Shown: positions 1 through 64,000 of the stretch, piece after piece
Numbering within the stretch: the first letter of the stretch is position 1
How the letters are laid out: each line of letters begins with the position of its first letter
NCBI RefSeq assembly: GCF_017316305.2
Contig: NZ_CP147250.1
Coordinates: 1,976,001-2,040,000, forward strand
Length of the DNA: 64,000 nt
Source of the DNA: Enterococcus sp. DIV1094
Lineage (GTDB): Bacteria > Bacillota > Bacilli > Lactobacillales > Enterococcaceae
Reading direction: 5' to 3'
Position numbers and translations under genes: made by a program
Notes under the pieces: model-generated
What the model was told of the DNA's origin: nothing
Databases searched by the model: none
What the model saw: the letters and a program-made list of their open reading frames with translations, nothing else

Positions 1-87
1 AGTCAGTTGATCAGTCACACTATTTTTTAGAAATACGAGGACGATCACTAGACTGGCAAACAAATAAGGACGATATTTTTTTTTCAT
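1..87 (-). CDS. 5' end of an unidentified membrane or secreted protein (runs off the window)
   Basis: A minus-strand reading frame starts with ATG at 87 behind AAAGGAG and stays open to the window edge (29 codons). The visible N-terminus is Lys/Arg-rich (MKKKYRPY) followed by a hydrophobic stretch, as in a signal peptide or first membrane helix. No Cys lipobox is visible, so it does not look like the missing OppA lipoprotein. It is divergent from oppB, leaving about 80 bp between start codons for both promoters. The start is well supported; the function is not known. Confidence 0.55.
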   Translation of the reverse strand, partial: MKKKYRPYLFASLVIVLVFLKNSVTDQLT

Positions 88-167
88 TATTTTGCTCCTT
101 TATCATTGGTTCATTAAATAATGTAGCGAAACATTGATCAGAAGTCAAAAGCTAGGGGGAAACATTC

Positions 168-1109
168 GTGAATAGTTATATAAAATATGTATTAAAACGC
201 GTCTTCTTTATGGTCATCACACTTTGGTTGATTGCAACCATTACATTCTTTTTGATGCAATTATTACCTGGAACACCTTATACGAACCAAGAACGTTTAA
301 GTCCTGAAACGATTGAGATGTTGAATAAGCAAGTCGGTTTGGACAAACCAGTGATCGTTCAATATGGGATCTATCTTTCTAATTTGATCCAAGGAGATTT
401 TGGTATCTCATTCCAATTCAAAAACCAACCAGTTGCTAACTTATTAGCAGGACGAGTAGGACCTTCGTTACAACTTGGGCTACAAGCAATCATTTTCGGA
501 ACATTCTTTGGAACGATCCTAGGAACGATTTCGGCAATGAAACAAAATACTTGGGTCGATACGTCTTCAACATTAGTCGCGATCTTAGGTCGTTCTATCC
601 CTAACTTTGTGTTTGCGGTACTGTTGCAATATATTTTTGCTATCCAATTCCGCGTATTACCAATTGCCAAATGGGATGGGTTCATGTATACGATCTTACC
701 AACGATCGCATTAGCCATGTCGCCATTAGCCGATTCTGCCCGATTCATCCGAACAGAAATGGTGGAAGTGTTGCATAGTGATTATGTTGAACTCGCTCGA
801 GCAAAAGGTTTGAGTCGTTGGGAAATTGCCTTCAAGCATGGCTTACGAAATAGTTTGATCCCATTGATGACGTTGTTAGGACCACTAGCAGTAGCATTGA
901 TGACTGGTTCATTAGTCGTTGAAAATATTTTTGCGATTCCAGGGATCGGTGAGCAATTCGTTAAATCAATTACAACCAATGATTATCCAACGATCATGGC
1001 TGTGACGATCTTGTATTCATTTATGTTGATCTTAGTCATTTTAGTCGTGGATCTACTCTACGGACTAGTTGATCCGAGAATCCGAGTTTCTGAAGGGAGC
1101 CGAAGCTAG
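168..1109 (+). CDS. oppB: Oligopeptide ABC transporter permease OppB
   Basis: Membrane permease of a peptide importer of the OppBCDF type, pairing with OppC to form the translocation channel. The 313-residue length and six predicted hydrophobic segments fit the family; a cytoplasmic EAA-like loop (ELARAKGLSRWEIAFKHGLRN, around residues 207-227) docks with the ATPases. It starts with GTG at 168 behind AGGGGGA. It is the first gene of oppB-oppC-oppD-oppF-tldR, all tightly packed. No substrate-binding oppA is adjacent, so the binding protein must be encoded elsewhere or beyond the left edge. The peptide substrate cannot be told from sequence. Confidence 0.9.
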   Translation: MNSYIKYVLKRVFFMVITLWLIATITFFLMQLLPGTPYTNQERLSPETIEMLNKQVGLDKPVIVQYGIYLSNLIQGDFGISFQFKNQPVANLLAGRVGPSLQLGLQAIIFGTFFGTILGTISAMKQNTWVDTSSTLVAILGRSIPNFVFAVLLQYIFAIQFRVLPIAKWDGFMYTILPTIALAMSPLADSARFIRTEMVEVLHSDYVELARAKGLSRWEIAFKHGLRNSLIPLMTLLGPLAVALMTGSLVVENIFAIPGIGEQFVKSITTNDYPTIMAVTILYSFMLILVILVVDLLYGLVDPRIRVSEGSRS

Positions 1110-2153
1110 ATGGAATTGATACCTAAACGTTACGAAACAATTGCAGAAATACCTGCAGATGAATTTTTACCCTTACAAAAAAATACAGAAGAAGAACGTG
1201 AAAAAATCGAAGCTCCTTCACTGAATTTTATTCAAGATTCTTGGCGTCGATTGAAGAAAAACAAAGCGGCAGTTATTTCCATGGGGCTACTATTGACGAT
1301 CATCTTTATCTCGATCATCACGATTTTTGTTTCTCCTCACGATCCAACTGCTCAAAATGTGGATTATATCAACTTGCCACCCCGTATTCCTGGCATCGAT
1401 ATCGATGGCCTGAATGGGAAAGCAATGGTTGCAGGTGAGTTAGTCGATAAATATGCACAAGCAAATGTTCCAGCAGACGTGAACTACTTTTTAGGAACAG
1501 ATGGTTTAGGACGTGATGTGTTAAGTCGTTTGTTCATGGGAACACGGATCTCCTTGTTGATTGCATTTATCGCGGCCTTACTAGATGTAACGATCGGTGT
1601 GGCGTATGGTTTGATCTCTGGTTTATTAGGTGGTCGTGTAGATAATGCGATGCAACGTTTCTTAGAAGTCTTATCTGGTATTCCTAACTTAGTCGTAATG
1701 ATCTTGATGTTAGTCGTTTTTGAACCAGGGATCTTCTCGATCGTAGCAGCGATGGCGATCACGAACTGGATTCCAATGGCGCGGATCGTCAGGGCGCAAA
1801 CATTGAAATTAAAAGACCAAGAGTATGTATTAGCAGGGATGACGTTAGGTGAATCCAAATGGAAGATCGCCTTTAAACATATCTTGCCAAACATCTCGAG
1901 CGTGATCATCATCCAAATGATGTTCAGTATCCCATCAGCGATTTTCTTCGAAGCTTTCTTAAGCTTCATCGGTCTAGGCTTGACACCTCCTTCTGCTTCA
2001 TTGGGAACGATGTTGAGCGATGGCTATAAAACATTCTTATACTTGCCGTATCTATTATGGATTCCGGCAGCAACTTTATCGGTGATCATGATTGGTTTCA
2101 ACCTATTAGCAGATGGCTTACGTGATGCCTTTGATCCTAAAATGAAAGAGTGA
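1110..2153 (+). CDS. oppC: Oligopeptide ABC transporter permease OppC
   Basis: Second permease of the peptide importer. It has an N-terminal cytoplasmic region of about 50 residues, a first helix (around 55-75), a large external loop, then the core with the GTDGLGRDVLSR motif typical of OppC/DppC (around 129-140) and an EAA loop near residue 245. Its ATG follows the oppB stop directly, with GGGAG at about 1095. The 347-residue length is normal. It works as a heterodimer with OppB. Confidence 0.9.
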   Translation: MELIPKRYETIAEIPADEFLPLQKNTEEEREKIEAPSLNFIQDSWRRLKKNKAAVISMGLLLTIIFISIITIFVSPHDPTAQNVDYINLPPRIPGIDIDGLNGKAMVAGELVDKYAQANVPADVNYFLGTDGLGRDVLSRLFMGTRISLLIAFIAALLDVTIGVAYGLISGLLGGRVDNAMQRFLEVLSGIPNLVVMILMLVVFEPGIFSIVAAMAITNWIPMARIVRAQTLKLKDQEYVLAGMTLGESKWKIAFKHILPNISSVIIIQMMFSIPSAIFFEAFLSFIGLGLTPPSASLGTMLSDGYKTFLYLPYLLWIPAATLSVIMIGFNLLADGLRDAFDPKMKE

Positions 2154-2158
2154 GTACG

Positions 2159-3241
2159 ATGACGAAAATTCTTGAAGTAAAGAACTTACAAATCTCCTTT
2201 GATACCTATGCTGGGAAAGTCCAAGCAATCCGAGGCGTCGATTTTCATTTGAACAAAGGTGAAACATTGGCGATCGTTGGTGAATCCGGTAGTGGGAAAT
2301 CCGTAACGACTAGAAGTATCATGCGTTTACTTTCAAGTAACGCATCGATCGATTCAGGTGAGATTTTATTCAAAGGACAAAATATTGTTGATAAAACAGA
2401 AAAAGAAATGCAAAAGATTCGTGGAAAAGAAATCGCAATGATCTTCCAAGATCCGATGACATCATTAGATCCAACGATGACGATCGGCAAACAAGTAGCA
2501 GAATCTTTACGTAAGCACAATAAAGTATCGAAAAAAGAAGGACAAAAAGCCGCTTTAGACTTATTGAATCTTGTAGGGATACCGGATGCTGAAAAACGTA
2601 TCCACAGCTATCCCCATCAATTTTCAGGAGGACAGCGTCAACGGATCGTCATTGCGATTGCGTTGATTTGTTATCCAGAGATCTTGATTGCAGATGAACC
2701 AACGACTGCTCTAGATGTGACGATCCAAGCACAGATTTTAGAATTGTTGAAAAAAATCCAATCAAAGATCGATACATCGATCATTTTTATCACCCATGAC
2801 CTTGGTGTTGTGGCAAACGTCGCCGATCGAGTAGCCGTGATGTATGGTGGGAAAATCATTGAAGTCGGTACGTCTGAAGAGATTTTCTACAATCCACAGC
2901 ATCCATATACTTGGGGCTTACTTGGCTCCATGCCTACGTTGGAAAGTGGCAATGACCGCTTATATGCGATCCCAGGTTCGCCACCGGATCTTTTGAATCC
3001 GCCAAAAGGCGATGCGTTCTATCCACGGAATGAGTTTGCATTGAAGATCGATGCCGAACAAGCTCCACCGTTTTTCGAATTATCACCAACACATCAAGCG
3101 GCTACTTGGCTATTAGCCCCACAAGCACCTAAAGTGACGCCACCGGAAGAAATCCAACGGCGCTGGGCGATTTTTCAAGAAAAGCAAAAAGCACATGGCC
3201 AAGGGGGACTGAACAATGAACAAAAAACTGCTCGAGGTTAA
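2159..3241 (+). CDS. oppD: Oligopeptide ABC transporter ATPase OppD
   Basis: Cytoplasmic ATPase powering peptide uptake. Walker [12 protein letters not shown] signature FSGGQRQR, Walker [13 protein letters not shown] and the H-loop THDLGV are all present, with the C-terminal oligopeptide-transporter extension. I place the start at ATG 2159 because AAAGAG at 2145-2150 is well spaced for it; an in-frame GTG at 2150 overlapping the oppC stop is the alternative. It overlaps the start of oppF, indicating translational coupling. Confidence 0.9.
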
Positions 3242-4169
3242 AGGCTTAAAACAGTATTTCAATGTCGGAAAGAAAAATGAAGTTCATGCGGTGAATGACA
3301 TCAGTTTCCACATTTATGAAGGAGAAACATTTGGTTTAGTTGGTGAGTCTGGTAGTGGGAAATCAACAACTGGACGTACGATCATCCGTTTGAATGAACC
3401 GACGGGTGGCGAGATTTTATTTGACGGTCAAGATGTGACGAAGCTAAAAGGAAAAGAAGCGATGACCAAGTTTCGTCATGAAGTGCAAATGATTTTCCAA
3501 GACCCTTATGCTTCATTGAATCCAAGAATGAAAGTCCGTGACATCATTGCAGAAGGCATCGATGTCAACGGATTAGCTAAATCACCCGAAGAACGTGCAA
3601 CAAAAGTCAATGAATTACTAAAAACTGTTGGCTTGAATCCCAGTCACGGCACACGTTACCCACATGAATTTTCAGGTGGGCAGCGTCAACGGATCGGGAT
3701 TGCCCGAGCATTAGCGGTCAATCCTAAGTTTATCATTTGTGATGAACCGATCTCCGCTTTAGACGTATCGATCCAAGCACAAGTAGTCAACCTTTTACAA
3801 GACTTGCAAAAAGAACAAGGCTTGACTTACTTGTTTATTGCCCATGACTTATCTATGGTGAAACATATCAGTGACCGTATCGGTGTGATGCACAATGGCT
3901 TGTTACTAGAAATGGGAACAAGTGAAGAAATCTATAATCATGGGGTACATCCTTATACAGAAAGTTTACTCTCAGCGATTCCTTTGCCTGACCCAGACCA
4001 TGAACGTCAACGTCGTCGAATCAAGTATCAACCTGAACCAGACGATGGAAAAGCTCGTTCGTTGCGAGAGATCGCACCAGAGCATTTCGTTTATGCAACG
4101 GAGCAAGAAGTTGCTTATTATGCAAAAAAATTAAAACGGCAAAAGGAAGCCTTGCTAGTCGCAAACTAG
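3216..4169 (+). CDS. oppF: Oligopeptide ABC transporter ATPase OppF
   Basis: Second ATPase of the importer, forming a heterodimer with OppD. Motifs seen: Walker [25 protein letters not shown], Walker [15 protein letters not shown], and the switch region IAHDLSMV. The C-terminal oligopeptide/dipeptide extension ([12 protein letters not shown]) is present. The 317-residue length is usual. Its ATG lies within the oppD 3' end behind an AAGGGGGA site. It is followed 13 bp later by a TnpB-like gene, the arrangement that defines oppF-associated TldRs. Confidence 0.92.
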
Positions 4170-4182
4170 GAGGGAGAAGCCG

Positions 4183-5190
4183 ATGCTAAAAGCCTTTAAA
4201 TTTCGAATTTATCCCACTGCTTCACAAAAACAGTGGTTGATCCAAACATTTGGTTGTGTGCGTTTCACTTACAATCATTTATTAAAAGCCAGACAAGCGT
4301 ATTATTTGGAAACAAAAGAAATCGATTATACGTTGACACCTGCTTCTTTAAAAAAACAATATCCTTTTTTAAAGGAAGTCGATAGTTTAGCCTTAGCGAA
4401 TGCCCAATTAAACTTGGATCGTGCATTTCGTAATTATTTTAAAGGACGCGCAAGCTTCCCCAAACTGAAAAATAAAAAAAGTATTTGGCAGTCGTATACG
4501 ACGAACAACCAAAAGGGAACGATCTATTTAGAAGAAACATACATCAAACTGCCAAAGTTAAAAGAGAAGATCCGCATCCATGCCCATCGTCCGATCGAAG
4601 GAACGATTCGTTCAGCGACGATCTCCTCTCGTTACAATGAGCTGTTTTATGTGTCATTGCTTTGTGAAGTTCCCCAAAAAACAATGGAAGCATCAAATAA
4701 ATGGATCGGGATCGCCTATGATCCAGATCGTCTAGTGGAGATGTCCACACCGATCGATATCTCGGTCCCTAAATTCAAACACGTCGATCGGCAGCTTGTT
4801 CGAGCAAAAAGAAAGCTTGTGATCAAAGGTCGGGCAGCGCAACACAGACGGACACACGTTGAAAGAGTTAAAAATTACCAAAAACAAAAACGAAAAATCA
4901 AAGACCTGTATTTAAAACAAAAATTTCAACGAGAAGACTATTTTGAACAAATTTCAGGAACGGTCATCCGTAACTATGATTATTTGTTTGTCGAATCGAT
5001 TTCAGCAGACTGTTCAGAAGGTGAGTTTTCAATCCAAGATTGGCATAAGCTATTAGCAAAACTCCAGTACAAATCGCAATGGTACAGCAAAAAGCTAGTA
5101 TTGATCGATATGCAGGAACAAACGAATCCTTCCACAGGAAAAAAGAGTCTGGAATTAGTTGAAATAGGAAAACAAGTTCTGTTTGAATAA
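4183..5190 (+). CDS. tldR: TnpB-like nuclease-dead protein, oppF-associated TldR (putative RNA-guided transcription repressor)
   Basis: A 335-residue TnpB/OrfB homologue: N-terminal REC/wedge part begins MLKAFKFRIYPT and continues with the FGCVRFTYNHLL motif. The nuclease site is lost. The RuvC-I motif reads IGIAYD (175-180) with Ala178 where TnpB has Asp; RuvC-II Glu271 (LFVESIS) remains; after WYSKKLVLIDMQ the two CxxC pairs and the RuvC-III Asp are missing, replaced by a short non-homologous tail. The frame is intact with a strong AGGAGGGAG site, and no tnpA or left end is present. Gene position, 13 bp after oppF, matches the described Enterococcus TldR clade, which represses promoters using a short guide RNA. 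The function here is inferred from that family. Confidence 0.87.
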   Translation: MLKAFKFRIYPTASQKQWLIQTFGCVRFTYNHLLKARQAYYLETKEIDYTLTPASLKKQYPFLKEVDSLALANAQLNLDRAFRNYFKGRASFPKLKNKKSIWQSYTTNNQKGTIYLEETYIKLPKLKEKIRIHAHRPIEGTIRSATISSRYNELFYVSLLCEVPQKTMEASNKWIGIAYDPDRLVEMSTPIDISVPKFKHVDRQLVRAKRKLVIKGRAAQHRRTHVERVKNYQKQKRKIKDLYLKQKFQREDYFEQISGTVIRNYDYLFVESISADCSEGEFSIQDWHKLLAKLQYKSQWYSKKLVLIDMQEQTNPSTGKKSLELVEIGKQVLFE

Positions 5191-5293
5191 AAAAACTGGT
5201 AGGGGCGCCAGGGTTCGCCTTGTTTATAAAAAACAACTATTGTTTTTGTTTCTAGGAATTTCTTTAAGAAAAGCTCACTAATTATGACAAACC
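5191..5293 (+). ncRNA. Putative TldR guide RNA (scaffold plus guide)
   Basis: The non-coding stretch after tldR resembles a transposon right end and is followed at once by a terminator. Two foldable parts are visible: GGCG/CGCC arms around a GTTCGCC loop near 5204-5219, and AAAACAA/TTGTTTT arms near 5230-5247. The scaffold appears to end in GCTCAC (5273-5278), comparable to the TTCAC end of the tnpB remnant at 50955. The next 15 nt, TAATTATGACAAACC (5279-5293), are the predicted guide. The true 5' end probably lies inside tldR. Boundaries are inferred. Confidence 0.6.
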
Positions 5294-5294
5294 A

Positions 5295-5335
5295 AAAAAG
5301 AGGAGAAGAGCATTTACTGCCCTTCACCTCTTTTT
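5295..5335 (+). terminator. Bidirectional intrinsic terminator after the opp-tldR operon and guide RNA
   Basis: AAAAAGAGG pairs with CCTCTTTTT, with inner GAAG/CTTC and GCA/TGC pairs and a five-base loop. It starts directly after the predicted guide and overlaps the stop of the convergent NUDIX gene. Confidence 0.8.
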
Positions 5336-6155
5336 ATTCTGTATGCCCAGGTTTTAATTGATAGATTTTTGAAGGACGTCCGATCCCAACTGGACGTTCG
5401 CCGATTTCATCAAAGTACTGTAACATTGCTTTTTTAAAATTGGAATGATCGATCATTTTAAAATCGATCCCTAAAAATTTAGCAAATACTTTACGTGCTT
5501 CTGTGATCGTGAAGTCTTTTCCTAGAACTTGAAGCACCTGTGGCTCATGTTCCATTTTATTGACGACACGGTTGAAGGCTTTGACAATGATCTCGCTGTG
5601 GTCAAAGGCTAACGTGTCTTTGCCGGAAGATTCACTTGTCGTTAAATCAAGCGTGATTGCCACCTCACCACTCGATAAATGAAGCTTGTTTGCATTGCGT
5701 TCCAGAGAAAACCATTGGACTTCTTTGGCATCGTCTCCAGCAATCAAAGGTTCTTCACCGATAAAGGCGAGATAGCTGACTGTGACGACCCAGCCACGAG
5801 GGTCACGGTTTGGTGTACTGAAGGTATGCAGTTGTTCAATATTTTCTTCTGAGATGACAACGCCAGTTTCTTCCTTGGTTTCTCTTAAGACGCTGGCACC
5901 TGTCGATTCATTCTTTTGGACGAATCCTCCAGGAAGTGCCCAGGAATTTCGATAAGGATGGCTTTTACGCTGGATAAGCAAAACTTTTAATTGATCTTCT
6001 TCTTTGTTATAGCAGAGTAAAACGATATCGACTGTCAAGGAAGGTTTCTCATATTCAGGCCGCTCTTGGTCTTGGTACCAAGCTAAGAAATCGGCTTCCG
6101 GTGCTTCTTGTTCATAATAGGTTTTTTCTTCTTCTTTTGAATGAAAGTGTTCCAC
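5334..6155 (-). CDS. NUDIX domain protein with C-terminal winged helix, NrtR-like regulator
   Basis: A perfect NUDIX box is seen: G77-x5-E83-x7-R91-E92-x2-E95-E96-x-G98. The family hydrolyses or binds nucleoside diphosphates linked to another group. Beyond residue 190 a winged-helix-like domain follows (LGKDFTITEARKVFAKFL), the architecture of NrtR, which binds ADP-ribose and represses NAD genes. The 273-residue length is slightly longer than NrtR because of an acidic N-terminal extension. GTG start at 6155 behind GGGAGGTG. With an intact NUDIX box it could still be a hydrolase. No NrtR target is evident nearby, so the regulatory role is inferred. Confidence 0.75.
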   Translation of the reverse strand: MEHFHSKEEEKTYYEQEAPEADFLAWYQDQERPEYEKPSLTVDIVLLCYNKEEDQLKVLLIQRKSHPYRNSWALPGGFVQKNESTGASVLRETKEETGVVISEENIEQLHTFSTPNRDPRGWVVTVSYLAFIGEEPLIAGDDAKEVQWFSLERNANKLHLSSGEVAITLDLTTSESSGKDTLAFDHSEIIVKAFNRVVNKMEHEPQVLQVLGKDFTITEARKVFAKFLGIDFKMIDHSNFKKAMLQYFDEIGERPVGIGRPSKIYQLKPGHTE

Positions 6156-6246
6156 GTTTTCACCTCCCGTTAGATTAAGGCGCTTTTTACATTATTGTAG
6201 CAGAATCTCAAGTAAAACCAAAGATTTCTAGACAAATAAATCAAAC

Positions 6247-6525
6247 TCATAGTTGAAAGAGAAACGGTAAGAGTAGATTAAATAGGAAGAAAAGCAAATA
6301 AAAAGGGAGAAGCTTTTGTTTTTCTTCTCGAATGGCGAAAAATCCACAGACAACGATGTACACTGCTAGGACAACTCGAAGGATCATTGAGAGTAAAAGA
6401 AACGTGTTCAGCTGTCCATGAAGATTGAAATAACCGTATAAACGTAAATAATAGAAACTAAATAGTAGATGGACGAGCGAAAGTAAAGTAATACTGATAA
6501 TAAATAATTTGTGCTTTTTTGTCAT
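6247..6525 (-). CDS. Small three-helix membrane protein of unknown function
   Basis: About 92 residues with three hydrophobic segments (around residues 5-28, 37-62 and 68-90) and a short basic loop between the second and third. I take the internal ATG at 6525 rather than the TTG nine bases upstream. The ribosome binding site is weak. I do not recognise a family. Lies alone between the NUDIX gene and metG. Confidence 0.55.
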   Translation of the reverse strand: MTKKHKLFIISITLLSLVHLLFSFYYLRLYGYFNLHGQLNTFLLLSMILRVVLAVYIVVCGFFAIREEKQKLLPFYLLFFLFNLLLPFLFQL

Positions 6526-6748
6526 TAGTCTCAAAACCTTTTCTTATATGATATTGCTTATTATAACATGTTTGTAAAGCAGAGAATGGCGTGTAGGCAA
6601 TCTAAAAGAAAAACGAGTGATTGGTTGAGCAGGGAAGTGAGTGACATCTCACTATAACAGAAGTTCTTGATCGATATTTTTATGAAAGAATCGAACATTG
6701 TAACATTTCGGGAGTTATCAAAAAAAGCTAACAGCGTATTCATTTTAT

Positions 6749-6756
6749 GGTATACT
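6749..6756 (+). promoter_or_regulatory. Extended -10 promoter element upstream of metG
   Basis: TGGTATACT gives a TG-extended -10 hexamer (TATACT 6751-6756) about 46 bp before the metG ATG. No good -35 is visible, which extended -10 promoters tolerate. No T-box structure was seen in the leader. Confidence 0.5.
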
Positions 6757-6787
6757 AGCAAGGAAACGAATTCGCACCATGCGATAA

Positions 6788-8812
<2,025 letters not shown>

Positions 8813-8862
8813 AATGCAATAACTAATAGAGGTTTCAACAAAAATATTTAGCCTCGGTAAAT

Positions 8863-8916
8863 AAGACGACAACCACAAAATCGATGTTCAGATTTTGTGG
8901 TTGTCGTCTTGTTCTT
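8863..8916 (+). terminator. Intrinsic terminator after metG
   Basis: A long perfect hairpin, AAGACGACAACCACAAAATC with its complement ending at 8910, followed by TGTTCTTT. The stem is symmetric, so it may also stop transcription arriving from the convergent regulator gene. Confidence 0.8.
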
Positions 8917-8950
8917 TGGCTCGTTAATTAAAACGAAAACTATAGGTATT

Positions 8951-9643
8951 CTATTCACTGATCACACGTAATAACTCATTGAATGAGGCGATGCCCTTGA
9001 TTTGTTCCAATAAGATGCCATCGATTTGCTGTAAGGTATTAACGGCAATTTCTCTGGTATGGCTGATTTCATTGTTATCAAGTCTTTCAAGTACTTCTTT
9101 CACACTTTCTAAGGAAAATACGGCACGTTGTACGGTTCTAATAATGAAAACTCTTCTAATATCGTAAATATTGAACTCTCGAAATCGACTATCCTTATTC
9201 CGAGTCGGCTTTAGTAATCCTTCTTTTTCCCAGTGGCGAATGGCAGATGTCGATACAGTTGCTTCCTTGGCAACTTCGCCAATCGAAAAGTGTTTTTTAT
9301 CTTTATATTTTGGCGTACTTGATAGAGCAGTTGGGTCAAGTATAGCGATGGTATGTTTGACTATTTGCTTTTCTGTATGAAGTTTTACTTGTTCATCATT
9401 GATCTTCCAAAGAACTTTTGTCATTTCCCCCGTCATAACTAAAGGCATGATCTCTTTTATAAAATCCATACCAAAACCAGGAAGCATCGATCGGATACAA
9501 CGAAAATATGCTTGATGTTCATAGGTGTAGATTCGATAGCCATTTTTTGCTCGTTCGACTTTAGGGATGATCCCCCAAGACTCATAGTGTCTTAACGCAC
9601 TTGTACTAATATTCAATTATTTTGCAATTTCGTTGCCTCTCAT
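8951..9643 (-). pseudogene. MerR-family regulator with two HTH domains, interrupted by a nonsense codon
   Basis: The natural start is ATG at 9643 behind AGAGGTG; it reads eight codons (MRGNEIAK) and then meets TAA at 9617-9619. Reading on in frame gives a canonical MerR first helix-turn-helix (LNISTSALRHYESWGIIPKV) and a second complete MerR domain near residues 105-170 (FSIGEVAKEATVSTSAIRHWEKEGLL). Restart at TTG 9616 would give 221 residues lacking the first helix of domain 1. Divergent from the VOC gene, its likely target. It could be inactive or work through domain 2 only. The rest of the frame is intact, so the mutation looks recent. Confidence 0.75.
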
Positions 9644-9664
9644 TCTTATACACCTCTACTTTTC

Positions 9665-9694
9665 ATTATAATTAAACTTTAAAGTTCATGACAA
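9665..9694 (-). promoter_or_regulatory. MerR-type promoter with palindromic operator
   Basis: On the minus strand TTGTCA (9689-9694) and TATAAT (9665-9670) are separated by 18 bp. A perfect 12-bp palindrome AACTTTAAAGTT (9675-9686) sits within the spacer, the layout used by MerR-family regulators. It serves the broken regulator gene and suggests autoregulation. Confidence 0.7.
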
Positions 9695-9820
9695 CTTATA
9701 TTTCCAAATATATGATCAAATATACGTTTATTTGTTGAAACATTAGCATTTGCATTAATTTGCTATGATTATTGTAGGGAATAAAATTTCTACCAATTTA
9801 GTTTTAAGGGAGGCAATTCA

Positions 9821-10540
9821 ATGAATGAAATCATCGTTAAAAAGAGTGTACCATTATTGCCAGCTGTTTCAATGGAACAGACAGTTGCATTTTATAAGGA
9901 ACTTGGTTTTACTAATCTATATGAGAACAAAAAACGTTCACGCGGGTATGCAATCATGGATAATGGGTATTTAAATTTTCAACTCTACAGCTATAAAAAA
10001 TTGACAGTACCTACGCCAACGAATATGTATTTATATGAAGTTGAGAATATTGATTCGTTATACGAACTTTTTATATCGAATTATAAACAGATCCATGGGA
10101 AGGTTCCGCCAAGAAATGGCTTACCTAGAGTGGGGATTCCAAAGAATTTAGATGCTGATAGAAGATTTAGTATAACTGATCCTAATGGGAATCATTTCAT
10201 TTTTTCACAACCTTATAGTCATAAAAGAGAGCACTCAGACAAATCAAGATTTGAAAAATTATATTGGGAAAGTAACACGCTTGCTTATTCCCACGAAAGC
10301 CCGATTGAAGCTAAAAAAATGCTTGAAAGTGCAATATCAAGAGCGGACCTACAATCAGAATTACCTGAAGTTGTCTTTCAAGTATATGTACTCTTAACGG
10401 ATGTTTCAATTCTTTTAGGCGATACAAAAAGTGCAAAAAAATATTATAGTGATGCAAGTCATTGGTTTGGAAAAATAGGCAATCAGACAGTCGAAGATTT
10501 AGCAGATTCGATCGAACAGTATCAAAGATTTGATGTATAA
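9821..10540 (+). CDS. VOC-superfamily (glyoxalase/bleomycin-resistance-like) protein with helical C-terminal extension
   Basis: Residues 5-130 fit the vicinal-oxygen-chelate fold: PLLPAVSMEQTVAFYKELGF at the start and FSITDPNGNHFIFSQP at the end of the domain. A further 110 residues look helical and TPR-like (EAKKMLESAISRADLQ) and are unusual for the family. VOC proteins include glyoxalases, metal-dependent dioxygenases and drug-binding resistance proteins; substrate cannot be told here. Divergent from the MerR-type gene, so probably drug- or stress-responsive. ATG at 9821 behind GGGAGG. Confidence 0.75.
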   Translation: MNEIIVKKSVPLLPAVSMEQTVAFYKELGFTNLYENKKRSRGYAIMDNGYLNFQLYSYKKLTVPTPTNMYLYEVENIDSLYELFISNYKQIHGKVPPRNGLPRVGIPKNLDADRRFSITDPNGNHFIFSQPYSHKREHSDKSRFEKLYWESNTLAYSHESPIEAKKMLESAISRADLQSELPEVVFQVYVLLTDVSILLGDTKSAKKYYSDASHWFGKIGNQTVEDLADSIEQYQRFDV

Positions 10541-10828
10541 AAAGATGGATAGGTTGACTCAGACATCGAGCATTTTTTCTTGGATAAAGTTTTTGTGTAG
10601 AGCTAGAATAATAGCCTATCGAAACTAAATCTTTCTTTCATAATCATTGTTCAATGAAATTTTCGAAATGTCACAGCTAAACAAAACATACATGTTACAA
10701 TAAGAAAGAAAAGTGTCTAGGTATAAAAAGTAAAGAGTCCAAACCGAGTCATCAGATTATTGGTTTAGACAGAATGATTTATGAAATATAGGATAACTAC
10801 GCTACCTATTGGGAGAGGAGGAATAAAG

Positions 10829-11590
10829 ATGGATGTGAATGAGTTAGATTTGATCACGCGATTTATCTTGGAAAGGAAAGCAAATCTGCATGGTGGAATT
10901 TACCATTTAACGCAAGTAGAAATGGCGTATAACTCCAATCGAATCGAAGGATCGAGAATTTCTGAGAAGCAAACCGCCTTGATATTTGAAAATAATATTC
11001 TACCTCCTGCTGAAAATGGTGAGGCGACGAAACTAGATGATATCAAAGAAACAGAAAATCATTTCAAAGGTTTTGATTACGTGATTGAGCATATCGAAGA
11101 ACCATTATCGAATGATTTTATTAAAGAATTACACCGTATTTTGAAACGAGGAACAACCGATGAAAAAAATCCGCTGACACCTGTTGGAGAATTCAAGATT
11201 GTTCAAAATATGATTGGGTTTGGTTATGAGGAAGTTGAAACAGCAGCGCCAGAGAACGTAAGCGAAGAAATGATGGATTTAATTACGAACTACGAGAATC
11301 AAAAGAACAAAAGTTTAGCTGAGATTGCTGACTTCCATGTGAAATATGAAAGAATCCATCCTTTTGCAGATGGCAACGGACGTACAGGACGCTTGCTCAT
11401 GTTCAAAGAATGTTTGAAGCACAATGTCATGCCTTTCGTCATCAAAGATATCCATCGTGAATTTTATTATAGAGGTTTAAGTAATTGGGGAACCGAGAAC
11501 GGTTATTTGCTCGATACTTTAGGTATGAGCCAGGATATGTATGAACAGTTTTTGAAACGAATGAAATTCACAGGAGCGATTCATCACTAG
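10829..11590 (+). CDS. Fic-domain protein (class II, self-inhibited)
   Basis: Fic enzymes transfer AMP (or another nucleotide part) to target hydroxyl groups. The catalytic motif HPFADGNGRTGR is complete. Near the N-terminus SNRIEG matches the inhibitory motif S/T-x3-E-G/N, marking a class II Fic whose own helix blocks the site. I start at ATG 10829, which has GGAGAGGAGG seven bases upstream; an upstream in-frame ATG at 10781 has none. This gives 253 residues. It is alone with its own terminator. The target is unknown. Confidence 0.88.
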   Translation: MDVNELDLITRFILERKANLHGGIYHLTQVEMAYNSNRIEGSRISEKQTALIFENNILPPAENGEATKLDDIKETENHFKGFDYVIEHIEEPLSNDFIKELHRILKRGTTDEKNPLTPVGEFKIVQNMIGFGYEEVETAAPENVSEEMMDLITNYENQKNKSLAEIADFHVKYERIHPFADGNGRTGRLLMFKECLKHNVMPFVIKDIHREFYYRGLSNWGTENGYLLDTLGMSQDMYEQFLKRMKFTGAIHH

Positions 11591-11612
11591 AGTCGTTTTA
11601 GAGACAGTCAAA

Positions 11613-11650
11613 AAAGTCGAACGATGAGAAATCATCGTCCGACTTTCTTT
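11613..11650 (+). terminator. Terminator between the Fic gene and a convergent membrane gene
   Basis: AAGTCG-ACGATGA pairs across a GAAA loop with TCATCGT-CGACTT, followed by TCTTT. It overlaps the end of the convergent gene and can serve both. Confidence 0.75.
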
Positions 11651-12225
11651 AGTTTTAACCGTTGTTTGACTTTTGTTGGCAATAAAGCTGCTACGATTGA
11701 AAAAGGAATACATAAAATATACCAAGCAACCAGACGGCTATTGCCATAACGTGCATAGATCTTGAGCAATAGCGTGTGTAAAATCACTAAACCTACCAGT
11801 AAGCTAATAGCGAAGAACCATGTCGTATCCCAATCGTTCAAGTGACGCAAAGCGTTCATTGCTAAAGGATAGCCATAGAAAAATATCCCGACCATCGTAA
11901 CGCGCCAATTTTTGACGATCGTTTGGACATTCAATAGTAAAAAGAGGACAGAAAGTAAAAAAGCAATGGGCGGAAACAAACCAACAAGAAAGGAATAGAC
12001 GATTCCCCACAACAACATCCCAGGTCCTTTGATCAAGGCCGCAATGAGAAGAAAACCAGCCATCAATAGCAATTGTTGCGTAAATGTCGCAATCGTTAAC
12101 CAACCAAATAAAATCAACAATAACCAATGTAGCTTGGATTGCTTTTGTTCTTTTTGTGGAAAGAGAGTAGCACCTTTATCTTTTAAATAAGTGGCTAATT
12201 TTGGATCGATTGATTGAAAATCCAT
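11632..12225 (-). CDS. Hypothetical multi-pass membrane protein
   Basis: A 197-residue protein with a soluble start (DPKLATYLKDKGATLFP) and about six hydrophobic segments from residue 30 to 190, ending in a basic tail. ATG at 12225 has GGAGGT six bases upstream. I do not recognise a specific family. Convergent with the Fic gene and divergent from the amino acid permease gene. Confidence 0.7.
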   Translation of the reverse strand: MDFQSIDPKLATYLKDKGATLFPQKEQKQSKLHWLLLILFGWLTIATFTQQLLLMAGFLLIAALIKGPGMLLWGIVYSFLVGLFPPIAFLLSVLFLLLNVQTIVKNWRVTMVGIFFYGYPLAMNALRHLNDWDTTWFFAISLLVGLVILHTLLLKIYARYGNSRLVAWYILCIPFSIVAALLPTKVKQRLKLKKVGR

Positions 12226-12396
12226 CTGGTTACCTCCTTACAATTCCAAGTAGTCCTATTTTATAGAAGATATAGCAAAAAAACATCCGTCTTAAGAGGG
12301 ATGTTTTTCAATAAAAATTTCTGAAAAGAATGGTAAAACGAAAAGTTCTCAGTTATACTGAAAAAAATAAAAAAGAAATACGAAATGAGGAAGAGG

Positions 12397-13719
12397 ATGA
12401 AAGGGAAATTAAAACGCGAGATCAATTTGTTTGGTGCACTATCTACAGTGATGGGAACTGTGATTGGCGCCGGCGTCTTTTTTAAAACAGCAGCGGTAGT
12501 GGCAAGTACACAATCAACAAGTTTGACGTTACTCGCGTGGTTGTTAGGAGGGTTCTTAACGATCTGTGCCGGCCTAACGGTAGCTGAATTAGCCACTGCG
12601 ATTCCTGAAACCGGTGGAGCAGTCAAATATATTGAAGCAGCTTACGGTAAGTTACCAAGTTTTCTATTAGGCTGGGCACAAAGTTTGATCTACTTTCCAG
12701 CCAACATCGCGGCACTGTCGATCATCTTTGCGACACAGCTGATCAATCTTTTGCAACTACCAGCTAATTATTTATTAGTGATCGCGATTATTACGGCACT
12801 TTCTATCACTGGGTTGAATCTCCTAGGAACCAAAGTTGGTGCTTATGTTCAATCTGTTACATTAGTGATCAAGTTGATCCCGATTGCAGTGATCGTCATT
12901 TGGGGTCTTTTGACACCTGGACAAGGGACGGTTCAATTATTTCCAGTAGAAGCAGGTCAAGGTGTTTCCTGGGCAGAAGGACTAAGCGGTGCTTTGTTGG
13001 CAACACTTTTTGCTTACGATGGTTGGTTAGGTGTTGGAGCGATGGCAGGAGAAATGAAGCGTCCAGAAAAGGATTTGCCAAAAGCAATTATTCTAGGATT
13101 AAGTTTTGTGACATTCGTCTACTTATTGATCAATTTCGTCTTTTTGAAAACATTACCGATCGATCAAATTGCTGGAAACTTGAATGCTTCCTCTGATTCG
13201 TCTGCCGTTATCTTCGGTGAATTGGGAGGGAAAATTGTTACGATCGGTATTTTGATCTCTGTTTATGGGGCATTGAATGGTTATACACTGACCGGAATTC
13301 GCGTCCCTTATGCAATGGCATTAGAAAATGAATTGCCATTCAGTAAACAGTTATCGAAGCTCTCAAAAAATTTCACGGTTCCATATGTACCTGCGTTATT
13401 CCAACTAGCGATTGCATGTATCATGATGAGCTTAGGATCATTTGATTTTCTGACGGATATGCTGATTTTTGTGATGTGGCTATTTAGCTTATTGATTTTC
13501 ATTGGCGTATTCATTTTAAGAAAGAAAGCGCCTGAAATGCCTCGTCCTTATAAAGTGCCTTTCTATCCGGTGATACCGATCATCGCGATCTTAGGAGCAA
13601 TCTTTATTTTAGGAATGACACTGATCACACAAACGAATCTAGCGATGATCGGCATCTTAGTGACATTGTTAGGTGTGCCTGTGTTTTATTACAAAAAAAG
13701 ACAATCGGAAAGTAAATAA
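12397..13719 (+). CDS. APC-superfamily amino acid permease (SteT/YkbA-like)
   Basis: Membrane amino acid transporter with about 12 helices. The first helix carries the unwound GTVIGAGVF motif, and the following helix has the family pattern ETGGAVKYIEAAYG. Resemblance is closest to serine/threonine exchangers (SteT) of the LAT group; substrate not certain. ATG at 12397 is favoured since GAGG lies at 12387-12390; an in-frame ATG at 12385 lacks a site. Monocistronic, with terminator at 13778. Confidence 0.85.
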   Translation: MKGKLKREINLFGALSTVMGTVIGAGVFFKTAAVVASTQSTSLTLLAWLLGGFLTICAGLTVAELATAIPETGGAVKYIEAAYGKLPSFLLGWAQSLIYFPANIAALSIIFATQLINLLQLPANYLLVIAIITALSITGLNLLGTKVGAYVQSVTLVIKLIPIAVIVIWGLLTPGQGTVQLFPVEAGQGVSWAEGLSGALLATLFAYDGWLGVGAMAGEMKRPEKDLPKAIILGLSFVTFVYLLINFVFLKTLPIDQIAGNLNASSDSSAVIFGELGGKIVTIGILISVYGALNGYTLTGIRVPYAMALENELPFSKQLSKLSKNFTVPYVPALFQLAIACIMMSLGSFDFLTDMLIFVMWLFSLLIFIGVFILRKKAPEMPRPYKVPFYPVIPIIAILGAIFILGMTLITQTNLAMIGILVTLLGVPVFYYKKRQSESK

Positions 13720-13776
13720 GTTTCGATTGAAAAAGTGGAGACGTTAGTTCTCTTGCGTCCTCTAACACTGAATAAA

Positions 13777-13834
13777 CGACGGGAATAAAAGTGACTTCTC
13801 TAAGGAGAACACTTTTATCCCGTCTTGTTTTTTT
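13777..13834 (+). terminator. Terminator after the amino acid permease
   Basis: GACGGGA-TAAAAGTG and its complement CACTTTTATCCCGTC enclose a second small stem, followed by TTGTTTTTTT. Confidence 0.8.
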
Positions 13835-13921
13835 CGTAACAGATATCATGTTTTTTAGTCGTTGAGACTTCTTTAAAGCCTATTTATATGCTAAAGTAAT
13901 GAATGAAAAGGAGAGATAAAA

Positions 13922-14690
13922 ATGATATTTGATTCTCATACTCATTTGAACGCAGAACAATTCAATGAGGATATCCCTGAAACGATCCAGCGTGCAGAAG
14001 AACTAGGTGTGACTAAAATGGCAGTCGTAGGTTTTGATACGCCGACGATCGAAAAGTCTTTGATGCTTAGTCAAGATTACCCAAATATTTATAGCATTAT
14101 CGGTTGGCATCCCACGGAAGCTGGCAGCTATACGAAAGAAATCGAAAATAAACTACAAGAACAATTGACTTTACCCAAAGTAGTTGCTTTAGGTGAGATC
14201 GGATTGGATTACTACTGGATGGAAGATCCTAAAGAAGTCCAAGACAAAATCTTCCGAAGACAGATCGCGATCGCTAAAGAGATGCGCCTACCGATCAGCA
14301 TCCATACGAGAGATGCGTTAGAAGATACGTATAAGGTTTTAAAAGAAGAAGACATCCGAGATATCGGTGGGATCATGCATAGCTTCAGTGGTGATTTTGA
14401 GTGGGCAAAACGTTTCCTTGATTTAGGGATGCACATTTCCTTTAGTGGCGTAGTCACATTCAAAAAGGCATTAGATGTGCAGGAAGCTGCCACAAATGTA
14501 CCATTGGATCGGCTGTTGGTCGAAACGGATGCACCTTATTTAGCACCTGTACCGTATCGTGGCAAAAGAAATGAACCGGGCTATACACGTTACACAGTAG
14601 AAAAGATCGCAGAACTTCGTCAGCTACCGATGGAAGAAGTAGCTGCACAGACATGGGAAAACGCCCATCGTTTGTTTGGATTAGCAGAGC

Positions 14691-14698
<8 letters not shown>
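13922..14698 (+). CDS. tatD: TatD-family metal-dependent DNase
   Basis: TIM-barrel hydrolase with two divalent metals. The HxH motif is in DSHTHLN (residues 4-10), followed by [14 protein letters not shown] and ETDAPYLAP. The 258-residue length is usual. First gene of tatD-rnmV-rsmA, conserved in Bacillota; its 3' end overlaps rnmV by 8 bp. Start ATG 13922 behind AAGGAGAG. Family members have 3'-5' DNase or RNase activity; the exact role here is inferred. Confidence 0.92.
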
Positions 14699-16137
<1,439 letters not shown>

Positions 16138-16187
16138 AGCAATCAGTCTAAGACATGAAAAAACGTCTAAAAGATGAATCATCAGAC

Positions 16188-16232
16188 ACCTCTTGAGAAA
16201 ATAAGCTTAGCTATTTTTTTCAAGAGGTTCTT
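16188..16232 (+). terminator. Terminator after rsmA
   Basis: CCTCTTGA and TCAAGAGG (16190-16229) enclose an inner AATAAGCT/AGCTATT stem, followed by TTCTTATT. Confidence 0.6.
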
Positions 16233-16310
16233 ATTATCTTAAAAACAGTTTTTTTGGCGTACTTACTCGACTTTAGAAGATGTAAGGTGTCTGCTTCTTT
16301 TTGCCTTTAG

Positions 16311-16370
16311 GTGTCTTGACACATTGATGATTTAGCAGTACAATAAGTCAAAATGAATGTGTCAAGACAC
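16311..16370 (+). promoter_or_regulatory. niaX promoter with paired NiaR operators
   Basis: GTGTCTTGACACATT (16311-16325) and its exact inverted copy (16356-16370) are separated by 30 bp. The GTGTCTTGACAC core fits the NiaR (niacin repressor) site. A sigma-A promoter lies within: TTGACA 16316-16321, 17-bp spacer, TACAAT 16339-16344. One operator covers the -35 and the other lies just past the start point. Confidence 0.8.
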
Positions 16371-16386
16371 GTTAAGGAGTAAAAAA

Positions 16387-17013
16387 ATGAAAACAAATTC
16401 TGTAAGAAAACTGACAATTTCCGCTTTGCTGATTGGGATGGGGATTCTTATCCCGATGATCATGCCTAAAATCGTGATCCCCCCTGCATCATTTACACTT
16501 GCTTCCCATGTGCCATTATTTATCGCAATGTTCTTTTCACCAGGTGTCGCTGTTGCAGTAGAACTAGGTACAACATTTGGCTTCTTCTTGACTACACCAG
16601 TGATTATTGCACTTCGCGCATTGTCTCATTTGGTGTTTGCGCTGATCGGCGCATGGTATTTACAAAAAAAACCAGGAATCGTCTTAAAAGACGGAGAGTT
16701 CACTTTATTGAACTGGCGCTTTCAAGGATTTAATTTCCTAATTGGTGTGATCCATTCGATTGTTGAGATGATTGTCGTCAGTGTGTTCTTCTTTATTGGA
16801 AACATGCCTGAAACATACTACGCAGAAGGGTACTTCTATACAGTATTCATCTTGATGGGGATCGGTGGTTTGATCCACAGTTTAGTGGATTACAATATTG
16901 CTTATTTTATCGCTGGTACATTAAGCAAATTTTTCGACGTACCAGTTTTCACTGCCGCAAAAAAACAGCAAAAGAACGAGATCATGCAAGGAACGATCAA
17001 AAGAACTGTTTAG
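16387..17013 (+). CDS. niaX: Niacin ECF transporter S component NiaX
   Basis: Substrate-binding membrane subunit of an energy-coupling-factor transporter, about six helices, 208 residues from ATG 16387 (AAGGAG at 16374). The niacin assignment rests on the two NiaR operators at the promoter plus sequence character (SFTLASHVPLFIAMFFSPG, ECF S-component like). It would use a shared EcfAA'T module, which is not in the window. Niacin uptake feeds NAD salvage. Confidence 0.8.
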   Translation: MKTNSVRKLTISALLIGMGILIPMIMPKIVIPPASFTLASHVPLFIAMFFSPGVAVAVELGTTFGFFLTTPVIIALRALSHLVFALIGAWYLQKKPGIVLKDGEFTLLNWRFQGFNFLIGVIHSIVEMIVVSVFFFIGNMPETYYAEGYFYTVFILMGIGGLIHSLVDYNIAYFIAGTLSKFFDVPVFTAAKKQQKNEIMQGTIKRTV

Positions 17014-17036
17014 TTATTGAAGAAATCAAAACAAAG

Positions 17037-17068
17037 CCCAACGATCACAAGATCGTTGGGACTTTTAT
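17037..17068 (+). terminator. Terminator after niaX
   Basis: CCCAACGATC-ACAA-GATCGTTGGG followed by ACTTTTATTT; a compact perfect hairpin. Confidence 0.85.
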
Positions 17069-17089
17069 TTATCATCGATTGTTTATAGA

Positions 17090-18199
17090 TTATGGGATCG
17101 TAATGACGTCTTCTGTATCTTTATCAAAGAAATGCCCTTTATTGATGTTGAAGGCAAGATCGATCATTTCTCCTGGTTTATGGAAGTCGCGAGCGTCAAC
17201 TTTTGAAATGAACTCTGTTGTTCCAGTGCGAGTATAAAGCATTGTTTCTGCACCAAGTAATTCGGATACGACAACTTCTGAATTGACGACGGTTTCTGGT
17301 GAGGCATCCAAAACGACTTGCTCACTATGGATATCTTCTGGACGGATACCAAAGACAAGTTCTTTTCCTTCGTAGCCTTTTTCAACCAAGACTTTGTTTT
17401 TACCTTCAGGGATTCTTAGTTTTAACCCATGGCCATCTGAGATCACGCCTTGGTTTAGTGTGACACTGAAAAAGTTCATGGCAGGTGAGCCGATGAAACC
17501 AGCGACAAACATATTGACTGGTGTATCATAAACTTCTTTCGGTGAACCGATTTGTTGGATAAATCCATCTTTCATGATAACGATACGATCTGCCATCGTC
17601 ATCGCTTCTGTTTGGTCATGGGTAACATAGATCGTTGTCGTTTCTAGACGTTGGTGTAATTTTGCGATTTCGGCACGCATAGCAACACGTAGTTTCGCGT
17701 CCAAGTTTGACAATGGCTCATCCATCAAGAAGACTTTTGCATCACGTACGATGGCACGACCTAAAGCCACACGCTGACGTTGTCCACCTGAAAGAGCAGC
17801 TGGTTTCCGTTTTAAGTATTCAGTCAAACCAAGGATCTCCGCAGCATTTTCCACACGTTGTTTGATGTCTGCTTTGTCATATTTACGTAATTTCAAACCA
17901 AACGCCATGTTGTCGAACACCGTCATGTGAGGGTATAAGGCATAGTTCTGGAATACCATCGCAATATCACGATCTTTAGGAGCAACATCATTCATTACTT
18001 TGCCGCCGATGTTCAATTCACCTTCAGAAATATCTTCAAGACCAGCGATCATACGAAGTGTCGTTGATTTCCCACAACCGGAAGGACCAACGAATACGAT
18101 AAATTCACGATCTTTGATTGCCAAGTTAAAGTCAGTAACAGAATAATTTTCTGCGTTATCATATTTCTTGTATACATTTTTCAGAGCCATTTCTACCAT
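17090..18199 (-). CDS. msmK: Sugar ABC transporter ATPase, MsmK/UgpC type
   Basis: Carbohydrate-importer ATPase (CUT1). Walker [10 protein letters not shown], signature LSGGQRQR, Walker [17 protein letters not shown] and H-loop [15 protein letters not shown] are seen, followed by the TOBE/OB regulatory domain ([16 protein letters not shown]). Such ATPases in lactic acid bacteria often serve several sugar importers, which fits its lone position without permeases. Start chosen at ATG 18199 (MVEMALKN); ATG 18190 and GTG 18211 are alternatives and none has a strong ribosome binding site. Its promoter carries a cre site. Confidence 0.88.
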
Positions 18200-18241
18200 C
18201 GAACAAACCACGCTTTCTTTTTTCTTTTATTTGATGTGTTT

Positions 18242-18271
18242 AGTATAGTTGAAAGCGCTATCTATAATCAA
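18242..18271 (-). promoter_or_regulatory. msmK promoter with CcpA cre site
   Basis: Minus strand TTGATT (18266-18271), 18-bp spacer, TATACT (18242-18247). The spacer contains TGAAAGCGCTATCT (18250-18263 read on the plus strand), fitting the cre consensus TGWAARCGYTWNCW at every position. Binding there would block RNA polymerase, giving carbon catabolite repression. Confidence 0.75.
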
Positions 18272-18516
18272 TGTCACAATGAACAAGAATTCGTGGAATC
18301 TTTCGTCAATGTGTACAAAATAGAATAAATGATGTTCATGAAGCAAATCTTTCAATAATGAGAGAAAACTCCAGCAATATGGCAATTTAATTTGGGGGCT
18401 TTTACTGCTCGATTTATCAAAGATTTACCGTGTATTCACTATCTTAGAGCGTATAATACTTTGTAGATATTAAGAGATATAAAAAGGAGGCAACCAAGAA
18501 ACCAAAATTTGATTTT

Positions 18517-18549
18517 CATGTTAAATGAAGATAAATTCAATTTAACATG
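18517..18549. promoter_or_regulatory. Inverted repeat upstream of the antitoxin gene
   Basis: CATGTTAAAT (18517-18526) and ATTTAACATG (18540-18549) form a perfect 10-bp dyad just before the MazE-like gene, a fitting place for antitoxin autoregulation. It is not followed by a T-run. Confidence 0.5.
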
Positions 18550-18567
18550 AGCTGGGAGATGATAATA

Positions 18568-18801
18568 ATGGAAACGACTGTTAGAAAGATTGGAAATTCT
18601 GTAGGAGCGATTTTTCCCAAAGATATTTCTCCAGAAGTTGGAAAAATATATACGATTATAAAAATAGGTGAAACATATGTATTAAAGCCCAAAAAAGAAG
18701 ATATTTTCAAGAGTCCAGAGGCATGGGCAGTCTTTAGAGAGTCAATTACCCAAGAAGATAAAGAGTGGGATGAAATGGACCTTGAGGGAGAGGAACTATA
18801 A
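18568..18801 (+). CDS. MazE/AbrB-type antitoxin
   Basis: A 77-residue protein with an N-terminal SpoVT/AbrB-like swapped-hairpin DNA-binding part (TTVRKIGNSVGAIFPKDI) and an acidic C-terminal tail (EEDKEWDEMDLEGEEL type), the pattern of MazE-family antitoxins. ATG 18568 is chosen because it starts the domain; GGGAG lies eleven bases upstream. Followed 4 bp later by a damaged mazF, so it is probably now an orphan. Confidence 0.75.
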   Translation: METTVRKIGNSVGAIFPKDISPEVGKIYTIIKIGETYVLKPKKEDIFKSPEAWAVFRESITQEDKEWDEMDLEGEEL

Positions 18802-18805
18802 ATAA

Positions 18806-19034
18806 ATGGATGATCCAAAGCAAAAAGATATTGTGTGGCTGGATTTTGATTCAGCTAGAGGAAAGAAAATTTGATACATATATTAAGATCAAAGAACCAC
18901 AAATAATTTCTGGACAAGTTGTTACACATCAGTTGCGTTCAATTGACTACACCGCTAGAAACATAATAAAAATTGAACAATGGGCTATTCTGACATGGGT
19001 TGATGTACTAGAAGTCCTTAATATGTTTGTATAG
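18806..19034 (+). pseudogene. mazF/pemK toxin gene with an internal out-of-frame deletion
   Basis: From ATG 18806 the frame reads MDDPKQKDIVWLDFDSARGKKI and stops. The N-terminal DIVWLDFD is the MazF/PemK opening strand. In another frame the sequence then runs directly into FDTYIKI and GQVVTHQLRSIDYTARN, the conserved MazF C-terminal half. About 35-40 residues that normally lie between, including the conserved RRP and PITS regions, are absent. So the toxin has lost its middle and its frame and cannot be active. Confidence 0.8.
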
Positions 19035-19097
19035 GAAGTTGTAGAATATCAAACCAGAAAGAAATTTGTTACACTGGTAGAAAAGGAGCGATGACAG

Positions 19098-19529
19098 ATG
19101 AAGATAGCATTGATTGCACATGATCGCAAAAAAGAATTGATGATCAAATTTACTACTGCCTATAAAACGATACTTGAACAACATGAACTATTCGCGACAG
19201 GGACGACCGGACAAAAGATTGCAGAAGCGACAGGACTATCCGTCCATCGATTCAACTCAGGGCCTTTAGGCGGGGATCAACAGATTGGGGCGATGATCTC
19301 GGAAGATGAATTGGATCTAGTGATTTTCCTTCGTGATCCTTTAGCGGCTCAACCGCATGAGCCTGATGTGACTGCGTTGATCCGATTAGCTGATGTTTAT
19401 GATATCCCTTTAGCAACGAATATCGGTACCGCAGAAGTTTTATTGCGAGGACTTGAAGCAGGGTTTTTCAAGTTCCGAGAAGTCATCCATGAAGAGGGCA
19501 GCAAGATTCCTTTTCCCAACCATCTATAA
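19098..19529 (+). CDS. mgsA: Methylglyoxal synthase
   Basis: Converts dihydroxyacetone phosphate to methylglyoxal and phosphate, an overflow route of glycolysis. It begins [12 protein letters not shown] with catalytic Asp9, then [17 protein letters not shown] and [14 protein letters not shown], all diagnostic. The 143-residue length is typical. ATG 19098, with AAGGAG eleven bases before. Confidence 0.93.
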
Positions 19530-19627
19530 AAATTCGTGTTTTGTGGTTATTCATTAGGATTTGTTTGTTAAATGTCTGTTACGTTACGAACTAATGAATT
19601 GTTTTTGATAGAAATATTAGTTTTTTA

Positions 19628-19657
19628 TTTACACAGAATCCTTTTCTATGCTATAGT
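19628..19657 (+). promoter_or_regulatory. folT promoter
   Basis: TTTACA (19628-19633), 18-bp spacer, TATAGT (19652-19657) with an extended TGC before the -10. Transcription would start about 20 bp ahead of the riboswitch. Confidence 0.6.
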
Positions 19658-19683
19658 TTGTCTGGGATAAATTCCCACTATCA

Positions 19684-19782
19684 ACAGAGTAGAAAGTAAA
19701 GCGTTAAGTGCTTAGAGGATGGGATGTTGCCTCTAGGACGAAGGACATTTGTTCGCGGTTTTATTTTCGCATTCGCTGCATG
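19684..19782 (+). ncRNA. Tetrahydrofolate (THF) riboswitch
   Basis: The leader carries the conserved THF-riboswitch blocks in order: GAGTAGA, GCGTTAAGTG (19701-19710), GGGATGTTGCC, GACGAA, GCGGT and a closing GCATTCGCT. Paired arms AGAGG/CCTCT enclose GATGGGATGTTG. It lies just upstream of folT, whose ribosome binding site at 19801 it could control. Confidence 0.85.
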
Positions 19783-19816
19783 AAACATGTAGCAGCTCTT
19801 AAAGGAGATGCTAGAA

Positions 19817-20350
19817 ATGAAGAAAAATCGTTTAGATGCTCGTATGATTACGATCATGGGACTGTTGATCGCCTTGATGGTCACGCTGTCTCGCTTAGTT
19901 TCATTTGAAACACCATTACTCAAAATCAGTGTAACATTCATTCCCCAAGTGGTCATGGGTATTTTATTTGGCCCATTTTGGACAGGGATCGGGTCTGTTT
20001 TAGCTGATGTCGTGGGTATGGCATTATTTCCTAAATCTGTCTTTTTCATCGGCTTCACGTTGAATGCTTTTATTGAAGGAGCGATTTATGGTTTCTTTTT
20101 CTATCGCAAAGAGATCACTTGGAAAAATGCGATCTTAGCAACACTTAGTGTGACAGTGCTCATTAGTTTGATCCTGACACCACTATGGTTAGTCATTATG
20201 TACCAAGTACCGATGAACTGGGTATTTTGGGGACCACGTTTATTAAGAGCCATTATCTGGGTGCCAATCCAATCAATCATGATCTACGTGATTGGGCGTG
20301 CCATGCCATATAAAAGAATTTTGCGGAGTTTAACGACGCATACAAAATAA
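19817..20350 (+). CDS. folT: Folate ECF transporter S component FolT
   Basis: A 177-residue membrane protein with about six helices; FIPQVVMGILFGPFWTGIGSVLADVVG is the conserved S-component core. The THF riboswitch in its leader supports folate as substrate. It would share the general EcfAA'T energising module. ATG 19817 chosen (AAAGGAG at 19801-19807); ATG 19808 is too close to the site. Confidence 0.85.
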   Translation: MKKNRLDARMITIMGLLIALMVTLSRLVSFETPLLKISVTFIPQVVMGILFGPFWTGIGSVLADVVGMALFPKSVFFIGFTLNAFIEGAIYGFFFYRKEITWKNAILATLSVTVLISLILTPLWLVIMYQVPMNWVFWGPRLLRAIIWVPIQSIMIYVIGRAMPYKRILRSLTTHTK

Positions 20351-20352
20351 AA

Positions 20353-20394
20353 AAACAAGCAGTCTTCCCATCCCAGAAGACTGCTTGTTTTTTT
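20353..20394 (+). terminator. Terminator after folT
   Basis: AACAAGCAGTCTT and AAGACTGCTTGTT form the stem, followed by TTTTTT. Its symmetry lets it act in both directions. Confidence 0.85.
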
Positions 20395-20445
20395 ATCTAT
20401 AGGAGACGAAACATTTTTGTTCCGACTTCTCTCTACAAATGCTCA

Positions 20446-22221
20446 TTATTTTTCAGCTGATCCAGTAAATTGTGCTTGATAAAGCTGACGATAGTTCCCA
20501 TCTGCGATCTTCAATAATTCGTCATGCATACCCATTTCTACGATTGCTCCTTGATCCATGACGAGGATCTGATCGGCATTTTTGATCGTCGATAAGCGAT
20601 GGGCGATCACGAAACTGGTTTTTCCTTCCATCATTTTTAGAAAGGCATTTTGGATTTTCTTTTCCGTCAATGTATCCACAGAACTTGTCGCTTCATCAAG
20701 TATCAACATCGGTGGATTACTGATCATGGTACGCGCGATCGTTAGTAGTTGGCGTTGCCCATCGGAGATTTTTAATCCTTGTCCACCGATACGTGTATCT
20801 AGTTTTTCAGGTAAGCGTTGGACGAATTCGTACATATATGCTGATTTGAGTGCATCATTGATTTCTTCATCACTTGCATCCGGTTTTCCGTAACGTAAAT
20901 TTTCTCGTAACGTACTGTCGAATAACCATGTATCTTGTAAGACCATACCAAAACTCTTACGTAAGGAGTCACGAGCGATTTGAGTAATATCATAATCGTC
21001 GATCGTGATCGTTCCAGAGTTAACATCGTAAAAACGCATCAACAAATTCACTAAGGTCGATTTACCCGCACCAGTTTTACCAACGATTGCGACCGTTTGC
21101 CCAGGTTTGGCAACAAAGCTAAAGTTTTCGATCAAGCGTTGTTGTGGCTCATACGAGAAAGAAACATGTTTGAAAGCGACCTCGCCTTTGATCGTTTTAG
21201 GATCAAGTTGATAAGCAAAAGGTTCATCAGGCGTTTCTTCCGGTTGGTCGATCAATTCAAAAGCTCGTTCTAAACCAGAAAAAGCTGTTTGGATCTGCGT
21301 GGTGATACCTGACAATTCAATAAACGGTTTTGAAAACTGACTAGAATAGATCGTAAAGCTTGAAATAATACCAACAGTGATCGTTGAATCACTTCTTAAT
21401 GCAAGTAACCCACCAATCAATCCGATGGAAAGATAGGCTAAGTGATCGACAAAACGAGAAGAAGGGTTCGTCAATGAAGAAGAAAACTGCGCACGTTGTC
21501 CTTTCTCATATAGATCGGCATTCAATGCGCTGAATTGTTGTTGATTGACTTCTTCTTGTTGGAACGCTTTGATGATTTTTTGATTACCGATTCGTTCCGT
21601 CACAAAACCTGAGATATTTCCGATGATTTTTTGTTGGTTATCAAAATCATTTTGAGAAGCTCGTGCAACTAACCAGCTAACTAAGAAAATGATCGGTGTC
21701 GAACAGATCACAACAAGGGTCAATAATGGACTCAAGTTGAGCATGAAAATCAAGGAGAGGATAATGATCGCCACGCCAGAAAACAATTGATTGAACGCCG
21801 CCGAGATTGCAATGGAGATGTTGTCCATATCGTTCGTAAAGCGGCTGACGATGTTCCCATGGGAATTTTGATCGTAATATCTTAAAGGTAAAAGATTCAA
21901 ACGAGCAAAGGCATCTTTTCTTAGATTAGCAACAGATAGGTATGCTAATCGATTACTCAATACTTGGATCAACCATTGGCTGATGACATTCAGTAATACG
22001 ATCCCGCCGAACATCAAAAGTAATTGGGCCAACCGAGTAAAGTTGACTTGGCCGATCCCAACCATTTGATCGATACTTTGACCAATTTGTAGTGTCATGA
22101 CGACGGTAGCAACACCATTGATGATCCCCAACAAGACAGCCAGCCAAATTTCTCGTGGATGTGCAGTCAGATAGGGAACAAAGCGTTTGAGGGTTTGCAT
22201 GGATAATTTTTTCGACTTCAT
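20446..22221 (-). CDS. efrB: Heterodimeric ABC exporter, second subunit (EfrB-like)
   Basis: Half-transporter with six membrane helices then an ATPase domain: Walker A GKTGAGKST, signature ISDGQRQL, Walker B MLILDEATSSVDT. The canonical Glu after the Walker B Asp is present here, so this is the catalytically competent half. The 591-residue length is typical. The start lies 1 bp after the partner stop, behind GGAGGAGG. The pair resembles enterococcal EfrAB multidrug exporters, but the drug range is inferred. Confidence 0.8.
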   Translation of the reverse strand: MKSKKLSMQTLKRFVPYLTAHPREIWLAVLLGIINGVATVVMTLQIGQSIDQMVGIGQVNFTRLAQLLLMFGGIVLLNVISQWLIQVLSNRLAYLSVANLRKDAFARLNLLPLRYYDQNSHGNIVSRFTNDMDNISIAISAAFNQLFSGVAIIILSLIFMLNLSPLLTLVVICSTPIIFLVSWLVARASQNDFDNQQKIIGNISGFVTERIGNQKIIKAFQQEEVNQQQFSALNADLYEKGQRAQFSSSLTNPSSRFVDHLAYLSIGLIGGLLALRSDSTITVGIISSFTIYSSQFSKPFIELSGITTQIQTAFSGLERAFELIDQPEETPDEPFAYQLDPKTIKGEVAFKHVSFSYEPQQRLIENFSFVAKPGQTVAIVGKTGAGKSTLVNLLMRFYDVNSGTITIDDYDITQIARDSLRKSFGMVLQDTWLFDSTLRENLRYGKPDASDEEINDALKSAYMYEFVQRLPEKLDTRIGGQGLKISDGQRQLLTIARTMISNPPMLILDEATSSVDTLTEKKIQNAFLKMMEGKTSFVIAHRLSTIKNADQILVMDQGAIVEMGMHDELLKIADGNYRQLYQAQFTGSAEK

Positions 22222-22222
22222 C

Positions 22223-23938
22223 TTATTCCTCCTCCTGAGATGCTACGATTTCACGATACTCAAACGAGTGATCCAGTAGTTCATCATGTGTTCCTTGTGC
22301 CACGATTTGACCTTGATCCATAACGAGGATACGCTCCGCTTGTTGGATCGAACGAATCCGTTGAGAAATAATGATGACCGTTGTATCAAGGGAAGACTGG
22401 AGCGCTTTTCGTAAGTTTAAATCTGTTTGGTAATCCAACGCACTTAATGAATCATCTAAAATCAAGAGGGCTGGTTTGGCAATCAACGCGCGGGCAATCG
22501 TCAAACGTTGTTTTTGTCCACCGGAAAAGTTTTTCCCATTTTCCATGACTCTTGTGTCCAATCCTTTTGGCAATTGGCGAACAAAATCCTCGGCTTGCGC
22601 AATCGCTAAAGCTTCCCAACATTCTGCGTCTGTCGCTTCTGGTTTGCCCCACTGAAGATTGTCACGAATCGTTCCAGTAAACAAGACGGCTGTTTGTGGG
22701 ACTTGTGAGATTTGGCTCCGTAAAACATCTAATGGCCAGTCACGAACGTCTTGCTCATTAAAGATCACTGCGCCCGAACTAACATCATAAAAGCGTGGGA
22801 TCAATTGCGTCAATGTCGTTTTCCCACTACCAGTTGGTCCGATGATCCCTAGAACTGTCTGGCGTTTCAGTTTGAAGTTGATTCCTTGCAGGGATAGACC
22901 TGATTCTGGTGTATAACGAAAATCTACGTCTTTAAATTGTAAGATATCTTCCGCATCCATCGTTGGTTCAAGCGAACTTTCAGGATCAGTGATGCTATTT
23001 TCAGTATCTAAAACTTCTTTGACCCGTTTGCCGGAAGCTTCTGCACGTGTGAAGATCACGACAAGATTTGAAACAACGATCAGGGCAAGTAACATTTGAT
23101 TCATGTAGTTGATCAGTGCTAAGACTTGTCCTTGTTGTAAGGAACCGATATTTACTTTGATCCCACCGACAGTCAATAAACAGATGATGCCGACATTCAT
23201 GATCAATGTCGTAGCTGGGGAAAGTAAAGCAGAGATATTAGACACACGTAAATAATTTTTTGCCAAGACATCAGTGTTTTCATCAAATGTTTTGATTTCT
23301 TTGTTTGTGCGAGAAAATGCACGGATCACACGAACACCACTTAAATTTTGGCTGACAGTCTCATTCAGACCGTCTAATTTTTCTTGGACTTTTTGATAGA
23401 GGGGAATCGTCTTACGGATAATAAAGTATAAAATGACTGAAAAAATAGGTAACAAAGCTAAGAAGAATAGTCCAACTTGCCAGTCGATCACAAAAGCCAT
23501 TACCACAGACCCAATACTTAAAAAAGGGGCACGGATCAATAAACGAATCACCATTGCGAGTGCCAGTTGTAGTTGATTGATGTCATTTGTCATTCGCGTG
23601 ATCAACGTATCGGTGCCAAAATGATTTAATTCACTGTGAGAAAATGTATTGATTTTTTTGATAAGTTGGTTCCTAAGTTCTGTCCCAAAACCTTGAGAGG
23701 CAATGGATGAGTAATATTGACAAATAATGGCACAAATCAGTCCGATCACTGACATGGCGATCATCCAAATACCCATGTTGATGATCACTTCACGATTGTT
23801 CATTTTCAACCCATTATCGATCAGCGAAGCCATCATCAAAGGTAAGATCAATTCAAAGACAGCTTCTAAGAATTTGAACACAGGACCTAGGATGATTTGT
23901 TTTCGATAGTCTTTCGCATAGCGCAATAACTGAATCAT
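22223..23938 (-). CDS. efrA: Heterodimeric ABC exporter, first subunit (EfrA-like)
   Basis: Six-helix exporter domain plus ATPase: Walker A GPTGSGKTT, signature FSGGQKQR, Walker B LLILDDSLSALD with Asp in place of the catalytic Glu, so one ATP site is degenerate, as in heterodimeric exporters such as EfrAB and BmrCD. I start at ATG 23938 (MIQLLRYAKD), which has AGGAGG seven bases upstream; the frame extends 53 codons further but without a site. About 571 residues. Confidence 0.8.
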   Translation of the reverse strand: MIQLLRYAKDYRKQIILGPVFKFLEAVFELILPLMMASLIDNGLKMNNREVIINMGIWMIAMSVIGLICAIICQYYSSIASQGFGTELRNQLIKKINTFSHSELNHFGTDTLITRMTNDINQLQLALAMVIRLLIRAPFLSIGSVVMAFVIDWQVGLFFLALLPIFSVILYFIIRKTIPLYQKVQEKLDGLNETVSQNLSGVRVIRAFSRTNKEIKTFDENTDVLAKNYLRVSNISALLSPATTLIMNVGIICLLTVGGIKVNIGSLQQGQVLALINYMNQMLLALIVVSNLVVIFTRAEASGKRVKEVLDTENSITDPESSLEPTMDAEDILQFKDVDFRYTPESGLSLQGINFKLKRQTVLGIIGPTGSGKTTLTQLIPRFYDVSSGAVIFNEQDVRDWPLDVLRSQISQVPQTAVLFTGTIRDNLQWGKPEATDAECWEALAIAQAEDFVRQLPKGLDTRVMENGKNFSGGQKQRLTIARALIAKPALLILDDSLSALDYQTDLNLRKALQSSLDTTVIIISQRIRSIQQAERILVMDQGQIVAQGTHDELLDHSFEYREIVASQEEE

Positions 23939-24180
23939 AAAATTTCCTCCTAAAAACGAGTTACCCAATCTTGTTCTAACGTCTGTCGGCATAAACCAAA
24001 GGATAGTCCAACCGATATATGATAAATAGATATTCTTAAAGCAATGAAATGAACTTGCAACGAGAAATCCAACGATAATATAACTAGGTACTCTCATATT
24101 GTAGCTTATGAAATTTAGAATGAAAAGAGAACAAGCCTTTTCATAAACAGCATATTTTAGTAAAACTTAAGAAATCACAA

Positions 24181-24222
24181 AAAAAGAGTACCTAGCCAAA
24201 TATAGAGGTACTCTTTTTCGTT
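24181..24222 (-). terminator. Terminator after the LPMO gene
   Basis: AAAAAGAGTACCT (24181-24193) and its complement (24206-24218), with T-runs on either strand; also downstream of nothing on the plus strand. Confidence 0.75.
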
Positions 24223-24235
24223 CAATCGTATTGTT

Positions 24236-24877
24236 TTATTTTTGTAAGTCAGATAATAAAGTTTCACCTTTGACATCGACATCGATGACGTTGTAGAAGC
24301 CATTCTTAGTGTCAGCAACATCCCAAACAGCTAAGATCACATGATAGCCTAAGCGATCGCTAGGAATGTTGATGGAATGAGTCGGGTTAGTAGAAGATAA
24401 TTGACCATTATTTGAGACTTCACCAATGAATTCCAAATCATCTCTTGTCAACGCATCATTTTGATCCCAACCTGCTTTTGTCATGTAATAATGCCATTTC
24501 GTTGTCGCATGATTAGCAGTGAATGTCCAAGTAAAGTCATTTGCACCAGCTGTCATTTGTTGTTTTGTCCATAGAGATGCCGTTTGTTGATCTAATAGGA
24601 AATCGCCGACAGCGCCATTTGCAGAAGCAATTTGTCCATCTTCAGGACCAGCAGCTGGAAATCCTTTTGGTGCTTCAAGAGATTGGGGCTCATTGATGAC
24701 AGCTCCGTATTTTTTGAATGCTGCATTATAGTTGCTGTTTTTGTCAATGCTCCCTTGATAACCGCGACTTGCTGGTTGCGAAACGTAACCATGAGCAGCG
24801 ACATCGATCGAAGTGAACGTGCTTGCTCCAATACTTTCTAAAATCAATCCTAAACCTATTAATGTACATTTTTTCAT
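24236..24877 (-). CDS. Chitin-active lytic polysaccharide monooxygenase (AA10/CBM33)
   Basis: Secreted copper enzyme that oxidatively cleaves crystalline chitin. A 28-residue signal peptide ends in VAA, exposing His29 (HGYVSQPASRGY) as the mature N-terminus, which with His123 (TANHATTKW) forms the copper histidine brace. The single domain of 213 residues matches enterococcal EfCBM33A. Clustered with an Rgg regulator and a GH18 chitinase, with which it shares a promoter box. ATG 24877 behind GGAGG. Confidence 0.92.
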   Translation of the reverse strand: MKKCTLIGLGLILESIGASTFTSIDVAAHGYVSQPASRGYQGSIDKNSNYNAAFKKYGAVINEPQSLEAPKGFPAAGPEDGQIASANGAVGDFLLDQQTASLWTKQQMTAGANDFTWTFTANHATTKWHYYMTKAGWDQNDALTRDDLEFIGEVSNNGQLSSTNPTHSINIPSDRLGYHVILAVWDVADTKNGFYNVIDVDVKGETLLSDLQK

Positions 24878-24922
24878 GATGTTTCCTCCAATGATTTTTT
24901 CTTTATGTAACGTACAATTGTT

Positions 24923-24973
24923 ATCATAACTGATATGTTTTTAGTGTTAAAAAATTGTACGTTATTGCAACAA
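24923..24973 (-). promoter_or_regulatory. LPMO promoter with the shared chitin box
   Basis: Minus strand: box TTGTTGCAATAACGTACAA (24955-24973), then exactly 34 bp from GCAATA to the -10 TATGAT (24923-24928). No good -35 is seen, as expected for an activated promoter. A second inverted half box, GTAACGTACAATT (24907-24919), lies near the start point. Confidence 0.65.
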
Positions 24974-25068
24974 AAAAGATTGGTCGCTGGCGAACTGCTC
25001 CAGCTATAAGTAGTCATCGTGTGAAATTCCGTCATTCAAGTGGAACCTACAGAATGACGAGATAACTA

Positions 25069-25112
25069 AAAAGCACTTAGTCATTATCGAGAAAATAAAG
25101 GCTAAGTGCTTT
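25069..25112 (-). terminator. Putative terminator after the Rgg gene
   Basis: AAAGCACTTAG and CTAAGTGCTTT enclose a 22-base loop; followed on the minus strand by a short TTAGT stretch, so only moderately convincing. A further hairpin CGTCATTC/GAATGACG lies at 25030-25059. Confidence 0.45.
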
Positions 25113-25135
25113 GGTTTGTCGTTTTATTGGATCGA

Positions 25136-26059
25136 TTACGTTGATGGGACACGTTTGCTTTTTACGATGACTTTTCGGTCTGTTCGACTTTCCGTATAGA
25201 TTGACTCATTATACTGTTCAGCTAGTTTGTCTTTTAAGCTGATCAAATATTCTGTCGTAGAGGTCAAGCCTAACCAGTCAAAGAAATGAATTCCTTCTTC
25301 AACTTCTTTACAAGCACTTCTTTGACCATCTGCCAAACGATCGAGCGCAGTAAAGACTTTGTAGTGTGCTAAATCTAAAGATTGTTTGTGTGTATTCGCG
25401 AGCATTTTTAGTTTTTCTAGAAATAATTTGCGAAGTCTCGAGGACTCTCGATTGAAAGATAGACGAATCCCGTTCAAGATAAATATAGAAAGATGTTCCG
25501 AATAGTAGGTACTATCTATGTAGGCTTTCATTTTAATGACACTCTTTTGAAATGAATGGATAATGTAGTCATCGTCAAAAATAAATAAACAATTTGAAAA
25601 AATTGCTAACTCAAAATGTCCCCACGTGTCAATTTTTTCAAGATATGTCTTAATGATAGCTATTTCTTCTTTCATTGCCGAGGTAAATATGGTGCTGTAA
25701 AGATAATTTGAAATCAATTTTCTTTGGGCATAGATCAAGCGATAATAAATATTACCAGTTTTTTCAAATTCATTCAATAATTCTTGTTCTTGTGCAGGTG
25801 TGATCTTTTTCGAGTTGATCAGATAATTCGTCAATTTTTGTTTATTCGAAAGTGAATTGCTATTCAACAAAAATTGATATTCTTCAAGTGTGACGTTCAT
25901 ACGATCAAGATAGTTGACTAATAGTTCAAAACCGATTTTTGTTCCACGGGATTCAAAGGCTGCTAAAGTTCCTCTTTGCGAGATGCCTTCAGTCAACTGT
26001 TCTTGTGTTAGTCCACGATCTTTTCTTAGTTTGCGAATTAGAGCAGCATGTTCTGTCAA
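25136..26059 (-). CDS. Rgg/RopB-family peptide-responsive transcription regulator
   Basis: N-terminal Xre-type helix-turn-helix (ALIRKLRKDRGLTQEQLTEG, residues 6-25, to about 60) followed by about 240 residues of helical repeats, the RRNPP/Rgg plan in which the C-terminal repeats bind a short intracellular peptide. The 307-residue length is slightly above RopB and ComR. Starts with TTG at 26059, GGAGGT upstream. Between the LPMO gene and, divergently, the chitinase gene; the likely cognate peptide is the 8-codon gene at 28211. Regulation of the chitin genes is inferred from location and shared promoter boxes. Confidence 0.82.
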   Translation of the reverse strand: MTEHAALIRKLRKDRGLTQEQLTEGISQRGTLAAFESRGTKIGFELLVNYLDRMNVTLEEYQFLLNSNSLSNKQKLTNYLINSKKITPAQEQELLNEFEKTGNIYYRLIYAQRKLISNYLYSTIFTSAMKEEIAIIKTYLEKIDTWGHFELAIFSNCLFIFDDDYIIHSFQKSVIKMKAYIDSTYYSEHLSIFILNGIRLSFNRESSRLRKLFLEKLKMLANTHKQSLDLAHYKVFTALDRLADGQRSACKEVEEGIHFFDWLGLTSTTEYLISLKDKLAEQYNESIYTESRTDRKVIVKSKRVPST

Positions 26060-26186
26060 TGCTCAATACCTCCAGAAGCTGTTTTTTTATATGACTATAA
26101 TAGCATAATGTAGTTATGTGAATGTTATGTTTTCATATATGCGCCCTTTTGTTAAATAAGTGCGATTTTTAAGAGAGAATCTTTTT

Positions 26187-26237
26187 TTGTTGCAATACCC
26201 TACAAAAATAAAATGTCAGAAAAAAACATGTTTTAAT
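26187..26237 (+). promoter_or_regulatory. Chitinase promoter with the shared chitin box
   Basis: Box TTGTTGCAATACCCTACAA (26187-26205), then exactly 34 bp from GCAATA to the -10-like TTTAAT (26232-26237). The -35 region is A-rich with no TTGACA, consistent with a need for an activator. Confidence 0.62.
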
Positions 26238-26269
26238 TTGTTCTGTAATACAAAATTAGGAGGGAAAAA

Positions 26270-28006
26270 ATGAACAAGAAAACGTTGTTATTCTCAGTTG
26301 GTCTATTAGGTTGTTTGATTGGAGGCGGCTCGGATGTATTTGCAGCAGATGCAGCAGATGTGATGCCAGATATCTCAAATCGTCAAGTATCAGTAGGGTA
26401 TTATCATAACTGGATGCCTGAGCAAGGAGCTGGTTACCAAGGAGGACGTCCAGCGGATACTGATTTGGCGAAAGTTAATCCGTTTTATAATGTGATTGCT
26501 GTATCCTTCATGAAGGGGGATGGTATTCCAACGTTCAAACCGTACAATATGTCTGATACTGAATTTAGACAAAAAGTAGCGACATTGAATGCGGAAAATC
26601 GTGTAGTGCTTATTTCACTTGGGGGCGCAGATTCCCATATTGAATTACATAAAGGGGAAGAACAAGCTTTTGCAGATGAAATCATTCGTCTTGTAGAAGT
26701 CTATGGATTTGATGGCTTGGATATCGATCTAGAACAAACGGCAGTAGATGCAGGCGACAATAAAACAGTGATTCCAGCTGCTCTGAAAATCGTACGTGCG
26801 CATTTTGAGAAAGAACAAAAACATTTCATTATCTCAATGGCACCAGAATTTCCCTATTTAAGAACACAAGGAAAATATGTTCCTTATATCACTGCGTTGG
26901 AAGAAGAGTATGACTTTATCGCACCTCAGTTGTACAATCAAGCAGGAGACGGTATCAGTGTTGGAACTGAATGGATCGCTCAAAACAACGACAGCAAAAA
27001 ATTTGAATTCTTATATGGAATCTCAAAAGCTTTTAATGAAGGAAGTGGAGGATTTATTCAAATCCCAGCGAACCGCTTAGCTTTAGGTATTCCAGCAAAC
27101 GTTGATGCAGCAGCAAATGGCTTTGTAAAAGAACCATCGAAAGTTTATGATGTATTTGAACAAATGGAAAAAGATCAAACACCGCTGAAAGGGTTGATGA
27201 CTTGGAGTATCAACTGGGATGAAGGAAGAAATTCAGCAGGTGTGATGTATAATGAGTCATTTGCGAATGCGTATAAAGATCTATTCCAAGAAAAAACGCC
27301 AGATACAGAAAAACCATCACAACCAACTAACTTAGCAGGAACAGCGACACATTCAACGGTTGCGTTATCATGGACAAGATCTACTGATGATCGTGGCGTA
27401 GCTGGTTATTATATTTACCGTGATGGCAAACAAGTAGGACGTTCAACGACGAACGCATTTACTGATACAGAGTTGGAAGCAACAACAGAATATTCATATA
27501 CGGTGAAAGCTTTTGACGCAGCAGGTAATGTTTCCGAAGTAAGCAAAGCATTAGTGATCGAAACTCTAGAAGTACCTCCAGCAGATGTACTTGCGCCATC
27601 TACACCATTAGATGTGACCGCTTCGACAATCACTGATAAGAGTGTCTTATTGACATGGACTGCTTCAAGCGATAACGTTGGCGTAGCCGGATACGTTATC
27701 TATCGTGACGGTAAAGAAGTAGGGGAAACAGTTACAAATGCATTTACAGATACTGGCTTAACTGCAAGCACCGAATATTCATACACAGTAAAAGCCTTTG
27801 ACGCAGCAGGAAATGTCTCAGAAGCAAGTGAAGCATTGGTTATCACAACAGCAGAAGCACCAGCAATCGCTGCATGGGATGCGACGAAGGTCTATGTTCT
27901 AGGTGATGTTGTCACTCACAACGGAAATACTTACCGTGCAAAATGGTGGACACAAGGAAATGAACCAGGAACAGAGCAATGGGGACCTTGGGAATTGATT
28001 GGCTGA
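26270..28006 (+). CDS. Secreted GH18 chitinase with two FnIII modules and a CBM5/12 chitin-binding module
   Basis: Cleaves beta-1,4 GlcNAc bonds outside the cell. Signal peptide to about residue 25 (VFAADAA); GH18 domain to about 345 with FDGLDIDLE (147-155), Glu155 being the acid. Two near-identical fibronectin type III repeats follow (about 352-430 and 444-525, each ending YTVKAFDAAGNVSE), then a C-terminal CBM5/12 (AAWDATKVYVLGDVVTHNGNTYRA, WWTQGNEPG). It is longer than the single-domain E. faecalis enzyme. ATG behind AGGAGGG. Works with the LPMO on crystalline chitin. Confidence 0.93.
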   Translation: MNKKTLLFSVGLLGCLIGGGSDVFAADAADVMPDISNRQVSVGYYHNWMPEQGAGYQGGRPADTDLAKVNPFYNVIAVSFMKGDGIPTFKPYNMSDTEFRQKVATLNAENRVVLISLGGADSHIELHKGEEQAFADEIIRLVEVYGFDGLDIDLEQTAVDAGDNKTVIPAALKIVRAHFEKEQKHFIISMAPEFPYLRTQGKYVPYITALEEEYDFIAPQLYNQAGDGISVGTEWIAQNNDSKKFEFLYGISKAFNEGSGGFIQIPANRLALGIPANVDAAANGFVKEPSKVYDVFEQMEKDQTPLKGLMTWSINWDEGRNSAGVMYNESFANAYKDLFQEKTPDTEKPSQPTNLAGTATHSTVALSWTRSTDDRGVAGYYIYRDGKQVGRSTTNAFTDTELEATTEYSYTVKAFDAAGNVSEVSKALVIETLEVPPADVLAPSTPLDVTASTITDKSVLLTWTASSDNVGVAGYVIYRDGKEVGETVTNAFTDTGLTASTEYSYTVKAFDAAGNVSEASEALVITTAEAPAIAAWDATKVYVLGDVVTHNGNTYRAKWWTQGNEPGTEQWGPWELIG

Positions 28007-28044
28007 TTTATATAATCGTTCAGTACAATGATCATAATAAAATT

Positions 28045-28087
28045 AAAAAAGCGAGAATCGAGCAACTGTTCGATTCTCGCTTTTTTG
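28045..28087 (+). terminator. Terminator after the chitinase gene
   Basis: AAAAAAGCGAGAATCG and its complement around the loop AGCAACTGTT, followed by T6. Confidence 0.88.
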
Positions 28088-28135
28088 TATCAATGGATGG
28101 ATAAGAACAGTTATCCGTTCGATTGTTTTCTCCGC

Positions 28136-28176
28136 AAAAAAATAAAAGTCGACGTTGACTAGCAACTGCCGACTTT
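28136..28176 (-). terminator. Terminator after the signal-peptide-less 8-codon gene
   Basis: On the minus strand AAAGTCG...GTTG pairs with CAAC...CGACTTT, followed by TTATTTTTTT. Placed 35 bp past the stop of the short gene, it defines a very short transcript of about 130 nt. Confidence 0.75.
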
Positions 28177-28210
28177 CATTTTTACTGAAAATTTGGTTAT
28201 GTAAATATTT

Positions 28211-28237
28211 TTACATTGGTGGGATAACTTGCCACAT
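28211..28237 (-). CDS. Eight-residue leaderless peptide MWQVIPPM, putative Rgg signal
   Basis: ATG at 28237, eight codons, TAA at 28211-28213. Evidence that it is real: AAAGGAGG (28246-28253) eight bases upstream, a -10 TATACT at 28274-28279, a dedicated terminator, and the same promoter box as the LPMO and chitinase genes. It lacks a secretion leader, like S. pyogenes SIP (8 residues, also starting MW), which signals through the Rgg protein RopB. Here an Rgg gene lies 2.2 kb away. Too short for usual gene finding. Function is inferred. Confidence 0.7.
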   Translation of the reverse strand: MWQVIPPM

Positions 28238-28273
28238 AATACTAACCTCCTTTATTGGTTAACTTATGAACAT

Positions 28274-28323
28274 AGTATATCGCCTAAATCGGTTAAAGGA
28301 ACATAATGTACGTTATTGCAACA
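28274..28323 (-). promoter_or_regulatory. Promoter of the 8-codon peptide gene with the shared chitin box
   Basis: Minus strand TGTTGCAATAACGTACA (28307-28323), 34 bp from GCAATA, then TATACT (28274-28279); expected start point near 28266, giving a leader of about 30 nt. Identical in 15 or more positions to the LPMO box. Confidence 0.68.
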
Positions 28324-28473
28324 TTATTTTTTTTTATGTTAGGATAAGATTTAAAAACTGCTCAATAATCTAGGCACTTTTTAAAACAAAAGCGAAAAAC
28401 AATGAAAATAAGTCCAGTATTTTGCCAATCTATACTATAATAGAAATTAACTATGAATTTTGGAGGAATTTCC

Positions 28474-29487
28474 ATGAAACAAAAGATTGCAGTATTAGGC
28501 CCAGGTTCTTGGGGAACTGCTTTAGCTCAAACCTTAGCAGAAAATGGGCATGATGTCCGTATCTGGGGGAATGTTCCAGAACAAATCACAGAAATCAATA
28601 CGTATCATACGAATAAACGCTATTTACCTGAATTACATTTACCAGAATCGATCATTGGCTATACAGAATTGGCTGAAGCGGTCGAAGGGGTAGATGCGGT
28701 ATTGTTTGTCGTGCCGACAAAAGCGATACGTAGCGTCGCACAAGAGTTAGTGCAACATTTAACGACAAAACCTGTCATCATCCATGCAAGTAAAGGATTG
28801 GAGCAAGACACACACAAACGGATCTCCGAAGTGATCGCTGAAGAGATCCCAGAAGAAAAACGCCAACCAATCGTTGTGTTGTCAGGCCCAAGTCATGCTG
28901 AGGAAGTGGCCGTCCACGATATCACGACGATCACTGCTGCAAGTATCGATCAAAAATCAGCCACTTATGTGCAAGAGTTGTTTATGAACGACTATTTTCG
29001 AATTTATACAAATAATGATGTGATCGGGGTCGAAACAGGAGCTGCATTGAAAAATATTATTGCAATCGGTGCTGGTGCGATCCACGGTCTTGGTTTTGGC
29101 GACAATGCGAAAGCGGCAATCATGACGAGAGGATTAGCTGAAATCAGTCGTTTAGGCGTAGCAATGGGTGCTAATCCGCTAACGTTTATTGGATTAAGTG
29201 GCGTTGGTGACTTGATCGTTACGTGTACAAGTGTTCACTCACGAAATTGGCGTGCCGGACATATGTTGGGTGAAGGACAAAAGCTGGATCAAATCTTAGA
29301 AAGTATGGGAATGATCGTGGAAGGCGTAGCGACAACCAAAGCGGCGGTTGAATTAGCAGAACAGCTAGGCGTAGAAATGCCGATCACTCAAACGATCTAT
29401 CAGGTCCTTTATCAAGGCGAGGACATCAAACAAGCAGCAAAGGAAATCATGTTGCGTGATGGTAAGATGGAAAACGAATTTCAGTAA
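28474..29487 (+). CDS. gpsA: NAD(P)-dependent glycerol-3-phosphate dehydrogenase
   Basis: Makes sn-glycerol 3-phosphate from dihydroxyacetone phosphate for phospholipids. Nucleotide fold motif [10 protein letters not shown] at the start, substrate site motif [22 protein letters not shown] in the middle, and GDLIVTCTS. 337 residues from ATG 28474, seven bases after GGAGG; an in-frame ATG at 28453 lies before the site. Followed by galU after 30 bp. Confidence 0.96.
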
Positions 29488-29517
29488 ATCAACAGAATGG
29501 AGTATGGAAATACGCAT

Positions 29518-30399
29518 ATGGAGAAAAAAACTGTAAAAAAAGCAGTCATTCCTGCGGCAGGTTTAGGAACGCGTTTTTTACCTGCAACAAAGGCAATGGC
29601 AAAAGAAATGTTGCCGATCGTTGATAAACCAACGATCCAATTTATCGTAGAAGAAGCTTTAGCATCTGGCATCGAAGATATTTTGATCGTGACTGGAAAA
29701 GAGAAGCGCCCGATCGAAGACCACTTTGATTCAAATATCGAATTAGAATTGAATTTACAAGAATCGAATAAAACAGATTTGCTAAAACTAGTCGAAGAAA
29801 CAACAAAAGTCAATCTTCATTTTATCCGTCAATCTCATCCACTAGGGCTTGGTCATGCGGTATTACAAGCAAAGACATTTGTTGGTGATGAACCATTTAT
29901 CGTCATGCTCGGTGATGATTTGATGGAAGATGAGGTCCCACTGACAAAACAATTGATTTTAGATTATGAAAAGACAAGTGGATCGACTGTGGCGGTCATG
30001 AAGGTTCCTCATGAAGAGACATCGAAATATGGGATCATCGATCCACAAGTCAAAGAGTCAGAGGGTTTGTATGAAGTAAAGCGATTCGTCGAAAAACCAA
30101 CGCCTGAAAAAGCACCGAGTGATTTAGCGATCATCGGACGCTACTTGTTGACACCAGAAATTTTTGAACTTTTAGAGACACAAAAACCTGGAGCTGGCAA
30201 TGAGGTCCAATTAACGGATGCCATCGATGAGTTGAATAAAAAACAGCCCGTATATGCGAGAGAATTCAAAGGCTCTAGATACGATGTTGGTGATAAATTT
30301 GGTTATCTAAAAACAAGTATCGAATACGGCTTAGGTCATCCTGAAATCAGCGAACAGCTCAAACAATACCTCATTGATTTAAGTCGTTCTCTTGACTAA
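29518..30399 (+). CDS. galU: UTP-glucose-1-phosphate uridylyltransferase
   Basis: Makes UDP-glucose for glycolipids, teichoic acid decoration and capsule. [23 protein letters not shown] is the nucleotide-binding signature; [18 protein letters not shown] and the Lys-containing [12 protein letters not shown] are also present. About 293 residues from ATG 29518; the upstream ATG at 29497 lacks a ribosome binding site. Probably co-transcribed with gpsA. Confidence 0.94.
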
Positions 30400-30460
30400 A
30401 ATAGTACAAATAGATAAATAAAATCATGAGAAAGAATAGTAAATGGGGTGTATTGCATAC

Positions 30461-30835
30461 ATGGGGATTCTAATCAATAGTGCACAAACGTTTCTTGATG
30501 GATTGAAATGGTTGATGGAAGGAAATAATTGGCTGTTTTTACTGCCAGTATTATTTATTAGTTTATTTACGATGTTATATATGGTCAGAATAAAAGAAAC
30601 CTTTTTGATTTTTATATGGTACTTGGCAACAGTGGCAATCAGCAGTTTGATCATCGTTCTTTTGTGGGGCGACCAACAGGCATTTATTTTTGCAGCAGCA
30701 TTTCTCGTGCTGTACCTCTTTGCCTATATCCCTTACCTGCTCAAAAGATTCCATGTTGTCAAAAAAGGTCGGCATGCTGCCTCTTCAAGCCGATCGAAAG
30801 ATGTTTCGGAAAGACAAACAAGATCTGGCCGCTGA
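30461..30835 (+). CDS. Hypothetical small membrane protein
   Basis: About 124 residues with three hydrophobic segments (LFLLPVLFISLFTMLYMV, FLIFIWYLATVAISSLIIVLL, FIFAAAFLVLYLFAYIPYLL) and a basic Ser/Arg-rich cytoplasmic tail. ATG 30461 has GGGGTG ten bases upstream; ATG 30443 is an alternative. It follows galU by about 60 bp and may share its transcript. No family recognised. Confidence 0.55.
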   Translation: MGILINSAQTFLDGLKWLMEGNNWLFLLPVLFISLFTMLYMVRIKETFLIFIWYLATVAISSLIIVLLWGDQQAFIFAAAFLVLYLFAYIPYLLKRFHVVKKGRHAASSSRSKDVSERQTRSGR

Positions 30836-31336
30836 TATTTTGATGCTTGCACTTGTTCAGCAGTTTCCTTACAATAGATGCAGATAGAAATAACTAAAAA
30901 AGGCTCCTTGATCCTTAGCGGCAACTAACGATCAAGGAATGACCAGTCACACGTATACACCCTGACCGATCATTTTGCCATAGTCGATGCAACGCATCAA
31001 CCGCATTTATTGTACCTGATTTAAGGAGTATTTTCTACCTTATCAGGAGAAATAGCGGAAGAAGCGGGACAGTTTATTTGCTATGTCAAAAAAGATGTAC
31101 GTTCAAGCAAGTTGCTTGTTTAGGAAAGTTTCAAAAACTTCCAACAATACATCGTTCCTATCTATTACATGAAAACCGGAGAAATAATGATGCTGCTACA
31201 TCAGATTTTTTCGTGATTGTAATGAATAAGTGGTTAAGGTAAAGATGAGACTGAGTGCTTACTCCGTTTCATCTTTTTGTATTTTTCTTTTGACAGTTGT
31301 CTCTATGCTGAAATAGCAGAAGAAGAGGAGAAAAAG
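30836..31336. other. 500-bp stretch without a supported gene
   Basis: Contains an inverted repeat TCCTTGATC/GATCAAGGA (30905-30938) without a clear T-run, which may end the upstream transcript, and a hairpin around 31240-31278 (AAAGATGAGAC and GTTTCATCTTT followed by T's). Short open stretches such as one coding GEIAEEAGQFICYVKKDV hint at a decayed gene, but I cannot assign it. Confidence 0.4.
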
Positions 31337-31942
31337 ATGAGCCTACCCTATTTTGATTATTGCCAACAGCTTGAACAAAAATTAAGAATAGAAGAACCTT
31401 TGATGGAACAAGCAGGACGATGGATCGCTACACAAATTCGCCTAGGCGGATGCTTACATATTTTTGCTAGTCGCACTTTACAAGGGGTCGCTTATGAGTT
31501 TTGGCAACAATGTCCGAAAATATTACCTAGTCAGTTGATCGAGCACCCCGCCGCAGGGATTTATGAGACGTTGGAAGGAACTGGTCATGCAATCATTGAG
31601 CAGATCAATACGCACCCAGAGGATATTTTTCTGCTTCTATCAAATGAAGGAAGAAACCCTGCGATCATTGAATTAGCAGAATGGATCAAAGCACAAGGGC
31701 ACCTGTTGATCGTGATCACCGGATTTGATCTATCCCGAAGTATCAAGTCAAGACATAGTAGCGGATTACGGCTATATGAATACGCGGATCTGGTACTAGA
31801 TAATTATGCAACGCTAGGCGATGCAGTCCTTACGCTTCCTAAATTTGAACTAGCAATATGCGGCACTGCGTCGTTAGCGACCCAAGTGTTGTTGCAGCAG
31901 ATCGTCTATTTTGCAGTGCTTCATTTATTTGAGAGTCACTAA
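31337..31942 (+). CDS. SIS-domain phosphosugar-binding protein
   Basis: A 201-residue protein with a single SIS (sugar isomerase) fold: GCLHIFASRTLQGVAYE resembles the first sugar-phosphate loop, IFLLLSNEGRNPAIIELAEW the Ser-rich loop with the S-x-S/N-G-x-N pattern, then GHLLIVITGFD. Similar to SIS_2 proteins that bind phosphosugars or act as isomerases or regulators. ATG 31337 behind GAGGAG. Alone, with its own strong terminator, so the substrate cannot be guessed. Confidence 0.7.
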   Translation: MSLPYFDYCQQLEQKLRIEEPLMEQAGRWIATQIRLGGCLHIFASRTLQGVAYEFWQQCPKILPSQLIEHPAAGIYETLEGTGHAIIEQINTHPEDIFLLLSNEGRNPAIIELAEWIKAQGHLLIVITGFDLSRSIKSRHSSGLRLYEYADLVLDNYATLGDAVLTLPKFELAICGTASLATQVLLQQIVYFAVLHLFESH

Positions 31943-31966
31943 TAGATAAAATAAAAATAGTCCGAA

Positions 31967-32012
31967 AAAGAGACAAGAAAGAATTAAGATAATTCTTTCT
32001 TGTCTCTTTATA
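31967..32012 (+). terminator. Strong terminator after the SIS gene
   Basis: A perfect 20-bp stem starting AAAGAGACAAG and ending CTTGTCTCTTT around a three-base loop. Confidence 0.75.
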
Positions 32013-32122
32013 CACGTTGATGAAAGAGTCTTCCCCAAAACTCTTTACACTCCAATTATAGTACATTTGTTATGAATATTGCAATGAAGATACCTAATGA
32101 AAATGAAAAGAAAGGAGAAATG

Positions 32123-32227
32123 ATGACAGAAATTGAACTAAAACGAGGATTCGATTGTAAAATTATTGGAATAAAAATGTATAAATATTCGCAAAATGCT
32201 AAATTATCTTTTTTTATTCGTCAGTAG
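32123..32227 (+). CDS. Possible small protein of 34 residues
   Basis: ATG at 32123 after AAAGGAG (32111-32117) begins a 34-codon frame ending at TAG 32225. The start MTEIELKRGFDCKIIGIK resembles an SH3-like FeoA opening, so it may be a truncated FeoA-like gene, but this is a weak likeness. The good ribosome binding site is the main support. It lies in a 520-bp gap before the YfcC-type transporter gene. Confidence 0.3.
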   Translation: MTEIELKRGFDCKIIGIKMYKYSQNAKLSFFIRQ

Positions 32228-32463
32228 AAATGAAAATATACAGACGAGAACGCACAAATTGTAAAAATAGAAAAAGAATTTTAATCATTTTTTATAGGAA
32301 GAATGACTGATACAAAAGCATTTATGAAAAAAAGCTTGTTTTAGTCAATGAAAATCAATAAAATTTTTTAATTGTTTATTCATGTGGTATAGAACATTTT
32401 ACTGTATAATCGATTTGCTTATTCATTATCAATAAAAATGTAACAAGAAAGGAAGAACTAGTT

Positions 32464-34203
32464 TTGAAGGAAAAAAATTCTTCGCTGAAGAAAAAACGGG
32501 ACTTTACCAAAATGACAACTCCGCATACGTATGTCATTATTTTTGGTGTAGTTGTACTTGCCTGGATATTGACGTTTATCGTACCAGCTGGGAGATTCAG
32601 TACGCAAGATATTGAATACAAAGATGCAAATGGAGAAACGAGTACAAGAACGGTATTACGGCAAGATTCATTCCGTTATGCCTATGAATTAGATAAGGCA
32701 TTTGTGTTTGATCAACTGGAAGAATTGCAAAATAATCCAAGTGAAAGAGAAAAACTAGCTGTTCCTGAAGAGGGATTAGAAGATGTCCTTGCAGCTGGTG
32801 AAAAAAATTTGAGCCAAGAGAAGTTAGATGAAATCTCGTTGACAGATGATGTGTTATATGATGAATACGGGGAAGATATCTATGATACATCAAAGAAACT
32901 CCATAAAACAGCGAAGCTATGGGGAACAGATAACTTTGGTGGATTTGGCTTTTTGAACTTTGTTTTTGAAGGGCTTGTATCAGGAGATAAATATGGATCA
33001 GCAGTAGGAATCGCTGCACTTATTTTAGTCGTTGGTGGTGCTTTTGGGATCATCATGCGTACGGGTGCAATCGATGCAGGTATTTATGCTTTTATCAATA
33101 AGACGCGTGGCCTAGAACGTTTAGCTTTACCGCTATTATTCTTTGCATTTTCATTTGGGGGCGCAACATTCGGTATGGCTGAAGAAGTCATACCATTTTC
33201 AATGGTGATGGTGCCGTTTGTGATCGCTTTAGGTTACGATTCGATTGTTGCCGTCACGGTCACCTACGTTGCTTCGCAAGTAGGGAATGCCACGTCATGG
33301 ATGAGCCCATTCAGTGTGGCAGTTGCCCAAGGGATCGCAGGTATTCCAGTCTTATCGGGTGCAACGTTCCGATTGATCATGTGGGTCGTCGTGACTGCAC
33401 TTTCAGCTGGTTATTTGATGATCTATGGTGAAAAAGTTCGGAAAAAACCAGAAAGTTCATTGACGTATAAATCAGATGAATACTTCCGTAACCACTTGAA
33501 GAAAACGTCTGATGAGCAAAAACCATTTACACTAGGACACAAATTGATTTTAGTAGAAATGCTGATCGTCTTAGTTTGGATCGTTTGGGGAGTCACTCAA
33601 AAAGGCTACTATATCCCAGAGATCGCCTCGCAATTTTTCGTTATGGGGTTAGTCGCAGGGATCATTGCTGTGCTATTCAAACTTGATGGTATGACAGTCA
33701 ATGATATTGCATCATCTTTCCAATCAGGTGCCGCAGATTTAGCTGGAACGGCGATCGTTGTTGGGATGGCAAAAGGTATCTTACTTGTATTAGGTGGATC
33801 AGATGCCTCTGTGCCTTCTGCGCTTAATACGATTTTACACAGTATTGGAACAGCATTGACTGGCGTACCAGCAGTGATCGGTGCATGGGCGATGTATGTT
33901 TTCCAAAGTTTGTTCAACCTCGTCGTAACATCAAATTCTGGTCAAGCAGCATTGACAATGCCGATTATGGCTCCGTTAGCTGATTTAGTTGGTGTTTCAC
34001 GTCAAGTTGCAGTCTTGGCTTATCAATTAGGTTCCGGCTTCATGGACGCCTTCACGCCAGTTTCTGCTAGCTTGATCGGCGTATTAGGTGTTGCACGGAT
34101 CGAATGGGCAAAATGGGCAAGATTCCAAATCAAAATGCAAGGTTTCTTCTTTGTTTTAGGAACGATCTTCATTATGATAGCCATTGCAATCGGACTTCAA
34201 TAA
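32464..34203 (+). CDS. YfcC-family membrane transporter
   Basis: A 579-residue permease of the YfcC/ArcD-like group. The first helix is at about 22-42 (TYVIIFGVVVLAWILTFIVPAG) followed by a large acidic external insertion (about 55-150), then ten or so helices with GGAFGIIMRTGAID and QVGNATSWMSPFSVAVAQG, conserved in YfcC proteins. Substrates of this family are poorly known (amino acids or peptides suggested). It starts with TTG 32464 behind AAAGGAAG. It precedes isoaspartyl dipeptidase, suggesting import of dipeptides or isoaspartyl products. Confidence 0.75.
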   Translation: MKEKNSSLKKKRDFTKMTTPHTYVIIFGVVVLAWILTFIVPAGRFSTQDIEYKDANGETSTRTVLRQDSFRYAYELDKAFVFDQLEELQNNPSEREKLAVPEEGLEDVLAAGEKNLSQEKLDEISLTDDVLYDEYGEDIYDTSKKLHKTAKLWGTDNFGGFGFLNFVFEGLVSGDKYGSAVGIAALILVVGGAFGIIMRTGAIDAGIYAFINKTRGLERLALPLLFFAFSFGGATFGMAEEVIPFSMVMVPFVIALGYDSIVAVTVTYVASQVGNATSWMSPFSVAVAQGIAGIPVLSGATFRLIMWVVVTALSAGYLMIYGEKVRKKPESSLTYKSDEYFRNHLKKTSDEQKPFTLGHKLILVEMLIVLVWIVWGVTQKGYYIPEIASQFFVMGLVAGIIAVLFKLDGMTVNDIASSFQSGAADLAGTAIVVGMAKGILLVLGGSDASVPSALNTILHSIGTALTGVPAVIGAWAMYVFQSLFNLVVTSNSGQAALTMPIMAPLADLVGVSRQVAVLAYQLGSGFMDAFTPVSASLIGVLGVARIEWAKWARFQIKMQGFFFVLGTIFIMIAIAIGLQ

Positions 34204-34250
34204 AGAAAAAAACTGTTTTTATCAAATAGAGAAGCTGTGCCAACTGAGCG

Positions 34251-34328
34251 CAGCTCCGAGAGAATAAGCGAGAAAAGCCGAAAGTATTTTCATATTTTGG
34301 ATTTTCTCGCTTATTTCCTAAGGAGCTG
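34251..34328. repeat. Long imperfect inverted repeat between the transporter and iadA
   Basis: CAGCTCC + AATAAGCGAGAAAA on the left pairs with TTTTCTCGCTTATT + GGAGCTG on the right, with a mismatched inner bulge and a 24-base loop. No T-run follows, so it is not a simple terminator; it could stabilise or attenuate the bicistronic mRNA. Confidence 0.6.
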
Positions 34329-34408
34329 ACGGCTGTTCGATGGTTTGTTGTTCAGTCATTTGAAAAATGGTGGCAGTATCAGTGATTTATATAAAGGAGA
34401 GGACACGT

Positions 34409-35599
34409 ATGAAACTTATTCGACAAATCGATGTCTATGCACCAGAATATCTTGGTAAGAAAGATGTGTTAGTGGCAGGGAATAAAATCGTTGCCTTAGA
34501 AGAACGATTATCCGGTGGTTACGAGGAATTGAACGTGGAAGAAATTTCAGGGGATGGAAAAATTTTGACCCCAGGATTTATTGATGCGCATTTCCATATT
34601 TTAGGAGGCGGAGGCGAGGGTGGCTATCATAACCGTACGCCTGAAGTAACCCTTAGCCAATTAACCACAGCTGGTGTCACAACGGTCGTAGGGTGTATCG
34701 GGACAGATGGTGAAGGGCGAGATATGACTGCTTTGATCAGTAAAGCAAGAGGGTTAGAGGCAGAAGGGGTGTCTACCTATGTTTATGTTGGTTCCTATCG
34801 CTTACCAGTTAAGACTGTTACAGACTCATTGATCAAGGACTTTTTGACAATTGATAAAATCATCGGAATCGGAGAAATCGCTGTTTCTGATCATCGTTCT
34901 TCTCAACCGACCTTTGAAGAGTTTGCTCACGCAGTAGCAGATGCGCGTGTTGGCGGCATGTTATCAGGTAAAGCTGGAATCGTGAATGTCCATCTAGGTG
35001 GAGGAAAAAGAAAACTCGACTTACTGGATCGAATCGTTGAAGAAACTGAGATTCCGATCACTCAGTTTTACCCAACTCATGCGAATCGGACGACTGAATT
35101 ATTAGAGGCATGTATCGAATTTGCGAAAAAAGGAGGAACCATCGATTTCACAGCAAGTGAAGATCCTGATTTTTGGGAGAAGACCGATGGCGAAGTCCGT
35201 TTTAGTAAAGCATTGAAACAATTACTGGAAGCGCAAGTCTCCCTCGATAATTTCACCTTGACCTCTGATGGACAAGGCAGTTTGCCGTATTTCGATGAAG
35301 AGAATCGGTTTATTGGAATGGGCGTTGGTAGCGCGAAGTCCTTGCTTGTTGGTATAAAAGAAGCCGTTCAAAAAGAAAATATTCCACTAGACATCGCTTT
35401 ACGAGCAGTTACTTGTAATCCTGCAAGAATCCTAAAATTAGAGCAAAAAGGTAGAATCGCTGTTGGCAAGGATGCGGATCTTTGTATTCTTGATAAAGAA
35501 ACGCTAGAGATCGATACTGTGATTGCCAATGGGAAACTAATGGTTCAAGAGAAACAAGTGAAAGTTTGGGGAACGTTTGAACAAATCATTAACAACTAA
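34409..35599 (+). CDS. iadA: Isoaspartyl dipeptidase (beta-aspartyl peptidase)
   Basis: Amidohydrolase-superfamily zinc peptidase that hydrolyses beta-aspartyl dipeptides from damaged proteins. Metal motif DAHFHILGGGGEGG (about 60-73), then GEIAVSD, NVHLGGG, YPTHANRT, and catalytic Asp in LTSDGQGS. 396 residues from ATG 34409 behind AAAGGAGAGG; the frame begins upstream at 34367 without a site. Follows the YfcC-type transporter by about 200 bp; both probably scavenge peptides. Confidence 0.9.
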   Translation: MKLIRQIDVYAPEYLGKKDVLVAGNKIVALEERLSGGYEELNVEEISGDGKILTPGFIDAHFHILGGGGEGGYHNRTPEVTLSQLTTAGVTTVVGCIGTDGEGRDMTALISKARGLEAEGVSTYVYVGSYRLPVKTVTDSLIKDFLTIDKIIGIGEIAVSDHRSSQPTFEEFAHAVADARVGGMLSGKAGIVNVHLGGGKRKLDLLDRIVEETEIPITQFYPTHANRTTELLEACIEFAKKGGTIDFTASEDPDFWEKTDGEVRFSKALKQLLEAQVSLDNFTLTSDGQGSLPYFDEENRFIGMGVGSAKSLLVGIKEAVQKENIPLDIALRAVTCNPARILKLEQKGRIAVGKDADLCILDKETLEIDTVIANGKLMVQEKQVKVWGTFEQIINN

Positions 35600-35690
35600 A
35601 TAACGCTTTAAGCATTCTGTTTGTTTGTTTTTATAATTGGTGTTACTCTAAAAACAGTTAGATAAGACAAATTTTAGAGGAGGAATTATT

Positions 35691-35912
35691 ATGGCAGATT
35701 TAGAAGGACGCTCTAAAGATTTGAAAGACAAAGTTGCAGGCGAAGGCAAAGAAGCCTATGGTAAAGCAACAGGCGACAAAAGCAAAGAAACAGAAGGTAA
35801 AGCCCAATCTGTAGGTGCAGATATCAAGAGCAAAGCTCGTAATATCGGCGATGAGATCAAAGAAGGTTTTGAAGATGTAAAAGAAAAATTTTCAAAAAAA
35901 GACCATAAGTAA
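35691..35912 (+). CDS. CsbD-family stress protein
   Basis: A 73-residue, Lys/Glu/Gly-rich protein with the pattern [34 protein letters not shown], typical of CsbD-like proteins induced by general stress. Cytoplasmic; mechanism unknown. ATG 35691 behind GGAGGA. Own terminator. Confidence 0.85.
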
Positions 35913-35935
35913 TCTTTTTAGCTGAGAATTTTCGT

Positions 35936-35973
35936 AAAAAAAGCGTCCACCTCAATGGTAGGACGCTTTTTTT
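35936..35973 (+). terminator. Terminator between csbD-like gene and convergent ABC operon
   Basis: AAAAAAGCGTCC-ACCTCAATGGTA-GGACGCTTTTTTT; symmetric, so it serves both sides. Confidence 0.88.
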
Positions 35974-35974
35974 G

Positions 35975-36640
35975 CTATTCAAAATGAATAGGTGTGAACA
36001 TTTTATTTTTTAATTCGATGACGTCATCACATTTTTTAGCTACTTCCAATTCGTGTGTCACAATGATGATACAGCGATCTTGTTCATGCGCAATTTCCTG
36101 GAAGAGTTGAACGATTTCTTGTGAAGTCGTTTCATCGAGGTTTCCTGTTGGTTCGTCCGCGATGATCAATTGGTGTTCGCAACAAATCGCTCGCACGATT
36201 GCTACACGTTGTTGTTGTCCACCAGACAATTTCGTCACTTGCTGGTTGGCGAGTGTTTCATTTATCCCAACGCGTGCGAGTCGGTCAAGTGCCACTTGTC
36301 GGTAGTCTTTCTTTGGCGTATTTGAAATTTCCATGGCAGCGATGACGTTATCGACAGCCGAAAGGTAAGGCAACAAGTTGTACGCCTGAAAAATGATCGA
36401 TACATCATTTTTACGATAATTACGCAACCCTATTTTAGCTAACGAACGGTCTTCATAATAAACAGTGCCTTCTTTCGGTGTATCAAGTCCTGAGATCAAG
36501 GAAAGAAAGGTCGTTTTGCCTGAGCCGCTTGCGCCTAATATGGCATACATCTTGCCTTTCTCAAATGATAAATCAACATTTCTGTAAAGCGCCTCTGCTG
36601 GATTTTGATACCAGAAGCTCAAGTTTTCTGTACGTAACAT
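35975..36640 (-). CDS. ABC transporter ATPase, MacB/LolD type
   Basis: A 221-residue ATPase: Walker [13 protein letters not shown], signature [14 protein letters not shown], Walker [14 protein letters not shown]. This subgroup partners FtsX-like permeases in export or mechanotransmission, often of peptides or antibiotics. Follows the permease gene by 13 bp in the same operon. Confidence 0.87.
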
Positions 36641-36653
36641 CCAATATCCTCCT

Positions 36654-38153
36654 TTAGTTCAATAAGATTTTTCGTGGGTTTAGTCGCAATATGCCGATGG
36701 AGGCTAGGAAAACAGAGAGTAAGCTGATCCCAAATGCGACACCTGCTAATAAACCAAGTTGAGTGGGTTGGACCGCGATTTCGAGGTCACTTACTTGTTC
36801 TGAGACAGTAAACGGATTACTCGTACCACCCGGTTGTCCGCCAGGTCCGCGATTGCCGCCACCAGGCATTTGGTTTCCTTGTTGACCACTCGGTGAGTTG
36901 GTGGTTGTTTCGGTTTGTTGATCAAGGAGTTGTTGACCGAGAGTATTTGCAACGACATTTCCGGTAAATGAAGCCACACCTAATGCAACGATCATACATA
37001 TGGCCACTTCTGTGAACAATTGAAGGATGATTTTACTTCGGGATTCACCTAATGAGAGTAATACCCCTAATTCATGGCGACGTTCACGAATCGTGATCAT
37101 AATGATCAATGTCAAAATGATGATTCCGGCAACTGCAACGAGTAAGACGACATTTTGTGAGAAGCTTGCGACATTATTAAGTGGTTCAAGCATTGCTTGG
37201 AACATCGTATCATTTGATTGCAGACTGAATGTTGACGTATCGATCAGTTTTTCAGCTTCGGTGATGAAAGCTTCCATTTTATTCGGATCAGCAAGTGTAT
37301 AGACCGCAGAATCGATCGTTTCCTCATCTGTTGAGCCATTCAATGTGTTAGCAAACGTATAATAAGTATATAGAGTATTTGCTGGATTCATGAAATTGAA
37401 GTTCATGCCCATACTACTGCTTGTTTCACTTGACTCATAGATTCCTTTGATCGTCATTTCATAAGTGGTGTCTTCGTCTTCTGTGCTAGTAACAACAAAA
37501 GTATCACCAACGGCCAAGTCATTAGCACTAGCGAGAGTGGAATCGATCACTACATTATTGGTATCTTTATCGCTTTCGGTGATGCCTTCACCTTCGATGA
37601 TTTTTGCTGTGCCATCTGTAAATCCGCTAGTCTGTGCTGTGTCAGATACACCGCTGACTTGAAAATCTGCTTGAGTCATTTGTGGTTTGCCATTCATTCC
37701 ACCACCCATATTTTCATCGTTTGGCATCGTGTCAGCTTCTGTTTCCTCTGACGTTTCAGTGCTATCAGAACTTGAAATGGCGGTAATGCCGCTACTTGCT
37801 AAAGCTGTCGCAGAACTTTCAAAGGAATAGCTTGCCACATTATCTAGAGCGGCGATCTTTTCGGCATCACTGACTGAAACAGGCGTGAGTGAAAAACTTC
37901 CAGGATCAGGTCTACCACCTGACTCAGAATCTGTGGTATCTTCTTGTTTTTGGAAAGCTGCTTCACGATTTGCACTTAAAGTGACGGTTGCCCCCACATC
38001 TTTTTGTGCTTGTTCTGCTGCTTGTTGTGCGGCACTACGTATGGTTAATCCCGCAAGGACAAAGACGAGGATTGCTGTAAATACTGCAAATAATAGCAAG
38101 GATCGTCCCCATTTTACCTTGGTACTTTTTAATGCTCGTTTGAAAAAATTCAT
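36654..38153 (-). CDS. FtsX/MacB-like ABC transporter permease
   Basis: A 499-residue permease: helix 1 (LLLFAVFTAILVFVLAGLTI), a large extracellular MacB-PCD-like domain rich in Ser, Thr and acidic residues (about 45-330), then three helices from about 335. A Gly/Pro/Gln-rich low-complexity segment (about 423-445, between the second and third C-terminal helices) is unusual. Resembles the Vex-type exporters of streptococci, with one permease only. ATG 38153 behind AAAGGAG. Confidence 0.82.
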   Translation of the reverse strand: MNFFKRALKSTKVKWGRSLLLFAVFTAILVFVLAGLTIRSAAQQAAEQAQKDVGATVTLSANREAAFQKQEDTTDSESGGRPDPGSFSLTPVSVSDAEKIAALDNVASYSFESSATALASSGITAISSSDSTETSEETEADTMPNDENMGGGMNGKPQMTQADFQVSGVSDTAQTSGFTDGTAKIIEGEGITESDKDTNNVVIDSTLASANDLAVGDTFVVTSTEDEDTTYEMTIKGIYESSETSSSMGMNFNFMNPANTLYTYYTFANTLNGSTDEETIDSAVYTLADPNKMEAFITEAEKLIDTSTFSLQSNDTMFQAMLEPLNNVASFSQNVVLLVAVAGIIILTLIIMITIRERRHELGVLLSLGESRSKIILQLFTEVAICMIVALGVASFTGNVVANTLGQQLLDQQTETTTNSPSGQQGNQMPGGGNRGPGGQPGGTSNPFTVSEQVSDLEIAVQPTQLGLLAGVAFGISLLSVFLASIGILRLNPRKILLN

Positions 38154-38618
38154 TGGTTCGATCTCCTTTCGAATGAGTACAAGGAACAGAATAAAGGGAG
38201 TAGCTTAAGCCTACCTTAAAGAAAGACAACGACCAGAGACAGCAGAAAGCCAAAAAACAAGTCAAATGAAGCAGGAAATGAAAAACATTCTATAGTTATT
38301 GCGTAATTTATGTTAAAATAGACAAAGTATCTTCCAAAATGAAGGAAGAAAATGGTCTGGGAAAAACATAGAGACAGAAACAATCGTACATGCTAGCGAT
38401 TTGTTTGATTTGTTGTATAATAATGTGGAGCAGTTGATCGAGCAACTGGGGCAGTCCCGATTTTTTGTGTCAAAAAAGATCCTAAAAGCCTGTAAAAAAG
38501 CCGGAGTGTTGATTTTGATGAGAGCATCCGAAAATCAGGCACTCAGAAAATGGATCGTTTAAATAAAATAGAGAATCGACATCGTTAAACGAAGATGTCA
38601 TAAGAAGAGGTGAAATTT
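38154..38618. other. 465-bp intergenic region upstream of rnjB
   Basis: Divergent promoters are expected. TATAAT at 38416-38421 is a plausible -10 for rnjB, without a convincing -35. A hairpin CAGTTG-ATCGAG-CAACTG (38431-38448) and a GGGGCAGTCCC-ATTTTTT stretch just after could form an attenuator, giving rnjB a leader of nearly 190 nt. No gene supported. Confidence 0.35.
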
Positions 38619-40298
38619 GTGAGTACCATTAAGATTATCCCTTTAGGCGGTGTACGCGAAAACGGAAAAAACTTGTACATTGCAGAAGTAGGGGAAGCTA
38701 TTTTTATTTTAGACTGTGGTCTAAAATATCCTGAAAACGAATTATTAGGGATCGACGTCGTGATTCCTGATTTTACGTATTTAGAAGAAAATGTTGATCG
38801 TGTGGCAGGTGTCTTTCTTACCCACGGTCACGCAGATGCGATTGGGGCGTTGCCTTATTTATTGTCAAAAATTTCTGTACCTGTGTTCGGAACAGAATTG
38901 ACGATCGAATTGGCAAAACTAAATGTCAATCGCAATGATGCTGCAAAAGGATTCAAAGATTTCCATGTGGTAGATGAGCATACAGAGATCGATTTCGGAG
39001 AAACGATCGTTAGTTTCTTCCGTACCACCCATACGATTCCTGATTCAATCGGGATCAATTTGAAAACCCAAGAAGGAAACATCGTTTACACAGGGGATTT
39101 CAAATTTGACCAAATGGCGATTCCGATGTATCAAACAGATTATGCCCGTTTAGCAGAAATCGGTAAAGAAGGTGTCTTAGCCTTACTTAGTGAATCAGCT
39201 AACGCTGAAAACGCGACACCAGTCGCTTCTGAGTTCCAAATCGCAGATGAAGTATTTGATACGATCAAATACTGGGAAGGCCGGATTATCGTTGCCTGTG
39301 TTGCAAGCAATCTTCAACGTGTCCAACAAATCTTAGACGCTGCTGCTAAAGCAGGACGTAAAGTCGTGTTGACTGGGCAAGATTTTGAACGGATCATCCG
39401 TACAGCTATGCGCTTAGAAAAACTTCAATTACCAAGTGAAGATCTGCTCGTTACATTAAAAGATATGAAAAACTATGAGCCTGAAGAACTGATCATTTTA
39501 GAAACAGGCCGTATGGGCGAACCAATCAAGTCATTGCAAAAAATGGCGAATGGTGCACACCGTCACATCAAAATCAAAGAAGGCGACCTTGTTTATATCA
39601 CAACGACACCAAGTATTGCGATGGAAACAATGGTGGCAAAAACAGAAGATATCATTTATCGAGCAGGTGGAACGGTCAAACAGATCTCTGATAATCTGCG
39701 CGTTTCCGGTCATGCGAACCCTAATGATCTACAATTGATGTTGAACTTCATGAAACCGAAGTATTTTATCCCAGTTCAAGGAGAATATCGTGAATTAGCT
39801 GCGCACGCCGACTTAGCACATGCGGTTGGTATTCCATACAAAAATATCTATATCACAGGACGTGGAGATATTTTGGAATATAAAAACAATCGAATGAGCG
39901 TGGCAGGTACGACAAGTGCTGAAAATGTCATGATCGACGGACTAGGTGTCGGGGACATCGGCAACATCGTTTTACGAGACCGTAAAATCTTATCGGAAGA
40001 CGGCATTTTTGTTGCAGTAGTGACGATCAGTCGTCGTGAAAAGAAAATCGTCTCAAAACCACAGATCACTTCACGAGGCTTTGTCTATGTCAAAGCAAGT
40101 CGCGACTTGATCAATGAAAGTAGCAACATGATCGAGAGCATCGTAGGAAAACACTTAGAAAGCGATGATTTTGAGTGGAGCAAGTTAAAGCAAGAAATAC
40201 GTGACCAATTAGGCCGCTATTTGTTTGAACAAACAAAACGTCGTCCAGTGATCTTACCAGTCATCATGGAAGCCACACAACGTCGCGGCAAAAGATAA
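38619..40298 (+). CDS. rnjB: Ribonuclease J2
   Basis: Metallo-beta-lactamase/beta-CASP ribonuclease partner of RNase J1 in mRNA decay. The metal motif reads HGHADAIGALPYLL, lacking the second His of HxHxDH found in J1, as in weakly active J2 proteins of lactic acid bacteria. The beta-CASP part and C-terminal domain (RPVILPVIMEATQRRGK) are complete. 559 residues from GTG 38619, seven bases after AAGAGGTG; a GTG at 38610 overlaps the site. Confidence 0.9.
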   Translation: MSTIKIIPLGGVRENGKNLYIAEVGEAIFILDCGLKYPENELLGIDVVIPDFTYLEENVDRVAGVFLTHGHADAIGALPYLLSKISVPVFGTELTIELAKLNVNRNDAAKGFKDFHVVDEHTEIDFGETIVSFFRTTHTIPDSIGINLKTQEGNIVYTGDFKFDQMAIPMYQTDYARLAEIGKEGVLALLSESANAENATPVASEFQIADEVFDTIKYWEGRIIVACVASNLQRVQQILDAAAKAGRKVVLTGQDFERIIRTAMRLEKLQLPSEDLLVTLKDMKNYEPEELIILETGRMGEPIKSLQKMANGAHRHIKIKEGDLVYITTTPSIAMETMVAKTEDIIYRAGGTVKQISDNLRVSGHANPNDLQLMLNFMKPKYFIPVQGEYRELAAHADLAHAVGIPYKNIYITGRGDILEYKNNRMSVAGTTSAENVMIDGLGVGDIGNIVLRDRKILSEDGIFVAVVTISRREKKIVSKPQITSRGFVYVKASRDLINESSNMIESIVGKHLESDDFEWSKLKQEIRDQLGRYLFEQTKRRPVILPVIMEATQRRGKR

Positions 40299-40308
40299 CT
40301 ATTGAAAT

Positions 40309-40362
40309 AAAGCTGTATCAAGGATGTTCAGGTGTTGAACATGTTTGGTACAGCTTTTTGTT
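40309..40362 (+). terminator. Terminator after rnjB
   Basis: AAAGCTGTA and TACAGCTTT enclose an inner GTTCA/TGAAC stem; followed by TTTGTTT. Confidence 0.75.
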
Positions 40363-40576
40363 TCAAATGAATGGAGTTGTTGGATTCATATTATGACGTC
40401 AAAACGGCTTTTTATGATAAAAAAGGCCAAAGGGATTATTTCGTGGTAAATTGTTGAATAACGAATATAATTTATTGTCAAACAGGTACGATTGATTAAA
40501 TGTCCTAAGTATATTTTTATGAATAAAGTAAGTGTAAATCGTTCAACAACTAGAATGAAAGCTGGAGGGGATAACA

Positions 40577-40945
40577 ATGAAAAAAGAAACTGAATGTCTG
40601 GGTGAGCAAAAGAAAGAAAAGCAGATCATACTATTTGGTTTGACGTCGATGAGTGCAGATAGCACGTTTTATACCAACCTGTTAGTGACTAAAATGAACA
40701 ATCTAGCAAAAAAGCAACAGTTACTCGTACAGGTTGAAATGCACAGTATTTCTAAATTGGATGAGTTTGCTAAGGCTGCCGATATCATCCTGTTATCTCC
40801 AGAACTGTCTTCGATGAAAGAAAAGATCATGGAAGAGTATCCTGCTAAGGTTATCCAAGTGATAGACAAGCAAGAATATGGTCTGTTCAATGCTGAAAAG
40901 ATATTAAAAAAATTGCTTATTTTAGAAGATGATCAAAGGATTTAG
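40577..40945 (+). CDS. Orphan PTS EIIB-like protein lacking the active-site cysteine
   Basis: A 122-residue protein whose core resembles lactose/cellobiose-type EIIB: IILFGLTSMSAD stands where EIIB has the Cys-x-x-GMST phosphorylation loop, then LLVTKMNNLAKK and a Rossmann-like remainder ending DIILLSPEL and AKVIQVIDKQEYGLFNAEKIL. The phosphorylated Cys is absent, so it should not pass phosphate. No EIIA or EIIC genes are adjacent. A regulatory or sensing role is possible. ATG 40577 behind GGAGGGG. Confidence 0.65.
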   Translation: MKKETECLGEQKKEKQIILFGLTSMSADSTFYTNLLVTKMNNLAKKQQLLVQVEMHSISKLDEFAKAADIILLSPELSSMKEKIMEEYPAKVIQVIDKQEYGLFNAEKILKKLLILEDDQRI

Positions 40946-40967
40946 CTGCGAAAAATAAGAAGAGCCC

Positions 40968-41008
40968 TAGAAAGTTGCGTGTTCAAGTTTTCTAGGGCTC
41001 TTTCTTAT
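40968..41008 (+). terminator. Terminator after the EIIB-like gene
   Basis: AAGAGCCCTAGAAA and TTTCTAGGGCTCTT around an 11-base loop, followed by TCTT. Confidence 0.75.
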
Positions 41009-41059
41009 GATTTTAAGAGTGGGCTACGATTTGATTTAGGAAGAATAGAATGACTGCTA

Positions 41060-41252
41060 TCATGCCCTTTTATTGCTTTTACCAGTTCTGACGATATCCC
41101 AAATGTCGTAGATGATAAAGACAATTGATAAAAACGTGAACGTAGCATTTAAAAAAATGATTGCTGATGAAGTGAAGGTAAAAATTTATAATACAAATAA
41201 TGTATACGATCAATCGAATGACAGTGAATGTTTTTGAATGATATTTTTCCAA
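41060..41252 (-). pseudogene. Small membrane protein gene broken by a frameshift
   Basis: AGGAGGAG precedes a TTG start at 41252 reading MEKYHSKTFTVIRLIVYIICIIN. About 25 codons in, sensible sequence moves to another frame (SSAIIFLNATFTFLSIVFIIYDIWDIVRTG) and ends at TGA 41060. Together they would form a two-helix protein of about 63 residues. Either a real frameshift or a sequencing slip. Family not recognised. Confidence 0.5.
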
Positions 41253-41616
41253 AGCGCTCCTCCTAGATTTTTAGATAGTTATATTACATCAGCTACTCAA
41301 CTTTTGATTATAGATTTAATGGTATTTCTCTTTTATTTTATTGTCAAACGAAAGATTATAACAAAATATTGGTTAGTAAGTTTGTTTCTTTTAGTAAAGT
41401 AACAGATGACCATTTGGACTTGGTCAGTTCATCATGAAAAACATAGACAAAATACTTGCTAACCTAGAGAGGCATTAGAAAATTCATGCCCACTTGTTAC
41501 TTGGTACAACCTGTGTTATCTGTTACAATAAAGTCGGATATACTGTACTACTAAATGTGTGAATGATCGAACCGAAATTGAGAGAGTTAGTGACTAAAAT
41601 GTTGAGGAGTGAGAAG

Positions 41617-42297
41617 ATGAAAATTACTTATCACGGACATTCTTGTATTTCTCTAGAGATGCAAAATGGCCAACAAGTGCTGATAGATCCATTTATTACT
41701 GGCAATCCTATGACTGATTTAAAGGTGGATGACGTCAAGGCGGACTGGATACTGGTCACCCATGGACATAGCGATCATATTGGGGACATGTTACCGATTG
41801 CGAAAAATAATCAGGCGACTATTGTTAGTATTGTCGAAATCGCTAACTATGCACAACAACAAGGAGCAAACTCTTTTGGGATGAATATTGGCGGCAAGCG
41901 TGAGTTTCCATTTGGCACGGTCAAATTTGTCCACGCTCAACATAGCTCAAGTCTTGAGATCGATGGTATCCCACGTTATATGGGAGAGCCAAGTGGTATC
42001 CTGATACAAGCAGAGGGGAAAACGATTTATCATGCGGGGGATACCGCCGATTTTAGTGATCTGGCGCTCTTAGGGGAACAGTTTACGATCGATGTAGCCT
42101 TTTTACCGATTGGCGATAACTATACAATGGGGCCTGAGGATGCGGCTCGTGCAGCGAAGCGAGTAAAAGCCAAGAAAGTGGTGCCGATCCATTACAATAC
42201 CTTCCCTGTAATTGAACAAGATCCGCAAGTATTCATCGATTTATTAACAGACAACGAAGGAAAAATAATGAGCGTTTCTGAAACGCTGGAAGTGTAG
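41617..42297 (+). CDS. UPF0173 metal-dependent hydrolase
   Basis: Metallo-beta-lactamase fold protein. It begins [14 protein letters not shown]; the metal motif [10 protein letters not shown] and the later [10 protein letters not shown] and [12 protein letters not shown] are typical of UPF0173 (YtkL/UlaG-like). 226 residues from ATG 41617 behind GAGGAGTGAG; longer frames upstream lack a site. Heads an operon with ytoI and nrnA. Substrate unknown. Confidence 0.87.
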
Positions 42298-42306
42298 GGG
42301 AAAGAG

Positions 42307-43638
42307 ATGGCAACAAAACATGATCTGATTTTAGAATATATCGAAAGCCTGCCTGTGGGGAATCGAATATCGGTCCGGAGTATTGCGAAAGAATTGAATG
42401 TCAGCGAGGGGACGGCTTACCGAGCAATCAAAGATGCTGAAAACATCGGTCTGGTCTCAACGATCCAACGAGTGGGGACTATTCGGATCGAACGCAAGTT
42501 GAAGAAAAACATCGAACGTTTGACATTCGGCGAAGTCGTACGGATCATTGAAGGTGATGTCTTAGGCGGTTCGGTCGGCTTAGATAAAGTACTGAATAAA
42601 TTTGTCATCGGTGCGATGACGGAACACGCCATGGAACGCTACATCACTCCTGGTTCATTGATGATCGTCGGTAACCGTACCGAAGTGCAAAAGTTAGCTC
42701 TTGAAGATGGCGCAGCGGTATTGATCACAGGTGGTTTTGATACGACGCCTGAGATTGCGCAATTAGCCGATCAGTTGGCTATGCCGATTTTACGTACGAC
42801 TTATGATACGTTTACCGTAGCTACAATGATCAACCGAGCGCTTAGCGATCAACTGATCAAAAAAGATATCATGCTCGTTGGAGACATTTATTTGACGACT
42901 CAGAAAACACATTACTTGTTACAGTCTGACACGGTAGCCGACTATCAACGGATCTCAGAAGAAACGCAACATTCCCGTTTTCCGGTAGTCAATCATCATA
43001 TGCGTTTAATGGGGATCATTACTGCAAAAGACGTCGTAGGAAAAGCGCCGACCCAAGTGATTGATCGTGTGATGACGAAAGACCCGATCAGTGTTAAGAA
43101 GACGATGAGTGTCGCTTCTGTCGGTCACCAAATGATCTGGGATGGCTTAGAAGTCATGCCTGTTGTTTCTGATGATTTGACCTTGGAAGGGTTGATTACA
43201 CGACAAGATGTGATGAAGGCGATGCAACTGGTACAACGCCAACCGCAAATCGCTGATACGATCTCTGATCAGATTTCTGGAGGAATCCAAACGATCGATA
43301 CAGATCGTGAGGGAAACCGCTTGGCTACCCCTAAGTTCAAATTTGAAGTTTCTCCACAAATGGTGACGGGAGTTGGAACGATTTCTTTTGGGGTATTAAG
43401 TGAGATCATCTCAGATGTTGCCCAAAAAACAATGATCATGAACCAACGCCGAAATATTTTGTTAGAGCAAATGAATCTGCATTACCTTCGTTTGATCCAG
43501 ATCGAAAGTGAGCTAGATATTCGACCAAGAGTGTTAGAAATCGGTCGAAGATCTGCTAAACTTGATATAGAAGTGTTTATTGAAAATACGATCGTGGCTA
43601 AAGCCATTGTCGTCTGCCAAGTGATGGAACGTTCGTAG
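42307..43638 (+). CDS. ytoI: YtoI-like protein: HTH, DRTGG, CBS pair and hotdog domain
   Basis: 443 residues: an N-terminal winged helix (NRISVRSIAKELNVSEGTAYRAIKDAE), a DRTGG domain (about 70-185), two CBS repeats (about 190-310, DRVMTKDPISVK) that bind adenine nucleotides, and a C-terminal thioesterase-like hotdog domain. Same order as B. subtilis YtoI. Probably senses a nucleotide and regulates transcription. Adjacent to nrnA, which hydrolyses pAp and nanoRNA. Confidence 0.85.
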   Translation: MATKHDLILEYIESLPVGNRISVRSIAKELNVSEGTAYRAIKDAENIGLVSTIQRVGTIRIERKLKKNIERLTFGEVVRIIEGDVLGGSVGLDKVLNKFVIGAMTEHAMERYITPGSLMIVGNRTEVQKLALEDGAAVLITGGFDTTPEIAQLADQLAMPILRTTYDTFTVATMINRALSDQLIKKDIMLVGDIYLTTQKTHYLLQSDTVADYQRISEETQHSRFPVVNHHMRLMGIITAKDVVGKAPTQVIDRVMTKDPISVKKTMSVASVGHQMIWDGLEVMPVVSDDLTLEGLITRQDVMKAMQLVQRQPQIADTISDQISGGIQTIDTDREGNRLATPKFKFEVSPQMVTGVGTISFGVLSEIISDVAQKTMIMNQRRNILLEQMNLHYLRLIQIESELDIRPRVLEIGRRSAKLDIEVFIENTIVAKAIVVCQVMERS

Positions 43639-43653
43639 AGAGTAGGAAAGAAA

Positions 43654-44604
43654 ATGACTATACAAGAAATGATTTTGAATGAAATCAAAAAATATCAAAA
43701 AATCGTGATTCACCGCCACCAAAGACCTGATCCAGATGCTTTAGGGTCACAAGTCGGATTGGCCGAATTATTACGTAACAGTTTTCCAGATAAAGACATT
43801 CGCCAAGTTGGAAAAGACGTGGAAGGGTTGCTTTATTTAACAGAAATGCAAGAAATCGACGATGCTTTTTACAAAGGTGCATTAGTCATTGTCACAGATA
43901 CAGCAAATGCACCACGAATCGATGATAAGCGTTACTCGTTAGGCGAAAAGGTGATCAAAATCGATCATCACCCGAACGACGAACCTTATGGAGATTTGCT
44001 TTGGGTGGACACGAAAGCCAGCAGTTGTAGTGAAATGATTGCAGAATTTGCTTTGATGTTTCCTGATGATTTGAATATGAACAGTGAATCTGCCCGTTTA
44101 TTGTATGCAGGAATCGTTGGAGATACAGGAAGATTTTTATACCCTTCAACCACAGGTCGCACATTAGAAATTGCGGCAGTTTTAAGAAACTACTCGTTCG
44201 ATGCGAGCCAACTGAATCGTGAAATCGAGCAGATCACTATGAAAGTAGCAAAATTATCCGGTTGTGTCTATCAGACGATCGAAGTCGATGAAACAGGCGC
44301 CGGAAAAGTGATCTTGTCACAAGAGTTATTAGGAAAGTATGGCATTGATGATTCAGAGACCGCTTCTGTTGTCTCTTTACCAGGTGTCATTGATGAAGTG
44401 TTAGCTTGGGCAATTTTTGTGGAGCAACCAGAAGGCTATTATCGTGTCCGCTTACGTTCAAAAGGCCCAGTGATCAATGAGATCGCAAAACGACATCATG
44501 GTGGCGGGCATCCTTTGGCGAGTGGCGCAAATGCTCGTGATCTTGAAGAAGTGGCAGAGATCTACAAGGAAATACAAGTTGCGTGTAGCAATTATTCGCG
44601 ATAA
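43654..44604 (+). CDS. nrnA: Bifunctional oligoribonuclease and pAp phosphatase NrnA
   Basis: DHH-DHHA1 phosphoesterase that degrades 2-5 nt RNAs and dephosphorylates 3'-phosphoadenosine 5'-phosphate. Motifs: HRHQRPDPDALGSQ (N-terminal metal Asp pair), VTDTANAPRID, KIDHHPND (DHH), and C-terminal GGGHPLASGA. The 316-residue length is usual. Last gene of the UPF0173-ytoI-nrnA operon. Confidence 0.93.
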   Translation: MTIQEMILNEIKKYQKIVIHRHQRPDPDALGSQVGLAELLRNSFPDKDIRQVGKDVEGLLYLTEMQEIDDAFYKGALVIVTDTANAPRIDDKRYSLGEKVIKIDHHPNDEPYGDLLWVDTKASSCSEMIAEFALMFPDDLNMNSESARLLYAGIVGDTGRFLYPSTTGRTLEIAAVLRNYSFDASQLNREIEQITMKVAKLSGCVYQTIEVDETGAGKVILSQELLGKYGIDDSETASVVSLPGVIDEVLAWAIFVEQPEGYYRVRLRSKGPVINEIAKRHHGGGHPLASGANARDLEEVAEIYKEIQVACSNYSR

Positions 44605-44617
44605 AGATCAGCTAAAA

Positions 44618-44690
44618 GTCAGCTCTAAGTAGTAAAGAGAAACTTGAAAAAATCATTCAAGTTCTAGTTCACTACTTGGAGTTGATTGCC
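44618..44690 (+). terminator. Hairpin terminator after nrnA
   Basis: Outer arms AAGTAGT/ACTACTT and inner AACTTGAA/TTCAAGTT form a long stem; T-run TTTTT starts about 10 bases past it. Confidence 0.55.
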
Positions 44691-44833
44691 TTTTTACAGG
44701 TGTCTGTGAGACGACAAACAATGTCAAGAAATCAAGGCAGTCAAACAATGATTGCCAATACCAGCTTACTCTTTTCAAACTGTTATTTTTCCGTTATAAT
44801 ATTGCTCAATAACGAACAAAAAGGAGAAACAAC

Positions 44834-45172
44834 ATGACAGTACCAAATTGCCCAGTATGTGGCTCAGAATATGCGTATGAAGATCGAGGATTATTGATTT
44901 GTCCTGAATGTGGCAATGAATGGACCCCTTCAGAAGAATCAGAAACAGAAGCAGAAGGTTTGGTCGTTCTCGATGCAAATGGGAATCGTTTAGCCGACGG
45001 TGATCGCGTGACCGTTATCAAAGATTTAAAAGTGAAAGGTGCATCTTCACCAATCAAACAAGGCACAAAAGTGAAGAATATCCGTTTAGTTGAAGGCGAC
45101 CATAATATCGATTGCAAGATCGACGGGTTTGGTCCGATGAAGCTGAAATCAGAATTTGTTAAAAAAGGATAA
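44834..45172 (+). CDS. PhnA/YjdM-family zinc-ribbon protein
   Basis: A 112-residue protein: N-terminal zinc ribbon [22 protein letters not shown] followed by the PhnA domain ([23 protein letters not shown]). Historically named PhnA, but not phosphonoacetate hydrolase; function unknown. ATG 44834 behind AAGGAG. Probably monocistronic. Confidence 0.88.
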
Positions 45173-45249
45173 ATTATTCAAAGTCTTTTCACAATTTTTT
45201 TACTAGATCAATGATAAAATAGATGTAATGAGGAAAGGGTGAAACGATA

Positions 45250-45957
45250 ATGTATGGATATGGTTTATATGGTTTTTTAGATCCAACGTTTCTTTTAGTT
45301 ATTGCTGGATTAGCTATCTCTGGGATCGCTTCTGCGTACGTCAACAGTACCTTTCGTAAATACGATAAAATCAGAAGCACAAACAATGTGACAGGGACAC
45401 AAGCTGCACAGTTCATCTTACAAAGTCAAAAAATCAATAATGTAGGCGTTCAACAAATTGCCGGTGATTTGACAGACAATTATAACTCAGGCAATAAAAC
45501 ATTGAGTTTGTCGCAAGCTACTGCACAATCAACGTCAGTTGCTGCCATCGGTGTGGCTGCCCATGAGTGTGGGCATGCAGTCCAAGATGCTGTAGGATAT
45601 GCTCCTTTGAAAATCAGAGCATCTCTAGTGCCTGTTGCCAATTTTGGCTCGATGATTTCATTTCCGCTTATTATGGTGGGCGTATTGCTTAGTTGGAATG
45701 CAACATTGATCAATATCGGGATCTTTGCCTTTTCATTGGCACTTTTATTTCAACTTGTTACGCTACCAGTAGAATTCAATGCGTCAAGAAGAGCCATCCA
45801 AATTTTAAGTGAAGGTGGCTTGCTGACAGAAGAAGAGGTACCAATGGCAAAACATGTGCTATTTGCGGCTGCCTTGACCTACGTTGCAGCAGCGCCATCT
45901 ACTTTCTTGCAATTACTACGATTGATTTTGATCTTCGGTGGTAATCGCCGAGACTAG
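45250..45957 (+). CDS. yugP: YugP-type membrane zinc metallopeptidase
   Basis: A 235-residue integral membrane protein: helix 1 near residues 10-28, the zinc motif HECGH in VAAHECGHAVQ (about 106-110), then helices around 130-175 and a last one near 200-225. Family PF04298 neutral metallopeptidase; substrate unknown. ATG 45250 behind AGGAAAGGG. Its terminator tail has been hit by an IS element. Confidence 0.85.
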   Translation: MYGYGLYGFLDPTFLLVIAGLAISGIASAYVNSTFRKYDKIRSTNNVTGTQAAQFILQSQKINNVGVQQIAGDLTDNYNSGNKTLSLSQATAQSTSVAAIGVAAHECGHAVQDAVGYAPLKIRASLVPVANFGSMISFPLIMVGVLLSWNATLINIGIFAFSLALLFQLVTLPVEFNASRRAIQILSEGGLLTEEEVPMAKHVLFAAALTYVAAAPSTFLQLLRLILIFGGNRRD

Positions 45958-45968
45958 AGGAAATGAAT

Positions 45969-46011
45969 AAAAGTGAGTGACAGCCATTTGCGCTGATCCA
46001 CTCACTTTTTT
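45969..46011 (+). terminator. yugP terminator, now with the IS at its T-tail
   Basis: AAAAGTGAGTG and CACTCACTTTT form the stem; the T-tail ACTTTTTT is also the duplicated target of the ISL3 insertion. The hairpin and T-run are retained. Confidence 0.75.
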
Positions 46012-47528
46012 GGCTCTTTGTCAATAAGGACTGATGAGTGCAATCAAGTGAAATCCGGAAGAAGAAGTGAACACTTCTTCTCCGGATTTTCTTCGTTATT
46101 TGACGTGAATGACTTGATTCGTCAAAAAGATTCGGATGCGCATGTTCTCAAATGATTTAAAGCCATAAGACACTCGTTTGAGTGTTTTGATGTGGGTGTT
46201 TTTTGCTTCAATTTTCCCATTAGAGTAAGGATAAATCAAAGAATGACGAATCCCTTCTTCATAGCTCAGAAGATTTTGTAGTTTTAGCCGAAATTCTTTA
46301 TCTAATGTTTCTGGTAACTGATGCAAGAGAGTGAAAAATGACTCGTGGTCTTTGTCACGAAAGGCATCCGCTAGTTCATGGAACGCTTGATAGGCGACTT
46401 TCAAGGCAGTTGAAGCACTTAATAAACGGTCAAGCACCATGGCTTCTGTCAGGTAAGGATACTTTGGGGCACGAAAGCTACGCCAAGTTTTATATTCTGT
46501 GTGGTTGATATTCTTCCGATTTTTGGTGAGTAAGCGCCAATGGCTTTTTAATTTCCTTGGCATTGTCCGATTGCCCGAAGCAATCAGGCGTTTCATTTCA
46601 CGGACACGAAAATCTTGGAACGCTTGATTCATGTGTTTGATCACATGAAAACGATCAATGACCAGTTTGGCATGAGGAAATACTTTTTTTGTTAGTTGAA
46701 AATACGCCGCATTCATATCAGTAACTAAATAGTCGACGTCAGATGGATTCACACATGTCTGGAAATAAGTGGTCAACCGAGACAATTTTCGAGTGGGTAA
46801 GATATCAACTAATTGCCCGGTTTCCCCATCGGCACAAATAAAACTCATCTTATCTTCTGAGGATACATGGGAACGAAATTCATCGACCATCAATACTTTG
46901 GGCAGGTGGCGCTTGGCTTGTTTTGGTAAATAGGTTTTTAACGACTTCAAAATACGCGTCACCGTTGGAATAGACACCTGGCAATGCTTTGCGATAAAAG
47001 ATAAGGAGACCTTTTCGGTGAGTAAAGCAATGATTTTCATTTTTACATGCTCGGCAATCGAATGATTTGGCCGAACAAAATAGCTTTGGGCTGTCCAATG
47101 GGTATGGCAGTTTCTACAGTGATAACGTTGTTTCTTCAGCCGCATGATTAGCGGTAAATGGTTGAATTGATCGAAACGAATGCAGGTCATTTTCTTGCCA
47201 TTTTTGACAATGACCGTTTTCCCCTTCGAATCTCTCACGGCAGAGCCACAAGTCAAACAAGCAGAAGTAGGAGGAGCTAACACTGCGTCAATAACTAAAG
47301 TATTGGTTTGATGGAACGTTTCGTAAGAAACATCTTGGATGGTTAAATATTTATCTGTTAATCGGAGCATTTTTTTGATAGAATTTTCCATAGAGCATAT
47401 CGTCCTCTCAGTTGTTTATTTTGTGGTGATTTAATCATACTAGAGAACGATATGTTTTTTAATACCCAAAAAGAAAAAGTGGACTGACGAATCAGAATTG
47501 ATTCATCAGTCCACTTTATTATAGAGCC
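46012..47528 (-). mobile_element. Complete ISL3-family insertion sequence
   Basis: 1517 bp. Imperfect terminal inverted repeats of about 26 bp: both ends start GGCTCT and share ACTGATGA at positions 19-26 (about 19 of 26 match). Perfect 8-bp target duplication ACTTTTTT at 46004-46011 and 47529-47536. It carries one intact transposase gene. Size, repeats and duplication length fit ISL3. Confidence 0.9.
46096..47391 (-). CDS. ISL3-family transposase
   Basis: A 431-residue DDE transposase. N-terminal zinc-finger-like part with CLTCGSAV and CRNCHTHW, a helix-turn-helix (LSFIAKHCQVSIPTVTRILKSL), and catalytic core MVDEF, VTDMNAAYFQL, VIDRFHVIKHMNQAF, ending with YSNGKIEAKNTHIKTLKR, the C-terminal Glu motif of ISL3/IS204 transposases. 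Frame is intact, so the element may be active. Confidence 0.93.
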   Translation of the reverse strand: MENSIKKMLRLTDKYLTIQDVSYETFHQTNTLVIDAVLAPPTSACLTCGSAVRDSKGKTVIVKNGKKMTCIRFDQFNHLPLIMRLKKQRYHCRNCHTHWTAQSYFVRPNHSIAEHVKMKIIALLTEKVSLSFIAKHCQVSIPTVTRILKSLKTYLPKQAKRHLPKVLMVDEFRSHVSSEDKMSFICADGETGQLVDILPTRKLSRLTTYFQTCVNPSDVDYLVTDMNAAYFQLTKKVFPHAKLVIDRFHVIKHMNQAFQDFRVREMKRLIASGNRTMPRKLKSHWRLLTKNRKNINHTEYKTWRSFRAPKYPYLTEAMVLDRLLSASTALKVAYQAFHELADAFRDKDHESFFTLLHQLPETLDKEFRLKLQNLLSYEEGIRHSLIYPYSNGKIEAKNTHIKTLKRVSYGFKSFENMRIRIFLTNQVIHVK

Positions 47529-47583
47529 ACTTTTTTTATTTTGGAGAACCTTTTTATTTAGGAGAATCGGCTAGCTGTGATGA

Positions 47584-49059
47584 TCAGATCATCTTATTGA
47601 CATAGAGCTGTTGGATCTTTGTGACGAGATCCACCCATAAATCTTTTTCTTTATTAGGATCAAGATAAAAGATTTTACTGGTCTGATGAAACTTATCAAA
47701 CCAATCAGTCACGATCAAATCTGCCTGTTCGGGATTTTCAGTCAAACGGATCATTTTTTCATCAAACACTTGTCGTAACCGATTTTGGATATAATAATTC
47801 CCCGTAAGTGTTTTATTCATTTGTACATAGATCAATAATTTTTCATTTGTTTCCGATTGTAAAAGGTTATAGACCAAGCCGCTCAAATAATAAACGATCA
47901 ACGCGTTTTTTGGATGATCATGGAAAACTTCCGAGATGATCTGCTTGATTTGTTGTATTTGTTGATTTGATTCATCGATCTCAAGTGCTGATTTAGGGAA
48001 GTGCAACGAGTAGAAAAACGGGGTCGTATGCCCTAACATCAAAATGGAAACCAAAGAAAGCATCAAATAATAATTATAGAAAAACCTTTTTTCAGAAGAA
48101 GAGATCACCGGAAAAACTTGAGCTAGCTCTTTTGTTAACAAGGTGATCTGATTACATAGACGATTTCGTTTATTCGTCAACATGTAACCAATCAAACTTT
48201 TCTGCTGACTAGAGATGAGATTCGGAAAAAAACAATAGATCAAAAAATTAAAATGTAAGAGTTCATCAATTGCAGTTTCTTGCGGTAAAAGTTTAAACAA
48301 ATGGTGTTTAAAACTACCAGAAACATCTTGAGCCTGCTGCAATAATTCTAAAATATCATAGACCTCATTGGATTCAGGCATGATCAAAGCAGATTGTTGC
48401 GTACGAAGTGTGAAAATAGCAATCAACAAATAGAGATTTTCTTGATATTTCAACGAATGTTTTGAAACGAGCAATTTTTTTTATAATCGCTTCTCTCTTT
48501 TTAATTGACTCAATTTAAATTTATCAAACGGCCATTCCAATCCTTGGAATGCGTCAGATAAAATAAAAAATAGATAGAGCCGGATAAATAATTCATTTCC
48601 TTTGAACAAGTAACAGCCGTGGGACGAAACAATCTCGATCTCGAAATCTTGAAGTGTCTCATTCAATTGGCGTGTTAATTTTTCTAGATAAGAGGGCGAT
48701 ATGTACAGTTGTTCCAGTAAATATTTTTTTGGAACATACGTTTTTGGATAATTGACCATAAGTAATAAGTAGTTGAAACGGTTGGACTCTTTTAAATAAA
48801 GAAGTTTGATCTTATGATAAATCATCATTTTTATTTCTTGGTAGTCATCGCTTATCGTTATTTCCCCTTTATGTGTAGAGGAGATAAAGGAAGAGGTATT
48901 CAATTGCTGTTCAATCGTCGTATTCAATTTTCGGATCAATTCTTTGATCGTCCGTTTAGGAATAGCTAATTCATCTGCCAGTTCTTTCAACGTACATTGA
49001 CTTTTTTGCGAAATCGTATAGAGGACTAATAACTCTTTCTTTTTAGCGTCGATTAACAT
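47584..49059 (-). pseudogene. Mga-like regulator split by an in-frame stop
   Basis: The N-terminal part (49059 to 48481, 192 residues) has the Mga helix-turn-helix (CTLKELADELAIPKRTIKELIRKL) and the second HTH (VPKKYLLEQLYISPSYLEKLTRQL). It ends KREKRL at TAA 48481-48483. Two codons later, in the same frame, the remaining 296 residues go on (LLVSKHSLKYQENLYLL) with the PRD-like and EIIB-like C-terminal parts. Removing the one stop restores about 491 residues, the usual Mga length. So it is a nonsense mutation, not a frameshift. A TTG at 48474 could restart the second half. Confidence 0.8.
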
Positions 49060-49516
49060 AATGGACTCCTTTCTTACAATTGCTGTACCGATAGTGACAT
49101 AAAATGTGAGTGGAAAGTGTTTTCAATGTATGATATTCTCACATAGTAATAGATTTTGATTATATAACTTGTTATTTTAAGAAATAATAATTAGTTATCT
49201 ATTCTATTGTTTATTTCTTTGCTTATTTTGTCAAGTTGGAATCATTCAAATAAACTTGATTATAGTGATATATCGTTATTTAATTGATGTTTTTGTTATT
49301 TTTAAACTTTGATTTTTGGCGAAGTATTAGGTAAATCAAGCTTCTATTACAAAGGGACATATTTTAACCCCCAAAATATGTTATTATCGTTATTTTTTTA
49401 TCAAAACTTGTTTCTTCATGGTTTACATAAGTTTTTCCTACTGTGAAATGCGCTGGAGAGTAGGGGAAAATTAAAGACAGAATCATTGCCGGATATGAAA
49501 GAGATAATCGGAAAGG
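49060..49516. other. AT-rich 457-bp intergenic region
   Basis: Divergent promoter region between the Mga-like pseudogene and the TetR-type gene. Very AT-rich with long T and A tracts, as expected of an Mga-type target. TTGATT near 49256 and TATCGT about 17 bp on are possible elements, but I cannot assign a promoter firmly. No gene seen. Confidence 0.3.
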
Positions 49517-50074
49517 ATGGATGGTTTCGTGGGAAGAGTGACGAACTTTAGTAAAGAGTATTTACTATTCAAGAGCATGGTATATGCTGAAGAAAATGGG
49601 TTATCGACAATTACAGCAAGAAGTTTAGCTTCTTTTTGTGGATGTTCTACTTACCCGATCTATGCACATTTTAAATCAATCCGTATTTTAAAAGAAAAAA
49701 TTATCGAAGAGATTACGATCTGTTTTGATCGATACTTAGCAGAATATGTCATTGACGATTTTTTTAGTATCGTTCATTTATTAAAGGAATTTTTCTCGAT
49801 TCATGAGAGTATCAGAGGGGTAGTCATCAAATCTGAATTAGATATGGCCTCCTTGTTCAAACGTACCTTCTCAGAATTTGTTAGAGAGCATACGGGGATC
49901 AAAGAAGCTTATTTACTCGAACTACTTTGGTTGAACGCATTAGGAAGTTTGAATTCAGACAAGTCTTCAAAAGAATTTTTCGAAACAATGACGTTGATTT
50001 GGAATAAATTAGCAGAGTTAGAAGACGATTTGCCTGAAATGCTAACAAATATCCAATATGCTCCGATTGGTTGA
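49517..50074 (+). CDS. TetR/AcrR-type transcription regulator
   Basis: 185 residues. N-terminal TetR-like helix-turn-helix: EENGLSTITARSLASFCGCSTYPIYAHFKSIRILKEKI (about 27-64), then a variable helical ligand domain. Target and ligand unknown; divergent from the Mga-like pseudogene. ATG 49517 has AAAGG seven bases upstream; a GTG eight codons on is an alternative. Confidence 0.72.
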   Translation: MDGFVGRVTNFSKEYLLFKSMVYAEENGLSTITARSLASFCGCSTYPIYAHFKSIRILKEKIIEEITICFDRYLAEYVIDDFFSIVHLLKEFFSIHESIRGVVIKSELDMASLFKRTFSEFVREHTGIKEAYLLELLWLNALGSLNSDKSSKEFFETMTLIWNKLAELEDDLPEMLTNIQYAPIG

Positions 50075-50083
50075 TGTTGGTTA

Positions 50084-50114
50084 AAGCATCTCTTAAACAG
50101 AGATGCTTTTTTTA
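50084..50114 (+). terminator. Terminator after the TetR-type gene
   Basis: AAAGCATCTCT-TAAAC-AGAGATGCTTT followed by T's. Confidence 0.85.
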
Positions 50115-50307
50115 GAACAAAAAATACTGGTATCGGTAATCGTCGAACAGCTAACTGATATAAAACGGCAACCCTGACAATCAAAATAAGACACAATTTA
50201 CTTTTTGTATCATTTTTTGTCCTTTCAGCGATAGGCGCCATAGCAATTAGTTCGCTTATCTTTTTTACTGTGATATGATTGTGATAGATAAAAAGGAGCT
50301 GATAATT

Positions 50308-50643
50308 ATGAAAACATCAACAAAAGTAACGATTGGATTAAGTGTCGCAGCAGCAGCAAGTGTCGCAACAGCTGTGGTTGTTTCTGGTAAAGTGATCGAG
50401 AAAATCCATCATTTAAGTAACCGTACAAAAGTAAAAAAATTCGTGTACGACAAATTTGATGGAAATGAAAAGTTATTAGATGTCGTTGACCATTTATCAG
50501 ATAGCGATTTAGATTCATTGATGGGAATGTTAGCAAAGATAAAATCTGGCAAAAAGAAAATTTCTGTCTATGGTGATTCCATCAAAGACTCAACAGAGGA
50601 TGCAAAAGGCCGTCTGATGTCACTCGTTGAAAAAATGATGTAA
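50308..50643 (+). CDS. Hypothetical protein with N-terminal membrane anchor
   Basis: 111 residues from ATG 50308 (AAGGAG upstream). One helix near residues 6-28 (VTIGLSVAAAASVATAVVVSG) then a soluble, Lys/Asp-rich helical part. It resembles YtxH-type small stress proteins in plan only. Monocistronic with own terminator. Confidence 0.65.
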   Translation: MKTSTKVTIGLSVAAAASVATAVVVSGKVIEKIHHLSNRTKVKKFVYDKFDGNEKLLDVVDHLSDSDLDSLMGMLAKIKSGKKKISVYGDSIKDSTEDAKGRLMSLVEKMM

Positions 50644-50678
50644 AAACTAGTTTCATTCAATTGATCGATTGATTATAC

Positions 50679-50723
50679 AAAGGCACAAGCAGCAATGAAG
50701 GTTGCTGCTTGTGCCTTTTTTAA
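50679..50723 (+). terminator. Terminator after the anchored small protein gene
   Basis: AAAGGCACAAGCAGCA and TGCTGCTTGTGCCTTT around a short loop, then T6. The tnpB remnant begins directly after it. Confidence 0.88.
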
Positions 50724-50726
50724 ACG

Positions 50727-50885
50727 CATCACGACCGAGATATCAATGCGAGTATCAATATTCTGAACGAAGGACTGCGAATAAAAGACTTGGTTTAGAT
50801 ACAAATAAGAACCGTAGGAACTACGGAGATCGCTTGGTCAATAAGAGAAACCGCTGTGAGTAAAGAAATACGCTTACAAGTATGA
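50727..50885 (+). pseudogene. 3' remnant of an IS200/IS605-type tnpB
   Basis: The frame reads HHDRDINASINILNEGL, the RuvC-III motif with its catalytic Asp, then after TAG at 50796 continues TVGTTEIAW and KEIRLQV to TGA 50883. These are the C-terminal features of TnpB/IS1341 proteins. Everything 5' of it is lost. It is only about 52 codons, so it is too short and broken for ordinary gene finding. It is followed by a transposon right end. Confidence 0.75.
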
Positions 50886-50955
50886 TCTCTTCCCAAGAAA
50901 CTCCCACTTCAAGCGTTAAGAACCGTTAGGGTTAGCTAAGTGGCGAGTAGTTCAC
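50860..50955 (+). mobile_element. IS200/IS605-type right end with omega-RNA scaffold remnant
   Basis: After the tnpB remnant comes a structured stretch with CTTCAAGCGTTAAG and a CCCACTT...AAGTGGCG pairing, ending AGTAGTTCAC at 50955, typical of the TnpB right end and omega-RNA scaffold. The next bases (GTGTGTAACAAAAG, from 50956) would be the guide. The TTCAC end supplies the TGA stop of the convergent PucR-type gene. No left end or tnpA seen. Confidence 0.65.
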
Positions 50956-51803
50956 GTGTGTAACAAAAGAAGATAACAAAAGAGTAAATCATCCGCTTTT
51001 TTTAAATTAAAGCCTGTTTGTTCGTCAAATTTTTCAATCCGATATTGCAGGGTGTTCCGATGCATGAATAGCTGTTTAGCAGCTGAACTGATATTTCCGA
51101 AATTTTTCCAAAGTTCAATGATGATCTCTTCCATTTTAAATCCTCGGATTATTTCTTGATACTCGTTGGTGAGTTGGCTAGAAGTGACTAGCTCTTTAGT
51201 ATAGTAATATAAGGCAAGTTCTTGAATAGAGGTCGTTTGATCGGAGACCTGTATCTGCGTTTGTTTGTTCAAAAAAATCTTTCGCTCTTCATCAAACATG
51301 GCGGTTAGATTTTGTCCAGATGTGTGGAATGAACCCACAAATGCTTGTGTCGTCAGATCAAAATCGACATCAAGAGATAAAAAGATGCCTTTTAGATCCG
51401 CAGTATTCAAATAATTGGGGTGTTTTCTTTCAATGATCAACCCATCTGTTTCCGTATAGAGAAAAAAATCAAGTGCTTCCGGAAAGAGTTCAGCGATCGT
51501 TTCTTGCCACTCTTTTTGTAAAAACTCTGCTCTTTTTTCAAGATGTAACTGGATGATCCGGCAACTTTCTTCAGATACGTACGCCTGCTCCTCAAATAAA
51601 TAATGAAACCAAGGATGATTTTCTAATGAATAGGTTGTTTGGAATAACGCTTTCAAAAGATTCTCTTCTTGAGCAGACAAAGAGTTCTTGTCGATCCATA
51701 AAAAATAGTCTTCCACAATTAGAGAAAGAATGTGCTCATCAGGAGAAGGTGCATTCTTTTTTTGTGCATTTGGATACAATCCAAGTAACTTTTCTGTGTT
51801 CAT
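50952..51803 (-). CDS. PucR/CdaR-type transcription regulator
   Basis: About 283 residues. The last 60 form the PucR C-terminal helix-turn-helix (IELWKNFGNISSAAKQLFMHRNTLQYRIEKFDEQTGFNL). The N-terminal 220 residues are unassigned and may sense a metabolite. ATG 51803 behind GAGGTGA; ATG 51821 is an alternative. The stop codon (50952-50954) lies in the right end of an IS605-type remnant, so the original C-terminus was probably altered by a few residues. Target unknown. Confidence 0.75.
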   Translation of the reverse strand: MNTEKLLGLYPNAQKKNAPSPDEHILSLIVEDYFLWIDKNSLSAQEENLLKALFQTTYSLENHPWFHYLFEEQAYVSEESCRIIQLHLEKRAEFLQKEWQETIAELFPEALDFFLYTETDGLIIERKHPNYLNTADLKGIFLSLDVDFDLTTQAFVGSFHTSGQNLTAMFDEERKIFLNKQTQIQVSDQTTSIQELALYYYTKELVTSSQLTNEYQEIIRGFKMEEIIIELWKNFGNISSAAKQLFMHRNTLQYRIEKFDEQTGFNLKKADDLLFCYLLLLHT

Positions 51804-51935
51804 ACGCTTCACCTCATCCATTAGTTTACCATAGGACAGGGCTATAAGGAAAAACTCTTTGTGCTTCTCTTAAAAGCCAGTTATACTATTTTGGACAGGT
51901 AGAATGAGTAAATCTAAAAAAAGGTAGGATTACAG

Positions 51936-52427
51936 GTGGAAGAAACAGGACAACGAACCAAAATAGAATGGATGCGTGTGGCGATCGAAGAAGCAAAAAA
52001 AGCAGAAGCTCTGGCAGAAGTACCGATTGGTGCCATCGTCGTCCATGAAGGTCAGATCATCGGGCGGGGACATAATTTAAGAGAGACAACGCAAAATGCC
52101 ACGACCCATGCGGAGATGATAGCGATCCAAGAAGCATGTGAGGCGATAGGAAGTTGGCGTTTAGGAGAGACACAATTATATGTCACGTTAGAGCCTTGCC
52201 CGATGTGTAGTGGTGCTATGATTCTTTCCCGAGTAAAAGAAGTTTACTTTGGCGCCTTTGATCCAAAAGGAGGAACCGCCGGAACGTTGATGAATTTACT
52301 CGAAGATGAGCGTTTCAATCATCAAGCTTATGTAGAGGGTGGTATTTTAGAAGAAGAATGTGGGGAACTTTTATCAGCGTTTTTTAGGAATTTACGCGCG
52401 AAAAAAAAGAAATCAAAAAAGGACTAG
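51936..52427 (+). CDS. tadA: tRNA(adenine34) deaminase TadA
   Basis: Deaminates A34 to inosine in tRNA(Arg)(ACG). Zinc cytidine/deoxycytidylate deaminase motifs: THAEMIAIQEA (His and catalytic Glu) and TLEPCPMCSGAM (two Cys). Start GTG 51936, AAGGTAGG upstream. 163 residues, with a Lys-rich tail. Directly upstream of the SRP RNA gene. Confidence 0.94.
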   Translation: MEETGQRTKIEWMRVAIEEAKKAEALAEVPIGAIVVHEGQIIGRGHNLRETTQNATTHAEMIAIQEACEAIGSWRLGETQLYVTLEPCPMCSGAMILSRVKEVYFGAFDPKGGTAGTLMNLLEDERFNHQAYVEGGILEEECGELLSAFFRNLRAKKKKSKKD

Positions 52428-52459
52428 CCAAAGATAACGAAATGCGGTATACTATTCTT

Positions 52460-52582
52460 TGCCGAAAGGCTAGGACAATGGTGGGCTTGTGAAGCGTGTC
52501 AGATCCGGAAGGAAGCAGCACTAAGCAGGTGCCGCCATGTGTCTGATTGATTTGAAGTCAATAAGCCTATGAGGGCTTATTT
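52460..52582 (+). ncRNA. ffs: Signal recognition particle RNA (small bacterial type)
   Basis: Contains the SRP domain IV core GTCAGATCCGGAAGGAAGCAG and its partner strand CACTAAGCAGGTGCC, with the GGAA tetraloop. It sits between tadA and a metallophosphatase gene. A promoter TATACT (52449-52454) precedes it and the hairpin AATAAGCC/GGGCTTATT with T7 (52560-52585) ends it. Exact 5' end inferred. Confidence 0.9.
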
Positions 52583-52719
52583 TTTTGCTTTTAAGCGAGT
52601 TGAAGGTGTTTGGATTTTTGTAAAAAAGTCTGAGCATCTTCTTTTTTATGCAAAAACTTTCCATGTGGACAAAGCGCAACGCTATGGTATGATGAAAAAA
52701 AGCGAGGTGGATCTAAACA

Positions 52720-54126
52720 ATGGAAGAAATCGTTCTTTTACACACGAATGACTTGCATTCTCATCTTGAAAATTGGCCAAGGATCAGACGATACCTTGAG
52801 CAAAAAAAACGTGAAAATGAGAAAAAAAGCAACACAACAACAATTACGGTAGATCTCGGAGATTTTGTTGATCGCTGGCATCCTCTATCAGAAGCGACAA
52901 ATGGTCATGCGAATGTTGAACTAATGAATGCAGTCGGATATGACGCAGCAACGATAGGTAATAATGAAGGTGTGGGCAATTCAAAAAATGAATTGAATCA
53001 TTTATATGACCATGCAAACTTCGATGTGCTGCTCAGCAACTTATTCGATAAGAATACCTTGCAACCTCCTGAGTGGACAAAACCGTATAAAATCATCGAA
53101 ACCGAGCAAGGAACAAAAGTCGGTTTGATCGCTTTTACTGCGCCGTTCCCATTGACTTATAGTCCAAATGGTTGGGATATCCGTCAGCCTTATGACCTCT
53201 TGCCTGAACTAGTTGAGCAATTGCGTCCGCAAGTAGACGTTCTTGTTTTGATGAGCCATTTAGGCATCCAAGATGACTTACAAATTGCTAAAGAGATTCC
53301 TGCAATCAATGTGATTTTAGGGTCACATACGCATCATCTTTTTATTGATGGGAAAGTTGTCAATGAGGTCCAATTAGCCGCTGCCGGAAAATTTGGACAA
53401 TATGTTGGAGAAGTGCATCTTACAGTGGAAAATAAAAAAATCATCGCGCACTATGCCAAAGCGATTGCGACAGAGTCAATGACAGCATTTTTGGAAGATG
53501 AAGAAGAAATCACTGGTTATCTTCAACAAGGACATGCACTTTTGGCACAAAAGAAAGTCGCTGATCTCCCATTTGACTTATCGCTTGATCCGTTTGCTGA
53601 ACATTCCTTTATCCAAATTGCGTTAGAAGCAGTGAAAGAAAGAGGAAACACAGAAGCAGCGTTTTTAAATAGTGGGTTGTTTTTGAACAGCATACCCAAA
53701 GGTCTGGTCGATCAAGATCAACTCCATAGTGCGTTGCCTCATCCGATGCATTTGATCAACGTCACGTTGAAAGGATCGGATATGATTCGTTTAGTGTTAG
53801 AAATCGAAAAAAGCCGACTCTTTTTAAGAAATTTCCCCATTAAAGGGATGGGATTTCGTGGACGTATATTTGGCGAGATCCTCTATAGCGGAATCACTTA
53901 TGATCCGGTCAATCGAGCGGTTCTTTGGAAAAACAAACCGATTGAGGGAGAAAAGAGCTATACCGTTACTACGGTGGACCATTTGATGTTTGTTCCTTTT
54001 TTCCCAACGATTGAAATTGTCGGACAGGTCGAGTTTTTGTTCCCTGAATTTATCCGTACAGTAGTGGGAGACTACCTAAATGCTCACTACCCAACCAATG
54101 AAAAAGAAGGTATAATAGAGGAATAG
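52720..54126 (+). CDS. YunD-like 5'-nucleotidase / metallophosphatase
   Basis: 468 residues. N-terminal calcineurin-like metallophosphatase: LLHTNDLHSHLE, VDLGDFVDRWHP, GNNEG, LMSHLG, LGSHTHH. C-terminal 5'-nucleotidase domain (about 300-460). No signal peptide, so cytoplasmic, unlike secreted 5'-nucleotidases. First gene of the yunD-yutD-HAD-membrane protein operon. Confidence 0.87.
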   Translation: MEEIVLLHTNDLHSHLENWPRIRRYLEQKKRENEKKSNTTTITVDLGDFVDRWHPLSEATNGHANVELMNAVGYDAATIGNNEGVGNSKNELNHLYDHANFDVLLSNLFDKNTLQPPEWTKPYKIIETEQGTKVGLIAFTAPFPLTYSPNGWDIRQPYDLLPELVEQLRPQVDVLVLMSHLGIQDDLQIAKEIPAINVILGSHTHHLFIDGKVVNEVQLAAAGKFGQYVGEVHLTVENKKIIAHYAKAIATESMTAFLEDEEEITGYLQQGHALLAQKKVADLPFDLSLDPFAEHSFIQIALEAVKERGNTEAAFLNSGLFLNSIPKGLVDQDQLHSALPHPMHLINVTLKGSDMIRLVLEIEKSRLFLRNFPIKGMGFRGRIFGEILYSGITYDPVNRAVLWKNKPIEGEKSYTVTTVDHLMFVPFFPTIEIVGQVEFLFPEFIRTVVGDYLNAHYPTNEKEGIIEE

Positions 54127-54137
54127 GTGGTGAAAGC

Positions 54138-54821
54138 ATGTCGACGAAACAAAATAAACAACATACTAGTGACAAAAAAGAGAGTCAAAAAACGGCCGAT
54201 CAATCAAACGAACAAACAGTGACTGAAGAAGTGACGGCGGTTTTAGAAGAAATAATCGAAGAAACGAAACCTGAGAAAATCAAAGGAGAAATCGTCACAT
54301 TGACAGATGAAACGAATCTTTTGATCGGTGATCGACCTTATCGCATCGTCATGGATTATCGAGAGGGTTTCAATGCTGAGAAGCTTGGTGAAAGATATAG
54401 CGAAGTGCTTTCCAGATACGACTACATCGTAGGAGACTGGGGCTATGAACAGCTACGTTTGAAAGGCTTTTTTGATGCCACGAATCGACGTGCTCACCCA
54501 GATCAGCGAATCGATGCATTAGAAGATTATTTATACGAATATTGTAATTTTGGTTGTGCGTATTTTGTCATTGAACGAGTTGGCGGGAAAAAAGAAAAAA
54601 ATACCCAACGACGTAAAAAGAAAAAAAATCAAAATCGCAACAATCAAGCGCACATCGATGAGAAAAAAGCACCAGTTGAATCGATGCGTAAACAACCTGT
54701 AATCAAAAATCGTAAACCAGCAAGCAATAAAACAACAACAAAAACAACTGAAAAAGCGGCAGAACGTCCAACAAAATCAACTTCTAAGAAAAATTTTACT
54801 ATTAGACAAAGGGAAGAATGA
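54138..54821 (+). CDS. yutD: YutD-family protein with disordered flanks
   Basis: The middle (about 55-150) matches the YutD domain: [57 protein letters not shown]. An acidic and Gln/Thr-rich N-terminal 50 residues and a Lys/Arg/Asn-rich C-terminal 75 residues are low complexity; the tail could bind nucleic acid. Function of the family is unknown. 4 bp before the next gene. Confidence 0.85.
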
Positions 54822-54825
54822 TCCT

Positions 54826-55590
54826 ATGAATTATAAAGGCTATTTGATCGATTTAGACGGAACGATTTATCGAGGAACAGAACCGATCCCCGCAGGTAAA
54901 CGCTTTGTCGAGCAGTTACAAGAAAAGGGACTTCCCTTTTTATTCGTAACCAATAATACAACGAAAACACCTGAAACAGTGGCACATCGTTTAGCAACAG
55001 AGTTTGATATCCATGTGTCACCAGAAACAATCTATACTGCTTCTTTAGCGACGATCGATTTCATGAAATCAGACGCGAAAGGCAATAAAGTGTTCGTAAT
55101 CGGCGAAGCTGGCTTGACGGATTTGATCTTGGATGCGGGCTTTGTTTGGGAAGAAGAGCAGCCAGACTATGTCGTAGTAGGGTTAGACAATCACTTGACC
55201 TACGAAAAAGTAGTGACAGCAACGTTAGCGATCCAAAAAGGAGCAACGTTTATCGGTACGAATCCTGATAAGAACATTCCAACAGAAAGAGGATTGTTAC
55301 CTGGGGCAGGTTCCGTTGTGTCCTTTGTAGAAACAGCGACACAAAAGACGCCTATCTATATCGGAAAACCAGAAGCAATCATCATGGATAAAGCGGTGGA
55401 GATTTTAGGGTTGAACAAAGAAGAAGTCATCATGGTAGGAGATAATTATGAGACAGATATCCAAGCGGGGATTCGTAATGGAATCGATACACTGCTTGTA
55501 CTATCAGGTTTTACTAAAGAAGAAGACTTGTCACATCTGCCAACTCCTGCGACTTTCGTCATGCAATCTCTAGATGAATGGAGTTTCTAA
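54826..55590 (+). CDS. yutF: NagD-like HAD-IIA sugar-phosphatase family protein (YutF)
   Basis: 254 residues. HAD motifs: nucleophile IDLDGTIY (8-15), motif [10 protein letters not shown], Lys-containing [11 protein letters not shown], and acidic motif [17 protein letters not shown]01457-like phosphatases act on small phosphorylated sugars or p-nitrophenyl phosphate; natural substrate unknown. Co-transcribed with yutD. Confidence 0.88.
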
Positions 55591-55594
55591 ACGA

Positions 55595-56242
55595 ATGAAA
55601 AACAAACGATGGCAATGGGTGGAATATGCAGGGTTTGTTAGTTTGTTCCTGACATTGATCACTTTAGCAATTACACTAACGATCAATTTTCGGCCACTTT
55701 ATGTGTTTGATATCGGACATCTGAATATTTTAGAATACACCTCGTTGGATCAGGCCACATTACTCAAAAATTATGATCAGTTGATGATGTATTTAAATAA
55801 TCCTTTTGAACAAGTCTTGGCACTTCCAGACTTTCCCATGTCAGCGAGTGGCTTACATCATTTTTATGAAGTAAAGTTATTATTCATGGTCAATTATGCG
55901 GTATTACTGCTTACGTTGATTCCTAGCGGCTTGTTTCTTCGTCAACTGAAGAAAGATCAACGCTTGTGGCGATTGATTCGTCCGTTTCAAATCGGCATGA
56001 TCGTACCATTTGTTTTTGGTTTTTTCATGCTGATCGGCTTTGATCGTTTTTTCATTGTGTTTCACGAAACATTTTTCAACAATGATGATTGGTTGTTCGA
56101 TCCTCGGACAGACCCCATTATCAATGTCTTACCTGAGCAATACTTCATGCATTGCTTCATTTTGTTTTTCGTGCTGATTGAATTACTATTCGCTTTGATG
56201 GTATTCATAGGCAAAAGAGAACTGAAAAAAGGCAAGAGTTAA
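55595..56242 (+). CDS. TIGR01906-type integral membrane protein
   Basis: About 215 residues with four hydrophobic segments and a long outer loop (PLYVFDIGHLNILEYTSLDQATLLKNYDQLMMYLNNP), the plan of TIGR01906 proteins of unknown function in lactic acid bacteria. ATG 55595 or ATG 55574 are both possible; GGAG at 55579 is far from 55595 and past 55574. Overlaps or follows yutF directly. Confidence 0.78.
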   Translation: MKNKRWQWVEYAGFVSLFLTLITLAITLTINFRPLYVFDIGHLNILEYTSLDQATLLKNYDQLMMYLNNPFEQVLALPDFPMSASGLHHFYEVKLLFMVNYAVLLLTLIPSGLFLRQLKKDQRLWRLIRPFQIGMIVPFVFGFFMLIGFDRFFIVFHETFFNNDDWLFDPRTDPIINVLPEQYFMHCFILFFVLIELLFALMVFIGKRELKKGKS

Positions 56243-56278
56243 GAAAGTGTGATAAGCACACAGGATTTGATATAGAAA

Positions 56279-56327
56279 AAGCATCCATAAAAATCGCAGA
56301 AGGATTTTATGGATGCTTTTTTTGTTT
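56279..56327 (+). terminator. Bidirectional terminator
   Basis: AAAAGCATCCATAAAA and TTTTATGGATGCTTTT with A- and T-runs outside. Ends both the yunD operon and the convergent gene. Confidence 0.85.
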
Positions 56328-56835
56328 ATTGAGTCAAACGACTCCGTTTTTCAGGTTCTTGGTGGGCCAAACGGCTTGCAGCAGACGCGGCAATCGCTCC
56401 TACGATGTCATCTAAAAATGTATGAACGTTTTTGCCGTCGTGACTATTTAGTTGTTTTAAGATCCCTGGTTTTACTTTGTCGATGTAACCGTAATTGGTA
56501 AAACCGATTGTTCCATAGACGTTGACGATCGATAAGGCTAAAATCTCATCGATCCCATATAACCCTTCATCATCTTCAATGATATGTTGTAGCGGGGCCA
56601 TCAATTGCTTTTGTTCTGCCAAGATATCTAATTGAATACCTGTAATGATCGCATTATGGACTTCGCGTTTTGTTAAAACTGCGTTAATACTTTCCGCACA
56701 ATCCTCTAAGCTCAAATCTGAGATATAATCTTTTTGCAAAAACATCACTAATTCAGCGATATCTTCGATCGTGACTCCACGTTGTTTTAGGAGATCTCTG
56801 GCTTTTTCTTCTAACGTTTCTGTTTTTATGACCAT
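56326..56835 (-). CDS. PgpA/YutG-family protein (phosphatidylglycerophosphatase A-like)
   Basis: About 169 residues. Conserved blocks seen: LKQRGVTIEDIAELVMFLQ, LYGIDEILALSIVNVYGTIGFTNYGYIDK and HTFLDDIVGAIAASAASRLAH, matching the YutG group of PgpA-like proteins. No membrane helices typical of E. coli PgpA, so the enzymatic role is uncertain. ATG 56835 behind GGAGG; longer frames lack a site. Confidence 0.8.
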   Translation of the reverse strand: MVIKTETLEEKARDLLKQRGVTIEDIAELVMFLQKDYISDLSLEDCAESINAVLTKREVHNAIITGIQLDILAEQKQLMAPLQHIIEDDEGLYGIDEILALSIVNVYGTIGFTNYGYIDKVKPGILKQLNSHDGKNVHTFLDDIVGAIAASAASRLAHQEPEKRSRLTQ

Positions 56836-56931
56836 TTTTTGATTCCTCCGTATCTTCTTTCTATCTATATATAATGGTAACGTAGTACGTATAAAAAGCA
56901 AGAATCAATTTTTCTATCGACAATAGACAAG

Positions 56932-57930
56932 TTAATTTGTTCCAAATGTTTTATCATAAAGACTAGTACTATGACCAGGTTGTGTACGTTCCTTGGGATT
57001 GATAAAGTGCAACGCATTATTGACAGCAGTCGGTGCTTCCCCAAATCCTGTGGCAATCAATTTGACTTTTCCTTCATAGCTGCAAATATCCCCAGCAGCA
57101 TAAACACCAGGAATAGAAGTGGACATATCAGAATGGACAGTGATCGCATTTCTTGAACTTTCAAGTCCCCAAGAAGATAAATGCTCTAAATTGGAAGTGA
57201 ATCCATAGTTGACGATCAATGAATCGATCATAAGGTCAATGGTTTCATCGGTTCTGGCTTTTTTAAGGCGAATATCTGTCAATTCACCATTTGAACCGGA
57301 TAATTCCTCAATCAAATAGGGCGTTAATACATTGACGGATGATTGATTCAATTGGTTGACGCTATGTTCATGGGCTCTAAAAGCTTCTCTTCGATGAATC
57401 AAATACACTTCACTCGCAATCGGTTCAAGCATCAATGCCCAGTCGATCGCTGAATCACCGCCGCCGGCAATGGCAACTTTCTTCCCTGCATATTTCATCA
57501 AGTCGTTCACAAAATAATCTAATCCGTGGTTTTCATAAATATCCGCATTTTCTAAATTCAGCTTTCTCGGTTGGAATGAGCCACTTCCTAGTGTCAGGAT
57601 CACTGCTTTTGAATAGTGGATTCCTTTTGTAGTTGTGATCTCGATGATATCATCTTCTCTGGAAAGTGAAATCACTTCTTCATTTAAATGAAATGTATGA
57701 TTAAAAGTGGTCAATTGTTTTTTTAGATTATTGACAAGATCAACCGCTTTGATTGCTGGATAACCAGGAATGTCATAAATATATTTTTCAGGGTATAAGG
57801 TAGTTAATTGTCCGCCAAGTTGCGGCAAACTATCAATAATATTGGTTTTCGCTTGACGCATGCCAGCATAAAAAGCTGCGAACATGCCAACAGGTCCTGC
57901 ACCAATAATCGTAATATCGTAAATTTCCAT
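56932..57930 (-). CDS. Ferredoxin-NADP(+) reductase, thioredoxin-reductase type (YumC-like)
   Basis: 332 residues. FAD motif IIGAGPVGMFAAFYAG, NADPH motif IAGGGDSAIDWAL, and C-terminal FAD motif AAGDICSYEGKVKLIATGFGEA are seen. No CxxC redox pair, which separates it from thioredoxin reductase. Transfers electrons between NADPH and ferredoxin or flavodoxin. ATG 57930 behind GGAGG. Monocistronic. Confidence 0.92.
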   Translation of the reverse strand: MEIYDITIIGAGPVGMFAAFYAGMRQAKTNIIDSLPQLGGQLTTLYPEKYIYDIPGYPAIKAVDLVNNLKKQLTTFNHTFHLNEEVISLSREDDIIEITTTKGIHYSKAVILTLGSGSFQPRKLNLENADIYENHGLDYFVNDLMKYAGKKVAIAGGGDSAIDWALMLEPIASEVYLIHRREAFRAHEHSVNQLNQSSVNVLTPYLIEELSGSNGELTDIRLKKARTDETIDLMIDSLIVNYGFTSNLEHLSSWGLESSRNAITVHSDMSTSIPGVYAAGDICSYEGKVKLIATGFGEAPTAVNNALHFINPKERTQPGHSTSLYDKTFGTN

Positions 57931-58122
57931 TTTTGAAATTCCTCCTTGGTGACACTATAACAGAATTTAATTGAGAATTCTTCTCAAATAGCCTGATTAT
58001 GGGACAAGAATTCCTTGAAAAATATGCGTAGTTATCTGAACTGTAGCTTATTTACTTTCAATATTAACTAAATAGAGTTATTTTACTAGTACTAAATGTT
58101 TAAATCTAAGAGGTAGAATTTT

Positions 58123-59235
58123 ATGATAAAAAGAATAACCAGCTATGCAAGGAAAGATGGAATATTAACCCTGTCTTTTCTATTAGCAATCGGGACGATG
58201 TTTCTCATTCCGCCGTCCCTCAACTATCTTTCCTATATTGACTTTCACACATTGATCCTTCTTTTTTGTTTGATGTTGATCGTCGAAGGAATCCGCCAAC
58301 AACAATTTTTTGACTTTCTAGGCAATTATTTGATCAAAAAGACAAAAACTACAAGAGACATCCTCTTGATTTTAGTCTTTCTCCCATTTATCAGCAGTAT
58401 GTTGATCACGAATGATGTGGCACTGATCATTTTTGTCCCATTTGGTCTATTGATAGCAGAAATGGTTGGACTGGTTGCGATGCTGCCGGTCATCGTTACG
58501 TTGATGACGATCGCCGGTAATTTAGGCAGTATGTTCACGCCAATCGGTAATCCACAAAATCTATATTTATTTGCACAATCTCATCTGCAATTAGTCGGAT
58601 TTTTACAGTTGATGTTACCCTATACATTGGCTGCAGCTTTCTTGTTGGTTGTATCGATCTTAGTAAGAGTCAAAAAAAGGACAATTGATTTGGCGGATAC
58701 GGAAGAGATAATTGTAAAAAGGTCGCAACTCATTTTTTATTTTGCTCTATTTTTCACCTGTCTTCTGGCAGTCAGTGGGGTGATCCCGCATTATGTCGTA
58801 TTGCTCTTAGTCAGTGCATGTGTTCTTGTCAATGATCGCAGACTGTTCAAACAAATCGATTATTCCTTATTGTTTACGTTTATTTTCTTCTTTATCTTTA
58901 TTGGGAATATCAAACAAGTTGATATGATCCAAGCTTTGTTTGAAAAAAGTATTGCGCATCATGAAGTCAGTGCAAGCATTTTTGCAAGTCAATTGATCAG
59001 TAATGTTCCTGCGGCAATCCTATTATCAAGCTATACGGAAAATATCAAGGCGTTGATCATTGGTACGAACTTAGGAGGTTTAGGAACATTGATTGCTTCG
59101 ATGGCAAGTCTGATCTCCTATAAAATAATCATCAAGCAATACCCACAATGGCGAAGTAAATATTTATTGATCTTCACGTTCTACAACAGTATTTTTTTGA
59201 TTTTCTTGTGGCTCATCTTTACCGTATATCAATAG
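58123..59235 (+). CDS. SLC13/ArsB-type ion transporter family protein
   Basis: 370 residues with about 10 helices. Conserved pattern PFISSMLITNDVALIIFVPFG and NLGSMFTPIGNPQNLYL in the first half is shared by SLC13, ArsB and NhaD (IT superfamily), with a repeat in the second half (ISNVPAAILL). Resembles YbiR-like anion permeases; substrate unknown. ATG 58123 with AGAGGTAG upstream. Confidence 0.8.
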   Translation: MIKRITSYARKDGILTLSFLLAIGTMFLIPPSLNYLSYIDFHTLILLFCLMLIVEGIRQQQFFDFLGNYLIKKTKTTRDILLILVFLPFISSMLITNDVALIIFVPFGLLIAEMVGLVAMLPVIVTLMTIAGNLGSMFTPIGNPQNLYLFAQSHLQLVGFLQLMLPYTLAAAFLLVVSILVRVKKRTIDLADTEEIIVKRSQLIFYFALFFTCLLAVSGVIPHYVVLLLVSACVLVNDRRLFKQIDYSLLFTFIFFFIFIGNIKQVDMIQALFEKSIAHHEVSASIFASQLISNVPAAILLSSYTENIKALIIGTNLGGLGTLIASMASLISYKIIIKQYPQWRSKYLLIFTFYNSIFLIFLWLIFTVYQ

Positions 59236-59284
59236 AATATGTTATGATTACACATGAAGACAGAATATTTAGGAGGAAGAAAAT

Positions 59285-59869
59285 ATGGCATTTCCACAAC
59301 TTGATCTAGCAAATGAAAAGGGGCCTAAAGCCCTTATAAAAACGAATCGTGGGGATATTACAGTAAAACTATTTCCCGAGTTGGCACCTAAAACAGTCCA
59401 AAACTTTGTTGAATTGGCAAAAAAAGGGTATTATGACGGCGTGATCTTCCATCGCGTGATTCCTGATTTTATGATTCAAGGAGGCGACCCGACCGGTACA
59501 GGCATGGGCGGCGAAAGCATTTACGGTGAAAGCTTTGAAGATGAGTTCAGTCGTGAATTGTTCAATCTACGCGGCGCATTGTCAATGGCTAACTCTGGTC
59601 CAAATACAAATGGAAGCCAATTCTTTATTGTTAATAATACGAACGTGCCAGAAAATATGCTTAGTCAATTAGAAGGCGCAGGATTCCCGAACGAAATCAT
59701 TGAAGCGTACAAAAATGGTGGGACTCCATGGCTTGATTTCCGTCATACAGTCTTTGGACATGTACTTGAAGGAATGGATACGGTTGATGACATCGCAAAT
59801 GCACAACGCGGACCACAAGATCGTCCAGTACATGATGTAGTGATCGAAACGATCGAGATTTCTGAATAG
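59285..59869 (+). CDS. ppiB: Cyclophilin-type peptidyl-prolyl isomerase
   Basis: 194 residues. Catalytic [19 protein letters not shown] (Arg in FHRV), [19 protein letters not shown] and FGHVLEGMD are typical of cytoplasmic bacterial cyclophilins. ATG 59285 behind AGGAGG. Has its own promoter region and terminator. Confidence 0.95.
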
Positions 59870-59903
59870 AATCATTTTTTTAAGAGCGGATAACGAATGA
59901 AAG

Positions 59904-59960
59904 AAGCACCGAAACGCCTGAAGCTTTTCCAGCTTTTGGTGTTCGGTGCTTCTTTTTTAA
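59904..59960 (+). terminator. Terminator after ppiB
   Basis: AAAGAAGCACCGAA and TTCGGTGCTTCTTT enclose an inner AAGCT/AGCTT stem, followed by T's. Confidence 0.85.
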
Positions 59961-60024
59961 CTTAGAGAATAACAGATGACAACAGGTGTGAGATTCTTGC
60001 GTTCAATGAATAGGTTCATCTTTT

Positions 60025-61194
60025 TCAGTCAATAAATGAACGTTTGATACGTAAAAGTCCTTCTCTCAACACTGATTTCGGACAAGCGACATTCAAGCGC
60101 ATATGACTATGGCCGCTTGGCCCAAAACTGATTCCAGGGTTTAAGACAACTTTGCCTTTTTTGATGAGTTGTTTTTCAAGGAGACGATCATCCTGTGTAT
60201 ACGCAGAAAAATCAAGCCACATCAGATACGTTCCTTCTGGTTTCATCACTTCGACATCAGGCAGGTGTTCTGCAAAAAAAGTGATAACCTCCTCGACATT
60301 TTCTTCTAAATATACGAGTAACTCTTTCAACCATTCCTCTCCAGTTTCGTAAGCAGCCTGAGTACCTAATAAGCCGAAAGTATTGATTCCTTGATGTTGA
60401 TTCTTTTCTAGTTGCTTTATAAACCGATTTTTTAAATCAGGATCTTTAATAAAGACCATTGAATTTTTTATTGCGGCTAGATTAAACGTCTTAGTTGCAG
60501 AAGTAAAGGTGATCAACAATCTGGAAAGCGTAGGATCGATCGTTTGCATCGACGTGAATTCATGTCCGGAAAAGACAATATCTTGATGGATCTCATCACT
60601 AAATAAGAAGACGTCGTACTTTAAGCATAGATCACTTAATTGTTTGAGTTCCTTTTTAGTCCAAACACGGCCTCCTGGGTTATGTGGATTACATAAAATA
60701 ATTGCTTTTATTTTTTTTGAAATGATTTTTTCTTCCATGTCTTGAAAATCCATCTCAAAATGTCCAGCTCTTTTATTCAAAGAACTTCGGATCAGCTGAC
60801 GCTCGTTTTTTTCGACGATTGCGCCAAAAGGTGGATAAACCGGATCGTGGATCAAAACCGCATCACCTGGGGCTGTAAATGCTTGGAGCGCCATTGAAAG
60901 ACTAACCAAGACACCGCTGGTAAAAAGAACGTCGTTTTTTGTCAGTGTCACATGGTGGTGCTTCTGCTCCCAATCGACCACAGAGCGGTAAAGACCGTCC
61001 GGTACGATCGAATAACCGAAAATCCCTTTTTGTAGATAATTTTCAAAGGCGTCAATGACTCCTTGGGGTGCAAGAAAATCCATGTCCGCTACCCATAACG
61101 GTAAAAGGTCATCCATATGATATGTTTGCGAAATGGCATCCCACTTCACGCTATCTGTATTTTTTCTTGAAATGAACTCGTCAAAGTGATCCAT
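60025..61194 (-). CDS. patB: MalY/PatB-type pyridoxal phosphate enzyme (cystathionine beta-lyase-like)
   Basis: 389 residues. Fold type I aminotransferase family: LPLWVADMDF at the start, CNPHNPGGRVW, LFSDEIHQDI, and the PLP lysine in TSATKTFNLA. This group cleaves cystathionine to homocysteine, or acts as aminotransferase or regulator. ATG 61194 behind AGGAGG. Alone; role in methionine metabolism inferred. Confidence 0.87.
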   Translation of the reverse strand: MDHFDEFISRKNTDSVKWDAISQTYHMDDLLPLWVADMDFLAPQGVIDAFENYLQKGIFGYSIVPDGLYRSVVDWEQKHHHVTLTKNDVLFTSGVLVSLSMALQAFTAPGDAVLIHDPVYPPFGAIVEKNERQLIRSSLNKRAGHFEMDFQDMEEKIISKKIKAIILCNPHNPGGRVWTKKELKQLSDLCLKYDVFLFSDEIHQDIVFSGHEFTSMQTIDPTLSRLLITFTSATKTFNLAAIKNSMVFIKDPDLKNRFIKQLEKNQHQGINTFGLLGTQAAYETGEEWLKELLVYLEENVEEVITFFAEHLPDVEVMKPEGTYLMWLDFSAYTQDDRLLEKQLIKKGKVVLNPGISFGPSGHSHMRLNVACPKSVLREGLLRIKRSFID

Positions 61195-61284
61195 CTATAA
61201 AACCTCCTATTTCATGTGCAAGAACAGAACTTCTTTTTTTTGAATATTTACAGTATAATGATAAATGCGAAGAGAGGGAAGTAT

Positions 61285-61665
61285 ATGACTTATAAAATAG
61301 GCGAAATAATCAAAGGGAAAATTACTGGAATACAACCATATGGCGCATTTGTTTCACTCGATGAAGAAACGCAGGGGTTGATCCACGTATCAGAAGTGCA
61401 ATCTGGTTATACAAAAAGTATTCATACATTATTGAAAGTGGGACAACCGGTGACTGTGCAAATCATTGATATTGATGAGTATTCGAAAAAAATCAGTCTG
61501 TCGTTACGTACCCTAGAAAAGAAAGTACCTTCGATCCCATATCGGAGAAAACGTTACTTTACGAATAAAAATAAAAAAATAGGTTTTGCGACGATTGAAA
61601 AGCAGTTACCCATATGGATCAAAGAAGCCTTAGTCGAACTTGATCAAAAAGAATCTAGGAAATAA
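61285..61665 (+). CDS. yugI: S1-domain RNA-binding protein (YugI/CvfD-like)
   Basis: 126 residues. One S1 domain (5-75): GEIIKGKITGIQPYGAFVSLDEETQGLIHVSEV, LKVGQPVTVQIIDIDEYSKKISLSLR. A basic C-terminal part follows (KRYFTNKNKK). Related to general stress protein 13 and to CvfD, a post-transcriptional regulator in lactic acid bacteria. ATG 61285 behind GAGAGGGAAG; the upstream ATG lacks a site. Confidence 0.87.
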   Translation: MTYKIGEIIKGKITGIQPYGAFVSLDEETQGLIHVSEVQSGYTKSIHTLLKVGQPVTVQIIDIDEYSKKISLSLRTLEKKVPSIPYRRKRYFTNKNKKIGFATIEKQLPIWIKEALVELDQKESRK

Positions 61666-61737
61666 AAAGTGTATTTTTTCTGAAAATATGCTAAAATTCT
61701 CTTGTAAGCCATAAACAAGTTGATCGAGGTGGAAATT

Positions 61738-62100
61738 TTGGCAAACAAAAGAGTCGCTGGTACAATTATGTTGCATTTGGAGGATGGATCTAAAAAATTT
61801 TTAGTTCATTCAATAGAGAATAAATTAGAGTTCGCATTCGCAGACCACTCAAATGATAAGACTGGTTTGGCAAATATACTTAGTTTTTTGAAAGAAATCG
61901 TTCATATTGACGTGAGTAAAATAAACTTGATGGAGTTGACGAATACTCATATCAATCAAGAAAATGTTCCGCTGTTCGTTTTTGAAACAGAACAGAAAAA
62001 TCAACAAGAACAGTTAGGCGAAGGTTATCATTGGGAAGATCCAGGACAAATGCGTACGGTACTAGGGATTTATGAAGTAGATGGCGTACCGATCTTTTAA
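61738..62100 (+). CDS. Hypothetical protein, 120 residues
   Basis: Starts with TTG 61738, with GAGGTGG about five bases upstream; TTG at 61720 is a poorer choice. No membrane segment; mixed alpha/beta (RVAGTIMLHLEDGSKKFLVH, KLEFAFADH) with a Gln/Glu-rich part and a tail PGQMRTVLGIYEVDGVPIF. I do not recognise the family. Last gene before the rRNA operon. Confidence 0.65.
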   Translation: MANKRVAGTIMLHLEDGSKKFLVHSIENKLEFAFADHSNDKTGLANILSFLKEIVHIDVSKINLMELTNTHINQENVPLFVFETEQKNQQEQLGEGYHWEDPGQMRTVLGIYEVDGVPIF

Positions 62101-62151
62101 CCAAAAGACGAGTAATAGGTGATCATTTTTGATAACAAGCATGACTTTCAG

Positions 62152-62187
62152 AGAAGTTTGAATTTCTTTCAAACTTCTTTTTTTGTC
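62152..62187 (+). terminator. Terminator upstream of the rRNA operon
   Basis: AGAAGTTTG-AATTTCTTT-CAAACTTCT followed by T7; separates the previous gene from rRNA promoters. Confidence 0.85.
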
Positions 62188-62332
62188 ACTTTTTTTAATA
62201 AGTAATGGTTGAATGTTCAGGATTTAGTGGGTTTTCATCTGAATATGAGAAGAAAATAGTGGAATAAGAAGATAACCCGAACAATCTAAAAATATTTGAA
62301 AACCTTCTCTTTTTATAAGGCGAAAATAACTA

Positions 62333-62361
62333 TTGACGACTGATAGGTGGCATGGTAAATT
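62333..62361 (+). promoter_or_regulatory. rRNA promoter 1
   Basis: TTGACG (62333-62338), 17-bp spacer, TAAATT (62356-62361). Confidence 0.6.
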
Positions 62362-62422
62362 AGACAACGTTGATTCGGAAATATGTTCTTTTGAAAATGT
62401 TCAGAAAAACATCAAAAAACTA

Positions 62423-62451
62423 TTGACCATCGGGAGAACCCGTGTTAATAT
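62423..62451 (+). promoter_or_regulatory. rRNA promoter 2
   Basis: TTGACC (62423-62428), 17-bp spacer, TAATAT (62446-62451). Confidence 0.65.
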
Positions 62452-62518
62452 AACTGAGTTGACTTGTTAGTCGATTTTTTAGAAGCTGATACAAAAGAGT
62501 TTTTAGCATATAAAGGTA

Positions 62519-62547
62519 TTGACAAATAACAAACGATAAGTTATGAT
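62519..62547 (+). promoter_or_regulatory. rRNA promoter 3
   Basis: TTGACA (62519-62524), 17-bp spacer, TATGAT (62542-62547), preceded by an A/T-rich stretch. Confidence 0.75.
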
Positions 62548-62605
62548 AAGTGAGTTGCTAAAACGACCTCGTGAAAAACGAGTTCAAAAAACTTTTAAAA
62601 AATAG

Positions 62606-62634
62606 TTGACAATCATCCGAGAGTTTGCTAAGAT
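62606..62634 (+). promoter_or_regulatory. rRNA promoter 4
   Basis: TTGACA (62606-62611), 17-bp spacer, TAAGAT (62629-62634), with upstream A-tracts; nearest to the 16S gene. Confidence 0.75.
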
Positions 62635-62892
62635 ATAAAAGTTGCTACGGCAATCACAAACGATGAATTGAAGCAGTTGTGTTTCATTTATCACGTAGAC
62701 CTTTGAAAACTGAACAAAGTAAGACAAACCAAATGTGTAGGGCGTCTTGATTCAATTCAAGACAACAAACATTTTTAACAAGCAAGCAATATGCTAGCAA
62801 ACAAATTGAGCTTAACAAATGAACTATTATGATGTTCGAAAGTAAATTTCGAACTACAGTTCCACATCAGCTATTGCTGTGAGGAACTAGCA

Positions 62893-64000
<1,108 letters not shown>

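What the first reader, a model, noticed from the sequence alone, without database searches (positions are those of the whole stretch)
4183..5190. TnpB exapted as an oppF-linked RNA-guided regulator (TldR)
The protein keeps the whole N-terminal and RuvC-I/II fold of TnpB in an intact, well-initiated frame, yet has Ala178 for the RuvC-I Asp and lacks the zinc finger and the RuvC-III end. Loss of catalysis with a conserved frame, no tnpA, and fixed position 13 bp after oppF argue for selection as a DNA-binding protein, matching the oppF-associated TldR clade known from enterococci. It would repress a target by CRISPRi-like binding, likely an opp promoter.
Basis: partly seen in the sequence, partly recalled or inferred. 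Interest (0 to 1): 0.95.

Follow-up and report, generated by a model that had tools for sequence, protein, structure and literature searches.

The report
Dead transposon nuclease guarding peptide operon
A gene inherited from a jumping element in this gut-type bacterium has lost its DNA-cutting residues but is followed by a conserved guide RNA gene, and the pair is predicted to bind the promoter of the peptide-uptake operon it belongs to and would likely turn that operon down; it is a new example of a recently described kind of regulator.

The parts
168..1109 (+). oppB, permease of the oligopeptide ABC transporter
   Evidence: ORF; order oppA-B-C-D-F-tldR in E. mundtii L001/L003
1110..2153 (+). 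oppC, permease
   Evidence: ORF
2150..3241 (+). oppD, ATPase
   Evidence: ORF
3216..4169 (+). oppF, ATPase (ABC_tran 7.5e-36, oligo_HPY 1.5e-6)
4168..4173 (+). AGGAGG, likely ribosome-binding site of tldR, overlapping the oppF stop codon
   Evidence: read from sequence
4183..5190 (+). tldR: nuclease-dead TnpB, 335 aa; A178 for RuvC-I Asp, E271 kept, no zinc finger, no RuvC-III; QSYTTNNQ 103-110 nearly invariant
5194..5278 (+). guide-RNA scaffold, ends GCTCAC; 78.5 bits with a covariance model of the family (built with this sequence included)
   Evidence: weak Rfam Ref70 match 5190-5290
5279..5293 (+). guide TAATTATGACAAACC; first seven bases TAATTAT 5279-5285
   Evidence: begins where the right end ...TTCAC ends in enterococcal TnpB copies
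5295..5335 (+). terminator hairpin behind the guide, -18.3 kcal/mol, z -5.06, followed by T; overlaps the end of the convergent Nudix/NrtR-like gene
   Evidence: the consensus scan lists it on the - strand only

Best explanation
The gene is a TnpB that has lost its catalytic Asp, zinc finger and RuvC-III end, is followed by its own guide RNA gene, and is predicted to bind TTTAA-flanked DNA in the promoter of the opp operon and likely represses it. How it would work: tldR and the guide RNA likely ride on the oppBCDF transcript (13 nt gap behind oppF, hairpin terminator only behind the guide; co-transcription itself is inferred). The TldR protein would bind the scaffold 5194-5278 (inferred from kinship of protein and RNA to TnpB and its right-end RNA). 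The guide UAAUUAUGA... would open the DNA next to a TTTAA TAM; in E. mundtii and the other tldR-bearing faecium-group genomes the site is TTTAA|TAATTAT in the spacer between -35 TTGNNN and -10 TAAACT/TAAAAT of oppA (seen in relatives, outside this window). A bound, uncut R-loop there would shut out RNA polymerase (inferred). As tldR sits in the operon it targets, the circuit would be negative autoregulation, next to a CodY-like box in the oppA leader.
Against: The match upstream of oppA is only 6-9 nt (7 in the faecium group) and guide position 8 mismatches in the short type; the conserved guide end (..AACC) has no match found. The scaffold alone does not fold better than shuffles (z 0.42); two of five covariation measures are weak (14 and 166 of 500 shuffles as high). 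TTTAATAATTAT occurs 2-6 times per tldR-bearing faecium-group genome: 51 in 13 genomes, 13 of them the oppA promoter; the backward control gives 34. Only three independent presence/absence changes; the sign test cannot fall below 0.25, and gain or loss cannot be told. No expression, binding or repression data. The window's own oppA promoter is not in hand.
Confidence: 0.85

Rival explanations
1. The guide RNA (Ref70-type sRNA) acts mainly as an antisense RNA on opp mRNA, with TldR as its partner protein.
For: In the 22 long-type operons the site is on the reverse strand in the oppA leader, behind -10, so the guide is also complementary to the mRNA there.
Against: In the 43 short-type operons the site is on the + strand, and in the faecium group it lies between -35 and -10, so it cannot pair with the mRNA.
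Confidence: 0.07
2. The match between guide and opp promoter is a fossil: the ancestral element once sat in an opp promoter, and the guide still carries that flank, without present function.
For: Guides of TnpB elements derive from the insertion flank (recalled); the first seven guide bases are the same in all 76 guides read.
Against: dN/dS far below 1; site absent where tldR is absent (16 of 16 operons); sites found on the other strand and at other operons while still TTTAA-flanked.
Confidence: 0.06
3. Ordinary decaying TnpB pseudogene parked behind oppF.
For: Catalytic residues and C-terminus lost; 2 of 78 relatives are truncated.
Against: 76 of 78 open over the usual length, conserved binding half, guide RNA at 77 of 80 loci.
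Confidence: 0.02

Closest known systems
oppF-associated TldR of enterococci (Wiegand et al. 2024, Nature 631:439; not held here, recalled)
   Same: Dead TnpB next to oppF in Enterococcus, guide RNA, CRISPRi-like repression proposed (recalled)
   Different: This window is a faecium-group ortholog (E. mundtii-like); the Ref70 identity, the tldR-less operons lacking the site and the orphan copies matching another peptide-binding gene come from the present calls; whether that paper has them could not be checked
fliC-associated TldR of Enterobacter prophages (PMC13418256; introduction and passages read)
   Same: Nuclease-dead TnpB plus guide RNA repressing a promoter; guides of 6 nt suffice there
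   Different: Prophage-borne and paired with a flagellin; here behind oppF and matching its own operon
IS605-type TnpB (ISDra2; enterococcal copies L111-L114, L185-L204)
   Same: Fold (ISDra2); scaffold ending in TTCAC and TTTAA at the left end (enterococcal copies)
   Different: D/E/D catalysis and zinc-finger Cys kept in ISDra2 and L111-L114; part of a transposon
Rfam RF02841 Ref70, Enterococcus sRNA 70
   Same: Long-type tldR guide RNAs L226, L225, L232 match it over its whole length above threshold (135.6, 117.6, 115.6 bits), guide included
   Different: The window's RNA scores 32.3 bits, far under the 115 cut-off

Membership tests
TldR (TnpB-like nuclease-dead repressor) | TnpB homology and fold | tested here: met
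TldR (TnpB-like nuclease-dead repressor) | Nuclease active site lost in an otherwise maintained gene | tested here: met
   A178, no RuvC-III; dN/dS 0.057-0.065 (62)
TldR (TnpB-like nuclease-dead repressor) | Not in a transposon; tied to a non-transposon gene (oppF) | tested here: met
   13 nt after oppF, no space for tnpA; 69 of 78 relatives' loci follow an oppF (59, 105)
TldR (TnpB-like nuclease-dead repressor) | Adjacent guide RNA with TnpB-type scaffold | tested here: met
   the model also weakly finds the right end of TnpB copies (19.5-23.8 bits, E 0.0086-0.092)
TldR (TnpB-like nuclease-dead repressor) | Guide matches a host promoter next to the TAM, in relatives | tested here: met
   65 of 65 linked operons and E. 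mundtii L001, L003 (30); 7 nt in the faecium group
TldR (TnpB-like nuclease-dead repressor) | The same in the window's own genome | not testable with these tools
   the window begins behind oppA and no whole genome is held
TldR (TnpB-like nuclease-dead repressor) | Binds RNA and DNA and represses without cutting | not testable with these tools
   needs RIP-seq, ChIP-seq, reporter
Active TnpB nuclease | RuvC D/E/D triad | tested here: not met
   A / E / absent
Active TnpB nuclease | C-terminal zinc finger | tested here: not met
   Cys only at 25, 161, 277
Rfam Ref70 | Score at or above gathering threshold | tested here: not met
   Window 32.3 of 115 bits, E 0.014; 3 of 5 relatives given reach it (L225, L226, L232; not L221, L057)

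The most novel reading that the evidence does not exclude
The enterococcal sRNA Ref70 is not a free sRNA but the guide of a TldR that forms an autogenous feedback loop on peptide uptake: the operon ends in the repressor and guide that shut it down, guide and promoter have co-evolved across the family, and stranded copies have been re-aimed in trans at a second peptide transporter, making peptide uptake a standing, reprogrammable target of RNA-guided control.
Probability: 0.6. Interest if true: 0.66.

Novelty: new member of a known kind. Interest (0 to 1): 0.55.

Why it matters
It adds an ortholog with a readable anatomy (protein, guide RNA, terminator, TAM, likely target) to a new class of natural CRISPRi-like regulators. 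It offers a prediction with built-in controls (operons with and without tldR), links an orphan Rfam sRNA family to a likely function, and would place RNA-guided control on oligopeptide uptake, which feeds nutrition and peptide signalling. NCBI's model names the protein an endonuclease, which it most likely is not.

Tried and rejected
Longer guide match: TAATTATGANNAACC occurs at 13 places in the 15 faecium-group genomes, 12 of them the guide RNA itself and one elsewhere in G003. TTTAATAATTATKA gave one site in each of G001, G003 and G010 with the guide's G, and one with T in G011. Site in the oppA-oppB gap of L003: best match 3 nt. Site in the window: one match with one mismatch, at 50302, against 1.55 expected. 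Separate promoter for the guide RNA: 5 promoter-like sites in 4000-6400 against 4.7 expected, so not claimed. tldR in phages or plasmids: in the phage records 2 of 236 are 60-80% identical and 234 under 60%; all 3415 plasmid records are under 60%. Cas12f reading: PADLOC hits to 4.7e-16 fit shared ancestry; no CRISPR array was looked for. The first RNA hairpin (CTGG/CCAG) was not counted for covariation because the long-type rows are shifted there.

Rows dropped: one search left out L001-L003 (G001 and G003, named E. mundtii, and a repeat of G002; their sites are) and TnpB loci L111-L114; one search kept 81 of 97 loci (9 orphans, 4 with the second opp, 3 lone oppA left out); one search left out promoters within 450 nt of an oppA start from its control. 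The search for sites asked for TTTAA. Guide reading required TAATTAT; searches did not. In one search the scaffold end was found at 76 of 80 loci, all followed by TAATTAT; L105 was missed there but read; L093, L102, L104 have none. Structure and conservation used 47 rows that I chose from the 120 listed homologues. The dN/dS pairs were also chosen; some further rows there gave errors or no dS.

Full report
WHAT IS THERE. Bases 168-5190 hold oppB, oppC, oppD, oppF and a 335-codon ORF whose likely ribosome-binding site lies on the oppF stop, 13 nt behind oppF. In two named E. mundtii genomes the same order follows oppA, and the ORF is 94-95% identical. The window starts inside the oppA-oppB gap, so oppA and its promoter are not in it.

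SELECTION. dN/dS between the window and two E. mundtii genomes plus the near-identical unnamed G010 is 0.057-0.065, against 0.006-0.012 for oppF. Of 78 loci 2 are truncated (L093, L110). Over 46 homologues that I chose from 120 listed, the first 165 residues are 62-74% identical to the window, residues 166-335 29-44%, and QSYTTNNQ (103-110) is invariant but for one residue in one row of 47. That stretch aligns with a TAM-contacting part of ISDra2 TnpB (recalled).

THE GUIDE RNA. Right behind tldR lies a conserved RNA gene: scaffold 5194-5278, guide 5279-5293, terminator hairpin 5295-5335 (z -5.06). In 51 aligned copies a hairpin and a long-range pairing between a 5' loop and the last scaffold bases keep 95.7% of cells paired, with 81 two-sided changes against 20.7 in shuffles; of the five measures three exceed all 500 shuffles, two do not (14 and 166 of 500 as high). 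A model of the scaffold without guide finds 79 places in 73 of 105 family genomes: 77 are in tldR loci (77 of 80 loci hold one), one is at a contig end whose neighbour is cut off (G105, L259), and one, weak (G083, E 3e-4, L260), looks like a lone TnpB-type RNA. None of the 16 genomes whose opp operon lacks tldR has a match. The same model weakly recognises the right end of TnpB copies (19.5-23.8 bits), which fits common descent. The window RNA alone does not fold better than shuffles (z 0.42).

REF70. Rfam RF02841, 'Enterococcus sRNA 70', matches this gene over its whole length: 135.6, 117.6 and 115.6 bits in L226, L225, L232 (cut-off 115) and 32.3 bits, E 0.014, in the window. Two of the five loci given to one search did not reach the cut-off. 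A paper search for Ref70 with Enterococcus listed one paper, on linezolid pharmacokinetics, not opened; a term search of one paper on E. faecalis ncRNAs, PMC13286765, found no Ref7x, oppA, oppF or TnpB. Within these searches the link is not in print; the 2024 TldR paper could not be read.

TAM AND TARGET. In the TnpB copies the sequence after TTCAC differs from copy to copy, so the guide starts there. Before the left end TTTAA was read in 18 of 20 copies, 19 of 20 when asked for. So a target should read TTTAA-TAATTAT. Of 15 faecium-group genomes searched, 13 bear tldR, and in all 13 one such 12-mer is in the oppA promoter (with the oppA places); these 13 hold 51 such 12-mers in all, and 34 of the pattern read backwards. 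In E. mundtii it reads TTGCAA-ATTTAATAATTATTCAT-TAAACT: the site lies between -35 and -10.

ASSOCIATION. In 65 of 65 tldR-linked operons TTTAA plus at least 6 contiguous guide bases (6 in 12, 7 in 32, 8 in 20, 9 in 1) lies within 200 nt upstream of an oppA; in 0 of 16 orthologous operons without tldR, and 0 of 19 counting three lone oppA (best 4 nt). Other ORFs of the same loci: 2 of 521; shuffled guides: 132 of 12780. On the opp tree presence and site each change three times, always together; three pairs cannot reach significance, and gain or loss cannot be told. G006, a faecium-group genome with no tldR behind oppF, has TTGCTTTTTTTAGAAATATTTATTAAACT: -35 and -10 like its kin, but not the site. 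Some tldR-less genomes (for example G025) bear TnpB copies elsewhere.

OTHER ARRANGEMENTS. In the 22 long-type operons the site is on the reverse strand in the oppA leader, and the guide's eighth base fits it in 21. Four tldR genes follow a different opp operon (oppD/oppF 52-57%); a TTTAATAATTA site lies on the reverse strand beside the -35 TTGACG. Nine loci have no opp beside them; in two, G039 and G041, whose genomes gave no OppA match at E<=1e-100, the guide reads TAATTATAAC and the only TTTAATAATTATRA site of each genome lies about 215 nt before an SBP_bac_5 peptide-binding gene, 85% alike between the two and 29% to OppA.

MECHANISM. Shown: dead site, predicted fold, conserved guide RNA gene, TTTAA and guide start in TnpB copies, site and co-occurrence in relatives. 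Inferred: co-transcription, RNA binding, R-loop, repression, feedback. The faecium-group site is between -35 and -10, so an antisense mechanism is hard there; in the long type it is not excluded. Unexplained: the mismatch at guide position 8 in the short type, and the conserved end AACC.

NOVELTY. oppF-linked TldRs in enterococci are known (recalled from Wiegand 2024; the kind is summarised in the introduction of PMC13418256, of which I read that section and passages, including that 6-nt guides suffice for the flagellin TldR). 

Noticed in passing
window 50724-50955: Remnant of an IS605-type element: a TnpB tail with THHDRDINAS followed by a whole right-end RNA (model 19.4 bits, E 0.098) ending GTAGTTCAC; no TnpB ORF of 100 aa or more precedes it.
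   Followed up: partly
L115, L116, L118 near 1501: Two named E. mundtii genomes and the near-identical G010 each carry one TTTAATAATTATGA site (9-nt guide match) upstream of a TetR-like gene followed by an ABC-exporter-like gene; possible second target or chance.
   Followed up: partly
L003 3767-3781: CodY-like box ATTATTCTGAAAATT (2 mismatches to a recalled consensus) in the oppA leader, downstream of the TldR site.
   Followed up: no
L258 (OR848705.1, 'Listeria phage LM 4-14-1'): An unannotated wastewater contig filed as a phage holds oppC-oppD-oppF-tldR-guide RNA-nudix like the window (oppF 92%, same 15-nt guide), so it is most likely enterococcal DNA.
   Followed up: yes
L102, L104: Second tldR copies in genomes that have another tldR-guide locus: frames open (305 and 302 aa) but no guide RNA beside them; they may borrow the other guide.
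   Followed up: no
L260 about 2700-2800: A TnpB-type guide RNA standing alone, with no TnpB-like ORF seen in the 5 kb around it.
   Followed up: partly
window 5286-5293 and relatives: Guide positions 8-15 (GANNAACC) are conserved in much of the short type although no genomic match was found in the faecium group.
   Followed up: partly
window 5334-6155: Convergent gene with NUDIX plus NrtR winged-helix domains shares its end with the guide RNA terminator; the neighbourhood is kept in many relatives.
   Followed up: no
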